The notes under the pieces are model-generated. The model had not been told where the DNA came from. It ran no database searches and worked only from the letters and a program-made list of their open reading frames with translations. Both the position numbers and the translations under genes were made by a program. This document shows positions 1-38,995 of a stretch of DNA of 38,995 nucleotides, one piece after another. Source of the DNA: a virus; the IMG/VR virus record IMGVR_UViG_3300044972_000830, positions 1 to 38,995 of that record. One strand, written 5' to 3'. How positions within the stretch are numbered: the first letter of the stretch is position 1; every line of letters starts with the position of its first letter.

Positions 1-1319
1 CTGACAAGATTGTCACAAACAAACTTTACAGTACTAACCTAACACAGCCAACACAGCACTATAGATTAGAATTAGATACCAACGGTGTTGTTGTATTACC
101 AGATGGTAGTATTATCAATGGCAGCACCATTAGAGGTGTTGCTGGCACTGGGGAATTAAACTATACAGGTATTACCATTGGTCCTAATATCAATGATGCT
201 GAAAAGACCTGGATGTGGGTTGATCATGAAAATGCTTACGTTAGCACCAACAACGCTGCACATACATGGACCTTTGGCAATGATGGTAAGTTAACATTAC
301 CACTGGGTGCCGGTATTAGTGAAACTGCATCAAGTCCGGGACTGTTAAAAAGAAAATATAGTGGGACTTTTGTATTAGATCCAACTTGGTTTGCAGCCAA
401 TGCTGGAAATTTGGTTGAAACTACTACAATTAATAGCACTATACAAAGTACGGATTTAGAAGTGTTCAATGCTTTTAGTTTCGAATTTACAGGATACTTT
501 GTTCCTCCAACATCAAACCTTTACACATTCAAAGCACATGCCGATGAGACTTTTATATTCTGGATTGGTGACAAAGCACTGTCAGGGTATACCTACGCCA
601 ACAAAGATATGTATGGTGATTACAATGGTACAAGTCCGGAGCAACAAGTACAATCTTTTACCATTGCCTTAACCGCTGGACAGTTTTATCCTATTAGAAT
701 TCAATGGGGTAATAGTGCGGGGTGGGGACAACTTGATACGTTTACTTGGGCTAGGTTTGGGCAAGCAGACTCAGCAGACTTTAGCGGACTTATATACACT
801 GCCAACACTGGAGCAGCAATAGTATCAGTCAGTGATAATAAATCTATTGTATTACGTACTGATAACGACATAACAAATAATTGGAACTTTGCCCCAGATG
901 GCAGTTTAACTTTCCCAGACAACACAGTTCAATCCACTGCATACGTGGCACCAACTACTGGCAATTCTACAATAGTTTCTGATCCGGAAGGCACCACAGT
1001 TAGTAGAAACGGTATGACTATCAGAGTCACATCAGCGGGCATGATACAAATGTCCTTTGACAGTGCAATTAACGTTAAAGGACGCAGTTCAATTAACAAT
1101 ACTGATTCGACAGTTATTGCATCACCTAACGGTGTTACTACCATTGGAACATGGTATAATATCGGTGCAGTATTGGCCGAAGGAGATCATTTAACAGCTA
1201 CTATTGTGGACGAAAGTTATCATCATATTTACAGACTAACTGCAATAATTATTCAGAAAACTACAACCCCTGGACAAGAAATTGTTGTATCATACGCAAT
1301 TATTGAGCAGTTACAATGA
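1..1319 (+). CDS. Tail-fibre-like structural protein with PA14/GLEYA-like domain (5' end outside window)
   Basis: The reading frame is open from base 3, well upstream of the first ATG (213), so the gene starts before the window; 438 codons are visible. Two copies of a short module seen in the next fibres occur here: WTFGNDGKLTLP at about 267 and WNFAPDGSLTFPDNTVQ at about 882. Between them, about 340-790, lies a segment with aromatic and Asp residues (FTGYFVPP, YTFKAHADETFIFW) typical of PA14/GLEYA lectin-like domains that bind glycans. The C-terminal 130 residues are beta-rich without a recognised family. It is followed after 40 bp by another fibre. Role in receptor binding is inferred from domain and neighbours; the PA14-type call is from pattern only. 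Confidence 0.72.
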   Translation, partial: DKIVTNKLYSTNLTQPTQHYRLELDTNGVVVLPDGSIINGSTIRGVAGTGELNYTGITIGPNINDAEKTWMWVDHENAYVSTNNAAHTWTFGNDGKLTLPLGAGISETASSPGLLKRKYSGTFVLDPTWFAANAGNLVETTTINSTIQSTDLEVFNAFSFEFTGYFVPPTSNLYTFKAHADETFIFWIGDKALSGYTYANKDMYGDYNGTSPEQQVQSFTIALTAGQFYPIRIQWGNSAGWGQLDTFTWARFGQADSADFSGLIYTANTGAAIVSVSDNKSIVLRTDNDITNNWNFAPDGSLTFPDNTVQSTAYVAPTTGNSTIVSDPEGTTVSRNGMTIRVTSAGMIQMSFDSAINVKGRSSINNTDSTVIASPNGVTTIGTWYNIGAVLAEGDHLTATIVDESYHHIYRLTAIIIQKTTTPGQEIVVSYAIIEQLQ

Positions 1320-1332
1320 ACTTAGCAAAACA

Positions 1333-1340
1333 GTTAAATA
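1333..1340 (+). promoter_or_regulatory. T4-like late promoter box (TAAATA core)
   Basis: The octamer GTTAAATA matches six of eight positions of the T4 late -10 element TATAAATA. It ends 19 nt before the ATG at 1360, leaving a short leader that contains the GGAG ribosome site at 1349-1352. The same spacing is seen at 8865-8872. Confidence 0.5.
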
Positions 1341-1359
1341 TAGAATACGGAGCAAATAA

Positions 1360-3144
1360 ATGACAATACTAACATTCCCAACGAATCCAACACTGGGGCA
1401 GCTATATAATGCGCCTAATCAAATACAATATGTATATGACGGTGTCAAGTGGATCGTAGAAACAGTAGCATCAACATCTGCCGCAGTGACTAATTCAATG
1501 CAAGATCGTGTTGCCCCCATGTTGGTTGCCGGACCACATACTGGTATTGCATTTACCTACAATGCAGGCACAAATGCTTTGAGTGCCAGTATTACCGCAC
1601 TTAACGGTGATACACTGGTCAACGGTGTTCACGAACTTACATTAGAATCAACTGGTGCTGTAACACTGCCAACACTGACAGTTCCTATTAGCGACAACGC
1701 TACTCCTAGCGGCACTGGGCAAACATTAAAATTTAACGATTCAACACAGCAGGCCATTATATTTGGACCAGAAGCATTATCACTAAGTAACCCAAGTGCT
1801 CAACGAGTTATCATCCAAGGTGCTCCAGGATTCACAGGAACTACTGGCGAAGGTGGCGACGTTTACCTATGGGCTGGACCTGGCGGAAGCCTCAACGGCA
1901 ACGGCGGTGATATCAAAGTACGTGCTGGTCAAGGCGATGGCACTGGCAGTGGTGGCTACCTAAACTTCCAAGCAGGCGACTCCGGTACAGGCAGTGGTGG
2001 TTATATCAATATTGAAAGCGGTTATTCTAATACCTACGGCAGTGGTGGTGACATTACAGTACAGGCCAACCGCGGTGGCGAAGTGTACATTCGCACATAT
2101 TCTGATGGTGGAGCAAATAACTGGCTGTTTGGCAACAATGGCGTATTAACATTACCAAACAACGGCACTATAAATGATTACGTTGGCAGTGCTGGTGTTC
2201 TTGGCATACTTATTGATAGAACTTTTCAAACTCCCGACAATACCAACTCTGCAAACTTTGGAACAGACACTGTAAAACTATTGCTGTCAGATGTTGAGGC
2301 AGCAGAAATAGTAAGTTATTTGACAGCAAGTATTGGAGTACGAGTTTGGTTTAATCAAGGCAACAATTACCCAATTACCAGTTGTGTTCAAGTGTCTACT
2401 GGTATATGGACAGTCACAGCCACAGGCATGGGCAACACATTTGCTACCTTTGCGGCCAGTAACACATTGATATTCATCTACACTGGCGCTACTCCAAATA
2501 CCTATACAAACTTCCCGCAATATGTTCCAGTGGGTGACGGCGCTGGCATTACTATTTCTAAAGGCGTAAACAGTTGGAACTTTGGCACAGATGGTAGTTT
2601 AACCCTACCAAATGGTGAGCCAATACTGTTTGGCAATGGTAACTCACGTATACAAGCAGGAATGGGTTTCCACATCAACAGTGAAGAAGGTATTTCATTA
2701 GAAGCAGTTGATGCTACCGATCCACTAAATCCTATCACTCATCAATGGCAGTTTGGCATAAATGACACACTAGCATATCCCAACAGTGCTGTACAGCGCG
2801 ACACTGGCACAGTGACATGTGCGGGCAATGCCAGTACTGTGGTTTACACAGCGTCAGGTCAATATCAACACACTATAAGATTATTGATACAGGTTGAAGG
2901 TAATGAGGGTGCGTCTGTAGATTGGGACACACAAGCGTGTGAAATGATCATAGCCAAAAGTTGGAGAGCCGATGACATAGCCGCAACAGTGTATGGCATT
3001 GTACATACTAGCGCGGCACCATTGGCAACATTTACCGCAGAGTGGAACGCACTGACCAGCAGAGTAGAAGTACTATGCGCCACACCCAGTGCCAACACAG
3101 TTTACGTTAGAACGTTCGCAACAGAAATTACAACAGCAGATTAA
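1360..3144 (+). CDS. Tail-fibre-like virion protein, 594 aa, glycine-rich centre
   Basis: The start is fixed by GGAG 8 nt upstream. The N-terminus (TFPTNPTLGQLY, then YVYDGVKW) is a common opening of phage fibre and tail proteins. Residues about 155-245 form a Gly-rich series of GSGGxI-type turns with alternating hydrophobic positions, as in a beta-helix or polyglycine fibre shaft. Three W-x-F modules follow: WLFGNNGVLTLPNNG (2122), WNFGTDGSLTLPNG (2575) and WQFGINDTLAYPN (about 2746). The last 110 residues are a compact beta-rich tip candidate. It lies 13 bp before the giant fibre and probably belongs to the same late transcript. Function in adsorption is inferred; no enzyme motif was seen. 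Confidence 0.72.
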   Translation: MTILTFPTNPTLGQLYNAPNQIQYVYDGVKWIVETVASTSAAVTNSMQDRVAPMLVAGPHTGIAFTYNAGTNALSASITALNGDTLVNGVHELTLESTGAVTLPTLTVPISDNATPSGTGQTLKFNDSTQQAIIFGPEALSLSNPSAQRVIIQGAPGFTGTTGEGGDVYLWAGPGGSLNGNGGDIKVRAGQGDGTGSGGYLNFQAGDSGTGSGGYINIESGYSNTYGSGGDITVQANRGGEVYIRTYSDGGANNWLFGNNGVLTLPNNGTINDYVGSAGVLGILIDRTFQTPDNTNSANFGTDTVKLLLSDVEAAEIVSYLTASIGVRVWFNQGNNYPITSCVQVSTGIWTVTATGMGNTFATFAASNTLIFIYTGATPNTYTNFPQYVPVGDGAGITISKGVNSWNFGTDGSLTLPNGEPILFGNGNSRIQAGMGFHINSEEGISLEAVDATDPLNPITHQWQFGINDTLAYPNSAVQRDTGTVTCAGNASTVVYTASGQYQHTIRLLIQVEGNEGASVDWDTQACEMIIAKSWRADDIAATVYGIVHTSAAPLATFTAEWNALTSRVEVLCATPSANTVYVRTFATEITTAD

Positions 3145-3157
3145 GGAATAATATAAC

Positions 3158-6100
3158 ATGGCAAATAAACCATTCGCAATACAGGGCGCTGACCTAACAC
3201 TAGGCGGCGTGAATTTACAAGCAGGTACAACTGGTGTTGTTATTCCTGGCGTTACACAGGCGGCTAACTATCTAGTAGAAGAAGTTGATGCGATGCCTAA
3301 CATCGGAGGTCAAGACCTTGGCAGTGACGAAACTGCTGTTACTGTGATTGACAATGCTGAATACTTGTATCTTGTCAACGACGGCGACTCTCCAAGTGCT
3401 GATTATGTTTCGGCCACTTACAGTGTTGATGAACTAAACGAACTCGGCGACATTGAAGAGATTACGGTTGAAACTGAAGGCGTGTTTTTGGCCGCTGACA
3501 AGACTCGTGCAGAAGCCAGTAACATGTGGGCTACTTTAACACCTACACCATTTGTGTCATTCAACACGGCCAATTGGACACAGATTCCTTTCCGTCCTAA
3601 GATGCGAGCAGGTGAGGTTGAGAATGTTGGCGGTGGTGGTGGTGGCGATAAATTGGTCAACGGTTCCTTTGAAGTAGTATTAGATTCTAGCGGAAACTTA
3701 ACCGCAGATGGCGACATTAAAACAGGCGTTGACGGTGGTAGATTTATACAAGACTGTGACGATGGCACAACTTCAATGCGTTGGATCAACGCAACTGTTG
3801 AAAGCGAAAGCACACAACTTATTCGAGCCTACAGTGGTGATCCAGATGGTGAAGGTGACAGTGACGAACGAGCACAGATTAAACTAAACTGGCAGGATGA
3901 AGATCGCAGTGGCCTAACCATTAGAGCATTTGATCGCACAGATCCAGAAGATACTGTTAGCCATGATTGGAACTTTTCTGGAGATGGTGATCTCTACATT
4001 CCACCAGGCAAGACCATCCGTGACGCCATGACTGGTGATGACCTTTTAGCAGGTGGTGGCGGATCTACTGTGAGCAACGTGTGGGTACAGACATTTGAGT
4101 CAGCAACTCCTCTACTAGATACACCACTGATAGCACTGAGTGTAGAATATGACAGTGTTGGCAACGTGATTGCTCTTTTCTATAACGTGGAAGACAGTGG
4201 CGGGACATTTTATTCAGTGGGCAAGTACACTGCATCTGGCACACGAATTTGGACCACAAGATTTGCAACAGGCTACAACACAGACGGATGGGGATTGGCC
4301 GTAGATCCAACTAATGGATTCATCTATGTAGCGGGAAAAACAAATACCGATGGCGGACAGGAAAAGTCCACTTTAACTAAAATTGCCAGTGGCGGCGGCG
4401 CAGTTGAATGGAGCAAGACCTATGCGTTTGGCGTGAGCATTAATAGTAACAGCCAGGTAGTTGATGTAGCATCGGACGGAAATCCCGTCATGGTTGGTTT
4501 CGCTGTCGCTGGCGCTGACACTGGCTATGTGACAACCACTAAGGTAGATGCTGAAGATGGTTCAATCATTTGGTCAAAAAAATTAGACGGACAGGCTGAC
4601 GAACAAGCCTACGGCATGGCAGTTGGACCCGCAGGCGAAGTAGTGGCCGTGGGTTACATGGATCAACTGGGTCTTGGCAGTACCAATGCTGTAGCCACAG
4701 TAGTCACAGTACCCAGCAGTAATCCTAACTGGACTACTCAATATGGAGGCGGCGACGGTACTAACGAGAATTATCAAGACATAATATTTGACATAATTGT
4801 AACTGACGGTGTGCCCGCAATTACTATTAAAACTGACCCGGTAGGTAACAGAACTATCGGTGATACAATTATGACTCTGCCAGGTGATTCGTTTGGCGGA
4901 GTTAATGGCGTTGACGACATGGTTGTTAACGTGGCCAGTGTATCCTCTGCGGCAGGCAGTGAAGACGATCACATGCTGGTTGTCAAGTACAACAGCGCAG
5001 GAGCAATACAGTGGCAAAAGGCCATATTGTTTGACGCAGGCCTTGACAGTACTGGAGCGGACGCTGACATCGACAGTGAGGGTAACGTCTATGTCTGCGG
5101 ACAATACGAAGTCAACGAGCCTACTCTATCCGGTGTTTGTATGAATTTAGTTAAATTCAACAGTGCGGGTGTCAAACAGTGGAGTCGTCGTGTAGAGGGT
5201 GACTGTGGATCAATTGCTACCAGCATAGTGGTTGGTGCTGATGACAAACTTTATCTGTCTGGTTCACTGTTCAGTTCAACTGTGCCTAATCCAGGGCCTG
5301 GCGATCCTATTGACATTTCCTGTGTAGTGGCCAAGTATAATCTAGATGGCACAGTAGTATGGCAAAGACTATTAGATAATACAGAGTTGCTTTCAGTCAG
5401 TGGTTCCGACTTCTTGTCGGAGCAAGGCGGCGGAAGTAACCTAGCGGTCAAACAAGATTATGTAGCACTTGCCGGTGGCTTTGGGACAAATCCAGGCGAC
5501 TTCCGTGCTCTAATAGCACAGTTGCCTGCCGCAGGCGACCTATTCACAGTGAGCGTCTGGGATTTCAAAGCCTCAAGTCTTACTGGTACATTAAACACAG
5601 GAGCCAGCGACATCACAGTGGTCGACGCAGATAAGACTGACACTGACAATACGTCAAACATAACCGTGGCCACTGTTACACCAACCGTTGACAGCAGTGC
5701 TTTCCTAATAGGCACACTGTATTCAGCACCCGGTAGCAACAACAGTTTGGTTAACAACGGCAATCAACTGGTATTAGAATCAACTGGCACTTTAACATTA
5801 CCAGCGGGTGGCACTATCTCAGAAGGGTACGTTACCAGCAATCCAACTATTCAATTAACTCCTGATAATCCAACTGTGGTCAGTCAGAAGTTGGTGATCA
5901 AAGGCGGTGGTTCGTACCCAAACACAGAAAACGGTATTTACTTAAACACCTATACCATTACTTGGGCAGTGTCTACTGCTGTTGAATTTTATGTGTATGA
6001 TCCAACCCGTGCTAATGAAACGCTCTACTGGTGGATTGTGCCTGAAGGAAGCGGCATATCCACAACAATGTCGGGCACGGTAGCGTTGGATGGCATCGGT

Positions 6101-8158
6101 GACGGTAATTTTACTTTCACATTAGACAGTGACGCTTATGAATTTAGAGTTCGTGTATCACCTGAAGACAACAACTACGACCCTAATAATACAGGTGTTG
6201 AATCAGTATTGATCAACGGTGACGAACCCACCTTTGAAGGTGAGCATCACTTACACTTGACCACAGGCAATTTAGAAGTGACCAGTATCTTCTTGGGCAC
6301 TGACAATCACAATGTGCGTACTACAGTTGATGGTGGAATACAAGTAACAACAGGTGGGCAATTTAATATCTGTACTATTGACAATGCGGGAAGTGGATAT
6401 ACTAGTGGTACTACAATCCCAGCCGCAACAACAGGTGGTACTGGTACGGGAATGACTGCGGACTTTGGATATGGTATAGAAGGTCAATTAGTCAGTGTTT
6501 CCGTAAATAATCCCGGCACTGGCTACACTAACGGGGACGTTATAACTGTTGGTGGCGGTACTGGCACATTTGTATTAACTCGATACAATAACCTTGCTAA
6601 TCAAGGCAACAGTAATAGTTTCCAGTCGGCCTGGAACTTTAGCGCAGATGGCGTATTAACATTCCCGGATGGTACTAGTCAAACTGGAGTGTTTACTGGC
6701 TATGACTATGAAATTCACGTTAGCCAAACTGACGGTGATGACACCACTGGCAATGGCGACCTGCTTAAACCAGTAGCATCCATCACCAAGGCGTTGACTT
6801 TGATAAGTGGGCAACGTAGAACAATTGTTATTCATCCGGGTAGCTATACTGAAAGTCCATTAATCACCACTCAATACACAGTCTTAACCACATTTGAACC
6901 ATTGGGTGGGAATACTGCGATTATTGGAACAGTCAGTACATCTGTGGGCTGTACAATTACAGGATTAACAATTGAAAATCTTACCATTACTGCTGGTACA
7001 GGTGTTGGAGTTCCTAATATTATTAATTGTAATATAAGTGGAACATTAACTAAAAGTGGAAATGCCGCTTTTACTGATATACACAACTGTGACATTGGCA
7101 CCGCTTGTAATATAACAGGCAATGGACTTGTGACTATTAATGATGGTAATCCATCTTTTGTAACAGTGAATAATGCTGGTGCAAGTGTAATTATCAAAAA
7201 TAGTATGTCTTGTATTGCCCCATCGGTAATTGCAGGAACATTAAATGTTGTAGATGCCGTAGTAATTGCAGCTGTCACAAACGCTGTCACATCTAGTGCC
7301 TCAACTGTGGTCAGTTTAGCCAATTGCCAAATATTAACTTCAGCATTAACTGCCGTTGCTCCAGTTTCTTTATCAGGGTTTTATTCATTTTTCAACTGCG
7401 TGTTTGATAAACCAAACTCAACCCTGGTAGCCCTGTCAGCGACAGGTGGTTCAACCAATTCCGTTGATTACTTCCAGTACATCAATGCTGATAGATTGAT
7501 ACTAGCATCAGGTGGGCAAATAACATTCCCAGATGATACAGTACAGACCACTGCTTACCCCGGTATCACCACAGTGGCCAAGACTGGTGTAGTATTACCG
7601 ACAACTACGGGTGTTGTGACCACACTGGCCCACGATTCTGTGCTGACCGGGCTAACTGATGCTACATACGGTCCGTTTACATTAGGTGTAGTGACATTCA
7701 GTGTTGTAGTATTTGGCGGAGTTATCAATTCAATTAGTAGCCTTAGTTCTAGCGGTGATGTAACGGTTGACGATGCGATAGGCCAAATGCCTGACACCTT
7801 TGTTGGTGGGCCCGGTGGAACTACTATTACTTGGACGATTGGCAGTGTAGTACAGGAAACGCCAATAGCCATAGACCTAACAAAAACAGTCAACAAACTA
7901 TCAGACGGCTTATACACATTAGCTGACGGCGTTGAAGGACAGATCATGTACCTAGTGGCACAAAATGGTGTTGTTCCGACTGACGTAAGTGTATTAGTTG
8001 CCAATAGTCGTAATATAGGCGTTGGCACATTGTTGCCATTCAGCGTATACGACAATTCTGATGATAGTTATTATGGTAGTATTGGTGGCATCTGTACTTT
8101 AATCTTTACAGACGGTGCTTGGCAACAAAGTGGCGGAGCGTGGGAGATAATAACTTAA
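3158..8158 (+). CDS. Giant multidomain tail fibre, 1666 aa (propeller-like and beta-helix-like parts)
   Basis: AAGGAA lies 11 nt before the ATG. The domain order from sequence is: an N-terminal module to about residue 155; a hexaglycine linker near 160 and a second Gly linker near 300; a W-x-F module at 3968; then about residues 303-800 with six or more repeats of the type VxVDxxGNVYVxG / WSKKL, like SBBP or PQQ-like beta-propeller blades; another W-x-F module at 6632; and from about residue 1180 the pattern VSQTDGDDTTGNGDLLKPV that opens pectin-lyase-type right-handed beta-helices (DUF1565/NosD-like), running to about 1450. The C-terminal 200 residues, ending near TLIFTDGAWQQSGGAWEI, look like a tip domain. 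A polysaccharide-binding or -cutting tailspike is possible, but no catalytic residues can be assigned. Confidence 0.78.
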   Translation: MANKPFAIQGADLTLGGVNLQAGTTGVVIPGVTQAANYLVEEVDAMPNIGGQDLGSDETAVTVIDNAEYLYLVNDGDSPSADYVSATYSVDELNELGDIEEITVETEGVFLAADKTRAEASNMWATLTPTPFVSFNTANWTQIPFRPKMRAGEVENVGGGGGGDKLVNGSFEVVLDSSGNLTADGDIKTGVDGGRFIQDCDDGTTSMRWINATVESESTQLIRAYSGDPDGEGDSDERAQIKLNWQDEDRSGLTIRAFDRTDPEDTVSHDWNFSGDGDLYIPPGKTIRDAMTGDDLLAGGGGSTVSNVWVQTFESATPLLDTPLIALSVEYDSVGNVIALFYNVEDSGGTFYSVGKYTASGTRIWTTRFATGYNTDGWGLAVDPTNGFIYVAGKTNTDGGQEKSTLTKIASGGGAVEWSKTYAFGVSINSNSQVVDVASDGNPVMVGFAVAGADTGYVTTTKVDAEDGSIIWSKKLDGQADEQAYGMAVGPAGEVVAVGYMDQLGLGSTNAVATVVTVPSSNPNWTTQYGGGDGTNENYQDIIFDIIVTDGVPAITIKTDPVGNRTIGDTIMTLPGDSFGGVNGVDDMVVNVASVSSAAGSEDDHMLVVKYNSAGAIQWQKAILFDAGLDSTGADADIDSEGNVYVCGQYEVNEPTLSGVCMNLVKFNSAGVKQWSRRVEGDCGSIATSIVVGADDKLYLSGSLFSSTVPNPGPGDPIDISCVVAKYNLDGTVVWQRLLDNTELLSVSGSDFLSEQGGGSNLAVKQDYVALAGGFGTNPGDFRALIAQLPAAGDLFTVSVWDFKASSLTGTLNTGASDITVVDADKTDTDNTSNITVATVTPTVDSSAFLIGTLYSAPGSNNSLVNNGNQLVLESTGTLTLPAGGTISEGYVTSNPTIQLTPDNPTVVSQKLVIKGGGSYPNTENGIYLNTYTITWAVSTAVEFYVYDPTRANETLYWWIVPEGSGISTTMSGTVALDGIGDGNFTFTLDSDAYEFRVRVSPEDNNYDPNNTGVESVLINGDEPTFEGEHHLHLTTGNLEVTSIFLGTDNHNVRTTVDGGIQVTTGGQFNICTIDNAGSGYTSGTTIPAATTGGTGTGMTADFGYGIEGQLVSVSVNNPGTGYTNGDVITVGGGTGTFVLTRYNNLANQGNSNSFQSAWNFSADGVLTFPDGTSQTGVFTGYDYEIHVSQTDGDDTTGNGDLLKPVASITKALTLISGQRRTIVIHPGSYTESPLITTQYTVLTTFEPLGGNTAIIGTVSTSVGCTITGLTIENLTITAGTGVGVPNIINCNISGTLTKSGNAAFTDIHNCDIGTACNITGNGLVTINDGNPSFVTVNNAGASVIIKNSMSCIAPSVIAGTLNVVDAVVIAAVTNAVTSSASTVVSLANCQILTSALTAVAPVSLSGFYSFFNCVFDKPNSTLVALSATGGSTNSVDYFQYINADRLILASGGQITFPDDTVQTTAYPGITTVAKTGVVLPTTTGVVTTLAHDSVLTGLTDATYGPFTLGVVTFSVVVFGGVINSISSLSSSGDVTVDDAIGQMPDTFVGGPGGTTITWTIGSVVQETPIAIDLTKTVNKLSDGLYTLADGVEGQIMYLVAQNGVVPTDVSVLVANSRNIGVGTLLPFSVYDNSDDSYYGSIGGICTLIFTDGAWQQSGGAWEIIT

Positions 8159-8161
8159 CCT

Positions 8162-8869
8162 ATGACTATAATCTTAATCACACTTTTAATGACGCACTTG
8201 ACTATAGTGTCAGTTACGCTGTACCTACATCGCAGTCAAAGTCATAGAGGTGTTGAATTCCATCCTGTACTAAGTCACGCTATGCGTTTTTGGCTATGGC
8301 TTACAACTGGCATGACCACTAAACAGTGGGTGGCGGTACATCGCAAGCATCATCAGAATACAGACGTGGAAGGTGATCCACATAGCCCACACGTATACGG
8401 CATATGGCAATTAGTCTTTGGGGGAGTCAAGTATTACAATCGTGCAGGCAGTGATGCTGATATGGTTATGAAATACGGCATGGGCACTCCTAAAGACTGG
8501 ATCGAACGCAAACTTTATACACCCCACCATCGCCTGGGCATTCTTCTAATGTTGGTCATAGACTTGTTGTTATTTGGGCCATGGGGATTTCTAGTGTGGG
8601 GTGTTCAGATGATATGGATACCATTTTTTGCGGCGGGTGTAATAAACGGCGTCGGACATTGGTGGGGCTATCGCAACACTGACACCAATGATAAAAGTAA
8701 AAATCTAATGCCATGGGGCATATGGATCGGTGGGGAAGAACTACACAATAATCACCATGCAGACATTGCTAATCCCAAGTTTAGTCAGAAATGGTATGAA
8801 TTTGACATAGGATGGTTTTATATACGCACTTTAAGTCTGCTGGGTTTGGCAAAAGTGCGAACCAGCTAA
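8162..8869 (+). CDS. Fatty acid desaturase, DesC/acyl Delta-9 type
   Basis: All three histidine boxes of membrane di-iron desaturases are present: HRSQSH (residues 23-28), HRKHH (60-64) and HNNHH (195-199), plus the extra His in GVGHWWG (166) and the GDPHSP loop (71-76) typical of Delta-9 acyl desaturases. Hydrophobic spans at about 1-20, 38-52, 126-145 and 146-164 would place it in the inner membrane, introducing a double bond into acyl chains with O2 and a reductant. At 235 aa it is shorter than most cellular homologues but the metal ligands look complete. It starts 3 bp after the giant fibre gene with no promoter or clear ribosome site of its own, so it would be expressed late with the fibres. 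Lipid desaturases are known in cyanophages; this position among fibre genes is the odd part. Confidence 0.9.
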   Translation: MTIILITLLMTHLTIVSVTLYLHRSQSHRGVEFHPVLSHAMRFWLWLTTGMTTKQWVAVHRKHHQNTDVEGDPHSPHVYGIWQLVFGGVKYYNRAGSDADMVMKYGMGTPKDWIERKLYTPHHRLGILLMLVIDLLLFGPWGFLVWGVQMIWIPFFAAGVINGVGHWWGYRNTDTNDKSKNLMPWGIWIGGEELHNNHHADIANPKFSQKWYEFDIGWFYIRTLSLLGLAKVRTS

Positions 8870-8872
8870 ATA
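8865..8872 (+). promoter_or_regulatory. T4-like late promoter box overlapping the desaturase stop codon
   Basis: GCTAAATA contains the TAAATA core and includes the TAA stop of the desaturase (8867-8869). It ends 19 nt before the ATG at 8892, the same distance as the box before 1360. GAG in the short leader is a weak ribosome site. Confidence 0.55.
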
Positions 8873-8891
8873 TAGTATATGAGAGCGAACT

Positions 8892-10208
8892 ATGGCAATA
8901 CAAACTATTAATCTAGGAACTTATGCAAACGACGGCACTGGCGATGATCTACGTGTAGCATTCCAGAAAGTCAATGCTAATATTTTAGAACTATATAGCA
9001 CAGTCTATGGTGCTAATGTAGGATCAGTTCCACCTATATCAGGTGTTGAACAAGGCGAACTATGGTGGAGTACTGTAGAAGGTAGACTATACGTTTATTA
9101 TAACGGTGCATGGGTTGATGCAAGTCCAGAAGACGGATTTGTAACTTATGACATCACTGCTGAAACTGCAACTGGTGGTGCCAGTGTAAGATTAAACGGT
9201 ACAGATTTATCTCAAGATAGTATTAAATTTGCATCCAGCACAAACGTAACAGTTACACAAACTGACGCAAACACTATTACTTTTAGTTCTGAAAGTTTTA
9301 CTGGTAATGTAACTGGTAATTTATTAGGCAATGTACAAGGCAATGTTGTTGGTAATCTTATTGGTAATACCAACGGCCTACACACTGGCGCAGTCATTGG
9401 TAATGTAACTGGCGATGTGCTTGGTGATACTGCCGGTCTACACACTGGCGCAGTCATTGGTAATGTAACTGGCGATGTAACTGGTGACACTACTGGAACA
9501 CATACTGGCGCAGTTATCGGAAATGTAACTGGTAATTTATTAGGTGATGTTACAGGTAATGTTATTGGCAATTTATTGGGTGACATCAGTGGCAATGCTG
9601 GATCAGTTACCAATGGCGTATATACTACAGGTGATCAAACTATTGGTGGTACTAAGACTTTTAGTAACACAATCAGTGGAAGCATAACCGGAAATGCTGG
9701 ATCAGTTACCAATGGCGTATATACAAATGGCTCATATGCTGATCCAGTATGGCTTACATCAATTGCAGGTAGCAAAGTAAGTGGCGACATCAGTGGCAAT
9801 GCTGGATCAGTTACCAATGGCGTATATACTACAGGTGATCAAACTATTGGTGGTACTAAGACTTTTAGTAACACAATCAGTGGAAGCATAACCGGAAATG
9901 CTGGATCAGTTACCAATGGGGTATATACTACATCAAGTGTTAATGCTCTAGCAGATGTTGATACTATAACTGCTGCTCCTACATCAGGACAAGCACTACT
10001 ATGGAGTGGGACAAATTGGATTCCTGGTACAATTACGCCAGGTGGTGTAACTAAAATTATTGCAGGAACAAATATTTCAATTAGCCCTACAAACGGCCTC
10101 GGTGATGTTACTATTACATCAACTGCAACTAGTGGTGCTGGTGGAAGTTTAGATTTTGGTACATTTAGTGCACCGGCGGGCTTTAGTTTAGATTTAGGAA
10201 CATTTTAA
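8892..10208 (+). CDS. Tail-fibre protein made of Gly-Asn-Val-Thr-type repeats, 438 aa
   Basis: The N-terminus (INLGTYANDGTGDDLR, then KVNANILELY) is a recurrent opening of T4-like virion proteins, followed by a WWSTVEGRLYVYYNGAW module that often presents fibres to the baseplate. Residues about 137-240 are a run of short GNVTGDV / GNLLGDV units, some inside a longer GLHTGAVIGNVTGDV unit. Residues 230-345 repeat GNAGSVTNGVYT four times. Such regular short units fold as a slender beta-helical shaft. The C-terminus (GGSLDFGTFSAP, LDLGTF) is short. Translation probably uses the late promoter box at 8865. Receptor-binding or shaft function is inferred from repeats and position. Confidence 0.75.
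   Translation: MAIQTINLGTYANDGTGDDLRVAFQKVNANILELYSTVYGANVGSVPPISGVEQGELWWSTVEGRLYVYYNGAWVDASPEDGFVTYDITAETATGGASVRLNGTDLSQDSIKFASSTNVTVTQTDANTITFSSESFTGNVTGNLLGNVQGNVVGNLIGNTNGLHTGAVIGNVTGDVLGDTAGLHTGAVIGNVTGDVTGDTTGTHTGAVIGNVTGNLLGDVTGNVIGNLLGDISGNAGSVTNGVYTTGDQTIGGTKTFSNTISGSITGNAGSVTNGVYTNGSYADPVWLTSIAGSKVSGDISGNAGSVTNGVYTTGDQTIGGTKTFSNTISGSITGNAGSVTNGVYTTSSVNALADVDTITAAPTSGQALLWSGTNWIPGTITPGGVTKIIAGTNISISPTNGLGDVTITSTATSGAGGSLDFGTFSAPAGFSLDLGTF
9301..9612 (+). repeat. Degenerate in-frame GNVTGN(L/D) coding repeat
   Basis: About 20 copies of a 12-15 bp unit related to ggtaatgtaactggt lie in tandem. A longer 60-bp unit encoding THTGAVIGNVTG recurs at about 9379, 9439 and 9499. All units stay in frame, so copy-number changes would lengthen or shorten the fibre shaft without breaking the gene. 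Confidence 0.75.
9582..9928 (+). repeat. 143-bp direct repeat pair inside the fibre gene
   Basis: Bases 9582-9724 recur at 9786-9928, offset 204 bp, with a single difference seen (C at 9716, G at 9920). The unit encodes GDISGN...TIGGTKTFSN. Near identity suggests recent duplication or ongoing homogenisation; both copies are in frame (204 is divisible by 3). Confidence 0.88.
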
Positions 10209-10226
10209 AAGGTTTAGGAGACAACA

Positions 10227-11594
10227 ATGGCATTACAGATTAGAAGAGGCTTAGAAACAGATAGAGCAGTAGTTACTCCTGCACCAGGTGAGCTTCTATT
10301 CACCACTGATCAAAGCAAATTATATATTGGGGATGGTGCAACTGCCGGTGGCACACTTATCACCGGCAGCGGTATTGGCAACCTTGTTGAAGATATCACT
10401 CCTCAATTAGGTGGTGATTTAGATATTAACGGATATAAAATTGTTAGCTCAGGTAATGGCAATATTGAACTAGACCCTGCAGGTACAGGTACTATTATTC
10501 TCCACGGGAATTTAACAATCGATACTAATGGAAATTTCACTAAAACTGGAAATTTAAACTTCTCACCCGTTGGTCTTACTACAATAGGTAGCAATGTATC
10601 ATTAGTTGATGGTAATTTGGCGCTTACTCGAAATTCTTACTCTAGTACAACCGGGCAAGGTTTTACATTTTCACAGCATCATGAAACAGCCGATGCTGTA
10701 AATTTTACATTTTACAGAACTAGAGGAGTCGGATCTGCCCCAACTACTGTAGTTAACGGTGATGACATTATTGATATTAACTTTATTGGACAAACTACTT
10801 TACAAGCTGCTGTAGCAGCATCTATTGGTGTTACAGTTGACGGGATTCCAAGCACTACCCGAGTACCTGGTAAAATTACATTTGCTACCGACAACGGGTC
10901 ATCTCAAGCAATTCGAGCAGAATTATCAGCAGTAGGTGTGTGGAAGGTTAACAGTATTCAAAATTTGAGCGGAACTGATCTAACTCTTACTGCTACAACA
11001 GTTAACGTTGCTGGCAATATGCAAATTAATGCACAGGGCGATTTAAGATTTGCAGATACAGATAGTTCGAATTGGGTTGCTTTCCAAGCACCAGGAACAG
11101 TAGCTGCTAATGTAACTTGGACACTTCCTGCAGCAGATGGAACATCAGGACAAGTACTTTCAACCGACGGATTGGGCGCACTAAGTTGGGCAACTGCAAG
11201 TGGCGGAACAGGTCTAGCATCTCGAACAGCAGTTTCTGAAACTACCGGTGTACTTGCTACCGGAGAAACAACGGGAGTATCAATTACTGGGGCTAAAGGA
11301 TACATTTTATATAAAATACAAACTAGTGTTGCTGCATGGGTTAGAATTTATACTAGTGTTGATGCTAGAACTAACGATAGTTCTAGAGCAGAAGGTGTTG
11401 ATCCGCTACCAGGGGCTGGAGTAATTGCCGAAGTTATTACAACAGGGGCATCAACCATTGTTATGTCTCCGGGTGTAATTGGATTTAATGATGAAAGTAT
11501 AACGTCGTCAAGTATTGCCCTAGCAGTTACTAATAAAAGCGGCAGTTCTTCATTAGTTACTGTTACATTAACTATCTTGCAAATAGAGGCATAA
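10227..11594 (+). CDS. Tail-fibre/virion protein with Mtd-N-like head, 455 aa
   Basis: Start is supported by TTTAGGAGA about 8 nt upstream. The first 45 residues (LQIRRGLETDRAVV, GELLFTTDQSKLYIGDG) match the short N-terminal domain found in the major tropism determinant and many fibres, which attaches the fibre to the virion. The middle is beta-rich with DLDINGYKIVSS and a WTLPAADGTSGQVLSTDG stretch typical of phage fibres before a trimerising tip. The last 100 residues (AAWVRIYTSVDARTND, SSRAEGVDP, then PGVIGFND) resemble a C-terminal domain common in T4-like phages of aquatic bacteria. It is 1 bp ahead of the protease gene, so both are probably co-translated. Confidence 0.72.
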   Translation: MALQIRRGLETDRAVVTPAPGELLFTTDQSKLYIGDGATAGGTLITGSGIGNLVEDITPQLGGDLDINGYKIVSSGNGNIELDPAGTGTIILHGNLTIDTNGNFTKTGNLNFSPVGLTTIGSNVSLVDGNLALTRNSYSSTTGQGFTFSQHHETADAVNFTFYRTRGVGSAPTTVVNGDDIIDINFIGQTTLQAAVAASIGVTVDGIPSTTRVPGKITFATDNGSSQAIRAELSAVGVWKVNSIQNLSGTDLTLTATTVNVAGNMQINAQGDLRFADTDSSNWVAFQAPGTVAANVTWTLPAADGTSGQVLSTDGLGALSWATASGGTGLASRTAVSETTGVLATGETTGVSITGAKGYILYKIQTSVAAWVRIYTSVDARTNDSSRAEGVDPLPGAGVIAEVITTGASTIVMSPGVIGFNDESITSSSIALAVTNKSGSSSLVTVTLTILQIEA

Positions 11595-11595
11595 T

Positions 11596-14271
11596 ATGTC
11601 TATAGCCGACTACCTTCGAAAAAAAGAATACATTGTATCAGTGAATGATTTTCAAGATTTAGAATCCATTTACGACGATTTAGAAACTCAAGGTAAAGCA
11701 CCTCCAAACATAGAATTAACTCGGAGTGTTGATTGCCTACATCGAAGAACTACTAGCAGAAACACACACTATTTGCTAGCAGACTGGGAGGCAGATGCGT
11801 TAAAAAATGACCCACGTATTAAATCAGTAACTCTTGCGCCGCGTTATCTTGGAATTAAATCTGGCATTAATAATATAGTACAAACATCAACAGCATGGGA
11901 CAAGTCTGGGACTACCAGTAACACTATGAAAAATTGGGGATTGCTACGATGTGTAGAAGGTGTTCAGAGATCAGGATGGGGCGGAAGTGGATATTCAGGC
12001 GGCGGCGTCGGTACTCCTGCACAAACTGGTACCATTAATCTCACACAAACTGGACGTAATGTTGATGTTGTGATTTGCGACTCAAACGGAATTGTATGGA
12101 ATCATCCTGAGTATGCAGTTAATGCAGATGGCACTGGCGGCACTAGAGCCATCCAGTACAACTGGTTCCAACATAATGCTGAAATTGGCAACGGTACTAA
12201 CGGTACATACAGTTATGGCGTAGGTGATCACTCAACACACGTTGCTGGTACAGTTGCTGGTAACACACAGGGTTGGGCCCGTAATGCTAACATCTACAAT
12301 CTATACTATGATACAGGAACACCGGTTAGTGAGTTTAGTCTAGTCTTTGATTACATTAGAGCATTTCATAGAAATAAAACTGTTAACAATGATATAGGTC
12401 GCAAGAATCCAACTATTGTTAACAACAGTTGGGGTATGAGTATTTTTCCTAGTGAATGGTCTTTTAGCGACATTACAGCAGTAACCTATAGAGGGATTCG
12501 TTACACACCCGATGTAGGCTCTCCTACCTTTACTGGGTTTAGCGGTGTATGCACTGCAAATGAAAGATTGGCTTTACTTGCGGGTTTTGAAAATCATGGA
12601 AATAGGATTACCACTGCTGGACCATATACACCTCCAGGCGGCAGTATATTAATACAGCCGATTACATGGACTCTAGAAGGCCAGCAGGCATATTTTATTG
12701 ATCTTTCACAACCCAACAGCACTTACCAATTAACTGTTCAAGGTCCAGCAGATTTAGATCTAATACACAATGTTGCAATTGATGCAATATCTGGAACTAT
12801 GTCGCTTGCCGGCGAAATTGTTATTACTAATTCAAGTGCGGTAGAAGTTCACAGGTTTACTGCCGTAGAACAGTCAACAACTAACGGTGGAACTATTGAG
12901 ATTAATATTAACGAAACGTTAGTTAATTTACCAAATACTGACACATACACTGTTACATTTTTAAGTGTAATTGATGTATCAGGTGTGAGTAATCCGTTGT
13001 TTGCAACAGCAATGTCGTTAACAGTAATTACTGATTCACATGCTGCAACGGCAGCTGTGACAACTATTACAAATACCTTACTTGGTGCCGGTAGTCTTGC
13101 AAGTCTAACAACTCCAACAGTGGGAAACAATGACGACGGATATTGGACATTGGCATTGCCATTTAGTATTGAATATCTTGGAACAGAATACAGTACTATC
13201 TATGTTAGTACTAATCATTATGTAACATTTGGATCTGGTTCAACTGTGTGGTCAGGGTTAAATGCAATCACTCCTAATTTACCTAAGATCATGTGGTCGT
13301 GTGCCGACAACTCAGTACAGAGAATTTACTACGGTGTTGAAGGAACTGCTCCTAATAGAACATATCGTGTACGAGTCGAAGGTGCAGCATCAACTGGCGG
13401 AACTGTTGGCAGTCCATCTATGGTTAATGAATATATATTTTACGAAGCAACACCTGCACAGATTGATCTACAACTAGGTGCAAACGGCAGAAAGACCGTA
13501 GGCACTGGATTTACAACAGAACAACTTAACGGTTGGGGATTTATAGCAGGCCAACGTATTCCTGCTAGAGTGCCAGCTTGTGACATTGACTTAGACGACC
13601 TATACGAAGAAGGTATTGTCATGGTAGGTGCTGCCGGCAATGGCCGATGGAAACATGATGTGCCCGGTGGCACTGACTGGAGTAACACATTTGAAATGGC
13701 TAGTCGTTATCCAGGTAGTGTAGCACAACCGTACTATTATATGCGTGGGACTAGTCCCACTGCGAATGATAATATAGCAGGTGGTGGCGATTATGATTTG
13801 CCGGCAATATGTGTTGGATCAGTTGATACAATATCTACAGATCAAAAAGTACAATATAGTGATTGTGGCCCGGGTGTAGATATATGGGCGCCGGGGACTT
13901 ACATTATTAGTTCGCTACCAAGCGGCATTAATGATCCTCGCAATGGAAGTTATTTTCTAGGCAAGTATAGTGGAACATCGATGGCCAGTCCTCAAGTATG
14001 TGGAGTATTAGCATGTGCTTTGGAAATATATCCTAATATGAATCAATCACAGGCCAAGGATTACATACTAGCATATGCTAAATCAAATCAACTAACCGCC
14101 ACATCAGGTGGTGCTGCAGATGGACAAGATTTGCAGGGCGCTGCTAATTTATTTTTATATTACTACAAAGAAAGAGCAGTTAGTGGAAATACGTTCCCTA
14201 AGATCAATTACAAGCATAGACCTAGTGCAGGAGCAGTATTTCCTCGACCTAGAATTAGAAGGACGTTGTAA
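11596..14271 (+). CDS. Tail-associated subtilisin-like serine protease (S8), 891 aa
   Basis: The S8 triad is visible: Asp162 in VVICDSNG, His212 in DHSTHVAGTVAG and Ser795 in GTSMASPQVCG, with the oxyanion Asn682 in GAAGNG and NNSWGMS at 276-282. Residues about 1-95 (YLLADWEADALKNDPRIKSV) resemble an I9-type inhibitory propeptide, so the enzyme may mature by self-cleavage. About 380 residues are inserted between His and Asn: a beta-rich part around 310-510 and a YLGTEYSTIYVSTNHYVTFG module around 520-640. There is no signal peptide; it sits among fibre genes, so it likely rides on the tail and cuts a host surface protein or processes fibres. GAGG 7 nt upstream sets the start. Triad assignment is strong; substrate is unknown. 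Confidence 0.88.
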   Translation: MSIADYLRKKEYIVSVNDFQDLESIYDDLETQGKAPPNIELTRSVDCLHRRTTSRNTHYLLADWEADALKNDPRIKSVTLAPRYLGIKSGINNIVQTSTAWDKSGTTSNTMKNWGLLRCVEGVQRSGWGGSGYSGGGVGTPAQTGTINLTQTGRNVDVVICDSNGIVWNHPEYAVNADGTGGTRAIQYNWFQHNAEIGNGTNGTYSYGVGDHSTHVAGTVAGNTQGWARNANIYNLYYDTGTPVSEFSLVFDYIRAFHRNKTVNNDIGRKNPTIVNNSWGMSIFPSEWSFSDITAVTYRGIRYTPDVGSPTFTGFSGVCTANERLALLAGFENHGNRITTAGPYTPPGGSILIQPITWTLEGQQAYFIDLSQPNSTYQLTVQGPADLDLIHNVAIDAISGTMSLAGEIVITNSSAVEVHRFTAVEQSTTNGGTIEININETLVNLPNTDTYTVTFLSVIDVSGVSNPLFATAMSLTVITDSHAATAAVTTITNTLLGAGSLASLTTPTVGNNDDGYWTLALPFSIEYLGTEYSTIYVSTNHYVTFGSGSTVWSGLNAITPNLPKIMWSCADNSVQRIYYGVEGTAPNRTYRVRVEGAASTGGTVGSPSMVNEYIFYEATPAQIDLQLGANGRKTVGTGFTTEQLNGWGFIAGQRIPARVPACDIDLDDLYEEGIVMVGAAGNGRWKHDVPGGTDWSNTFEMASRYPGSVAQPYYYMRGTSPTANDNIAGGGDYDLPAICVGSVDTISTDQKVQYSDCGPGVDIWAPGTYIISSLPSGINDPRNGSYFLGKYSGTSMASPQVCGVLACALEIYPNMNQSQAKDYILAYAKSNQLTATSGGAADGQDLQGAANLFLYYYKERAVSGNTFPKINYKHRPSAGAVFPRPRIRRTL

Positions 14272-16754
14272 TGGCATTGAACATATGGACTGAGCAATCT
14301 GGATACAGGTTTGATACAGTACAAGAACGTAGTGTAGTTAATATATTGCTGCCTGCTAATAACAGCGTGGGAATTACATATTCAGTTATCTCTGGTAAGT
14401 TGCCTCCCGGTCTAAGAATAGTAAACAATACTATTCAAGGATCACCGTTTGAGGTTCCTCGTACAACTGATTTTAAATTTGTTGTTAGAGCTAGTAACGG
14501 AACAGACCTTGCCGACAGAACATTCTTTTGGACTATTGAAGGTGCAGATCAGCCAGTATGGCAAACCGCCGCCGGATCTCTACCAATTGGCCCTAATAAT
14601 GTTTACTACATTCTCGATAGTTCATATATTGATTTTCAACTACTTGCTACCGATACCGATACTGCTGCCGGGCAATCATTAAAGTATTTTATTGCCAGTA
14701 ACGAAGGAACCCTTCCCCCGGGATTAGTATTGACAGACTCCGGAAGGATTGCTGGCTGGGTACAGCCTGCGTTAGTCATTCCAACAGCGGCAGGTAACGG
14801 ATACTTTGACACTGCTGTTTATGATGCAGTTGCATTTGATTTTGGTTATAGATCATCCAACGGGTATGACAGCTATATTTACGATACTGCAATTTTTGAC
14901 TTTAGTACTGCCAGTCTTAGTCCTAAAAAATTAAATCGTAATTATGAATTTATTGTAACAATCACAGACGGTGATACTGAAGTAAAACGAAAATTTAAAA
15001 TATATGTAGTTGGCGACGATTACTTTAGGGCAGACAATACTATTACTACTGCTGGTTCCGGATCATTTATGGTCGATGCAACTTATGTACGTGCGCCAAT
15101 CTGGGTTACTCCTGCTAACCTTGGGGTGCGTAGAGCAAACAATTATCAAACTATAAGATTAGACACATATGAAGACTTAGATCTTGGTCCTATTGTCTAT
15201 TCATTGGATTCAACCAATCCGGACTTGAGTGCAAGTGTATTGCCTCCAGGTATGCAATTTGATCAAGGCACTGCTGAAGTGTTTGGAGTAGTTCCTTACC
15301 AGCCGGCAATTACTAAAACTTACCGATTTACCGTTAGTGCAACAAGACTAAGCGATCGTTCAGAAACTGCTACAAGCAAGCGCACATTTACTGTGCAAGT
15401 ATTAGGTGAAGTTGAAAGTGTAATGGGATGGATAACTGGATCAAACTTAGGTAATATTGAAGCTAATTTGATCAGCAACTTGTCTGTTGTTGCATCTACT
15501 ACAATTACTGATTCTGTTATACTGTACGTAAAAACTGGTGGTGCGCTACCTCCCGGTTTAACACTGGCATTAGATGGTGAGATTGTGGGCAAAGTAACAC
15601 AGTTTGGTGACAGTGTACAATATCAAGGCCTGTGGACGGCCATGCGAAATTACAATATAAACAATGTAGTTCTACGCAGTGGAATATATTACAAGGCTAT
15701 TATGAGCAGTGTAAGTGCTACATTTAATATAAGTCACTGGGTTGTACATACGTTTACAAATCAAGGCATTGTTACATTTGACGGCAGCAGTTTGAGTTTA
15801 GATGCAGGTACTACTACCCTTGATCGTGAATATTCGTTTACAATAAATGCTCGAGACATTTTAGGCTACAGTGCGATATCAAGAACATTTAACCTAACTG
15901 TTATTACTCCAAATAATAGATTATACAGTAATATAACTGCTAAACCGTATCTTAAATTAGATCAACGAGAAATGTTTAAAACATTTATTAGAAATACCAG
16001 TGTATTCGACGCCACTGCTATTTACAGACCGGGAGATGCTAATTTTGGCATACAAAATGATTTAAAAATGTCCGTGTATGCTGGTATTGAAACTAAAACT
16101 GCGGCACAGGTAGTTTCAGTAGTTGGACAAAATCATCGTAAGAAGCGTTTTAAACTAGGTGATATTAAACTAGCACGGGCAAAAGTACCAGCTACTAATA
16201 CTGTAGTGTACGAAGTAATTTATATCGATGTTATTGATCCTCTTGAAATTGGTGATAAAACGTTAGACTTAGCTGTTGTTGGATCTATCGACCCTATGAT
16301 GGCTACAGTTGACCAAACAAATATTTACTTTAATGGTCCGTTTGATACTTCAGAAAGATTCTGGGGCAGGCCTCAACCGTATTCAGTAACCGCAGATCGT
16401 AGCGATGTATACCCAGATGGTGAATTTAGAGGACCGGGAAGTATTTCTTTATGGCGCAAGCGTATTGAGCAGCTGGGACTACATGATCGAAATTACATGC
16501 CTTTATGGATGAGAACTGTACAGGACGGTAGCGTTCAAGAATTAGGATTTGTTAACGCTATTCCCCTATGCTTTTGTAAGGTTGGCCGAGGTGCTGACAT
16601 ATTACTAAACATTAAAAATTATCTAAAAAATAATACGGATTTTAGCTTTAATAAAATCGACTACACCATTGATAGGTATACAATAGATTCTGTCACCGGC
16701 GATACCACTGATAAATATATCGTATTTAGAAATGACAGGACCATAATAACATGA
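14271..16754 (+). CDS. Virion protein with repeated He_PIG-like Ig modules, 827 aa
   Basis: The start overlaps the protease stop (TAATG). Four LPPG(L/M) motifs at residues 44, 148, 324 and 426 each sit in a strand-turn pattern ending in a G-x-P or V-x-G element and FxVxA, as in putative Ig (He_PIG/cadherin-like) domains. Between the fourth module and the next, about 453-495, is WTAMRNYNINNVVLRSGIYY...W, which resembles a CBM5/12 chitin-binding module. The C-terminal 270 residues (FKTFIRNTSVFD, FNGPFDTSERFWGR, DRNYMPLWMRTVQDG) are a different, more conserved domain likely to hold the protein in the tail. No catalytic motif was seen. The next gene overlaps by 4 bp. Confidence 0.75.
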   Translation: MALNIWTEQSGYRFDTVQERSVVNILLPANNSVGITYSVISGKLPPGLRIVNNTIQGSPFEVPRTTDFKFVVRASNGTDLADRTFFWTIEGADQPVWQTAAGSLPIGPNNVYYILDSSYIDFQLLATDTDTAAGQSLKYFIASNEGTLPPGLVLTDSGRIAGWVQPALVIPTAAGNGYFDTAVYDAVAFDFGYRSSNGYDSYIYDTAIFDFSTASLSPKKLNRNYEFIVTITDGDTEVKRKFKIYVVGDDYFRADNTITTAGSGSFMVDATYVRAPIWVTPANLGVRRANNYQTIRLDTYEDLDLGPIVYSLDSTNPDLSASVLPPGMQFDQGTAEVFGVVPYQPAITKTYRFTVSATRLSDRSETATSKRTFTVQVLGEVESVMGWITGSNLGNIEANLISNLSVVASTTITDSVILYVKTGGALPPGLTLALDGEIVGKVTQFGDSVQYQGLWTAMRNYNINNVVLRSGIYYKAIMSSVSATFNISHWVVHTFTNQGIVTFDGSSLSLDAGTTTLDREYSFTINARDILGYSAISRTFNLTVITPNNRLYSNITAKPYLKLDQREMFKTFIRNTSVFDATAIYRPGDANFGIQNDLKMSVYAGIETKTAAQVVSVVGQNHRKKRFKLGDIKLARAKVPATNTVVYEVIYIDVIDPLEIGDKTLDLAVVGSIDPMMATVDQTNIYFNGPFDTSERFWGRPQPYSVTADRSDVYPDGEFRGPGSISLWRKRIEQLGLHDRNYMPLWMRTVQDGSVQELGFVNAIPLCFCKVGRGADILLNIKNYLKNNTDFSFNKIDYTIDRYTIDSVTGDTTDKYIVFRNDRTIIT

Positions 16755-17326
16755 CCAGTGCGATAGTATCATCAACCATAGACTCTGCTTTTCCAGTAGC
16801 AGGGCAAGATAATAACAGTCAAGGATTTAGGGACAACTTCCTAATTACTAAAACTGGGCTGTCTCAAGCAGCAACTGAAATTTCAGAGTTACAACTGAAC
16901 ACAGCTAAACTAAATGCTGCTAATGATTTTGCTGGCAATATTATACAAAACGCAGTGACTAAAAAATTGTATGGGTCTGTTGCTACTATTCTTGAAGCGG
17001 CCACAGCTAACTTAGATGTTTCTACTGGGGATTATCATAGAATTACGCTTAGTGATGCTAACATTACTTTAACTTTAACTAATTGGCCAACATTAGACAG
17101 CCGGTTTGCTAAAGTACGTATCCATTTAGAAAATTTAAAAGCAACATCGCACACTGTTACCTTTGCAACTAATGCATTAGCTACGGTATCAGATGATGAT
17201 AGCGGAAAATTTACAAGCCATGCAATCACAGTACCTGCCGGATCCACTGTAGTTGTTGACGCATGGAAGTACGATTTTGGTACTGGCAGCAAAATGTATC
17301 TTGGCTATATTGGAGAATTCGTATAA
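16751..17326 (+). CDS. Conserved T4-like virion protein, 191 aa
   Basis: The N-terminus FPVAGQDNNSQGFRDNF followed by a helical ISELQLNTAKLN stretch is a recurrent pattern in structural proteins of T4-like phages from aquatic hosts. The C-terminal half is beta-rich (ITLTLTNWP, VRIHLENLKATSHTVTFAT) and suggests a jelly-roll-like fold. It overlaps the preceding virion gene by ATGA and the next by TAATG, so the three are translationally coupled. No enzymatic motif; exact location in the particle is not known to me. Confidence 0.65.
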   Translation: MTSAIVSSTIDSAFPVAGQDNNSQGFRDNFLITKTGLSQAATEISELQLNTAKLNAANDFAGNIIQNAVTKKLYGSVATILEAATANLDVSTGDYHRITLSDANITLTLTNWPTLDSRFAKVRIHLENLKATSHTVTFATNALATVSDDDSGKFTSHAITVPAGSTVVVDAWKYDFGTGSKMYLGYIGEFV

Positions 17327-17556
17327 TGCATCCTTTAGCTGAAGACTTTTCACAATTAAAAGATACTGAAATTGAAACTCGAGTTTCCGAACTTAGTAAG
17401 AAGTACTGGCAGAGTAGTAACCCGTCCATTCAAAGTCAAATATCGTTATTTTTAGATCTATATAATGAAGAACTAAGAAGCAGACGAGCTAAAATGTGGC
17501 AGCAACAATACCAAAATAGAGACAAAGGCCTTGACAAATTGATCAATGTCAAGTAA
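17326..17556 (+). CDS. Small conserved helical phage protein, 76 aa
   Basis: I chose the ATG at 17326, which overlaps the previous stop as TAATG, over an upstream in-frame start inside that gene. The protein is almost all helix and highly charged, with a conserved-looking LKDTEIETRVSELSKKYW half and a NRDKGLDKLINV end. Proteins of this look sit beside tail genes in T4-like phages, perhaps as an assembly or connector factor. Its last codons contain the -35 region of the promoter for the following gene. Confidence 0.6.
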   Translation: MHPLAEDFSQLKDTEIETRVSELSKKYWQSSNPSIQSQISLFLDLYNEELRSRRAKMWQQQYQNRDKGLDKLINVK

Positions 17557-17559
17557 AAT
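17530..17559 (+). promoter_or_regulatory. Sigma70-like promoter with operator-like palindrome; +1 on the next ATG
   Basis: TTGACA (17531-17536), a 17-nt spacer, then TAAAAT (17554-17559). The -35 is half of an inverted repeat CTTGACA/TGTCAAG (17530-17536 and 17547-17553) that encloses the 8-bp palindrome TTGATCAA. The expected +1, 7 nt after the -10, is 17566, the A of the next ATG. It marks the switch from virion genes to metabolic genes. Confidence 0.6.
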
Positions 17560-17565
17560 AGCTAG

Positions 17566-18063
17566 ATGCTATTAGACTCTTACGGTAATCCGATCTTTCA
17601 AGAACACGATATTTTTAACATGCTCTACAACGGGCAGATAGAACATATTGATCAAATTTTTGCAGAGCCCACTGTTGAAGTACAAAACTTGTTTAAGAAT
17701 TTAGGAATGAGTCCTAAACATATTGATCCATCTACAGATCAACAGTTGTTTGATAAGACTAATCAATTAGATTGGTTTATACCCAAAGACTATTACCCAA
17801 ACTTAGTAGAAATGCTTTACGGAATGTGCTCTACTAAAGAGCAAACAGATCGTGTAAGCGAAGAGCTTGAAGCATTTATTCAGCACAATATGCTGGATCT
17901 GTTATATGTATTAAAGTATATTGTAGATACACTTAGGTCTAATAATGTAGTTTGGGGTGTAGGAAGAGGCAGCAGTGTAGCAAGTTATGTGCTATACTTG
18001 ATAGGCGTACATAGAATAGACAGTTTAAAATATAATTTAGACTGGCATGAATTTTTGAGATAA
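17566..18063 (+). CDS. DnaE (C-family DNA polymerase) palm fragment without catalytic Asp, 165 aa
   Basis: Residues about 80-165 follow bacterial Pol III alpha: RVSEELEAFIQ, then VVWGVGRGSSVASYVLYL, IDSLKYNL and the ending FLR, matching the GPGRGSGAGSLVAY...IDPL.Y.LLFERFL block before the active site. In DnaE the catalytic Asp-x-Asp lies just after this block; here the stop codon comes first, so no polymerase activity is expected. The GRGS nucleotide-phosphate loop (133-136) is kept. The N-terminal 80 residues are not recognised. There is no ribosome site; a sigma70-like promoter puts +1 at the ATG, suggesting a leaderless mRNA. It may be a regulator or a competitor of the host replicase, or a remnant. 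Homology is clear in pattern, function is unknown. Confidence 0.7.
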   Translation: MLLDSYGNPIFQEHDIFNMLYNGQIEHIDQIFAEPTVEVQNLFKNLGMSPKHIDPSTDQQLFDKTNQLDWFIPKDYYPNLVEMLYGMCSTKEQTDRVSEELEAFIQHNMLDLLYVLKYIVDTLRSNNVVWGVGRGSSVASYVLYLIGVHRIDSLKYNLDWHEFLR

Positions 18064-18090
18064 GTAATTATATAATGTTAGGAGATAACA

Positions 18091-18381
18091 ATGGCAAATA
18101 GTGTTTATAGAACCATGCAAGGCAAAGAAATTGACCTTGATAAATTACGTATTAAAAACGAAATGACTTTGGCGGTGGGCAATGTTAAAGTCAATGCTCG
18201 CGGTGATGAATTAGGACCTGGGGGCAAAATCATTAAAAAGCGTGAAGATGTGATGACTGAGTATCATACTCATGCAGATGCAATCCCAACTAAGGCTGCT
18301 AAACCTGTTAAAGCAGCGGCAGCACCTGTTGTCAACACCCCCGAATCAAATTTTGAAGACTTTGACTCGGAGGAAAAATGA
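18091..18381 (+). CDS. Conserved hypothetical phage protein, 96 aa
   Basis: A strong ribosome site (TTAGGAG) sits 8 nt before the ATG, and TATAAT lies at 18071-18076 without a good -35. The core RIKNEMTLAVGNVKVNARGD followed by GKIIKKRED recurs in T4-like phages; the tail is Ala/Pro/Lys-rich and ends acidic (FEDFDSEE). It overlaps the co-chaperonin gene by ATGA, which suggests coordinated synthesis. No function is known to me. Confidence 0.6.
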   Translation: MANSVYRTMQGKEIDLDKLRIKNEMTLAVGNVKVNARGDELGPGGKIIKKREDVMTEYHTHADAIPTKAAKPVKAAAAPVVNTPESNFEDFDSEEK

Positions 18382-18725
18382 GTCTAAATGTAACACGCGG
18401 CAAGATTAGACCTATCCGAGATCATGTACTGATTAGAGATATGGAATTCGGCGACGAGACCACACAATCTGGTATTGTAGTATTATCAGGTAACGGAAAA
18501 TCATCTGGCATTAAACCAAGGTGGGGTCGAGTATACGCTGTGGGTCCGGAACAATTAGATGTTAAAGTAGGCGAGTGGGTCTACATTGATCACGGTCGAT
18601 GGACTCGAGGCGTTACTATAGAAGACGAAAGTGGTGACGAAATTATCATTCGTCGAGTTGATAATAAAGATATTCTGTTATCATCGGACGAGCCGCCTAA
18701 AGACGTACTGTTTAATAGTTTATAA
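18378..18725 (+). CDS. 31: GroES/gp31-type co-chaperonin, 115 aa
   Basis: The Cpn10 order is visible: RPIRDHVLIRD strand (11-21), a mobile loop about 22-46 with the hydrophobic SGIVVLSG tip that docks on GroEL, then GRVYAVGPEQ (50-59), DVKVGEWVYID (61-71) and the C-terminal DEIIIRRVDNKDIL. In T4, gp31 replaces GroES so that host GroEL can fold the capsid protein; the length (115 versus 111 aa) fits. GGAGG precedes the ATGA overlap with the upstream gene. A bacterial GroES picked up by the phage is the alternative name for the same role. Confidence 0.88.
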   Translation: MSLNVTRGKIRPIRDHVLIRDMEFGDETTQSGIVVLSGNGKSSGIKPRWGRVYAVGPEQLDVKVGEWVYIDHGRWTRGVTIEDESGDEIIIRRVDNKDILLSSDEPPKDVLFNSL

Positions 18726-18726
18726 T

Positions 18727-19095
18727 ATGACCAATCCTTTTAGAGATCAAGAAAAGTTTATGCGAGCCAGCGATCAAACTGTTGGCGAACTAAATGCAGA
18801 GCAGTACAAACTGTATTTGTCCCTTATGGACGAAGAATGGAAAGAGCTTAAAGCAGCTCTCCTAATGGAAGACCGTGTGGAGCAGTTGGATGCTCTATTA
18901 GACTTCATTGTAGTGACCATTGGTGCAATACACAGTGGCGGCTTTGACGGCGAGGGCGGGTGGAAGGAAGTCATTGGTACTAATCTAGCCAAGATCGACA
19001 AAGAGACTGGCAAGGTTCGTAAGCGTGAGGACGGTAAGGTATTGAAACCCGTGGGGTGGGTGCCGCCGGAGTTGGCTCCATTTGTGAGCAAATAA
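18727..19095 (+). CDS. MazG-like all-alpha nucleotide pyrophosphohydrolase, 122 aa
   Basis: The ATG at 18727, 1 bp after the co-chaperonin stop, is preferred to an upstream start lying inside that gene. The MazG/PRA-PH signature is present: EEWKE (36-40) and ExxD (52-55) followed by ALLDFIVVTIG, and the C-terminal NLAKID..GKVRKREDGKV...GWVPPEL that is common in phage members. Such enzymes hydrolyse (d)NTPs or aberrant nucleotides to monophosphates using Mg2+. In phage it may feed dNMPs for DNA synthesis or alter nucleotide alarmones; the substrate is not visible. It ends the block before a terminator. Confidence 0.75.
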   Translation: MTNPFRDQEKFMRASDQTVGELNAEQYKLYLSLMDEEWKELKAALLMEDRVEQLDALLDFIVVTIGAIHSGGFDGEGGWKEVIGTNLAKIDKETGKVRKREDGKVLKPVGWVPPELAPFVSK

Positions 19096-19098
19096 CTC

Positions 19099-19127
19099 AA
19101 AGGGACTAGACAGTCCCTTTCTTTTTC
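19099..19127 (+). terminator. Rho-independent terminator
   Basis: A 9-bp stem AAAGGGACT / AGTCCCTTT (19099-19107 and 19112-19120) with loop AGAC is followed by CTTTTTC. It ends the co-chaperonin/MazG unit and overlaps the -35 of the next promoter. Confidence 0.85.
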
Positions 19128-19135
19128 TGTATAAT
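19107..19135 (+). promoter_or_regulatory. Sigma70-like promoter for the gp44 unit
   Basis: TAGACA (19107-19112), a 17-nt spacer and a perfect TATAAT (19130-19135). The -35 lies in the loop and 3' arm of the terminator. The expected +1 is about 19142, directly on the AAAGGA ribosome site of the 55-aa ORF. Confidence 0.65.
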
Positions 19136-19153
19136 ACTATAAAAGGATATTAT

Positions 19154-19321
19154 ATGGAAATACAACCTAAAGATATAAGCCGGGGACATTTTTATGTCAG
19201 CCTTGCAAAAAGCGCACTACGAGTCGTTGCAGGTGGCAATTTAGTTATAGGCAATTTGTTTTGGGCAGGAACATTTTTAATTCTTGCCGAAGTATTGGGT
19301 GTAGTTGAAGAGTTAGTGTAA
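19154..19321 (+). CDS. Small membrane-type protein, 55 aa
   Basis: ATG at 19154 has AAAAGGA 7 nt upstream and follows a good promoter, so this short frame is probably real. It reads MEIQPKDISRGHF..., with a hydrophobic stretch LVIGNLFWAGTFLILAEVLG at about 30-49 that could span a membrane. It overlaps the next ORF as TAATG. No family is recognised; it may be an early host-takeover peptide, which is speculation. Confidence 0.55.
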   Translation: MEIQPKDISRGHFYVSLAKSALRVVAGGNLVIGNLFWAGTFLILAEVLGVVEELV

Positions 19322-19458
19322 TGTGGCGAGTTAGATATTATATGGTTGGCGGAACGAGGACAACAAAATTGTTTCCTACACTAACGGAAGCTACACATTT
19401 TGTAGTATATAAAATCCGCGCCTGCGATGTTTACGAATTTATAAAGGTCAAAGAATGA
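19321..19458 (+). CDS. Tiny ORF coupled to gp44, 45 aa
   Basis: ATG 19321 overlaps the previous stop, and its TGA stop overlaps the gp44 ATG, so the three are stitched together. The product (MWRVRYYMVGG, KLFPTLTEATHF, VYEFIKVKE) looks like one small beta-alpha-beta unit of the kind often found in T4-like phages. No known function; tight coupling on both sides is the main support. Confidence 0.5.
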   Translation: MWRVRYYMVGGTRTTKLFPTLTEATHFVVYKIRACDVYEFIKVKE

Positions 19459-20369
19459 AAGAACTATGGGTAGAAAAATACCGTCCTGCAACAGTTGACG
19501 GGTATGTGTTTAGAGACAATCATCAACGAGAGCAAGTACAAAGCTGGATCAAGCAAGGTACTATTCCGCATTTGCTGTTTAGTGGCAATGCTGGTATTGG
19601 CAAAACAACACTGGCAAAGATCTTGTTTAATGAACTTGAGATTCAAGATTTAGATATCTTAGAAATTAATGCATCACGTACTAACTCAGTCGAAGACGTT
19701 CGTGACAAGATTATAAACTTTGTACAGATGATTCCATTCGGAGACTTTAAGGTAGTATTACTAGATGAAGCAGATTACTTATCGCCCAATGCACAAGCAG
19801 CCTTACGAGGCGTCATGGAAGAATACCATACGACCGCTCGCTTTATTCTTACTTGCAACTATCCTAATAGGATTATCCCTGCTATCCATAGTCGCTGTCA
19901 GGGATTCCACATTGAGCGAGTTGACGTTACTGAATTTACTGCTCGTGTTGCTACTATTCTTGTTGAAGAGAACGTAGAGTTTGATCTTGACACACTGGAT
20001 ACGTTTGTCAAAGCAACCTACCCAGACTTGCGTAAATGTATTAATACTGTGCAGATGAACAGCTTAGAAGGCAAACTGCATACTCCTGAAAAGGGCGACA
20101 CTGGCGAACAAGACTATAAGCTAGAAATGGTTGAGCTTTTTAAGAAAGGCAAAATCTCAGAAGCACGTAAACTTGTATGCGGACAAGCCCGTCCAGAGGA
20201 GATGGAGGAAATCTATCGCTGGTTGTATGACAACGTTACTATCTTTGGCAATGAAGCCTTACAAGAAAAAGCTATCCTTATTATCAAGCAAGGACTAGTT
20301 GATCATACCTTAGTTAGTGATCCTGAAATCAACTTGGCTGCTACGCTGATTAGATTATCGCATCTATGA
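19455..20369 (+). CDS. 44: Sliding clamp loader ATPase (gp44-like, RFC small-subunit family), 304 aa
   Basis: The AAA+ signature is complete: VEKYRPATVDGYV (6-18), Walker A GNAGIGKT (44-51), Walker B VLLDEAD (101-107) and the SRC motif with the arginine finger (146-148). The second half contains the helical lid and collar. In T4, four gp44 plus one gp62 load the gp45 clamp on DNA for replication and for late transcription. Here no gp62 gene follows; dCMP deaminase overlaps by 4 bp instead. The start is set by overlap and AAAGG upstream. Confidence 0.92.
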   Translation: MKELWVEKYRPATVDGYVFRDNHQREQVQSWIKQGTIPHLLFSGNAGIGKTTLAKILFNELEIQDLDILEINASRTNSVEDVRDKIINFVQMIPFGDFKVVLLDEADYLSPNAQAALRGVMEEYHTTARFILTCNYPNRIIPAIHSRCQGFHIERVDVTEFTARVATILVEENVEFDLDTLDTFVKATYPDLRKCINTVQMNSLEGKLHTPEKGDTGEQDYKLEMVELFKKGKISEARKLVCGQARPEEMEEIYRWLYDNVTIFGNEALQEKAILIIKQGLVDHTLVSDPEINLAATLIRLSHL

Positions 20370-20887
20370 AGGAAAAGTTAAAACTAGCATACATGAAAAC
20401 TGCGGAGACATTCGCAGAGCTAAGTCATGCTCGAAGACTACACGTTGGTGCTATTGTAGTCAAGGATGATAGAATTATTTCTATTGGATACAATGGTATG
20501 CCAGCTGGTTGGGATAACAACTGTGAAAATGTAGAATGGTGTAGTGCTGGCGGATGGCTAAGTGCAGAAGAGATTATAGAAGGGTGGCCATACGAAGGTA
20601 CTTACTTAGATACCGATGGCAATGAAATGCAGGGTCGCTATCGATTAAAAACAAAACCAGAGGTGCTTCATGCTGAAACTAATGCCATTGCGAAACTTGC
20701 TAAGTCTAACGAATCTGGTATGGGTGCTACTATGTTTATTACCCATGCTCCATGTTTGGACTGTGCCAAACTTATCTACCAAAGTGGTATTAGCAGTGTT
20801 CTATATAGGAACTCTTATAGGGATACTGGTGGCATCACGTTTCTCGAACGATCAGGGATCGAAGTAAGACAAATAGGAGATGAGTAA
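20366..20887 (+). CDS. cd: dCMP deaminase, 173 aa
   Basis: The zinc site of the cytidine/deoxycytidylate deaminase family is present: His102-Ala-Glu104 (HAETNA) and PC..C with Cys130 and Cys133 (APCLDC). HARRLHVGAIVVKDD and GYNGMPAG match the dCMP deaminase N-terminal half, with a 50-residue insertion (50-98, Cys53 and Cys59) as in the T4 enzyme, which binds a second zinc and dCTP/dTTP. It converts dCMP to dUMP for dTTP supply. ATGA overlap with gp44 and TAATG with the next gene show one operon. Confidence 0.9.
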   Translation: MKEKLKLAYMKTAETFAELSHARRLHVGAIVVKDDRIISIGYNGMPAGWDNNCENVEWCSAGGWLSAEEIIEGWPYEGTYLDTDGNEMQGRYRLKTKPEVLHAETNAIAKLAKSNESGMGATMFITHAPCLDCAKLIYQSGISSVLYRNSYRDTGGITFLERSGIEVRQIGDE

Positions 20888-21660
20888 TGTGGCCATTTAA
20901 AAAGAAAGAAAATTATCAAATATTTTTTGAATGTGAAGATTGGGCTGTTAGAAAATACGCACCTGTTCAATTAGCAAAGAATTTCATGCCTACCGCATTT
21001 AAGAATATGCCTACGTTTTTAAACAAAGCTGATCATATGATTGACCGTATGAAAACTGTTAAAGCATGCCCCGGAATAATAGATTATTGCTCTGCAGGAT
21101 TTGTTATACCAGCATGGTGTGACATTGAGCTTATTCCTACAGACGATGGCAAACAAGTAATTGCACGATATAGTCATCCTAAATTTAATCATGCAGTTCA
21201 TCCGCCAGAGACATTACAAGACTTATTGATTAATAAGTTTAGTGTAAGAACCGCAGTAAAATTAGACAACCCATGGGCTATGTGGGCAGCAGAAGGATAT
21301 AGCCTGATGTACTTGCCTATGTATTACTACGACGACACCCGAAATTGGGAGGCAGTTCCCGGGTGGGCTGATCACGACCTCGGGGCAGTTAGAAATCCAG
21401 TTAATATAATGTTAAAAGAAATTAAGTATACTAAGATTTCTATGGGAGAACCTCTTGTTCAAGTAGTTCCTATTAAACGAGAAACTATTACTGCATATAC
21501 CGGAAAACTAAGCGAAGTTGCTATTGAAAGACAGCATGGATTATCATTCTTACTTAATATGACATTTAACGGATGGCTCAAATATGTGAGACACAAAAAA
21601 TCTTACAACATCGATGCGCATGATGTTGAATTACCAGTAGAAGTAAAAAAAGGGCCCTGA
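20887..21660 (+). CDS. Uncharacterised phage protein, possibly DUF6065-like, 257 aa
   Basis: It starts at a TAATG overlap with dCMP deaminase and ends at a bidirectional terminator. Sequence marks are the aromatic LPMYYYDDTRNWEAVPGW stretch (about 140-158), HDLGAVRNPVNIML, and IKYTKISMGEPLVQVVPIKR (about 178-198). The last two resemble a family of unknown function found in T4-like phages and some bacteria (my best match is DUF6065, from memory). No signal peptide, membrane helix or known catalytic motif was seen. Its operon suggests a role in replication or host metabolism, but this is inference. Confidence 0.6.
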   Translation: MWPFKKKENYQIFFECEDWAVRKYAPVQLAKNFMPTAFKNMPTFLNKADHMIDRMKTVKACPGIIDYCSAGFVIPAWCDIELIPTDDGKQVIARYSHPKFNHAVHPPETLQDLLINKFSVRTAVKLDNPWAMWAAEGYSLMYLPMYYYDDTRNWEAVPGWADHDLGAVRNPVNIMLKEIKYTKISMGEPLVQVVPIKRETITAYTGKLSEVAIERQHGLSFLLNMTFNGWLKYVRHKKSYNIDAHDVELPVEVKKGP

Positions 21661-21674
21661 GGCCCTTTTGTTTA
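21645..21674. terminator. Bidirectional rho-independent terminator
   Basis: Stem AAGGGCC / GGCCCTT (21650-21656 and 21661-21667) with loop CTGA. A T-rich run follows on the + strand and an A run (21645-21651) precedes it, so it works in both directions between the convergent genes ending at 21660 and 21672. Confidence 0.88.
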
Positions 21675-22394
21675 ATCGTCACCGTAAAGGTCTAGTACCT
21701 CCTTAACGGCATTGTGTCGTTCGATATCACTACTATCAAAACGCACAATATCAATGTGAGATAACTTACGTCCTTCAATCTTGCCGATGAAGTCTATAAG
21801 TCCATTGTCTTTTAATCTGTCTGCTTGGTTTAAGTCGCCAGTTACTACCATTTTAGAGTTTTCTCCTAGGCGGGTTAGTAGCATTTTCATCTGGTTCTGA
21901 GTTGCATTCTGCATTTCGTCCGCAATAATGTAAGCATTCTTAAACGTGCGGCCGCGCATATATGCAAGTGGGCTTATTTCTATAATGCCTTCTTCTAGCA
22001 TCGATTCGATTTCCTTAGTTAGATAATATTCTCCTAATACATCGAAGATTGGTCTTGTCCATGGCGCCATCTTTTCATTTAGCGTACCAGGTAAGAATCC
22101 TAAATCCTCATCAACAGAAACGGCAGGTCTCGTGACTATAATCCTATCAACTTTACCTTCTTGATAAAGTTTGATTCCCATTTGAACAGCCAACAAGGTT
22201 TTACCTGTACCAGCAGGTCCGACGGCAAACAAGATATTCTTGTTGTCATCGTTGAGCTTGAATAGATAAGATTCTTGGTGTTTATTGCGAGGTAACAGGT
22301 TTACACGCTGTTTTTTCGCAGGTTTGTGTGCATGGAAATCAATTACATTCACATCTGAAGTAAAACGTTTTTTCACTCGATTGTTTTTACTCAT
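21672..22394 (-). CDS. phoH: PhoH-like ATPase, 240 aa
   Basis: Walker A GPAGTGKT (59-66), RPAVSVDEDLGFLPG, and Walker B AYIIADEMQN (154-163) followed by QMKMLLTRLG and VVTGDLNQ define the phage PhoH family, an RNA-helicase-related ATPase of uncertain role that is frequent in aquatic phages. I chose the ATG at 22394 because GGGAGA lies 8 nt upstream on this strand; an in-frame ATG 11 codons earlier lacks such a site. It is one of two - strand genes and is divergent from the 22551 unit, so it is under separate control. Confidence 0.9.
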   Translation of the reverse strand: MSKNNRVKKRFTSDVNVIDFHAHKPAKKQRVNLLPRNKHQESYLFKLNDDNKNILFAVGPAGTGKTLLAVQMGIKLYQEGKVDRIIVTRPAVSVDEDLGFLPGTLNEKMAPWTRPIFDVLGEYYLTKEIESMLEEGIIEISPLAYMRGRTFKNAYIIADEMQNATQNQMKMLLTRLGENSKMVVTGDLNQADRLKDNGLIDFIGKIEGRKLSHIDIVRFDSSDIERHNAVKEVLDLYGDD

Positions 22395-22464
22395 TAAGTA
22401 TCTCCCACTTTTAGTAAAGCAGGACATGTAGCGACCGCCTCAGTAACTACAGAGGTCCTACACT

Positions 22465-22493
22465 ATTACTTAGTCATTTTGGACTAAAGTAAA
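22465..22493 (-). promoter_or_regulatory. Putative phoH promoter with inverted repeat in the spacer
   Basis: On the - strand TTTACT (22493-22488) and AGTAAT (22470-22465) are 17 nt apart, each 4 of 6 to consensus. The spacer is an inverted repeat TTAGTC-N6-GACTAA (22470-22487), a possible operator. A weak CCTC/GAGG hairpin lies in the leader at about 22438-22456. Confidence 0.35.
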
Positions 22494-22517
22494 CTGACAA
22501 CATATGATTTAAAACCT

Positions 22518-22525
22518 GCTAAATA
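22518..22525 (+). promoter_or_regulatory. T4-like late promoter box
   Basis: GCTAAATA ends 25 nt before the ATG at 22551, with GGGAA as ribosome site. It faces away from phoH and would drive the 22551-24819 operon late. Confidence 0.5.
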
Positions 22526-22550
22526 AGAGTAGAACCTTCTGGGAATAACT

Positions 22551-23102
22551 ATGCACGATATACTTGACGTTATTAAAAACGTAGAATCAATTTACAGCAC
22601 TAATTCTAGCCTAAGCACACTCAAAGACTTTGAGCGTGTTCTAGACGAAATGAATATGTACGTATATAAAAACTGGGCCGATGGAGAACTAGCTTCGGGA
22701 CCTAAAGTTGATCGTCACTGGGTAACTGCTAGTTTTATGTGGCCACGTGAGAAAATGCCCGATCCTATGGCAGCTAAACGCTTAATTGACTACGGATGCC
22801 GTGTACGCTACGAAAAAACACGACTACTAGAACCACGTAAGGTTAAAACACCAGACGACTTTCGTCCAGGTACCCGTAAAGGCAAGTTAGATCATACACC
22901 AGTATGGTTAGTTGAAATTACCATGCCTAAAACATTAGTCGAAGACATTTACAATGGATATATGACAAAAATGAAAGAAAGTATGGGCATTGGGCGTAAT
23001 GCCAATGTTGATTCAGCACCGCCACAGGCAGCAGATCAAGCAGCAGTGGCAGCACCAGCACCAGTAGCACCAGCAGGGGGAGAAGCAAATGCACCAACTT
23101 AA
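22551..23102 (+). CDS. Conserved T4-like phage protein of unknown function, 183 aa
   Basis: The protein has a helical N-terminus (LKDFERVLDEMNMYVYKNW), then a conserved-looking core KVDRHWVTASFMWPREKMPDPM, AAKRLIDYGC, DDFRPGTRKGKLDHTPVWLVEI and a Pro/Ala/Gln-rich tail. I recognise the core as recurrent in T4-like phages of aquatic bacteria, but not its role. It is the first gene behind a late-type promoter and overlaps the next gene by 14 bp, so the pair may act together in the virion or in DNA handling. The C-terminal low-complexity tail could be flexible. Confidence 0.62.
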   Translation: MHDILDVIKNVESIYSTNSSLSTLKDFERVLDEMNMYVYKNWADGELASGPKVDRHWVTASFMWPREKMPDPMAAKRLIDYGCRVRYEKTRLLEPRKVKTPDDFRPGTRKGKLDHTPVWLVEITMPKTLVEDIYNGYMTKMKESMGIGRNANVDSAPPQAADQAAVAAPAPVAPAGGEANAPT

Positions 23103-23823
23103 TGAAGGACTAACTGCAGGCGATCTTCGCATGTTAGTTGATAATATTTTTGAAATTGATAGTTATTCTAGCAAGATGGGCGAAGATAAAGATATTGTAG
23201 TGTTAGCATTTACAGTAAAAAGTCAACGACCTTCTGATGATCTTGTTGACTTTATAGAAAACGGATATGATTTTGTTCTTGATGCAGATGCTAGTCCAGG
23301 TGAACTAAGTGACGGCAAATACAAAGTGTTTGTGGAAATTGAACGTAATCGTCGTATTGCAGAACAAATCGTAGAATTATTAAACGGTATAGGATTACTT
23401 GCTAATATAGATGATTTTAAATTTAGATATTATAAGAGTTTTAATAGCATTGATGCTGATGAACAAAACTTAGATCAAACAGTGCCTAAGACTAAAGATG
23501 ATTATGAAATTAGTATCCAAGAAAATGTAATGAACAACTTTAGCAACTTCTTTGGTCGTAGTTACTTAGAGCAGGTAAACGTTGATCACGACGATATTGT
23601 ATTCCAAAAGAAGTTTTCGGGACCATTGCGTATGCGTATTGCAGACTTTGGAACAAAAGCTGAAGTCTATGATAATATTGTTGGACCAATTATGTTAGAA
23701 GGTAACTCAATGAGTGAGATCATGTTCTTTACTAAGTATGTAGGCAACTATAATATTACCAAAGTTGGCGATAAGTTTGTCTTTGAAAACGGTAAACATG
23801 CCGTTGCGTTGGAGAAAGTCTAA
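23089..23823 (+). CDS. Conserved phage protein, partner of the preceding gene, 244 aa
   Basis: GGGGGAG 6 nt upstream, inside the preceding gene, marks the start. The product is a soluble alpha/beta protein with acidic character (AGDLRMLVDNIFEIDSYSSK, YKSFNSIDADEQNL, FQKKFSGPLRMRIADFG). It looks like a paired family with the upstream gene in T4-like phages, but no motif gives a reaction. It overlaps the spanin-like gene by TAATG. Confidence 0.6.
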   Translation: MHQLNEGLTAGDLRMLVDNIFEIDSYSSKMGEDKDIVVLAFTVKSQRPSDDLVDFIENGYDFVLDADASPGELSDGKYKVFVEIERNRRIAEQIVELLNGIGLLANIDDFKFRYYKSFNSIDADEQNLDQTVPKTKDDYEISIQENVMNNFSNFFGRSYLEQVNVDHDDIVFQKKFSGPLRMRIADFGTKAEVYDNIVGPIMLEGNSMSEIMFFTKYVGNYNITKVGDKFVFENGKHAVALEKV

Positions 23824-24338
23824 TGTGGCAATTTCAATGGATGTTAGGTCTTTTACCTGAGTGGTTATGGACTACATTGCTAGTAGCTAGCATAGTAGGA
23901 TTATTATCAGCGTGGCTACTAAAGCGCATACCTTTTGTTAGTCAGTATAGATTTCCTATACAGGCTGTTAGTGTTGCCAGCTTGTTAGTTAGCGTATGGT
24001 TTATAAGTGCTAACAGTACTAATGCAATATGGGAAGCTAAGATCAAAGACCTAGAAGACAAGGTTAAACTAGCAGAAGAAGCTGCTAATACTAAGAATGT
24101 AGAGATTCAAGAAAAGGTTGTTACAAAGACCAAAGTGATTAAAGAAAAGGGTCAAGACATTATCAAATATGTTGATAGATGGAACACTAAAGACGTAATC
24201 AAAGAAGTTGAAGGTCCTGAAAGAATTAGACGAGAAGAAGTGATCAAATACATTGAAAACTGTCCTGTTCCTAAGGAAATGATAGATATACATAATCAAG
24301 CTACAGAATTAAACAAAGCAGCAGAGGGTAAGAAATGA
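23823..24338 (+). CDS. Inner-membrane spanin-like protein (Rz-type), 171 aa
   Basis: Two membrane spans (about 12-34 and 46-64) are followed by a long charged coiled coil (about 68-130, AKIKDLEDKVKLAEEAANTK) and a periplasmic-type tail IKYIENCPVPKEMIDIHNQA. Inner-membrane spanins combine a membrane anchor with a periplasmic coiled coil and are followed by a small lipoprotein; that is what the next overlapping gene encodes. Classical Rz has one span, so the extra span is odd. Its job would be fusion of inner and outer membranes at lysis. This is inference from architecture and order. Confidence 0.6.
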   Translation: MWQFQWMLGLLPEWLWTTLLVASIVGLLSAWLLKRIPFVSQYRFPIQAVSVASLLVSVWFISANSTNAIWEAKIKDLEDKVKLAEEAANTKNVEIQEKVVTKTKVIKEKGQDIIKYVDRWNTKDVIKEVEGPERIRREEVIKYIENCPVPKEMIDIHNQATELNKAAEGKK

Positions 24339-24601
24339 ATTACCTTGCTATACTTTTAACTACATTATTAGTTGCATGTTCAACTCCTGTACCCGTTAAA
24401 CCTAAGTTTCCAGAAGCACCGCAGGCATTAAAAGAAAAATGCGAGCAGTTGAGAAAAATTGAAGGTGACAAAGTAGCAATAACAGAAATGTTAAAGGTTG
24501 TAATACACAACTATACCTTATATTACGAATGTTCAACTAAAGTAGAAGGTTGGCAAGAGTGGTATGATACACAAAAGAAAATATACGAGAGCATAAAATG
24601 A
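24335..24601 (+). CDS. Outer-membrane spanin-like lipoprotein (Rz1-type), 88 aa
   Basis: The lipobox LVAC (12-15) follows a short hydrophobic signal, and the mature part begins with a Pro-rich stretch STPVPVKPKFPEAP as in o-spanins, then helices with two further Cys. The gene overlaps its partner by ATGA. Acylation at Cys15 would put it in the outer membrane facing the periplasm. It is longer than lambda Rz1, so another lipoprotein function cannot be excluded. Confidence 0.6.
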   Translation: MNYLAILLTTLLVACSTPVPVKPKFPEAPQALKEKCEQLRKIEGDKVAITEMLKVVIHNYTLYYECSTKVEGWQEWYDTQKKIYESIK

Positions 24602-24819
24602 AAATTACATTAATTATTACAGCAATGTTGTTAGCAGGCTGCGTTACTAATCCAGAAGTACAAAAGTCAATGTCTAAAGATCAAACCATGGACAAGATGG
24701 CCAAAGCTGCGTTGATCAATGAGATGTTAGTTAGTCCTGATGCTCACGTAAGAGCAAAGGGTGCTGCAATTGCAGAAAAATTTCTAATAGAACCAAAGAA
24801 GAATATATTTGGATTTTAA
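24598..24819 (+). CDS. Small lipoprotein, 73 aa
   Basis: A clear lipobox LAGC (12-15) in MKITLIITAMLLAGCVTN is followed by a helical mature part (SKDQTMDKMAKAALINEM, HVRAKGAAIAEKFLIE). ATGA overlap with the preceding lipoprotein gene places it in the same lysis-like unit. Its role is unknown: it may support the spanin pair or alter the host envelope. Confidence 0.55.
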   Translation: MKITLIITAMLLAGCVTNPEVQKSMSKDQTMDKMAKAALINEMLVSPDAHVRAKGAAIAEKFLIEPKKNIFGF

Positions 24820-24826
24820 TTAAATA
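24819..24826 (+). promoter_or_regulatory. T4-like late promoter box
   Basis: ATTAAATA ends 25 nt before the ATG at 24852, with AGGAGCG as ribosome site. It begins at the last base of the preceding stop codon. Confidence 0.48.
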
Positions 24827-24851
24827 GTAGTACATTAAGCAGGAGCGAAAG

Positions 24852-25415
24852 ATGGCATTGATAGATTCAGTATTAAACTTAGTAAACAAGCAACCAAAAG
24901 ATCCGGACGCACCTAAGCCTCCGGTGGGATCAAGATCAGAACGTGAAGCAAAGTTAAAAGACAAAGCAGGTATGGTTATTTCTGTATTTGCATTATTATT
25001 AGCAGTAAATTCTTGGTATGGTGGCAAACTATCCAGCACAGTATTAAACAATACCTTAGGTGCTAATAACACTTGGGCTCAGTATCAAGCCAAAGCAGGA
25101 CGTGGCGTCACATACGAAATTGCAGGCAAGACCGCAACTGATCCAAAACTAAAAGCAGAATTCCAAGCTGAAAAAGAGCGCATGGATGCTGACAAGAAAG
25201 ATATTGCCGAAAAAGCTCGTGCTATGGAAGCAGTTCGTGAAGAAGCAAAGAAGTCTAGTCCTTGGATTGCATATGCTAATACAGCATATCAGTTAGCCAT
25301 TGTTGTGCTATCAGCAAGTATTCTTGCAGTTAGTGTGGCCATGTTCTGGGGTAGTTTTCTAGTAGCAGGATTCGGAATACTACTAAGCCTAAACGGCTTA
25401 TATCTGTTCTTTTAA
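24852..25415 (+). CDS. DUF4337-like membrane protein, 187 aa
   Basis: One membrane span (about 40-55, VISVFALLLAVNS), the motif ANNTWAQYQAKAGRGVTYE (about 71-89), a charged helical segment, and two C-terminal spans (about 143-185) reproduce the arrangement of DUF4337 proteins. In bacteria these are small membrane proteins of unknown role. It precedes a holin-like gene after 19 bp, so it may help or hold back lysis. It has its own late-type box and AGGAG ribosome site. Confidence 0.65.
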   Translation: MALIDSVLNLVNKQPKDPDAPKPPVGSRSEREAKLKDKAGMVISVFALLLAVNSWYGGKLSSTVLNNTLGANNTWAQYQAKAGRGVTYEIAGKTATDPKLKAEFQAEKERMDADKKDIAEKARAMEAVREEAKKSSPWIAYANTAYQLAIVVLSASILAVSVAMFWGSFLVAGFGILLSLNGLYLFF

Positions 25416-25418
25416 ATA
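25411..25418 (+). promoter_or_regulatory. T4-like late promoter box overlapping a stop codon
   Basis: TTTAAATA includes the TAA stop at 25413-25415 and ends 16 nt before the ATG at 25435, with GGTAGGGG in between. Confidence 0.45.
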
Positions 25419-25434
25419 AAGGTAGGGGCGAACA

Positions 25435-26022
25435 ATGAGTGAAGAAGTTAAAAGCGCAAGCGAATCAAAAAAAGAAGATTGGATGAACTCAAAATGGCGT
25501 CCAATGATGGGTTGGATGTACATGCTGGTCTGTACCATGGACATGGTTGTATTTCCAATCCTATGGAGTCTGTTGCAGACTACCGTAGGCACAGGTCTTA
25601 CACAATGGAATCCACTGACACTGCAAGGTGCCGGTTTATTCCATATTGCCATGGGTGCGGTACTTGGTATTGCGGCATTTGGTCGCACACAAGAAAAACT
25701 AGGTGGAGCAAACAATGGCGGAATACAAGCACCAGGAACAGGATTTCAGGGCGGGCCTCCAGCATTTGGCGCACCGCAATCAGGATTCGGTGCGGCACCT
25801 GGGGGCTTCGGTTCTCCAGCACCAAGCACAAGTTATACACCGGCACCGAGTTGGGGTACAACTCCAGTATCAACAGCACCAAGATCTTTTAGTTCAGCAC
25901 CACTCGGAGCCGCAGCAGTTGGTGCAGCCGGAGGCTTTGCGGCAGCAACAATGATGCCTGCTATGGACAAGCCAATGCCTAGCAGACCACCATTTGAAGA
26001 AGATTTTCCTGAAATAGATTGA
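25435..26022 (+). CDS. 3TM-holin-like protein with Gly/Pro/Ala-rich tail, 195 aa
   Basis: Residues 16-85 carry the pattern WMNSKWRPMMGWMYML, FPILWSLLQ, QWNPLTLQGAGLFHIAMGA and AFGRTQEK of the phage/GTA three-helix holin family; two or three membrane spans are predicted by eye. After residue 90 comes a Gly/Ala/Pro/Phe-rich cytoplasmic tail and an acidic end (EEDFPEID), longer than usual for holins. With the spanin-like genes upstream it would permeabilise the inner membrane to release the GH19 endolysin encoded at 32155. The family call is from pattern; pore function is inferred. Confidence 0.65.
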   Translation: MSEEVKSASESKKEDWMNSKWRPMMGWMYMLVCTMDMVVFPILWSLLQTTVGTGLTQWNPLTLQGAGLFHIAMGAVLGIAAFGRTQEKLGGANNGGIQAPGTGFQGGPPAFGAPQSGFGAAPGGFGSPAPSTSYTPAPSWGTTPVSTAPRSFSSAPLGAAAVGAAGGFAAATMMPAMDKPMPSRPPFEEDFPEID

Positions 26023-26048
26023 CCTTTTAGGTCATAATGCTATATAAT
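26019..26048 (+). promoter_or_regulatory. Sigma70-like promoter for the J protein, +1 on the ATG
   Basis: TTGACC (26019-26024), an 18-nt spacer and TATAAT (26043-26048). The -35 overlaps the stop of the holin-like gene and a small palindrome GACC-N5-GGTC (26021-26033). The expected +1 is 26055, the A of ATG. Confidence 0.6.
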
Positions 26049-26054
26049 AGCACT

Positions 26055-26888
26055 ATGGACTATTATCAAATATTAGGTGTAGCTGAAAACGCAAGTCAGG
26101 ATGATATCAAAAAGGCCTACAAAAAGTTGGCCATGAAGAATCATCCTGATCGTGGTGGCGACACACAAAAATTTCAAGAAATATCGCAAGCGTATGACAC
26201 GTTAGGCGACGAGCAAAAACGACAACAGTATAACGCTCAAAAAAATAACCCCTTTATTCACGCACGTAGTAGCAATCATGGATTCCCCGATGTAAACGAT
26301 ATCTTCGGAGCAGCATTTGGATTTGGAGGAGCCAGCCCTTTCGGAGGATTCCAGCAGCGAGGTCGTAATAAAGATCTATCAATTAGGGTTAGCATTACGT
26401 TTAAGCAAAGTTATACTGGTACGCAAATTGAGGCAAGGTTTAATACACCTGCTGGCCGTGCGCAAACTGTGGTAGTTGATATTCCACCAGGTGTGCAAAG
26501 CGGCCAAACTATTCGCTACGGTGATTTAGGCGACGATTCTATTCCCAATCTGCCTCGAGGTAATCTCAACGTAACAGTAATAGTTGAACCTGATCCTGTT
26601 TGGGAACGCCGAGGTAATGAACTAATTACCATACTAACTGTTACAGCTTTAGAAGCTATGATAGGTTGTATGAAAGAGGTTGCTTGCCTAGACGGATCAA
26701 CAATGCCGTTAAGATTGCGCCCAGGAATTCAGCATGGGGCAGAGTTTGCCAGCGGTGGCCGCGGATTTAGAGATGTGAATACTGGACGAGTAGGAAGTTT
26801 AATTGTTGTACTTAATATACACATTCCGGCTGTAACAGATCCCCAATTGATTCGAGAGTTACAAGCATTATATGTTAAACTACATTAA
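26055..26888 (+). CDS. Class-B DnaJ/CbpA-type co-chaperone, 277 aa
   Basis: The J domain begins at once ([13 protein letters not shown]) and carries the HPD triad at 30-32, needed to stimulate DnaK ATPase. A Gly/Phe region (about 70-105, [16 protein letters not shown]) and two substrate-binding beta domains follow ([20 protein letters not shown]). There is no CxxCxGxG zinc domain, so it is class B like CbpA. I prefer ATG 26055 because family members start at this point and a promoter puts +1 there; an in-frame ATG at 26037 with AGG upstream would add six residues. It likely steers host DnaK in virion assembly. Confidence 0.88.
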
Positions 26889-26907
26889 ACCTAACAACGG
26901 AAACTGA

Positions 26908-27507
26908 ATGACTGTTAATAAATGTTATGGCGCACTAACTCCTATAGTTTTTAAAAAAGTTAAACAACTAATATTAGGTATAGAAACTCCGTGGTACGCT
27001 ACCATGACTGACTATTACTCTGCACAGCCGAGCATCTATAGTCATTCGTGGACTCATTTTGCTATTATGGATGGAAAATCTGTATCCCCATTAGGCGATC
27101 CGTTAATGATAGCTGCATTTTCGGCACTAGAAAACAGCGGACAAAACGTTGACCAAATTATACGAATTCGATTAGGATTACATTCTATTAGTCCTCAATA
27201 TTTTACCGGCGGTGCCCACGTAGATTTGCCGTATCCACACATGGTTGGCTTACTTTATCTTGACGACGGCGACGGCGATACTCAAATATATAATGAAAAA
27301 TATGATTCTTCGGATAATGCAGATACATATCAATATTTTCAACAAGTGCATAAAGGGCAATCAACAATAATGGAAACTTCAACTCCTGAAGAAAATAAAC
27401 TTATATGGTTTAACGGATTACACTACCATGCTAGTCAGTCTCCAACTACTATGGCAAAACGTGTAGTAATTAATATTAATTATACAACAAAGGAAACTAA
27501 ATGGTAG
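26908..27507 (+). CDS. 2-oxoglutarate/Fe(II)-dependent oxygenase, 199 aa
   Basis: The double-stranded beta-helix iron site is visible: His104-x-Asp106 (HVDLPYP), distal His174 (GLHYHAS) and Arg185 eleven residues later (KRVVININY) for 2-oxoglutarate. LLYLDDGDGDTQIY matches the phage prolyl-4-hydroxylase-like group common in T4-like cyanophages, whose substrates are unknown. It lies between the J protein and the ClpA-like gene and overlaps the latter by 7 bp. Hydroxylation of a protein is plausible; DNA or small-molecule substrates cannot be excluded. Confidence 0.8.
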   Translation: MTVNKCYGALTPIVFKKVKQLILGIETPWYATMTDYYSAQPSIYSHSWTHFAIMDGKSVSPLGDPLMIAAFSALENSGQNVDQIIRIRLGLHSISPQYFTGGAHVDLPYPHMVGLLYLDDGDGDTQIYNEKYDSSDNADTYQYFQQVHKGQSTIMETSTPEENKLIWFNGLHYHASQSPTTMAKRVVININYTTKETKW

Positions 27508-29786
27508 AACCTAGCAGCGAATTGCAAATGGTATTTGAAAAAGCTATTGATGTAGCTAAGAAGCTAAAGCATGAATACTTAACAATTGAACACTTGTTGT
27601 TTTCTATGTTATGCGAAGATACATTTCATAAATGTGTCACTGGCTATGGTGCAGATGCTGATTTCCTTAAAAAGAATTTAGAGCTGTATCTTAAAAATAA
27701 ATGTGATGAAATCATCACAGAACAAACAGATGTTAAACCACGTAAGACGCAGGCAGTAGAGCGTGTGCTTAATCGTGCATTTACACAGGTCCTGTTTAAT
27801 GGGCGTCAAAAAATTGAACCAACAGATGTATTCCTTGCTATGATGAGCGAAAAGCGTTCATATGCAAACTATTACATTCAACAAGCAGAGATTGACAAAG
27901 ATAAATTTGCCGATTATTTAAATTCAGATATTACAGAAGTAGACTCAGTGGAAGAACAACGAGACGGACAGGGCGAAAAAGCCCTACGTGCATTTACAAC
28001 TAACCTTAATGATGCAGTTAAAAAGAACAAGGTTGATCCGGTCATTGGTCGTATTGACGAGTTAGAAAACATTGCCTTATCACTAGGGCGCCGTAGCAAG
28101 TCAAACGTGATACTAGTTGGTGATCCAGGTGTTGGTAAAACTGCTATTGCAGAAGGACTAGCCTATAATATTGTTAAAGGTGCTGTTCCAGACTTCTTAA
28201 AAGAATATACAGTGTTCAACTTGGACATCAGTGCCATGCTTGCAGGATCAAAGTATCGCGGAGACTTCGAAGAACGCTTTAAAATGGTACTTAAAGGTCT
28301 TGACAAGAAAGGCAAGACCGTTTTGTTTATTGACGAAGCACACATGATCAGTGGGGCAGGTGCAGGTGGACAGCAAAATAGTAACGATCTTGCCAACATG
28401 ATGAAGCCTGCACTAAGCAAGGGCAATATTAAAGTTATTGCATCAACTACTTGGGAAGAATATCGCAAGTACTTTGAAAAAGATCGTGCGCTCATGCGTA
28501 GGTTTGCACGTATCACTATTGATGAGCCTACTCCAGAAATGGCCATACAGATTCTTAAAGGTATTAAGAAGTACTATGAAGGTCATCACAATGTTAAGAT
28601 CAAAGACGATGCTATCCAGGCGGCTGTTAAACTCAGCATTAAGTATCAAACAGATAAAAAGTTACCTGACAAAGCAATTGATCTAATCGACCTTGCTTGC
28701 AGTCGTTTCAATCTTAAACTTGCAGACGACCGTGTTGTTGACGAAGCAGCCATTCAATACGAACTGGCCAAGGTTGTTAACATGCCCACTGAAAAAATTG
28801 CAGAACAAGAGTCAAGTAGTCTCGCTAATCTTGAGGCTAACTTGCAACAAGAAGTCTATGGACAAGATACTGCTATTACAGAAATTGTTGATAAGATATT
28901 GGTCAGCCAGGCTGGTCTAAAAGCAGAGAATCGTCCAGTAGGTGCATTTGTGTTTATGGGGCCAACTGGTACAGGTAAGACTGAAACTGCCAAAGCATTG
29001 GCTAAGAACTTAGGTGTTAAACTTATACGTTTTGACATGAGTGAATATCAAGAAAAGCACTCAGTTAGTAAGTTAATTGGATCACCTCCGGGCTATGTTG
29101 GATTTGAAGAAAATTCAGGCTTGTTAATTACACAGGTTCAAGAGAATCCCAACTGTGTGTTGTTGCTAGACGAGATTGAAAAATCACATCCTGATGTGTC
29201 AACTATCTTATTACAGATGATGGACAACGGATTTGTCACAGGATCTAATGGTAAGAAAGCAGATTGCCGTAATTTGATTCTAATCATTACTACTAATGCT
29301 GGCGCAAGTGATTCTGAAAAGAATCAGATTGGATTCGGTCAACAAGAAAAGCAATATAGCGATGAAGCATTGAAGAAATTCTTTGCACCTGAATTCCGCA
29401 ATCGTTTAGATGCAGTGGTTACATTTGGTAAGCTGACTAAAGAAACAATGATCAAAATTGTCGGTAAGTTTATGGTCGAAGTGCGTGAACAAGTTAAAGA
29501 CAAAGGCATTAAAATTAAAATCAGTGACGATGCAATTGATTGGTTAATTGACAAGGGCTTTGACAGTAAAATGGGTGCTCGTCCTCTGCAACGTGTCATT
29601 GACAAGGACATTAAACGTCCATTGGCTAAGATGATGTTGTTTGGTGACCTAAAGCACGGTGGAGCATTGAGCATTGGAGTAGCTGATAATTTGTTAAGTT
29701 TAACTGCTAAACCAAAAGTACAAAAGGTAGTTGTAGATGAAGTTATATCCAACCATACAGACCAAGCAGACAACCAAGCTGTTTAA
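27501..29786 (+). CDS. clpA: ClpA-like AAA+ unfoldase with IGF loop, 761 aa
   Basis: An N-domain (1-150) is followed by two AAA+ modules: Walker A GDPGVGKT (207-214) with FIDEAH Walker B, and Walker A GPTGTGKT (487-494) with LLLDEIEKSHPD. There is no long M-domain coiled coil, so it is ClpA-like and not ClpB. After TTNAGASDSEKNQ comes Ile610-Gly-Phe612, aligned with the IGL loop by which ClpA docks ClpP, so it could hand substrates to host ClpP. No clpP is in the window. It follows the oxygenase with a 7-bp overlap. T4-like aquatic phages are known to carry such genes; the substrate is unknown. Confidence 0.9.
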   Translation: MVEPSSELQMVFEKAIDVAKKLKHEYLTIEHLLFSMLCEDTFHKCVTGYGADADFLKKNLELYLKNKCDEIITEQTDVKPRKTQAVERVLNRAFTQVLFNGRQKIEPTDVFLAMMSEKRSYANYYIQQAEIDKDKFADYLNSDITEVDSVEEQRDGQGEKALRAFTTNLNDAVKKNKVDPVIGRIDELENIALSLGRRSKSNVILVGDPGVGKTAIAEGLAYNIVKGAVPDFLKEYTVFNLDISAMLAGSKYRGDFEERFKMVLKGLDKKGKTVLFIDEAHMISGAGAGGQQNSNDLANMMKPALSKGNIKVIASTTWEEYRKYFEKDRALMRRFARITIDEPTPEMAIQILKGIKKYYEGHHNVKIKDDAIQAAVKLSIKYQTDKKLPDKAIDLIDLACSRFNLKLADDRVVDEAAIQYELAKVVNMPTEKIAEQESSSLANLEANLQQEVYGQDTAITEIVDKILVSQAGLKAENRPVGAFVFMGPTGTGKTETAKALAKNLGVKLIRFDMSEYQEKHSVSKLIGSPPGYVGFEENSGLLITQVQENPNCVLLLDEIEKSHPDVSTILLQMMDNGFVTGSNGKKADCRNLILIITTNAGASDSEKNQIGFGQQEKQYSDEALKKFFAPEFRNRLDAVVTFGKLTKETMIKIVGKFMVEVREQVKDKGIKIKISDDAIDWLIDKGFDSKMGARPLQRVIDKDIKRPLAKMMLFGDLKHGGALSIGVADNLLSLTAKPKVQKVVVDEVISNHTDQADNQAV

Positions 29787-30378
29787 CAACAAATACAAGT
29801 ACAAAATTGTGCTTGTATCTAAAGCTGCTGGCTGGTTTAGAGGTTGTAATTTTGAAAGGGTAACTGAAGAGTTACTTCTTCAAAACGATCCTAATGCTGA
29901 CAAATGGCTTATTAGACTGACTCTTGACGAACAACTATACACTTCATGGTTAAAAGAAGCACTGGAAAAATTATCAAACTACGAGATTAGAGTTGAAAAT
30001 CCTTTCATTAGCTTTTATACTAATACTAAAGAAGATATCGAAAAGCTAGCTAAACTTGACTCAGATCGCGTCAAGTACGTATGTTTGCCAGCAACAGGAA
30101 CAGACGATGTTTTAGACCAAGGTACTATCATTGTTAAAAATCTAGACTTTGCCTATAAAGTAACTATGGGCAGGACTAAACAAGATTTTACTAACTTTGT
30201 ACAATGGTGTGAAGGCAAGGATAAAATCCGCATGCCTAAACGTGCTAAAGCAGATTTATCTAAGAAAGCCTGCTGGGGTGGCTGTCATTTTTACGTTAAA
30301 GATGAAAAGACATTAACCGTGGTTAAAATGTTTGTGGGCGGCTTCATACACAGCGTTGAGTCTGTTATAAAGCAGTAA
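29737..30378 (+). CDS. Conserved hypothetical phage protein, 213 aa
   Basis: It overlaps the end of the ClpA-like gene by 50 bp in another frame; AAAAGG 8 nt before ATG 29737 supports this start. The product is soluble and basic, with KYKIVLVSKAAGWFRGCNF near the start, ENPFISFYTNTKEDIEKLAK in the middle, and KACWGGCHFYVKD near the end. No family or active site is recognised. The strong terminator at 30397 ends the unit, so it is the last gene of the chaperone/Clp operon. Confidence 0.58.
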   Translation: MKLYPTIQTKQTTKLFNNKYKYKIVLVSKAAGWFRGCNFERVTEELLLQNDPNADKWLIRLTLDEQLYTSWLKEALEKLSNYEIRVENPFISFYTNTKEDIEKLAKLDSDRVKYVCLPATGTDDVLDQGTIIVKNLDFAYKVTMGRTKQDFTNFVQWCEGKDKIRMPKRAKADLSKKACWGGCHFYVKDEKTLTVVKMFVGGFIHSVESVIKQ

Positions 30379-30396
30379 TCAAAGCTACTTCCTAAT

Positions 30397-30434
30397 ATCC
30401 CTTTTGCGATAAATATCGTAAGAGGGATTTTTTT
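30397..30434 (+). terminator. Strong rho-independent terminator with late box in its loop
   Basis: A 14-bp stem with two wobble pairs (30397-30410 with 30415-30428), loop AAAT and seven T residues. It closes the unit that ends at 30378. Confidence 0.9.
30408..30415 (+). promoter_or_regulatory. T4-like late promoter box in a terminator loop
   Basis: GATAAATA, seven of eight positions to TATAAATA, spans the loop of the terminator hairpin. It is 55 nt before the ATG at 30471, a longer leader than at other late boxes. Confidence 0.45.
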
Positions 30435-30470
30435 ATGGCGTAAGTAACTCGTCAGTAGATTTTAAAAATT

Positions 30471-30836
30471 ATGAAAATATTTGAACTGTTTAACCCCAAC
30501 ATGAAACGAGAAGAATTTGATCTGCATGATGATCTAATCTTGTTCATGCGCAACGACCCACAATTTTACCGTAAGGAATTTCATCCGTTCCAACAAAAAT
30601 TCAATCGTCACTGTGATGCAGGACGTAGTGTATCAGCTAAAGCATTTGAACCTATGGTACATCGAGCGTTTGATCAATATAAAGATATGTTCCCCGTAGA
30701 AGGAATGGAAAACAAATTAACAGAACGAGATATACAAGAAATTTGTGAAAAGTTACAAGGTGAAGAAACCAATTTTTATCACGAAGACAAGAAAAAAACT
30801 GCCGAGAAAAAAGATGATTTTAAGAGAACTATTTGA
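30471..30836 (+). CDS. Small phage protein with M-x-I-F-E-L leader, 121 aa
   Basis: The product is charged and helical. It begins MKIFELFNP, the first of four nearby proteins with an N-terminus of the form M-x-[IL]-[RKF]-E-L. The body has DDLILFMRNDPQFYRKEF and AFEPMVHRAFDQYKDMFP, which recur in T4-like phages of aquatic hosts; the end is Lys/Glu-rich. There is no good ribosome site in the TTTTAAAAATT leader. It overlaps the next gene by 23 bp. A head-associated or cargo role is inferred from the leader and neighbours. Confidence 0.6.
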   Translation: MKIFELFNPNMKREEFDLHDDLILFMRNDPQFYRKEFHPFQQKFNRHCDAGRSVSAKAFEPMVHRAFDQYKDMFPVEGMENKLTERDIQEICEKLQGEETNFYHEDKKKTAEKKDDFKRTI

Positions 30837-31938
30837 AGCTAAGGCTAAGTCAGTAGGCATTATATTCGGCCGATTTAATCCTCCTCATATGGGGCATATG
30901 AAAGCGTGGGAAATGGCCAGTGAAAATTCAGTATGGTATGTGGGTACTAATAAAAGTACGCAAGGTCCCAAGGATCCATTACCATTTGACATCAAGGTCA
31001 AAGCTATGGAAGCTGTGTATCCTGAAATCAAAGGACATATTGTTGCTGAACAAAGTTGGCTAACGCTAGCTAGCAAAGTATACGAGAAGCACGGAAATAT
31101 TGTATTGAATGTCTACACTGACGAAGCATGGGTTACCAAGGCACTTGTACAGTATAACGGTCAAGAAGGTGCCCACGGTTATTACGAGTTTGGCACTATT
31201 CAACAACAAGACACACCACGCCTAAGTTCAGCAACTGCTCTACGTAATGCAGTGGCAGCAGATGATAGAGATGCATTCGGTCAAGCTGCCGGTGTTGATC
31301 CTAATACGCTAATTGCCGGACATCCGTTTTTTGATGTGGTAAAACATTATCTAATGCCACATGCTGAAAAGGCAGCGGCTAAAGTAGTTAAGAAAAAAGT
31401 TAAAGAACCGGTAGCAGAATTGTCATCTGAGCTATTAGGACGTTACAAGAAAGCAGCTGGCGCAGATGCTAAGAAAGCAGATGCAGAAGGTAACTATAAA
31501 CATGGTGATAAACGCTTCAGTGGTATTGTTAAAGCAACTAAGAAACAGTTTAACAACGATGCTAAAGGTGTAGAGGAAGGTGAAGGTAACTTTGCAGGAG
31601 ATACTACAGTTAATATTGGTGGAGAAACAGTCAGGAGATTAGATGTCGGTGATATGGTAATATACTTTGGACGAAAGGCAAAGATTGAAGACCAATCAAA
31701 AAACCGTAGATATTCTCGTATTACAATTTTATCTGATTTTGGCGGTATTACAAAAGACGTACTTACCAGTGACCTAAAACGAGTACATCAAGGTGTGGCG
31801 GAGAATGCTTGGGACAGACTACAGCGTGAGAAGGCATTAGAGTCAGCAGGTGTTGGTATTATTACCAAACAGAATACCACTGTTGATGTAAATAAGAATA
31901 CACCAAAGAAGAACTTAAAGGCATTTAGGTTAATATAA
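30814..31938 (+). CDS. NMNAT-like nucleotidyltransferase fused to virion-type C-terminal modules, 374 aa
   Basis: I chose ATG 30814, which gives the leader MILRELFEAK, over an earlier in-frame ATG inside the previous gene. Residues 15-180 are a HIGH-type nucleotidyltransferase: GIIFGRFNPPHMGH (15-28), YVGTNKSTQGPKDP and SSATALRNAV (138-147), matching the HxGH and ISSTxxR motifs of NMN adenylyltransferases/cytidylyltransferases. A Lys-rich link is followed by SSELLGRYKKAAGADAKKAD...KRFSGIVKATKKQF (204-245), a motif seen in many phage head proteins, and a small SH3-like VGDMVIYFGRKAKIED (278-293). The fusion suggests an enzyme packaged in the virion. Substrate (NMN, CTP or other) is not settled. 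Confidence 0.72.
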   Translation: MILRELFEAKAKSVGIIFGRFNPPHMGHMKAWEMASENSVWYVGTNKSTQGPKDPLPFDIKVKAMEAVYPEIKGHIVAEQSWLTLASKVYEKHGNIVLNVYTDEAWVTKALVQYNGQEGAHGYYEFGTIQQQDTPRLSSATALRNAVAADDRDAFGQAAGVDPNTLIAGHPFFDVVKHYLMPHAEKAAAKVVKKKVKEPVAELSSELLGRYKKAAGADAKKADAEGNYKHGDKRFSGIVKATKKQFNNDAKGVEEGEGNFAGDTTVNIGGETVRRLDVGDMVIYFGRKAKIEDQSKNRRYSRITILSDFGGITKDVLTSDLKRVHQGVAENAWDRLQREKALESAGVGIITKQNTTVDVNKNTPKKNLKAFRLI

Positions 31939-32153
31939 TGGATGAGCTTGCCCAACTTAAACGCCTTGCCGGAGTCAATAGTTATAAAGGCCTAACACCA
32001 TATGACATTAATGAAGGCAGTAATATAAGCATTACTGGCAATGAAAAAGGCAAGTTGATGAAACAGCACAATATTAAACCAGGGACACCCCAGTGGTTTA
32101 AGTTATGGTTTAGTCTACCTTACATGACTGGCGAAAAGCCTATTGGAGATTAA
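31938..32153 (+). CDS. Conserved small phage protein, 71 aa
   Basis: ATG overlaps the preceding stop (TAATG). The sequence begins MDELAQLKRLAGV and contains EGSNISITGNEKGKLMKQ and a Trp-rich end (GTPQWFKLWFSLPY), a pattern recurrent in T4-like phages of aquatic bacteria. It directly precedes the endolysin gene, whose ribosome site lies in its last codons. Function unknown to me; it may be a lysis or baseplate helper. Confidence 0.6.
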   Translation: MDELAQLKRLAGVNSYKGLTPYDINEGSNISITGNEKGKLMKQHNIKPGTPQWFKLWFSLPYMTGEKPIGD

Positions 32154-32154
32154 T

Positions 32155-32787
32155 ATGAGTTTTGAGTTTGATTTCACCTTAGACAAAGTAACACACTTAC
32201 TACACAAGAACAAAGAACCAGCATTCTGGTTTAACGCAATGAATACATACTTGCCAAAGTTTGGTATTACCACACCGGCTCGTGTTGCAGGATTTGTAGC
32301 ACAAGGACAACACGAAAGTGGTGACTTTACTATGTTACAAGAAAACTTAAACTACAGTGCAAAAGGTCTAATGGGTACATTTAAAAAATATTTCCCAGAC
32401 GAAGCTATTGCTGCTCAGTATGCTAAGAAACCAGAGATGATTGCCAATCGTGTCTACGGTGGGCGTATGGGTAATGGTCCAGAATCTAGTGGTGACGGAT
32501 ACAAGTTCCGTGGTCGTGGTGTACTACAGCTAACAGGTCGTGCAAACTATACACAATGCAGCCGTGATCTATTTGGCGATGACACATTAGCCAATGATCC
32601 GGATTTAGTACGTACACCAGAGTATGCTATTATTACTGCCTGCTGGTTCTGGTATAAGAATCAACTAAATGCTATTTGCGACACTGGTGACATTGTCTTA
32701 CTAAGTAAACGTATCAATGGCGGAACTATTGGTCTAGAAGATCGTATCAAACATTGGAACGATGCACTAGAGGTGTTTGAAGGCTAA
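32155..32787 (+). CDS. GH19 (chitinase-type) endolysin, 210 aa
   Basis: ATG 32155 has TTGGAG 8 nt upstream; an earlier in-frame start four codons before is less likely. The GH19 lysozyme core is present: catalytic Glu54 in QHESGDF and Glu63 in LQENLNYSAKGL, ANRVYGGRMGNG (98-108), YKFRGRGVLQLTGRANY (116-132) and a C-terminal INGGTIGLEDR. Such phage enzymes cut the peptidoglycan glycan strand. There is no signal sequence, so it needs a holin. It lies 6 kb from the spanin/holin-like set, among probable cargo genes. Confidence 0.88.
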   Translation: MSFEFDFTLDKVTHLLHKNKEPAFWFNAMNTYLPKFGITTPARVAGFVAQGQHESGDFTMLQENLNYSAKGLMGTFKKYFPDEAIAAQYAKKPEMIANRVYGGRMGNGPESSGDGYKFRGRGVLQLTGRANYTQCSRDLFGDDTLANDPDLVRTPEYAIITACWFWYKNQLNAICDTGDIVLLSKRINGGTIGLEDRIKHWNDALEVFEG

Positions 32788-32788
32788 A

Positions 32789-33535
32789 ATGCTACTACGT
32801 GAACTAACACAGCCAACCGCATCTACTGTAGATGAAGCCAAGAAGCGCAGGCGCAAGGCTCGTCGTACTACGGGTATGTCAGCAGCCTACGGTCCTGGAC
32901 CTTATGGTGGTTATGGATACTATGCTGGCTACAGCGGAGATTCAGGAAGTGGTGACGGTGGAGGAGGTGGCGAAAGCATTGAGAATGAAAACTTTGCGGA
33001 CGGAAAGAATCCACAAGACAAAGGAGATGCTAAACGTCACGGTGTCAATACCAAAGCATCAGTAAGCTCGCTACGTAAAACTGCTAAACAAGGTGGTCGC
33101 AAAGGACAGTTAGCACACTGGATGGCTAATATGAAAGCTGGTAAAGCTAAGAAGAACGAAACACTTACAGAAGCTGTTATACATCCAAGTACTATGGATG
33201 CACTGGAAGACTTCTTACCGTTTGTTATGAAGTTGTTAAAGCTAGATAAACTACCAAGAATCAGCGTTCATAAAACTATAGAAACAGGTGATCAACCTAG
33301 CTTTGGCGGATATAATCCAGAAGATGGTACTATACAACTAGCCCTTAAAGATCGTCATCCTGCAGATGTGCTTAGAACACTAGCACACGAACTAGTACAC
33401 TTTAAGCAAGATCAGCAAGGTGAACTTGACGAACAAAGTGGTACTACTGGCAGTAATGAAGAAAATGAAGCAAATACTAAAGCAGGTATTATCATGCGTC
33501 ATTTTAACAAACGCTTCCCGCAATATTTGGAATAA
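32789..33535 (+). CDS. Zincin-like metallopeptidase with phage leader, 248 aa
   Basis: ATG 32789 follows GAAGG by 6 nt and gives the leader MLLRELTQ, so I reject an upstream TTG. The Arg/Lys-rich and Gly/Tyr-rich linker (18-62) is followed by a motif common in phage head proteins, KASVSSLRKTAKQGGRKGQL (89-108) then AHWMANMKAG. The C-terminal half carries TLAHELVHFKQ with His200-Glu201 and His204 of an HExxH zinc site, and Glu227 in ENEANTKAG as a likely third ligand (gluzincin type). It could cleave a head or host protein after delivery; the substrate is unknown. Confidence 0.7.
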   Translation: MLLRELTQPTASTVDEAKKRRRKARRTTGMSAAYGPGPYGGYGYYAGYSGDSGSGDGGGGGESIENENFADGKNPQDKGDAKRHGVNTKASVSSLRKTAKQGGRKGQLAHWMANMKAGKAKKNETLTEAVIHPSTMDALEDFLPFVMKLLKLDKLPRISVHKTIETGDQPSFGGYNPEDGTIQLALKDRHPADVLRTLAHELVHFKQDQQGELDEQSGTTGSNEENEANTKAGIIMRHFNKRFPQYLE

Positions 33536-33538
33536 TTT

Positions 33539-33721
33539 ATGCGAATAAAAGAACTATTAATTAAAGAAGCAACAGCTGGCGCTACCAGCGCAGGTAATGT
33601 TGCAGTAGGGCCTGTATACAAAAATAAAGCAGGAAAAGCAGGTAAGAACAAAGACGGCACAGTAAAAAATGCTCTTGACATGAAGAACAATTTACTCACC
33701 GGCGGCAGCTTAAAACGATAA
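33539..33721 (+). CDS. Small leader-bearing phage protein, 60 aa
   Basis: It starts 3 bp after the zincin gene, with TTGGAA as ribosome site, and begins MRIKELLIKEATAGATSAGN, the fourth copy of the M-x-[IL]-[RKF]-E-L leader. The rest is Lys/Gly/Asn-rich (NKAGKAGKNKDGTVKN) and probably disordered. Its stop codon forms part of the next late promoter box. It is probably a small internal head peptide; this is inference from the leader and composition. Confidence 0.5.
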   Translation: MRIKELLIKEATAGATSAGNVAVGPVYKNKAGKAGKNKDGTVKNALDMKNNLLTGGSLKR

Positions 33722-33724
33722 ATA
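33717..33724 (+). promoter_or_regulatory. T4-like late promoter box overlapping a stop codon
   Basis: GATAAATA (7 of 8 to consensus) includes the TAA stop at 33719-33721. It ends 24 nt before the ATG at 33749, with TTGGAG in the leader. Confidence 0.6.
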
Positions 33725-33748
33725 TTACGATATTGGAGAATTCTCAAA

Positions 33749-35098
33749 ATGCAAGATAACTTTCACCGCCCAGCAGATCACGAAGCAAAAATGGCTCGTG
33801 CTGACCTATTTAAATGCGCTCAATACAGCTTTAAGCTATTCAAGATGATTGGCGAAGACCAAGAGCTAGAAGGTTGGGTACAGGCTAAGATTACCAAAGC
33901 CGCTGACTACATTGCGTCTGTGTATCATTACATGGAATACGAAATGAAGATCAGTGAGTACGGTAGTGCTATTGAAAACAGCGATATGTATTCAGAAAGC
34001 ATTCGTCGGGCATTTGCACAGAAGCTAACAGAAGCTAAGGTACAGGCTAAAAAGGCCAAAGCCGACATGAAAAAGAAAGAAGAAGACCTAGAAGAAGCAT
34101 TTGATGACAAGGCCAAAGTTGGTGACAAAAAGAAAACTGCCACTGGTGAACTAGAAAAAACATCAACAGGTGTTAAGCACACTAATACCAGTTACAAAGA
34201 TGACGGTGACTCTGAAGAAAAATCTGGCAAGGGTGTTAAGAGTCATGCTAAGTCACAATCAGCAGCTGAAAAGAAATCACAGGCTCCAAAACTAAAACAA
34301 AGTCCAAAGAGTGCCAAGACATGGGGCATGAAAGACAGCGAGAAATTCGACAACAGAGATAAAGACGTAAAGGAAGGCAGTATCCAGGGCGGTGTATGGA
34401 CTGCTAATGCTCCTAAGAAAGGCGCACCTAATGTTCCGGTTCCAAGTCCAAACGAAGGACCAACATCATCTGCTAAACGACCAGTAAAGCCAGGAACAAC
34501 TCCCGAGAAGGCCAAACTAGATCCACGTTACAAAACAGATCCAGCGTTCAAGAAAGAAGTCGACACTGCATCAAAAATTGGTGTTAAAGAAGGTGCTAAG
34601 CCAGACTTCTTAGACATCGACAATGATGGCAACAAGAAAGAAAAAATGAAAGATGCCGCTGCTAACAAGAAAGCAGGTCCTAAGAAAGGCGTTAATCCTT
34701 TTGCCAAAGTAAAAGAAACAGCAATAAGTGGTGCACCACAAAAATCTGGAATTCCAACGACAGCAACTACTACAGTACCAGGAATGAGAGCCACTCAACA
34801 AGATTTAAAGAAGGCAGGAGCAAGTGCAGCATTAGGTGAAGGAAAATGCAACCACACTGCTAAAGGCAAGGCATGCCCAGTACACGGTCTAAAAGAATGT
34901 GGTGGCACGTATGAAGGATCGGATAGTAATCCTCAACATAGTCATCAATATGATGTTACTATGAAACACGCCAAGAACCCAACAGTGCAACAGCGTATGG
35001 CTGCACACGATATTAAGCCTGGTGTAGCAGGCTATAGAGATCGTATAGATATGTTGAAAGACTTAGAGCGTACAGGCAAATTAAAAAGTAAGAATTAA
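33749..35098 (+). CDS. Probable prohead/internal protein with helical and EF-hand-like motifs, 449 aa
   Basis: The N-terminal helix bundle (KMARADLFKCAQYSFKLFK, then ELEGWVQAKITKAADYIASV) is recurrent in head-associated proteins of T4-like phages. It is followed by a long Lys/Glu/Asp/Ser/Pro linker (about 100-280), typical of internal or scaffold proteins. KPDFLDIDNDGNKKEKM (about 288-304) has the D-x-D-x-D-G spacing of a calcium loop. KCNHTAKGKACPVHGLKEC (about 367-385) has Cys/His spacing that could bind zinc. It stands behind its own late promoter. A structural or cargo role inside the head is inferred. Confidence 0.65.
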   Translation: MQDNFHRPADHEAKMARADLFKCAQYSFKLFKMIGEDQELEGWVQAKITKAADYIASVYHYMEYEMKISEYGSAIENSDMYSESIRRAFAQKLTEAKVQAKKAKADMKKKEEDLEEAFDDKAKVGDKKKTATGELEKTSTGVKHTNTSYKDDGDSEEKSGKGVKSHAKSQSAAEKKSQAPKLKQSPKSAKTWGMKDSEKFDNRDKDVKEGSIQGGVWTANAPKKGAPNVPVPSPNEGPTSSAKRPVKPGTTPEKAKLDPRYKTDPAFKKEVDTASKIGVKEGAKPDFLDIDNDGNKKEKMKDAAANKKAGPKKGVNPFAKVKETAISGAPQKSGIPTTATTTVPGMRATQQDLKKAGASAALGEGKCNHTAKGKACPVHGLKECGGTYEGSDSNPQHSHQYDVTMKHAKNPTVQQRMAAHDIKPGVAGYRDRIDMLKDLERTGKLKSKN

Positions 35099-35101
35099 AT
35101 C

Positions 35102-35722
35102 ATGGACATGAAGCGTATAATCCAAACAATAGACTCAGCTTCTAATAAATCTGAGATTATTAGCGAAGGCAGGGGACCGTTAAATCGTTCCACTAGTGCC
35201 GAGTCAATTGCCATGCAGCATTATACTGCTCCAGTGTTAAATGTAGCAGAAGAAGCAAAGCCAAGTATGATTGGCAAATATTTTGCTACTGTAGAACAAG
35301 AATTAAAAGAAGCTGCTGCTCGTCCTAACGAACGTGCTCGTCAACTAGCAGAACGTGTTATTGAACGTATAGTTCCCAATGCAGACGGATCATTACCTGA
35401 TCCAAGCATTAATCGTCTAACAGGTAAACCAAATCCTCCAGCAGCCGAGCCAGCGCCTAGTAATTTAAAGCCAGGTAGTGCAACTGTTGAATACGGTGGT
35501 GCAACTTATAGTGTAAATGTTTTTGGTGACGGTATTAGACCAAGAATTGGTCGTAGTGATAAAGTTGTTACTGCAAAAGCCTATGTAGTTGGTGACAAAA
35601 TGTATGTACTGTTAGATCCAACTGTACAAGAAGATAAAGATCCATGTTGGGACAGTCATAAGATGGTAGGTACAAAGAAAAAAGGTGGTAAGACAGTTCC
35701 TAACTGTGTGCCTAAGAAATAA
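35102..35722 (+). CDS. Probable prohead/internal protein, 206 aa
   Basis: It starts 3 bp after the previous gene. It opens MDMKRIIQTI and has LNRSTSAESIAMQHYTAP, a helical segment MIGKYFATVEQELKEAAARP, a Pro-rich linker, a small beta part (ATVEYGGATYSVNVFGDGI) and a C-terminal motif PCWDSHKMVGTKKKGGKTVP that recurs at the ends of head-related proteins in these phages (two Cys, possibly zinc). There is no catalytic motif. Dps is encoded 2 bp later, suggesting joint late expression. Confidence 0.62.
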   Translation: MDMKRIIQTIDSASNKSEIISEGRGPLNRSTSAESIAMQHYTAPVLNVAEEAKPSMIGKYFATVEQELKEAAARPNERARQLAERVIERIVPNADGSLPDPSINRLTGKPNPPAAEPAPSNLKPGSATVEYGGATYSVNVFGDGIRPRIGRSDKVVTAKAYVVGDKMYVLLDPTVQEDKDPCWDSHKMVGTKKKGGKTVPNCVPKK

Positions 35723-35724
35723 TT

Positions 35725-36159
35725 ATGGACGAACTTAAAAAAGCAATGAAGATTGCATTTGCCAGTGAATATAGCTTTGCACTAAAAGCACAGAACTTTC
35801 ACTGGAATGTAGAAGGACCATTGTTTCCACAACTACACATGTTGTTTGGTGACATTTACGAAGAAGTATATGAAAGTATTGATCCATTTGCAGAAAACAT
35901 TCGCAAATTAGGATCATACACTCCTGCTAGCTTTGAGCGTTTCTCAATGCTAACACAAGTAGAAGATGAATTAAACATGCTTGAAGATCGTGCTATGATT
36001 GCAGAATTATTGCAAGATAGCGATAAAATGGTCAAACTATTAAAGATAGTATTTGATCTTTCTGAACAAGCAGGTGAGCACGGATTAAGTGACTTTATAG
36101 CAGCTCGTATGGATGCACATCGCAAACACAGCTGGATGTTAAGGGCTACGTCGAAATAA
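35725..36159 (+). CDS. dps: Dps-like mini-ferritin, 144 aa
   Basis: AQNFHWNVEGPLFPQLHML and ESIDPFAENIRKLG carry the Dps ferroxidase ligands His26, His38, Asp53 and Glu57 with the exact Dps spacing (12, 15, 4). The rest is a four-helix bundle; 144 aa is slightly short. Dps forms a 12-mer that oxidises and stores iron with H2O2 and can bind DNA. AENI replaces the usual AERI. In a phage it could protect packaged or replicating DNA, or hold iron for the oxygenase and desaturase; both ideas are inference. No leader is present, so it may not be virion cargo. Confidence 0.9.
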   Translation: MDELKKAMKIAFASEYSFALKAQNFHWNVEGPLFPQLHMLFGDIYEEVYESIDPFAENIRKLGSYTPASFERFSMLTQVEDELNMLEDRAMIAELLQDSDKMVKLLKIVFDLSEQAGEHGLSDFIAARMDAHRKHSWMLRATSK

Positions 36160-36285
36160 TAAGAACACACTACCTTAGGACCTTTGCGTTTTTAAGTGTG
36201 GGGAGGCTGCTGCCCGCAGAAAGCGATTCGCTACCGTAGACTGCTAAGTGAGCATAAATATATTATAGAATATTTGGGGAACAAA
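36160..36285 (+). other. Structured 126-bp intergenic stretch after dps
   Basis: No gene is supported; the frame open from 36196 has no ribosome site and merely runs into the next gene. It holds CACACT/AGTGTG (36166-36171, 36195-36200) and two adjacent hairpins, CTGC-N5-GCAG (36207-36219) and AGCG-ATT-CGCT (36222-36232), ahead of the late box at 36253. It could be a small RNA or a processed 3' end. A tRNA cannot be folded. Confidence 0.35.
36253..36260 (+). promoter_or_regulatory. T4-like late promoter box
   Basis: CATAAATA (7 of 8 to consensus) ends 25 nt before the ATG at 36286; GGGGAA is the ribosome site. Confidence 0.6.
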
Positions 36286-37872
36286 ATGGACTTAAAAGCA
36301 TTAATGCAGAAGTTAGAGACAATCAATACAAAACAGATCGTTGCGGAATCTGTAGAAACAAAGAAAGTTATTACAGAATCAGTAGCACATGTTCGTTATT
36401 CTGCAGAACCTGTTTTTACTAGTTCAATTGCTCGCAGTCTTGCTGAAGAGTTTGGATATGAACTAGACGAAGCAGATCCTAATGATCCAATGAATACAGC
36501 AGCCGTTGCTGCTAACACTAAAGCAATGCAAGATGCTATAGCTAAAAAAGATACTGCTTCAGGTAAGGTAGTAGGCAGCGGAACTACACCTGCACCCGCT
36601 GCTGCTGGTCAAGCAGCAAGCCCTACAGCAACGGCACCTGCGGCTGCGGCACCTGCAGCTAAACCAGGCGTGTTTGATAGAGTTAGCACCGCTTTCCAAA
36701 AAAATAACGAAAAATTTGCTGCAAAACAAGCTGCTGATGCAACAGCTAACAGTCCAGAAGGTATGGCAGCTGCCAAAGCAAATCTAACAAAAAGTCAATT
36801 AGATTGGTTAGGTGATGCTGTACCAAGTCCAGAAATTTTAAAAAGAATGCCGGCGGCGGCACCTGGTGAAAAACCTGCTGGCGCGGCGTTCACTCCACCA
36901 GCAACTGGATTAGTTAGTGCTGATGGTAAACCTGTATTAGATGGTAGCGGAAAGCCGGTGGCTACTGGTTCAACAACAGCGGCCATGCCGGCAGCTACTG
37001 GTTCAACAACAGCGGCCATGCCGGCAGTAGCACCAGCTGGGGCAAAACCACCGGCTGGATCAGTTGATCCTAATGCTGGAGAACTTGGTGGTGCCGGGGC
37101 GGCAGCAGCTGGTCAAGGCGGAACTGCGGCGGCGCAGAAAGTTGCACCAGATGCAGCAGCACAGGCTGGCCGTATTGCTGATAGAATGGATGCTGAAGCA
37201 GGCGCAAATACTGCTGGCGCAGCGGCGCCTGGGGCAGCAAAACCGGACGAGCTTGCTAATATTAAAAAGAATGCTGGCGTTCCAGCAGCACCCACAGGAG
37301 TTCAAGCACAAGGCGATGACGATGGTAACACAATGATTACTCGTCCGGATGGTAGCACTATGGTAGTAGGTCCAGATGGAAATGCTATTAAACCAGGAAC
37401 AAATCCTAATTTACCAACTAACAAAGCACAGGCAGCAGCCCTTGCATCGGGGCAACCAGACGATGTAGCTGGTGTTGATAAAGCAGTGGCAGCGAATGCG
37501 GCAGCTCCGGCGGCACCTGCACAAGCCGCAAGTCCTGCGGCAGCGAAACCAAAAGTAATGGCCAAGTCAGACCCAGCTGTACTGAAGATTCAACAAGATC
37601 TGATTGCCAAAGGTGCAAAGATCAAAGCTGACGGAGTAATGGGGGATGCAACTCGCGCGGCGCAAAAGCAGTTCGGCGGCGGCCAAGCGGCAAGCCCAGC
37701 AGCTAAACCTGCAGCACCAGCAGCTGGAGCGCCTGCACCAAGTTTGATCAATCGATTTAGAGCATCTCGAGGACTTCCAACATCTGAAGCAGTATCAGTA
37801 CCTACTACTGCACAGGTTGTCCAAGCAAAAGATGATCAGATACTTGCAATAATTCGAAATATTCGAGTATAA
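36286..37872 (+). CDS. Ala/Pro-rich protein with C-terminal peptidoglycan-binding domain, 528 aa
   Basis: ATG 36286 is chosen for its GGGGA site 6 nt upstream. Residues 1-60 are helical (MDLKALMQKLETIN, IARSLAEEFGYELDEAD) and resemble leaders of head-associated proteins. Residues 95-425 are low-complexity Ala/Pro/Gly with a perfect 33-bp tandem duplication. Residues about 427-470 (DPAVLKIQQDLIAKGAKIKA, DGVMGDATRAAQKQFGG) match the PG_binding_1 fold that binds murein. A virion protein meeting the cell wall during entry is plausible, but no hydrolase domain is present. It ends at a bidirectional terminator. Confidence 0.75.
   Translation: MDLKALMQKLETINTKQIVAESVETKKVITESVAHVRYSAEPVFTSSIARSLAEEFGYELDEADPNDPMNTAAVAANTKAMQDAIAKKDTASGKVVGSGTTPAPAAAGQAASPTATAPAAAAPAAKPGVFDRVSTAFQKNNEKFAAKQAADATANSPEGMAAAKANLTKSQLDWLGDAVPSPEILKRMPAAAPGEKPAGAAFTPPATGLVSADGKPVLDGSGKPVATGSTTAAMPAATGSTTAAMPAVAPAGAKPPAGSVDPNAGELGGAGAAAAGQGGTAAAQKVAPDAAAQAGRIADRMDAEAGANTAGAAAPGAAKPDELANIKKNAGVPAAPTGVQAQGDDDGNTMITRPDGSTMVVGPDGNAIKPGTNPNLPTNKAQAAALASGQPDDVAGVDKAVAANAAAPAAPAQAASPAAAKPKVMAKSDPAVLKIQQDLIAKGAKIKADGVMGDATRAAQKQFGGGQAASPAAKPAAPAAGAPAPSLINRFRASRGLPTSEAVSVPTTAQVVQAKDDQILAIIRNIRV
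36961..37026 (+). repeat. Perfect 33-bp tandem duplication
   Basis: Bases 36961-36993 recur immediately at 36994-37026 without a difference, each encoding ATGSTTAAMPA. It keeps frame and looks recent. Confidence 0.9.
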
Positions 37873-37873
37873 C

Positions 37874-37900
37874 AAAAAGCACCCCTGGGGTGCTTTTTTT
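37874..37900. terminator. Bidirectional rho-independent terminator
   Basis: Stem AAAAGCACCC / GGGTGCTTTT with a 3-nt loop, T run on the + side and A run on the other. It separates the convergent genes ending at 37872 and 37899. Confidence 0.88.
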
Positions 37901-38222
37901 AATGCCAATTGCCATTCATACAATGCAGTAATTCATGTCCAAGTACATGCATACTTGTAGTCTTTGGTACAATAATAGTGCATTGAGTTTTGTCAGTATT
38001 CCAAAAAGCACAACTGTTTACTCCGTAGCCAAACCCCCCAAACCCCCTAGTTTTGCTTTCCTTTTCACAAATACCTTGCACATTATCTGTGGCAATGATT
38101 GTGGTTTGAATTTTAGTGCTGTTCACAGGGAATTTTCGATCAGCTTTGTCCCATGCCTCAAAGGTCTGAGCAGACACAGTATTTGAACAAATTAACAAAC
38201 TAATTAGTAAAGATTTTTTCAT
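37899..38222 (-). CDS. Small secreted HExxH protein, 107 aa
   Basis: A signal peptide (MKKSLLISLLICSNTVSAQ, cleavage near residue 19) leads to a short domain ending HVLGHELLHCMNGNWH. HELLH is an HExxH zinc motif with a further His seven residues later, and four Cys could form disulphides. The spacing is not the metzincin one (HExxHxxGxxH), so it may be an unusual zincin or a zinc-binding protein. Similar short HELLHC proteins occur in phages. Its promoter at 38283-38255 is a perfect sigma70 consensus, so it is likely made early and exported to the periplasm. Ribosome site is poor. Confidence 0.65.
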   Translation of the reverse strand: MKKSLLISLLICSNTVSAQTFEAWDKADRKFPVNSTKIQTTIIATDNVQGICEKESKTRGFGGFGYGVNSCAFWNTDKTQCTIIVPKTTSMHVLGHELLHCMNGNWH

Positions 38223-38227
38223 ATGTG

Positions 38228-38283
38228 TTGCTTTGTGTAGCTAAGTATGTTATAATTATATAATAAATTTAAAGGATTGTCAA
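38228..38283. promoter_or_regulatory. Symmetric divergent sigma70 promoter
   Basis: On the - strand TTGACA (38283-38278), a 17-nt spacer and TATAAT (38260-38255) form a perfect promoter for the secreted HExxH gene. On the + strand TATAAT (38251-38256) with a weak TTGCTT (38228-38233), also 17 nt apart, serves the 38283 gene. The two -10 boxes overlap in the palindrome TATAATTATA. Confidence 0.75.
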
Positions 38284-38546
38284 TGAGTACACGCATGTAT
38301 GGACCCGAAGAAAAAGCCAAATTAGAACGTTTAATCAACGAAGGCAGTACCGTTTTACGTGAAATTGAGGACTTAAAAGAAGGGCTCAAAGAAACGGTTA
38401 AAGCAGTAGCAGAAGAATTGGAAGTTAAACCCAGTATTATCAACAAGGCTATTGCTATTGCACATAAAGACAATTGGAAAGAACACGAACAAGCGTGGAA
38501 TGACATTGAGATGATTTTGGGAGTAACCAATAGGTTACCAGAGTAA
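38283..38546 (+). CDS. dsbA: DsbA-like dsDNA-binding protein, 87 aa
   Basis: ATG 38283 follows AAAGGA by 6 nt and is preferred to an earlier in-frame TTG. The product is all-helical and charged: YGPEEKAKLERLINEGSTVL, EDLKEGLKETVKAVAEEL, KPSIINKAIAIAHKDN. Its length and its EELxVxxxxxNKxxxxxHK core fit T4 DsbA, which binds late promoters and enhances late transcription. The A of its ATG is the first base of the opposite-strand -35. The next gene overlaps as TAATG. The family call is from memory of homologues and is moderately sure. Confidence 0.6.
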   Translation: MSTRMYGPEEKAKLERLINEGSTVLREIEDLKEGLKETVKAVAEELEVKPSIINKAIAIAHKDNWKEHEQAWNDIEMILGVTNRLPE

Positions 38547-38833
38547 TGGATGTTATCAAAAGTATATATAGTTGGGCCAAAAATGATTACAATGAATGGC
38601 CTACTCGTTTTACTTTAGAAATCACAGCATGGTTCATGAGTCTCGGCTGTTCTCTAACATTAGCGGCTGCGGCAACTGATCCATTGTTCCTTTATCTCTA
38701 TCCAATCTTTATTGCACAATGTGCAATCTTTGGGTGGGCCGCTTGGACACGTAAGAGTACAGGCATGGTAGCTAACTACCTACTACTAGTCACTATTGAT
38801 CTAGTAGGCTATGTTAGACTACTAAATACGTAA
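38546..38833 (+). CDS. Small multi-span membrane protein, 95 aa
   Basis: Three hydrophobic stretches (about 26-44, 47-67, 73-92) with little in between (FTLEITAWFMSLGCSLTLAA, YLYPIFIAQCAIFGWAAWTR, MVANYLLLVTIDLVGYVRLL) make an inner-membrane protein. The pattern resembles half of a small transporter-like membrane family seen in T4-like phages; no substrate can be given. It is coupled to the DsbA-like gene. Its last codons contain ACTAAATA (38821-38828), a possible late box for the next gene. Confidence 0.58.
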   Translation: MDVIKSIYSWAKNDYNEWPTRFTLEITAWFMSLGCSLTLAAAATDPLFLYLYPIFIAQCAIFGWAAWTRKSTGMVANYLLLVTIDLVGYVRLLNT

Positions 38834-38903
38834 TAGAAGGGCAGGCGGGCCATAATCCGCACATTGGTGTTTGCAAGCCGTAAATTGCATAGGAGAAAAT
38901 AAT
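38834..38903 (+). other. Leader region before the last gene
   Basis: Seventy bases with a small GCGG/CCGC hairpin near 38847-38864 and a good AGGAG ribosome site at 38891-38895. The only nearby late-type box is at 38821-38828. Confidence 0.4.
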
Positions 38904-38995
38904 TTGTATGTAGACGCATTCTTTCAGCGCGACGCTGATATTGTAAAAATTGTAGAACGTAGTACAGAGGGGAAACGAGTATTCAAAGAGTTTCC
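38904..38995 (+). CDS. 5' part of a gene starting at TTG; possibly a family-B DNA polymerase
   Basis: AGGAG at 38891 lies 8 nt before TTG 38904; the ATG just after it reads ATG-TAG in another frame, so TTG is the only good start. The frame stays open to the window end (YVDAFFQRDADIVKIVERST, then EGKRVFKEF). This opening reminds me of gp43-type polymerases of some T4-like phages, but 30 residues cannot prove it. The downstream sequence would decide. Confidence 0.45.
   Translation, partial: MYVDAFFQRDADIVKIVERSTEGKRVFKEF

What the first reader, a model, noticed from the sequence alone, without database searches (positions are those of the whole stretch)
38228..38283. Symmetric divergent promoter with a shared TATAATTATA -10
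The - strand promoter is a perfect TTGACA-17-TATAAT and its -10 overlaps the + strand TATAAT in a palindrome. Symmetric -10 boxes are known to give divergent transcription in bacteria. Here the two genes, a secreted HExxH protein and a DsbA-like late regulator, would be in mutual competition. The - strand -35 even uses the A of the + strand ATG.
Basis: seen in the sequence. Interest (0 to 1): 0.5.

Follow-up and report, generated by a model that had tools for sequence, protein, structure and literature searches.

The report
Overlapping two-way promoter in a phage
In a freshwater bacterial virus, two neighbouring genes that point in opposite directions appear to start from one short stretch of DNA that RNA polymerase could read either way but probably not both ways at once, and related viruses keep this arrangement although the letters around it change.

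Summary
TATAATTATA lies at 38251-38260. The minus strand carries TTGACA-17-TATAAT (38283 to 38255), the only 12/12 promoter in the window (0.05 expected). The plus strand carries TTGCTT-17-TATAAT, whose -35 matches only 3/6.

Relatives make it more than a consensus match. Of 32 distinct intergenic sequences between this divergent pair (secreted HExxH gene / dsbA), 17 have -10 boxes overlapping by 2-3 bp, one is ambiguous, and 14 have two separate promoters. The minus promoter is 10/12 or better in all 32. Among distinct loci with TTGACA over the dsbA start, 0 of 26 without the divergent gene have a -10 for it; 12 of 17 with the gene do. Between two overlap subtypes the leader differs by 7 bp, yet a different TTGACA stands at 17 bp.

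Best reading: a bidirectional sigma70-type promoter, formed where a promoter-gene-terminator cassette abuts the dsbA promoter. Competition between strands is plausible but untested. The exact palindrome is not conserved (and also occurs where no divergent gene is seen), the predicted start-site spacing (15 bp) is not the preferred 18, and DsbA's late role is uncertain even in T4.

The parts
38278..38283 (-). -35 of the minus (HExxH) promoter, TTGACA; its first base on the minus strand pairs with the A of the dsbA ATG
   Evidence: invariant in 12 of 12 distinct full-length class A sequences
38255..38260 (-). -10 of the minus promoter, TATAAT, 17 bp from its -35
   Evidence: perfect in 11 of 12 distinct class A sequences, TAAAAT in the other
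38251..38256 (+). -10 of the plus (dsbA) promoter, TATAAT; positions 1, 2, 5 and 6 invariant in 12 of 12 class A sequences
38228..38233 (+). Degenerate -35 of the plus promoter, TTGCTT (3/6), 17 bp from the -10; class A members L096, L097, L100 and L164 have TTGACY with an 18-bp spacer
38251..38260 (.). Palindrome TATAATTATA formed by the two overlapping -10 boxes (2 bp shared)
38263..38263 (+). Predicted start site of the dsbA transcript (7 bp after the -10; inferred)
   Evidence: inference
38248..38248 (-). Predicted start site of the HExxH transcript (inferred), 15 bp from the plus start
   Evidence: inference
38272..38276 (+). Shine-Dalgarno-like AAGGA of dsbA
   Evidence: read by eye
38283..38546 (+). 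dsbA-like gene, 87 aa (Pfam PF11126 Phage_DsbA, 28.1 bits, cut-off 25; PHROG 639 'transcriptional regulator', PHROG 12534)
37899..38222 (-). Small HExxH gene, 107 aa, signal-peptide-like N terminus (by eye), HExxHCxxGxxH C terminus, four invariant cysteines in 45 relatives
   Evidence: no PHROG match and no Pfam match above cut-off for the window protein, no match in the phage collection
37874..37898 (.). Hairpin flanked by A and T runs between the convergent 558-aa gene (+) and the HExxH gene (-): terminator-like in both directions
38546..38833 (+). 95-aa ORF whose ATG overlaps the dsbA stop (TAATG); likely co-transcribed with dsbA (inference)
   Evidence: YwiC match 22.5 bits, below its cut-off of 25

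Best explanation
The site is a bidirectional sigma70-type promoter made of two promoters whose -10 boxes overlap. Host RNA polymerase bound in one orientation transcribes dsbA rightwards; bound in the other it transcribes the secreted HExxH gene leftwards as a single-gene unit that ends at a hairpin right after its stop codon. The HExxH gene is a promoter-gene-terminator (moron-like) cassette that in some relatives lies further off with its own separate promoter, and in this clade abuts dsbA so closely that each -35 lies in or next to the other gene's translation start. Because the two polymerase sites coincide, binding must be one at a time; with a consensus minus promoter and a degenerate plus -35, the default bias should be towards the HExxH gene. 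Shown from sequence: anatomy, conservation, the natural control, cassette structure. Inferred: that both start sites are used, which polymerase and sigma factor read them, steric exclusion and the direction of bias.
For: Plus promoter: 59 of 71 distinct dsbA upstream stretches (75 nt plus 6 of dsbA) score 10/12 or better; shuffles give about 1.5 of 71. Minus promoter: 11/12 or better in 27 of 28 distinct divergent regions, against 23 of 5600 simulated; both promoters with -10s overlapping by 2 bp or more in 16 of 28, against 58 of 5600 at the same thresholds. Wider set: overlap in 17 of 32 distinct sequences. Natural control: TTGACA over the dsbA start has a -10 of 5-6/6 at 16-18 bp in 12 of 17 distinct loci with the HExxH gene within 130 nt and 0 of 26 without it (none above 3/6). 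Register change: class B rows lack 7 columns of leader relative to class A, yet each class has a TTGACA, from different bases, 17 bp from its own -10. In class A the minus hexamers vary at 1 of 12 columns, other intergenic columns at 24 of 34. Terminator hairpin 0-3 nt after the HExxH stop in 28 of 29 distinct loci next to dsbA, 4 of 6 with dsbA further off, 0 of 13 with no dsbA in the fetched stretch; 7 of 400 random 120-mers. TTGAC-16..18-TATAAT type sites are enriched in five records holding relatives of either gene: 110 against 11 for the reversed pattern.
Against: No transcript data. The plus promoter is 9/12 here with a 3/6 -35 and is among the 12 of 71 below 10/12, so plus activity may be low or need a factor. 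Part of the minus -35 is held by the dsbA start codon; columns and sequences are not independent, so the probability (2e-4) is nominal. 14 of 32 distinct sequences do without overlap, and symmetric -10s also occur with no divergent HExxH gene seen (L046). Start-site spacing of 15-16 bp is inside the published 7-25 bp range but not at its preferred 18, 10 or 23. The host and its sigma factor are not known.
Confidence: 0.75

Rival explanations
1. Two ordinary promoters brought together by genome compaction. Both fire, but the overlap has no regulatory consequence because collisions are too rare. (Same anatomy as the best explanation; denies that competition matters.)
For: 14 of 32 distinct sequences have the same two genes with separate promoters, so overlap is not needed; basal competition was negligible in five E. 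coli bidirectional promoters (PMC12825309).
Against: The minus -35 is consensus here, and in the same paper improving one -35 greatly reduced the opposite transcript; overlap persists through a leader change.
Confidence: 0.4
2. Only the minus promoter works in this clade. The plus TATAAT is a by-product of the palindrome, and dsbA is read from elsewhere or needs a phage factor.
For: Minus is 12/12 and almost invariant; plus is 8-9/12 with a 3/6 -35 in the TTGCTY subclade.
Against: dsbA has a strong plus promoter at this place in 59 of 71 distinct relatives; plus -10 bases 1, 2, 5 and 6 and a TAAGTA block in the spacer are invariant in 12 of 12 class A sequences; the plus-strand gene upstream ends at a hairpin.
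Confidence: 0.15
3. The plus element is a phage late promoter (T4 type) rather than sigma70.
For: dsbA in T4 is linked to the late factor gene 33 (PMC2988020 passage); TATAATAAAT at 38259 looks a little like TATAAATA.
Against: No TATAAATA in the window; that stretch differs in the other class A sequences; most relatives have a good -35 at 17-18 bp.
Confidence: 0.04
4. Chance match in an A/T-rich intergenic stretch, no promoter function.
For: The 60-bp gap is 23.3% G+C, among the lowest 0.7% of 60-bp stretches of the window.
Against: Simulations, shuffles and the natural control in relatives.
Confidence: 0.02

Closest known systems
Bidirectional promoters of prokaryotes (Warman, Grainger and co-workers; PMC12825309: abstract, introduction, two results sections and discussion read; PMC10268837: passages; the 2021 paper was not held)
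   Same: Opposite-strand -10 elements overlap; predicted start sites 15-16 bp apart, within the 7-25 bp definition; divergent mRNAs; binding necessarily exclusive.
   Different: In a phage; spacing not the preferred 18 bp; -10s share only 2-3 bp; minus side is full consensus; starts are predicted, not mapped.
Overlapping divergent promoters of plasmid pLS20, Pc and Pr (PMC4207663, passages read)
   Same: Strong and weak divergent promoters on the same spot, one polymerase at a time.
   Different: There a dedicated regulator (RcoLS20) and DNA looping set the switch; no such regulator is identified here.
Complex bidirectional promoter region of haloarchaeal virus HF2 (PMC8707807, passages read)
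   Same: A conserved two-way promoter region in a tailed virus.
   Different: Archaeal promoters with repeat motifs, not sigma70 type.
Phage morons (definition read in a passage of PMC1524935: an ORF flanked by promoter and terminator)
   Same: HExxH gene has its own promoter, a terminator-like hairpin directly after the stop, and is next to dsbA in some relatives only.
   Different: No clear G+C contrast (37.0% against a mean of 41.2%; 19% of windows are as low); its promoter is fused with the neighbour's.
Promoter-early stem-loop (PeSL) cassettes of T4-type phages (named in a passage of PMC4503421; the primary paper was not held)
   Same: Host-like promoter and stem-loop next to shuffled genes; in another dsbA clade the -35 lies inside the terminator hairpin.
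   Different: Here the conserved block is a divergent promoter plus the signal-peptide codons.
T4 DsbA
   Same: PF11126 match; stop overlaps the next start, as T4 dsbA overlaps gene 33 (PMC2988020 passage).
   Different: The next ORF has no gene 33 match among the families listed; no divergent secreted gene is mentioned in the passage read.

Membership tests
Bidirectional promoter (Warman type) | -10 elements on opposite strands overlap, giving start sites 7-25 bp apart | tested here: met
   2-bp overlap in the window, predicted spacing 15 bp; 15-16 bp in the 16 overlapping regions
Bidirectional promoter (Warman type) | Both start sites are used in cells | not testable with these tools
   Needs 5'-end mapping
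Bidirectional promoter (Warman type) | Preferred 18-bp spacing with -7T and -11A reciprocally paired | tested here: not met
   15 bp by position; a preference, not a requirement, in the papers read
Sigma70-type promoter (minus strand) | TTGACA-17-TATAAT, conserved | tested here: met
Sigma70-type promoter (plus strand) | TTGACA and TATAAT at 16-18 bp | tested here: inconclusive
   -10 is 6/6, -35 is 3/6 here; 10/12 or better in 59 of 71 distinct relatives
Moron | ORF with own promoter and terminator | tested here: met
Moron | Insertion between genes that are adjacent in relatives | tested here: inconclusive
   L012 has a gene ending in nearly the same letters and then dsbA with no HExxH between, but the rest of the two genes aligns weakly
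Moron | Base composition unlike the rest of the genome | tested here: not met
   37.0% against a mean of 41.2%, SD 4.6
Phage DsbA (PF11126) | Profile match above the curated cut-off | tested here: met
   28.1 bits, cut-off 25
Zinc metallopeptidase (HExxH protein) | HExxH in a zincin fold | tested here: inconclusive
   Motif invariant in 45 aligned relatives; model mean pLDDT 84.6 has no Foldseek match at E 0.001; VIA rows weak, best Z 4.5 to glyoxalase-like chains, MMP-11, MMP-12, selecase and BlaR1 rows at Z 2.1-2.7

The most novel reading that the evidence does not exclude
The shared -10 is a two-way switch kept by selection in these phages: early in infection polymerase is drawn to the consensus minus promoter and makes the secreted HExxH protein; later DsbA, an A/T-rich DNA binder, or a phage change to sigma70 that weakens -35 use, tips the same site towards dsbA. 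That two overlap subtypes hold the minus -35 in different registers would be a record of selection for the overlap itself.
Probability: 0.12. Interest if true: 0.65.

Novelty: new member of a known kind. Interest (0 to 1): 0.42.

Why it matters
Bidirectional promoters have been mapped in bacterial chromosomes and plasmids. My listings showed a haloarchaeal virus region (HF2) and the plasmid pLS20 switch but no title or abstract start about such a promoter in a phage of bacteria; the held library lacks most subscription papers, so this is no proof of absence. This case comes with a ready comparative series: the same two genes with overlapping promoters in some phages and separate promoters in others, a consensus -35 on one side, and a leader change with the -35 in a new register. 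That allows a direct test of whether overlap itself is selected and whether two polymerases compete when one side is at full consensus.

Tried and rejected
T4-type late promoter for dsbA: no TATAAATA in the window and no conservation of the look-alike. Second plus TATAAT at 38259-38264 as the dsbA -10: no good -35 at 16-18 bp by eye, a leader of only about 12 nt, and TACAAT or unlike in the other class A sequences. Palindrome as the conserved unit: no; it is in the window, its identical contig (L082/L095/L190) and L195, but also in L046 without a divergent HExxH gene in view, in L160 and L167 near HExxH genes not next to dsbA, and once elsewhere in L185 (loci under 20 kb only). General enrichment of symmetric -10s in these phages: TTGAC..TATAATNNTA was found 24 times in 13 of 19 records, reversed control 4; in the five records it is 9 of 110 promoters, about what base composition gives by my rough estimate (not simulated), so the two-way design is not shown to be a genome-wide habit. 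Known family for the HExxH protein: no profile match in the PDB at E 1, none in Pfam above cut-off for the window protein, PHROG 27783 (no function) for 25 of 45 relatives but not the window protein, no close fold. HExxH relatives on bacterial MAG contigs (21 loci) were not followed to decide between host gene and misbinned phage.

Counting notes. One search cut off one base of the class B minus -35 and scored those low; one search corrected it. Scores carry a 0.5 bonus for a 17-bp spacer. One search lists 34 rows; L002 and L007 repeat L146 and L143 with another boundary, hence 32. The plus call for L180 is not the overlapping hexamer (TAACAT by eye), so it is counted as ambiguous. L195 is cut 52 nt upstream of dsbA and is left out. 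The 69 loci are 57 contigs plus the window, 11 contigs being fetched twice. Six loci have dsbA 634-1657 nt away and 17 have none in the fetched stretch. The list of loci with a divergent HExxH gene was set by hand. In one search columns were aligned without gaps, so 1-bp spacer differences inflate variation left of the plus -10. The odds of the compaction rival were lowered from 0.45 to 0.40 after reading section 15 of PMC12825309.

Full report
What was claimed.

What is there. The letters are as described. The minus promoter is the only 12/12 sigma70-type site with a 16-18 bp spacer in the window. The two -10 boxes share two bases. The plus promoter has a perfect -10 but a poor -35, TTGCTT (3/6). 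The 60-bp gap lies between a 107-aa gene with a signal-peptide-like start (by eye) and an HExxH motif on the minus strand and an 87-aa gene matching Pfam PF11126 (phage DsbA) on the plus strand. The minus gene ends at a hairpin that starts at its stop codon and also lies just after the convergent 558-aa gene. The window is a whole virus record of 38,995 bases, with PHROG matches to a clamp loader, PhoH, an ATP-dependent protease and, weakly, tail-fibre proteins.

Is it more than chance? Within the window a 12/12 site is expected 0.05 times. Relatives give stronger tests. One search kept 80 of 587 dsbA relatives; one search gave 13 and one search kept 80 of 175 HExxH relatives; one search gave 29 contigs by a dsbA-start pattern that does not include the promoter. 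Upstream of dsbA, 59 of 71 distinct stretches have a plus promoter of 10/12 or better, against about 1.5 in shuffles; the window (9/12) is among the other 12. Between HExxH and dsbA, 27 of 28 distinct regions have a minus promoter of 11/12 or better, against 23 of 5600 simulated.

Two architectures. Over 32 distinct intergenic sequences, 17 have -10s that overlap by 2 or 3 bp, L180 is ambiguous, and 14 have two separate promoters. Overlap comes in two subtypes. Class A (the window's, dsbA start ATGAGY) shares 2 bp, predicted starts 15 bp apart. Class B (L125, L130, L131, L132, L139; dsbA start ATGTCA) has TATACTATA, 3 bp shared, starts 16 bp apart. L151 resembles class B with a weaker minus -10. 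In an alignment of eight class A and four class B rows the class B rows lack seven columns of leader, which would have moved the minus -35 out of register; instead a different TTGACA, lying inside the dsbA start ATGTCAA, stands at 17 bp. Whether overlap arose once or twice I did not test with a tree.

A natural control. Many dsbA genes begin ATGTCAA, so TTGACA lies over the start by coding alone. With no HExxH gene starting within 130 nt, 0 of 26 such distinct loci have a -10 matching more than 3/6 at 16-18 bp; with it, 12 of 17 match 5 or 6 of 6, and the other five use separate promoters. This ties the minus promoter to the presence of the gene it would serve.

Conservation inside class A. 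Among 12 distinct full-length sequences the minus -35 never varies, the minus -10 varies at one column, and the plus -10 keeps positions 1, 2, 5 and 6; other intergenic columns vary at 24 of 34. The nominal probability is 2e-4, not corrected for relatedness. The exact palindrome is not the conserved unit: in class A only the window, its identical contig and L195 have it, and it also turns up in L046, L160 and L167 in other settings.

The cassette. A hairpin with a T run lies 0-3 nt after the HExxH stop in 28 of 29 distinct loci next to dsbA (L164 lacks it), in 4 of 6 with dsbA further off and in 0 of 13 with no dsbA in the fetched stretch; random pieces give 7 of 400. Promoters follow the same line: 10/12 or better in 6 of 6 distinct upstreams with dsbA further off, but in 1 of 14 (L163) with no dsbA near. 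The gene lies within 130 nt of dsbA in 26 of 80 loci, a few of which are too short upstream to tell. L012 has a gene ending in nearly the same letters as the window's 558-aa gene and then dsbA directly, though the rest of the two genes aligns weakly. Between the window and L088, dsbA (93%), gap (95%) and first 45 nt of HExxH (91%) are alike while the rest of HExxH is 57%, so the secreted part changes behind a fixed promoter and signal peptide.

Phage promoters in general. In five records holding relatives of either gene, TTGAC-type consensus promoters occur 110 times against 11 for the reversed pattern, so host-type promoters look like a normal signal there. A symmetric second -10 follows 9 of those 110, no more than I would expect from base composition.

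Mechanism and literature. Warman et al. 2026 (PMC12825309; abstract, introduction, sections 14 and 15 and discussion read) describe bidirectional promoters with shared -10 elements, preferred start-site distances of 18, 10 and 23 bp, and steric exclusion; basal competition was negligible in five E. coli cases, but improving one -35 greatly reduced the opposite transcript. PMC10268837 (passages) gives the 7-25 bp definition. By anatomy this site fits, and its consensus minus -35 is on the side where competition would be expected. Whether both strands fire and compete is not shown. A plasmid switch built on overlapping divergent promoters of unequal strength is described for pLS20 (PMC4207663, passages), and a bidirectional region for archaeal virus HF2 (PMC8707807, passages). 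DsbA in T4 is a low-affinity A/T-rich DNA binder of uncertain role (PMC2988020, passage). The function of the HExxH protein is open: a fairly confident model (mean pLDDT 84.6) finds no close fold; a small secreted zinc peptidase is my guess from motif and signal peptide.

Verdict. A real, conserved, overlapping divergent promoter arrangement, best filed as a phage member of the bidirectional promoter kind. Interest is moderate, raised by the natural series of overlapping and separate forms.

Noticed in passing
L017, L030, L032, L037 and others, upstream of dsbA: In the large dsbA clade without a neighbouring HExxH gene the dsbA -35 (TTGACC or TTGACT) lies inside the 3' arm of a terminator-like hairpin, so terminator and promoter are nested.
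   Followed up: partly
Record G001 (of L111) 87.0-97.7 kb and G004 (of L169) 0.2-7.2 kb: Arrays of consensus promoters, one every few hundred bases on one strand: perhaps early regions of small genes each with its own promoter.
   Followed up: no
window 37899-38222 against L083, L088, L092: Promoter and signal peptide are nearly identical while the mature HExxH protein is of a different type: allele swapping with a junction in the signal peptide.
   Followed up: partly
window 38240-38249 and dsbA upstreams: A TAAGTA/TAACTA-like block in the spacer of the dsbA promoter recurs across relatives; it may be an operator or a spacer element.
   Followed up: no
L160 upstream of HExxH: 14-bp palindrome GCTATAATTATAGC formed around the HExxH -10, with dsbA 634 nt away and another gene between.
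   Followed up: no
window 38544-38548: dsbA stop and the next start overlap (TAATG), as dsbA and gene 33 do in T4, but the next ORF looks hydrophobic, like a membrane protein.
   Followed up: no
L234-L254: Relatives of the HExxH protein on contigs binned mostly as Burkholderiales-type or Methylococcaceae bacteria: a hint at hosts, or misbinned phage.
   Followed up: no
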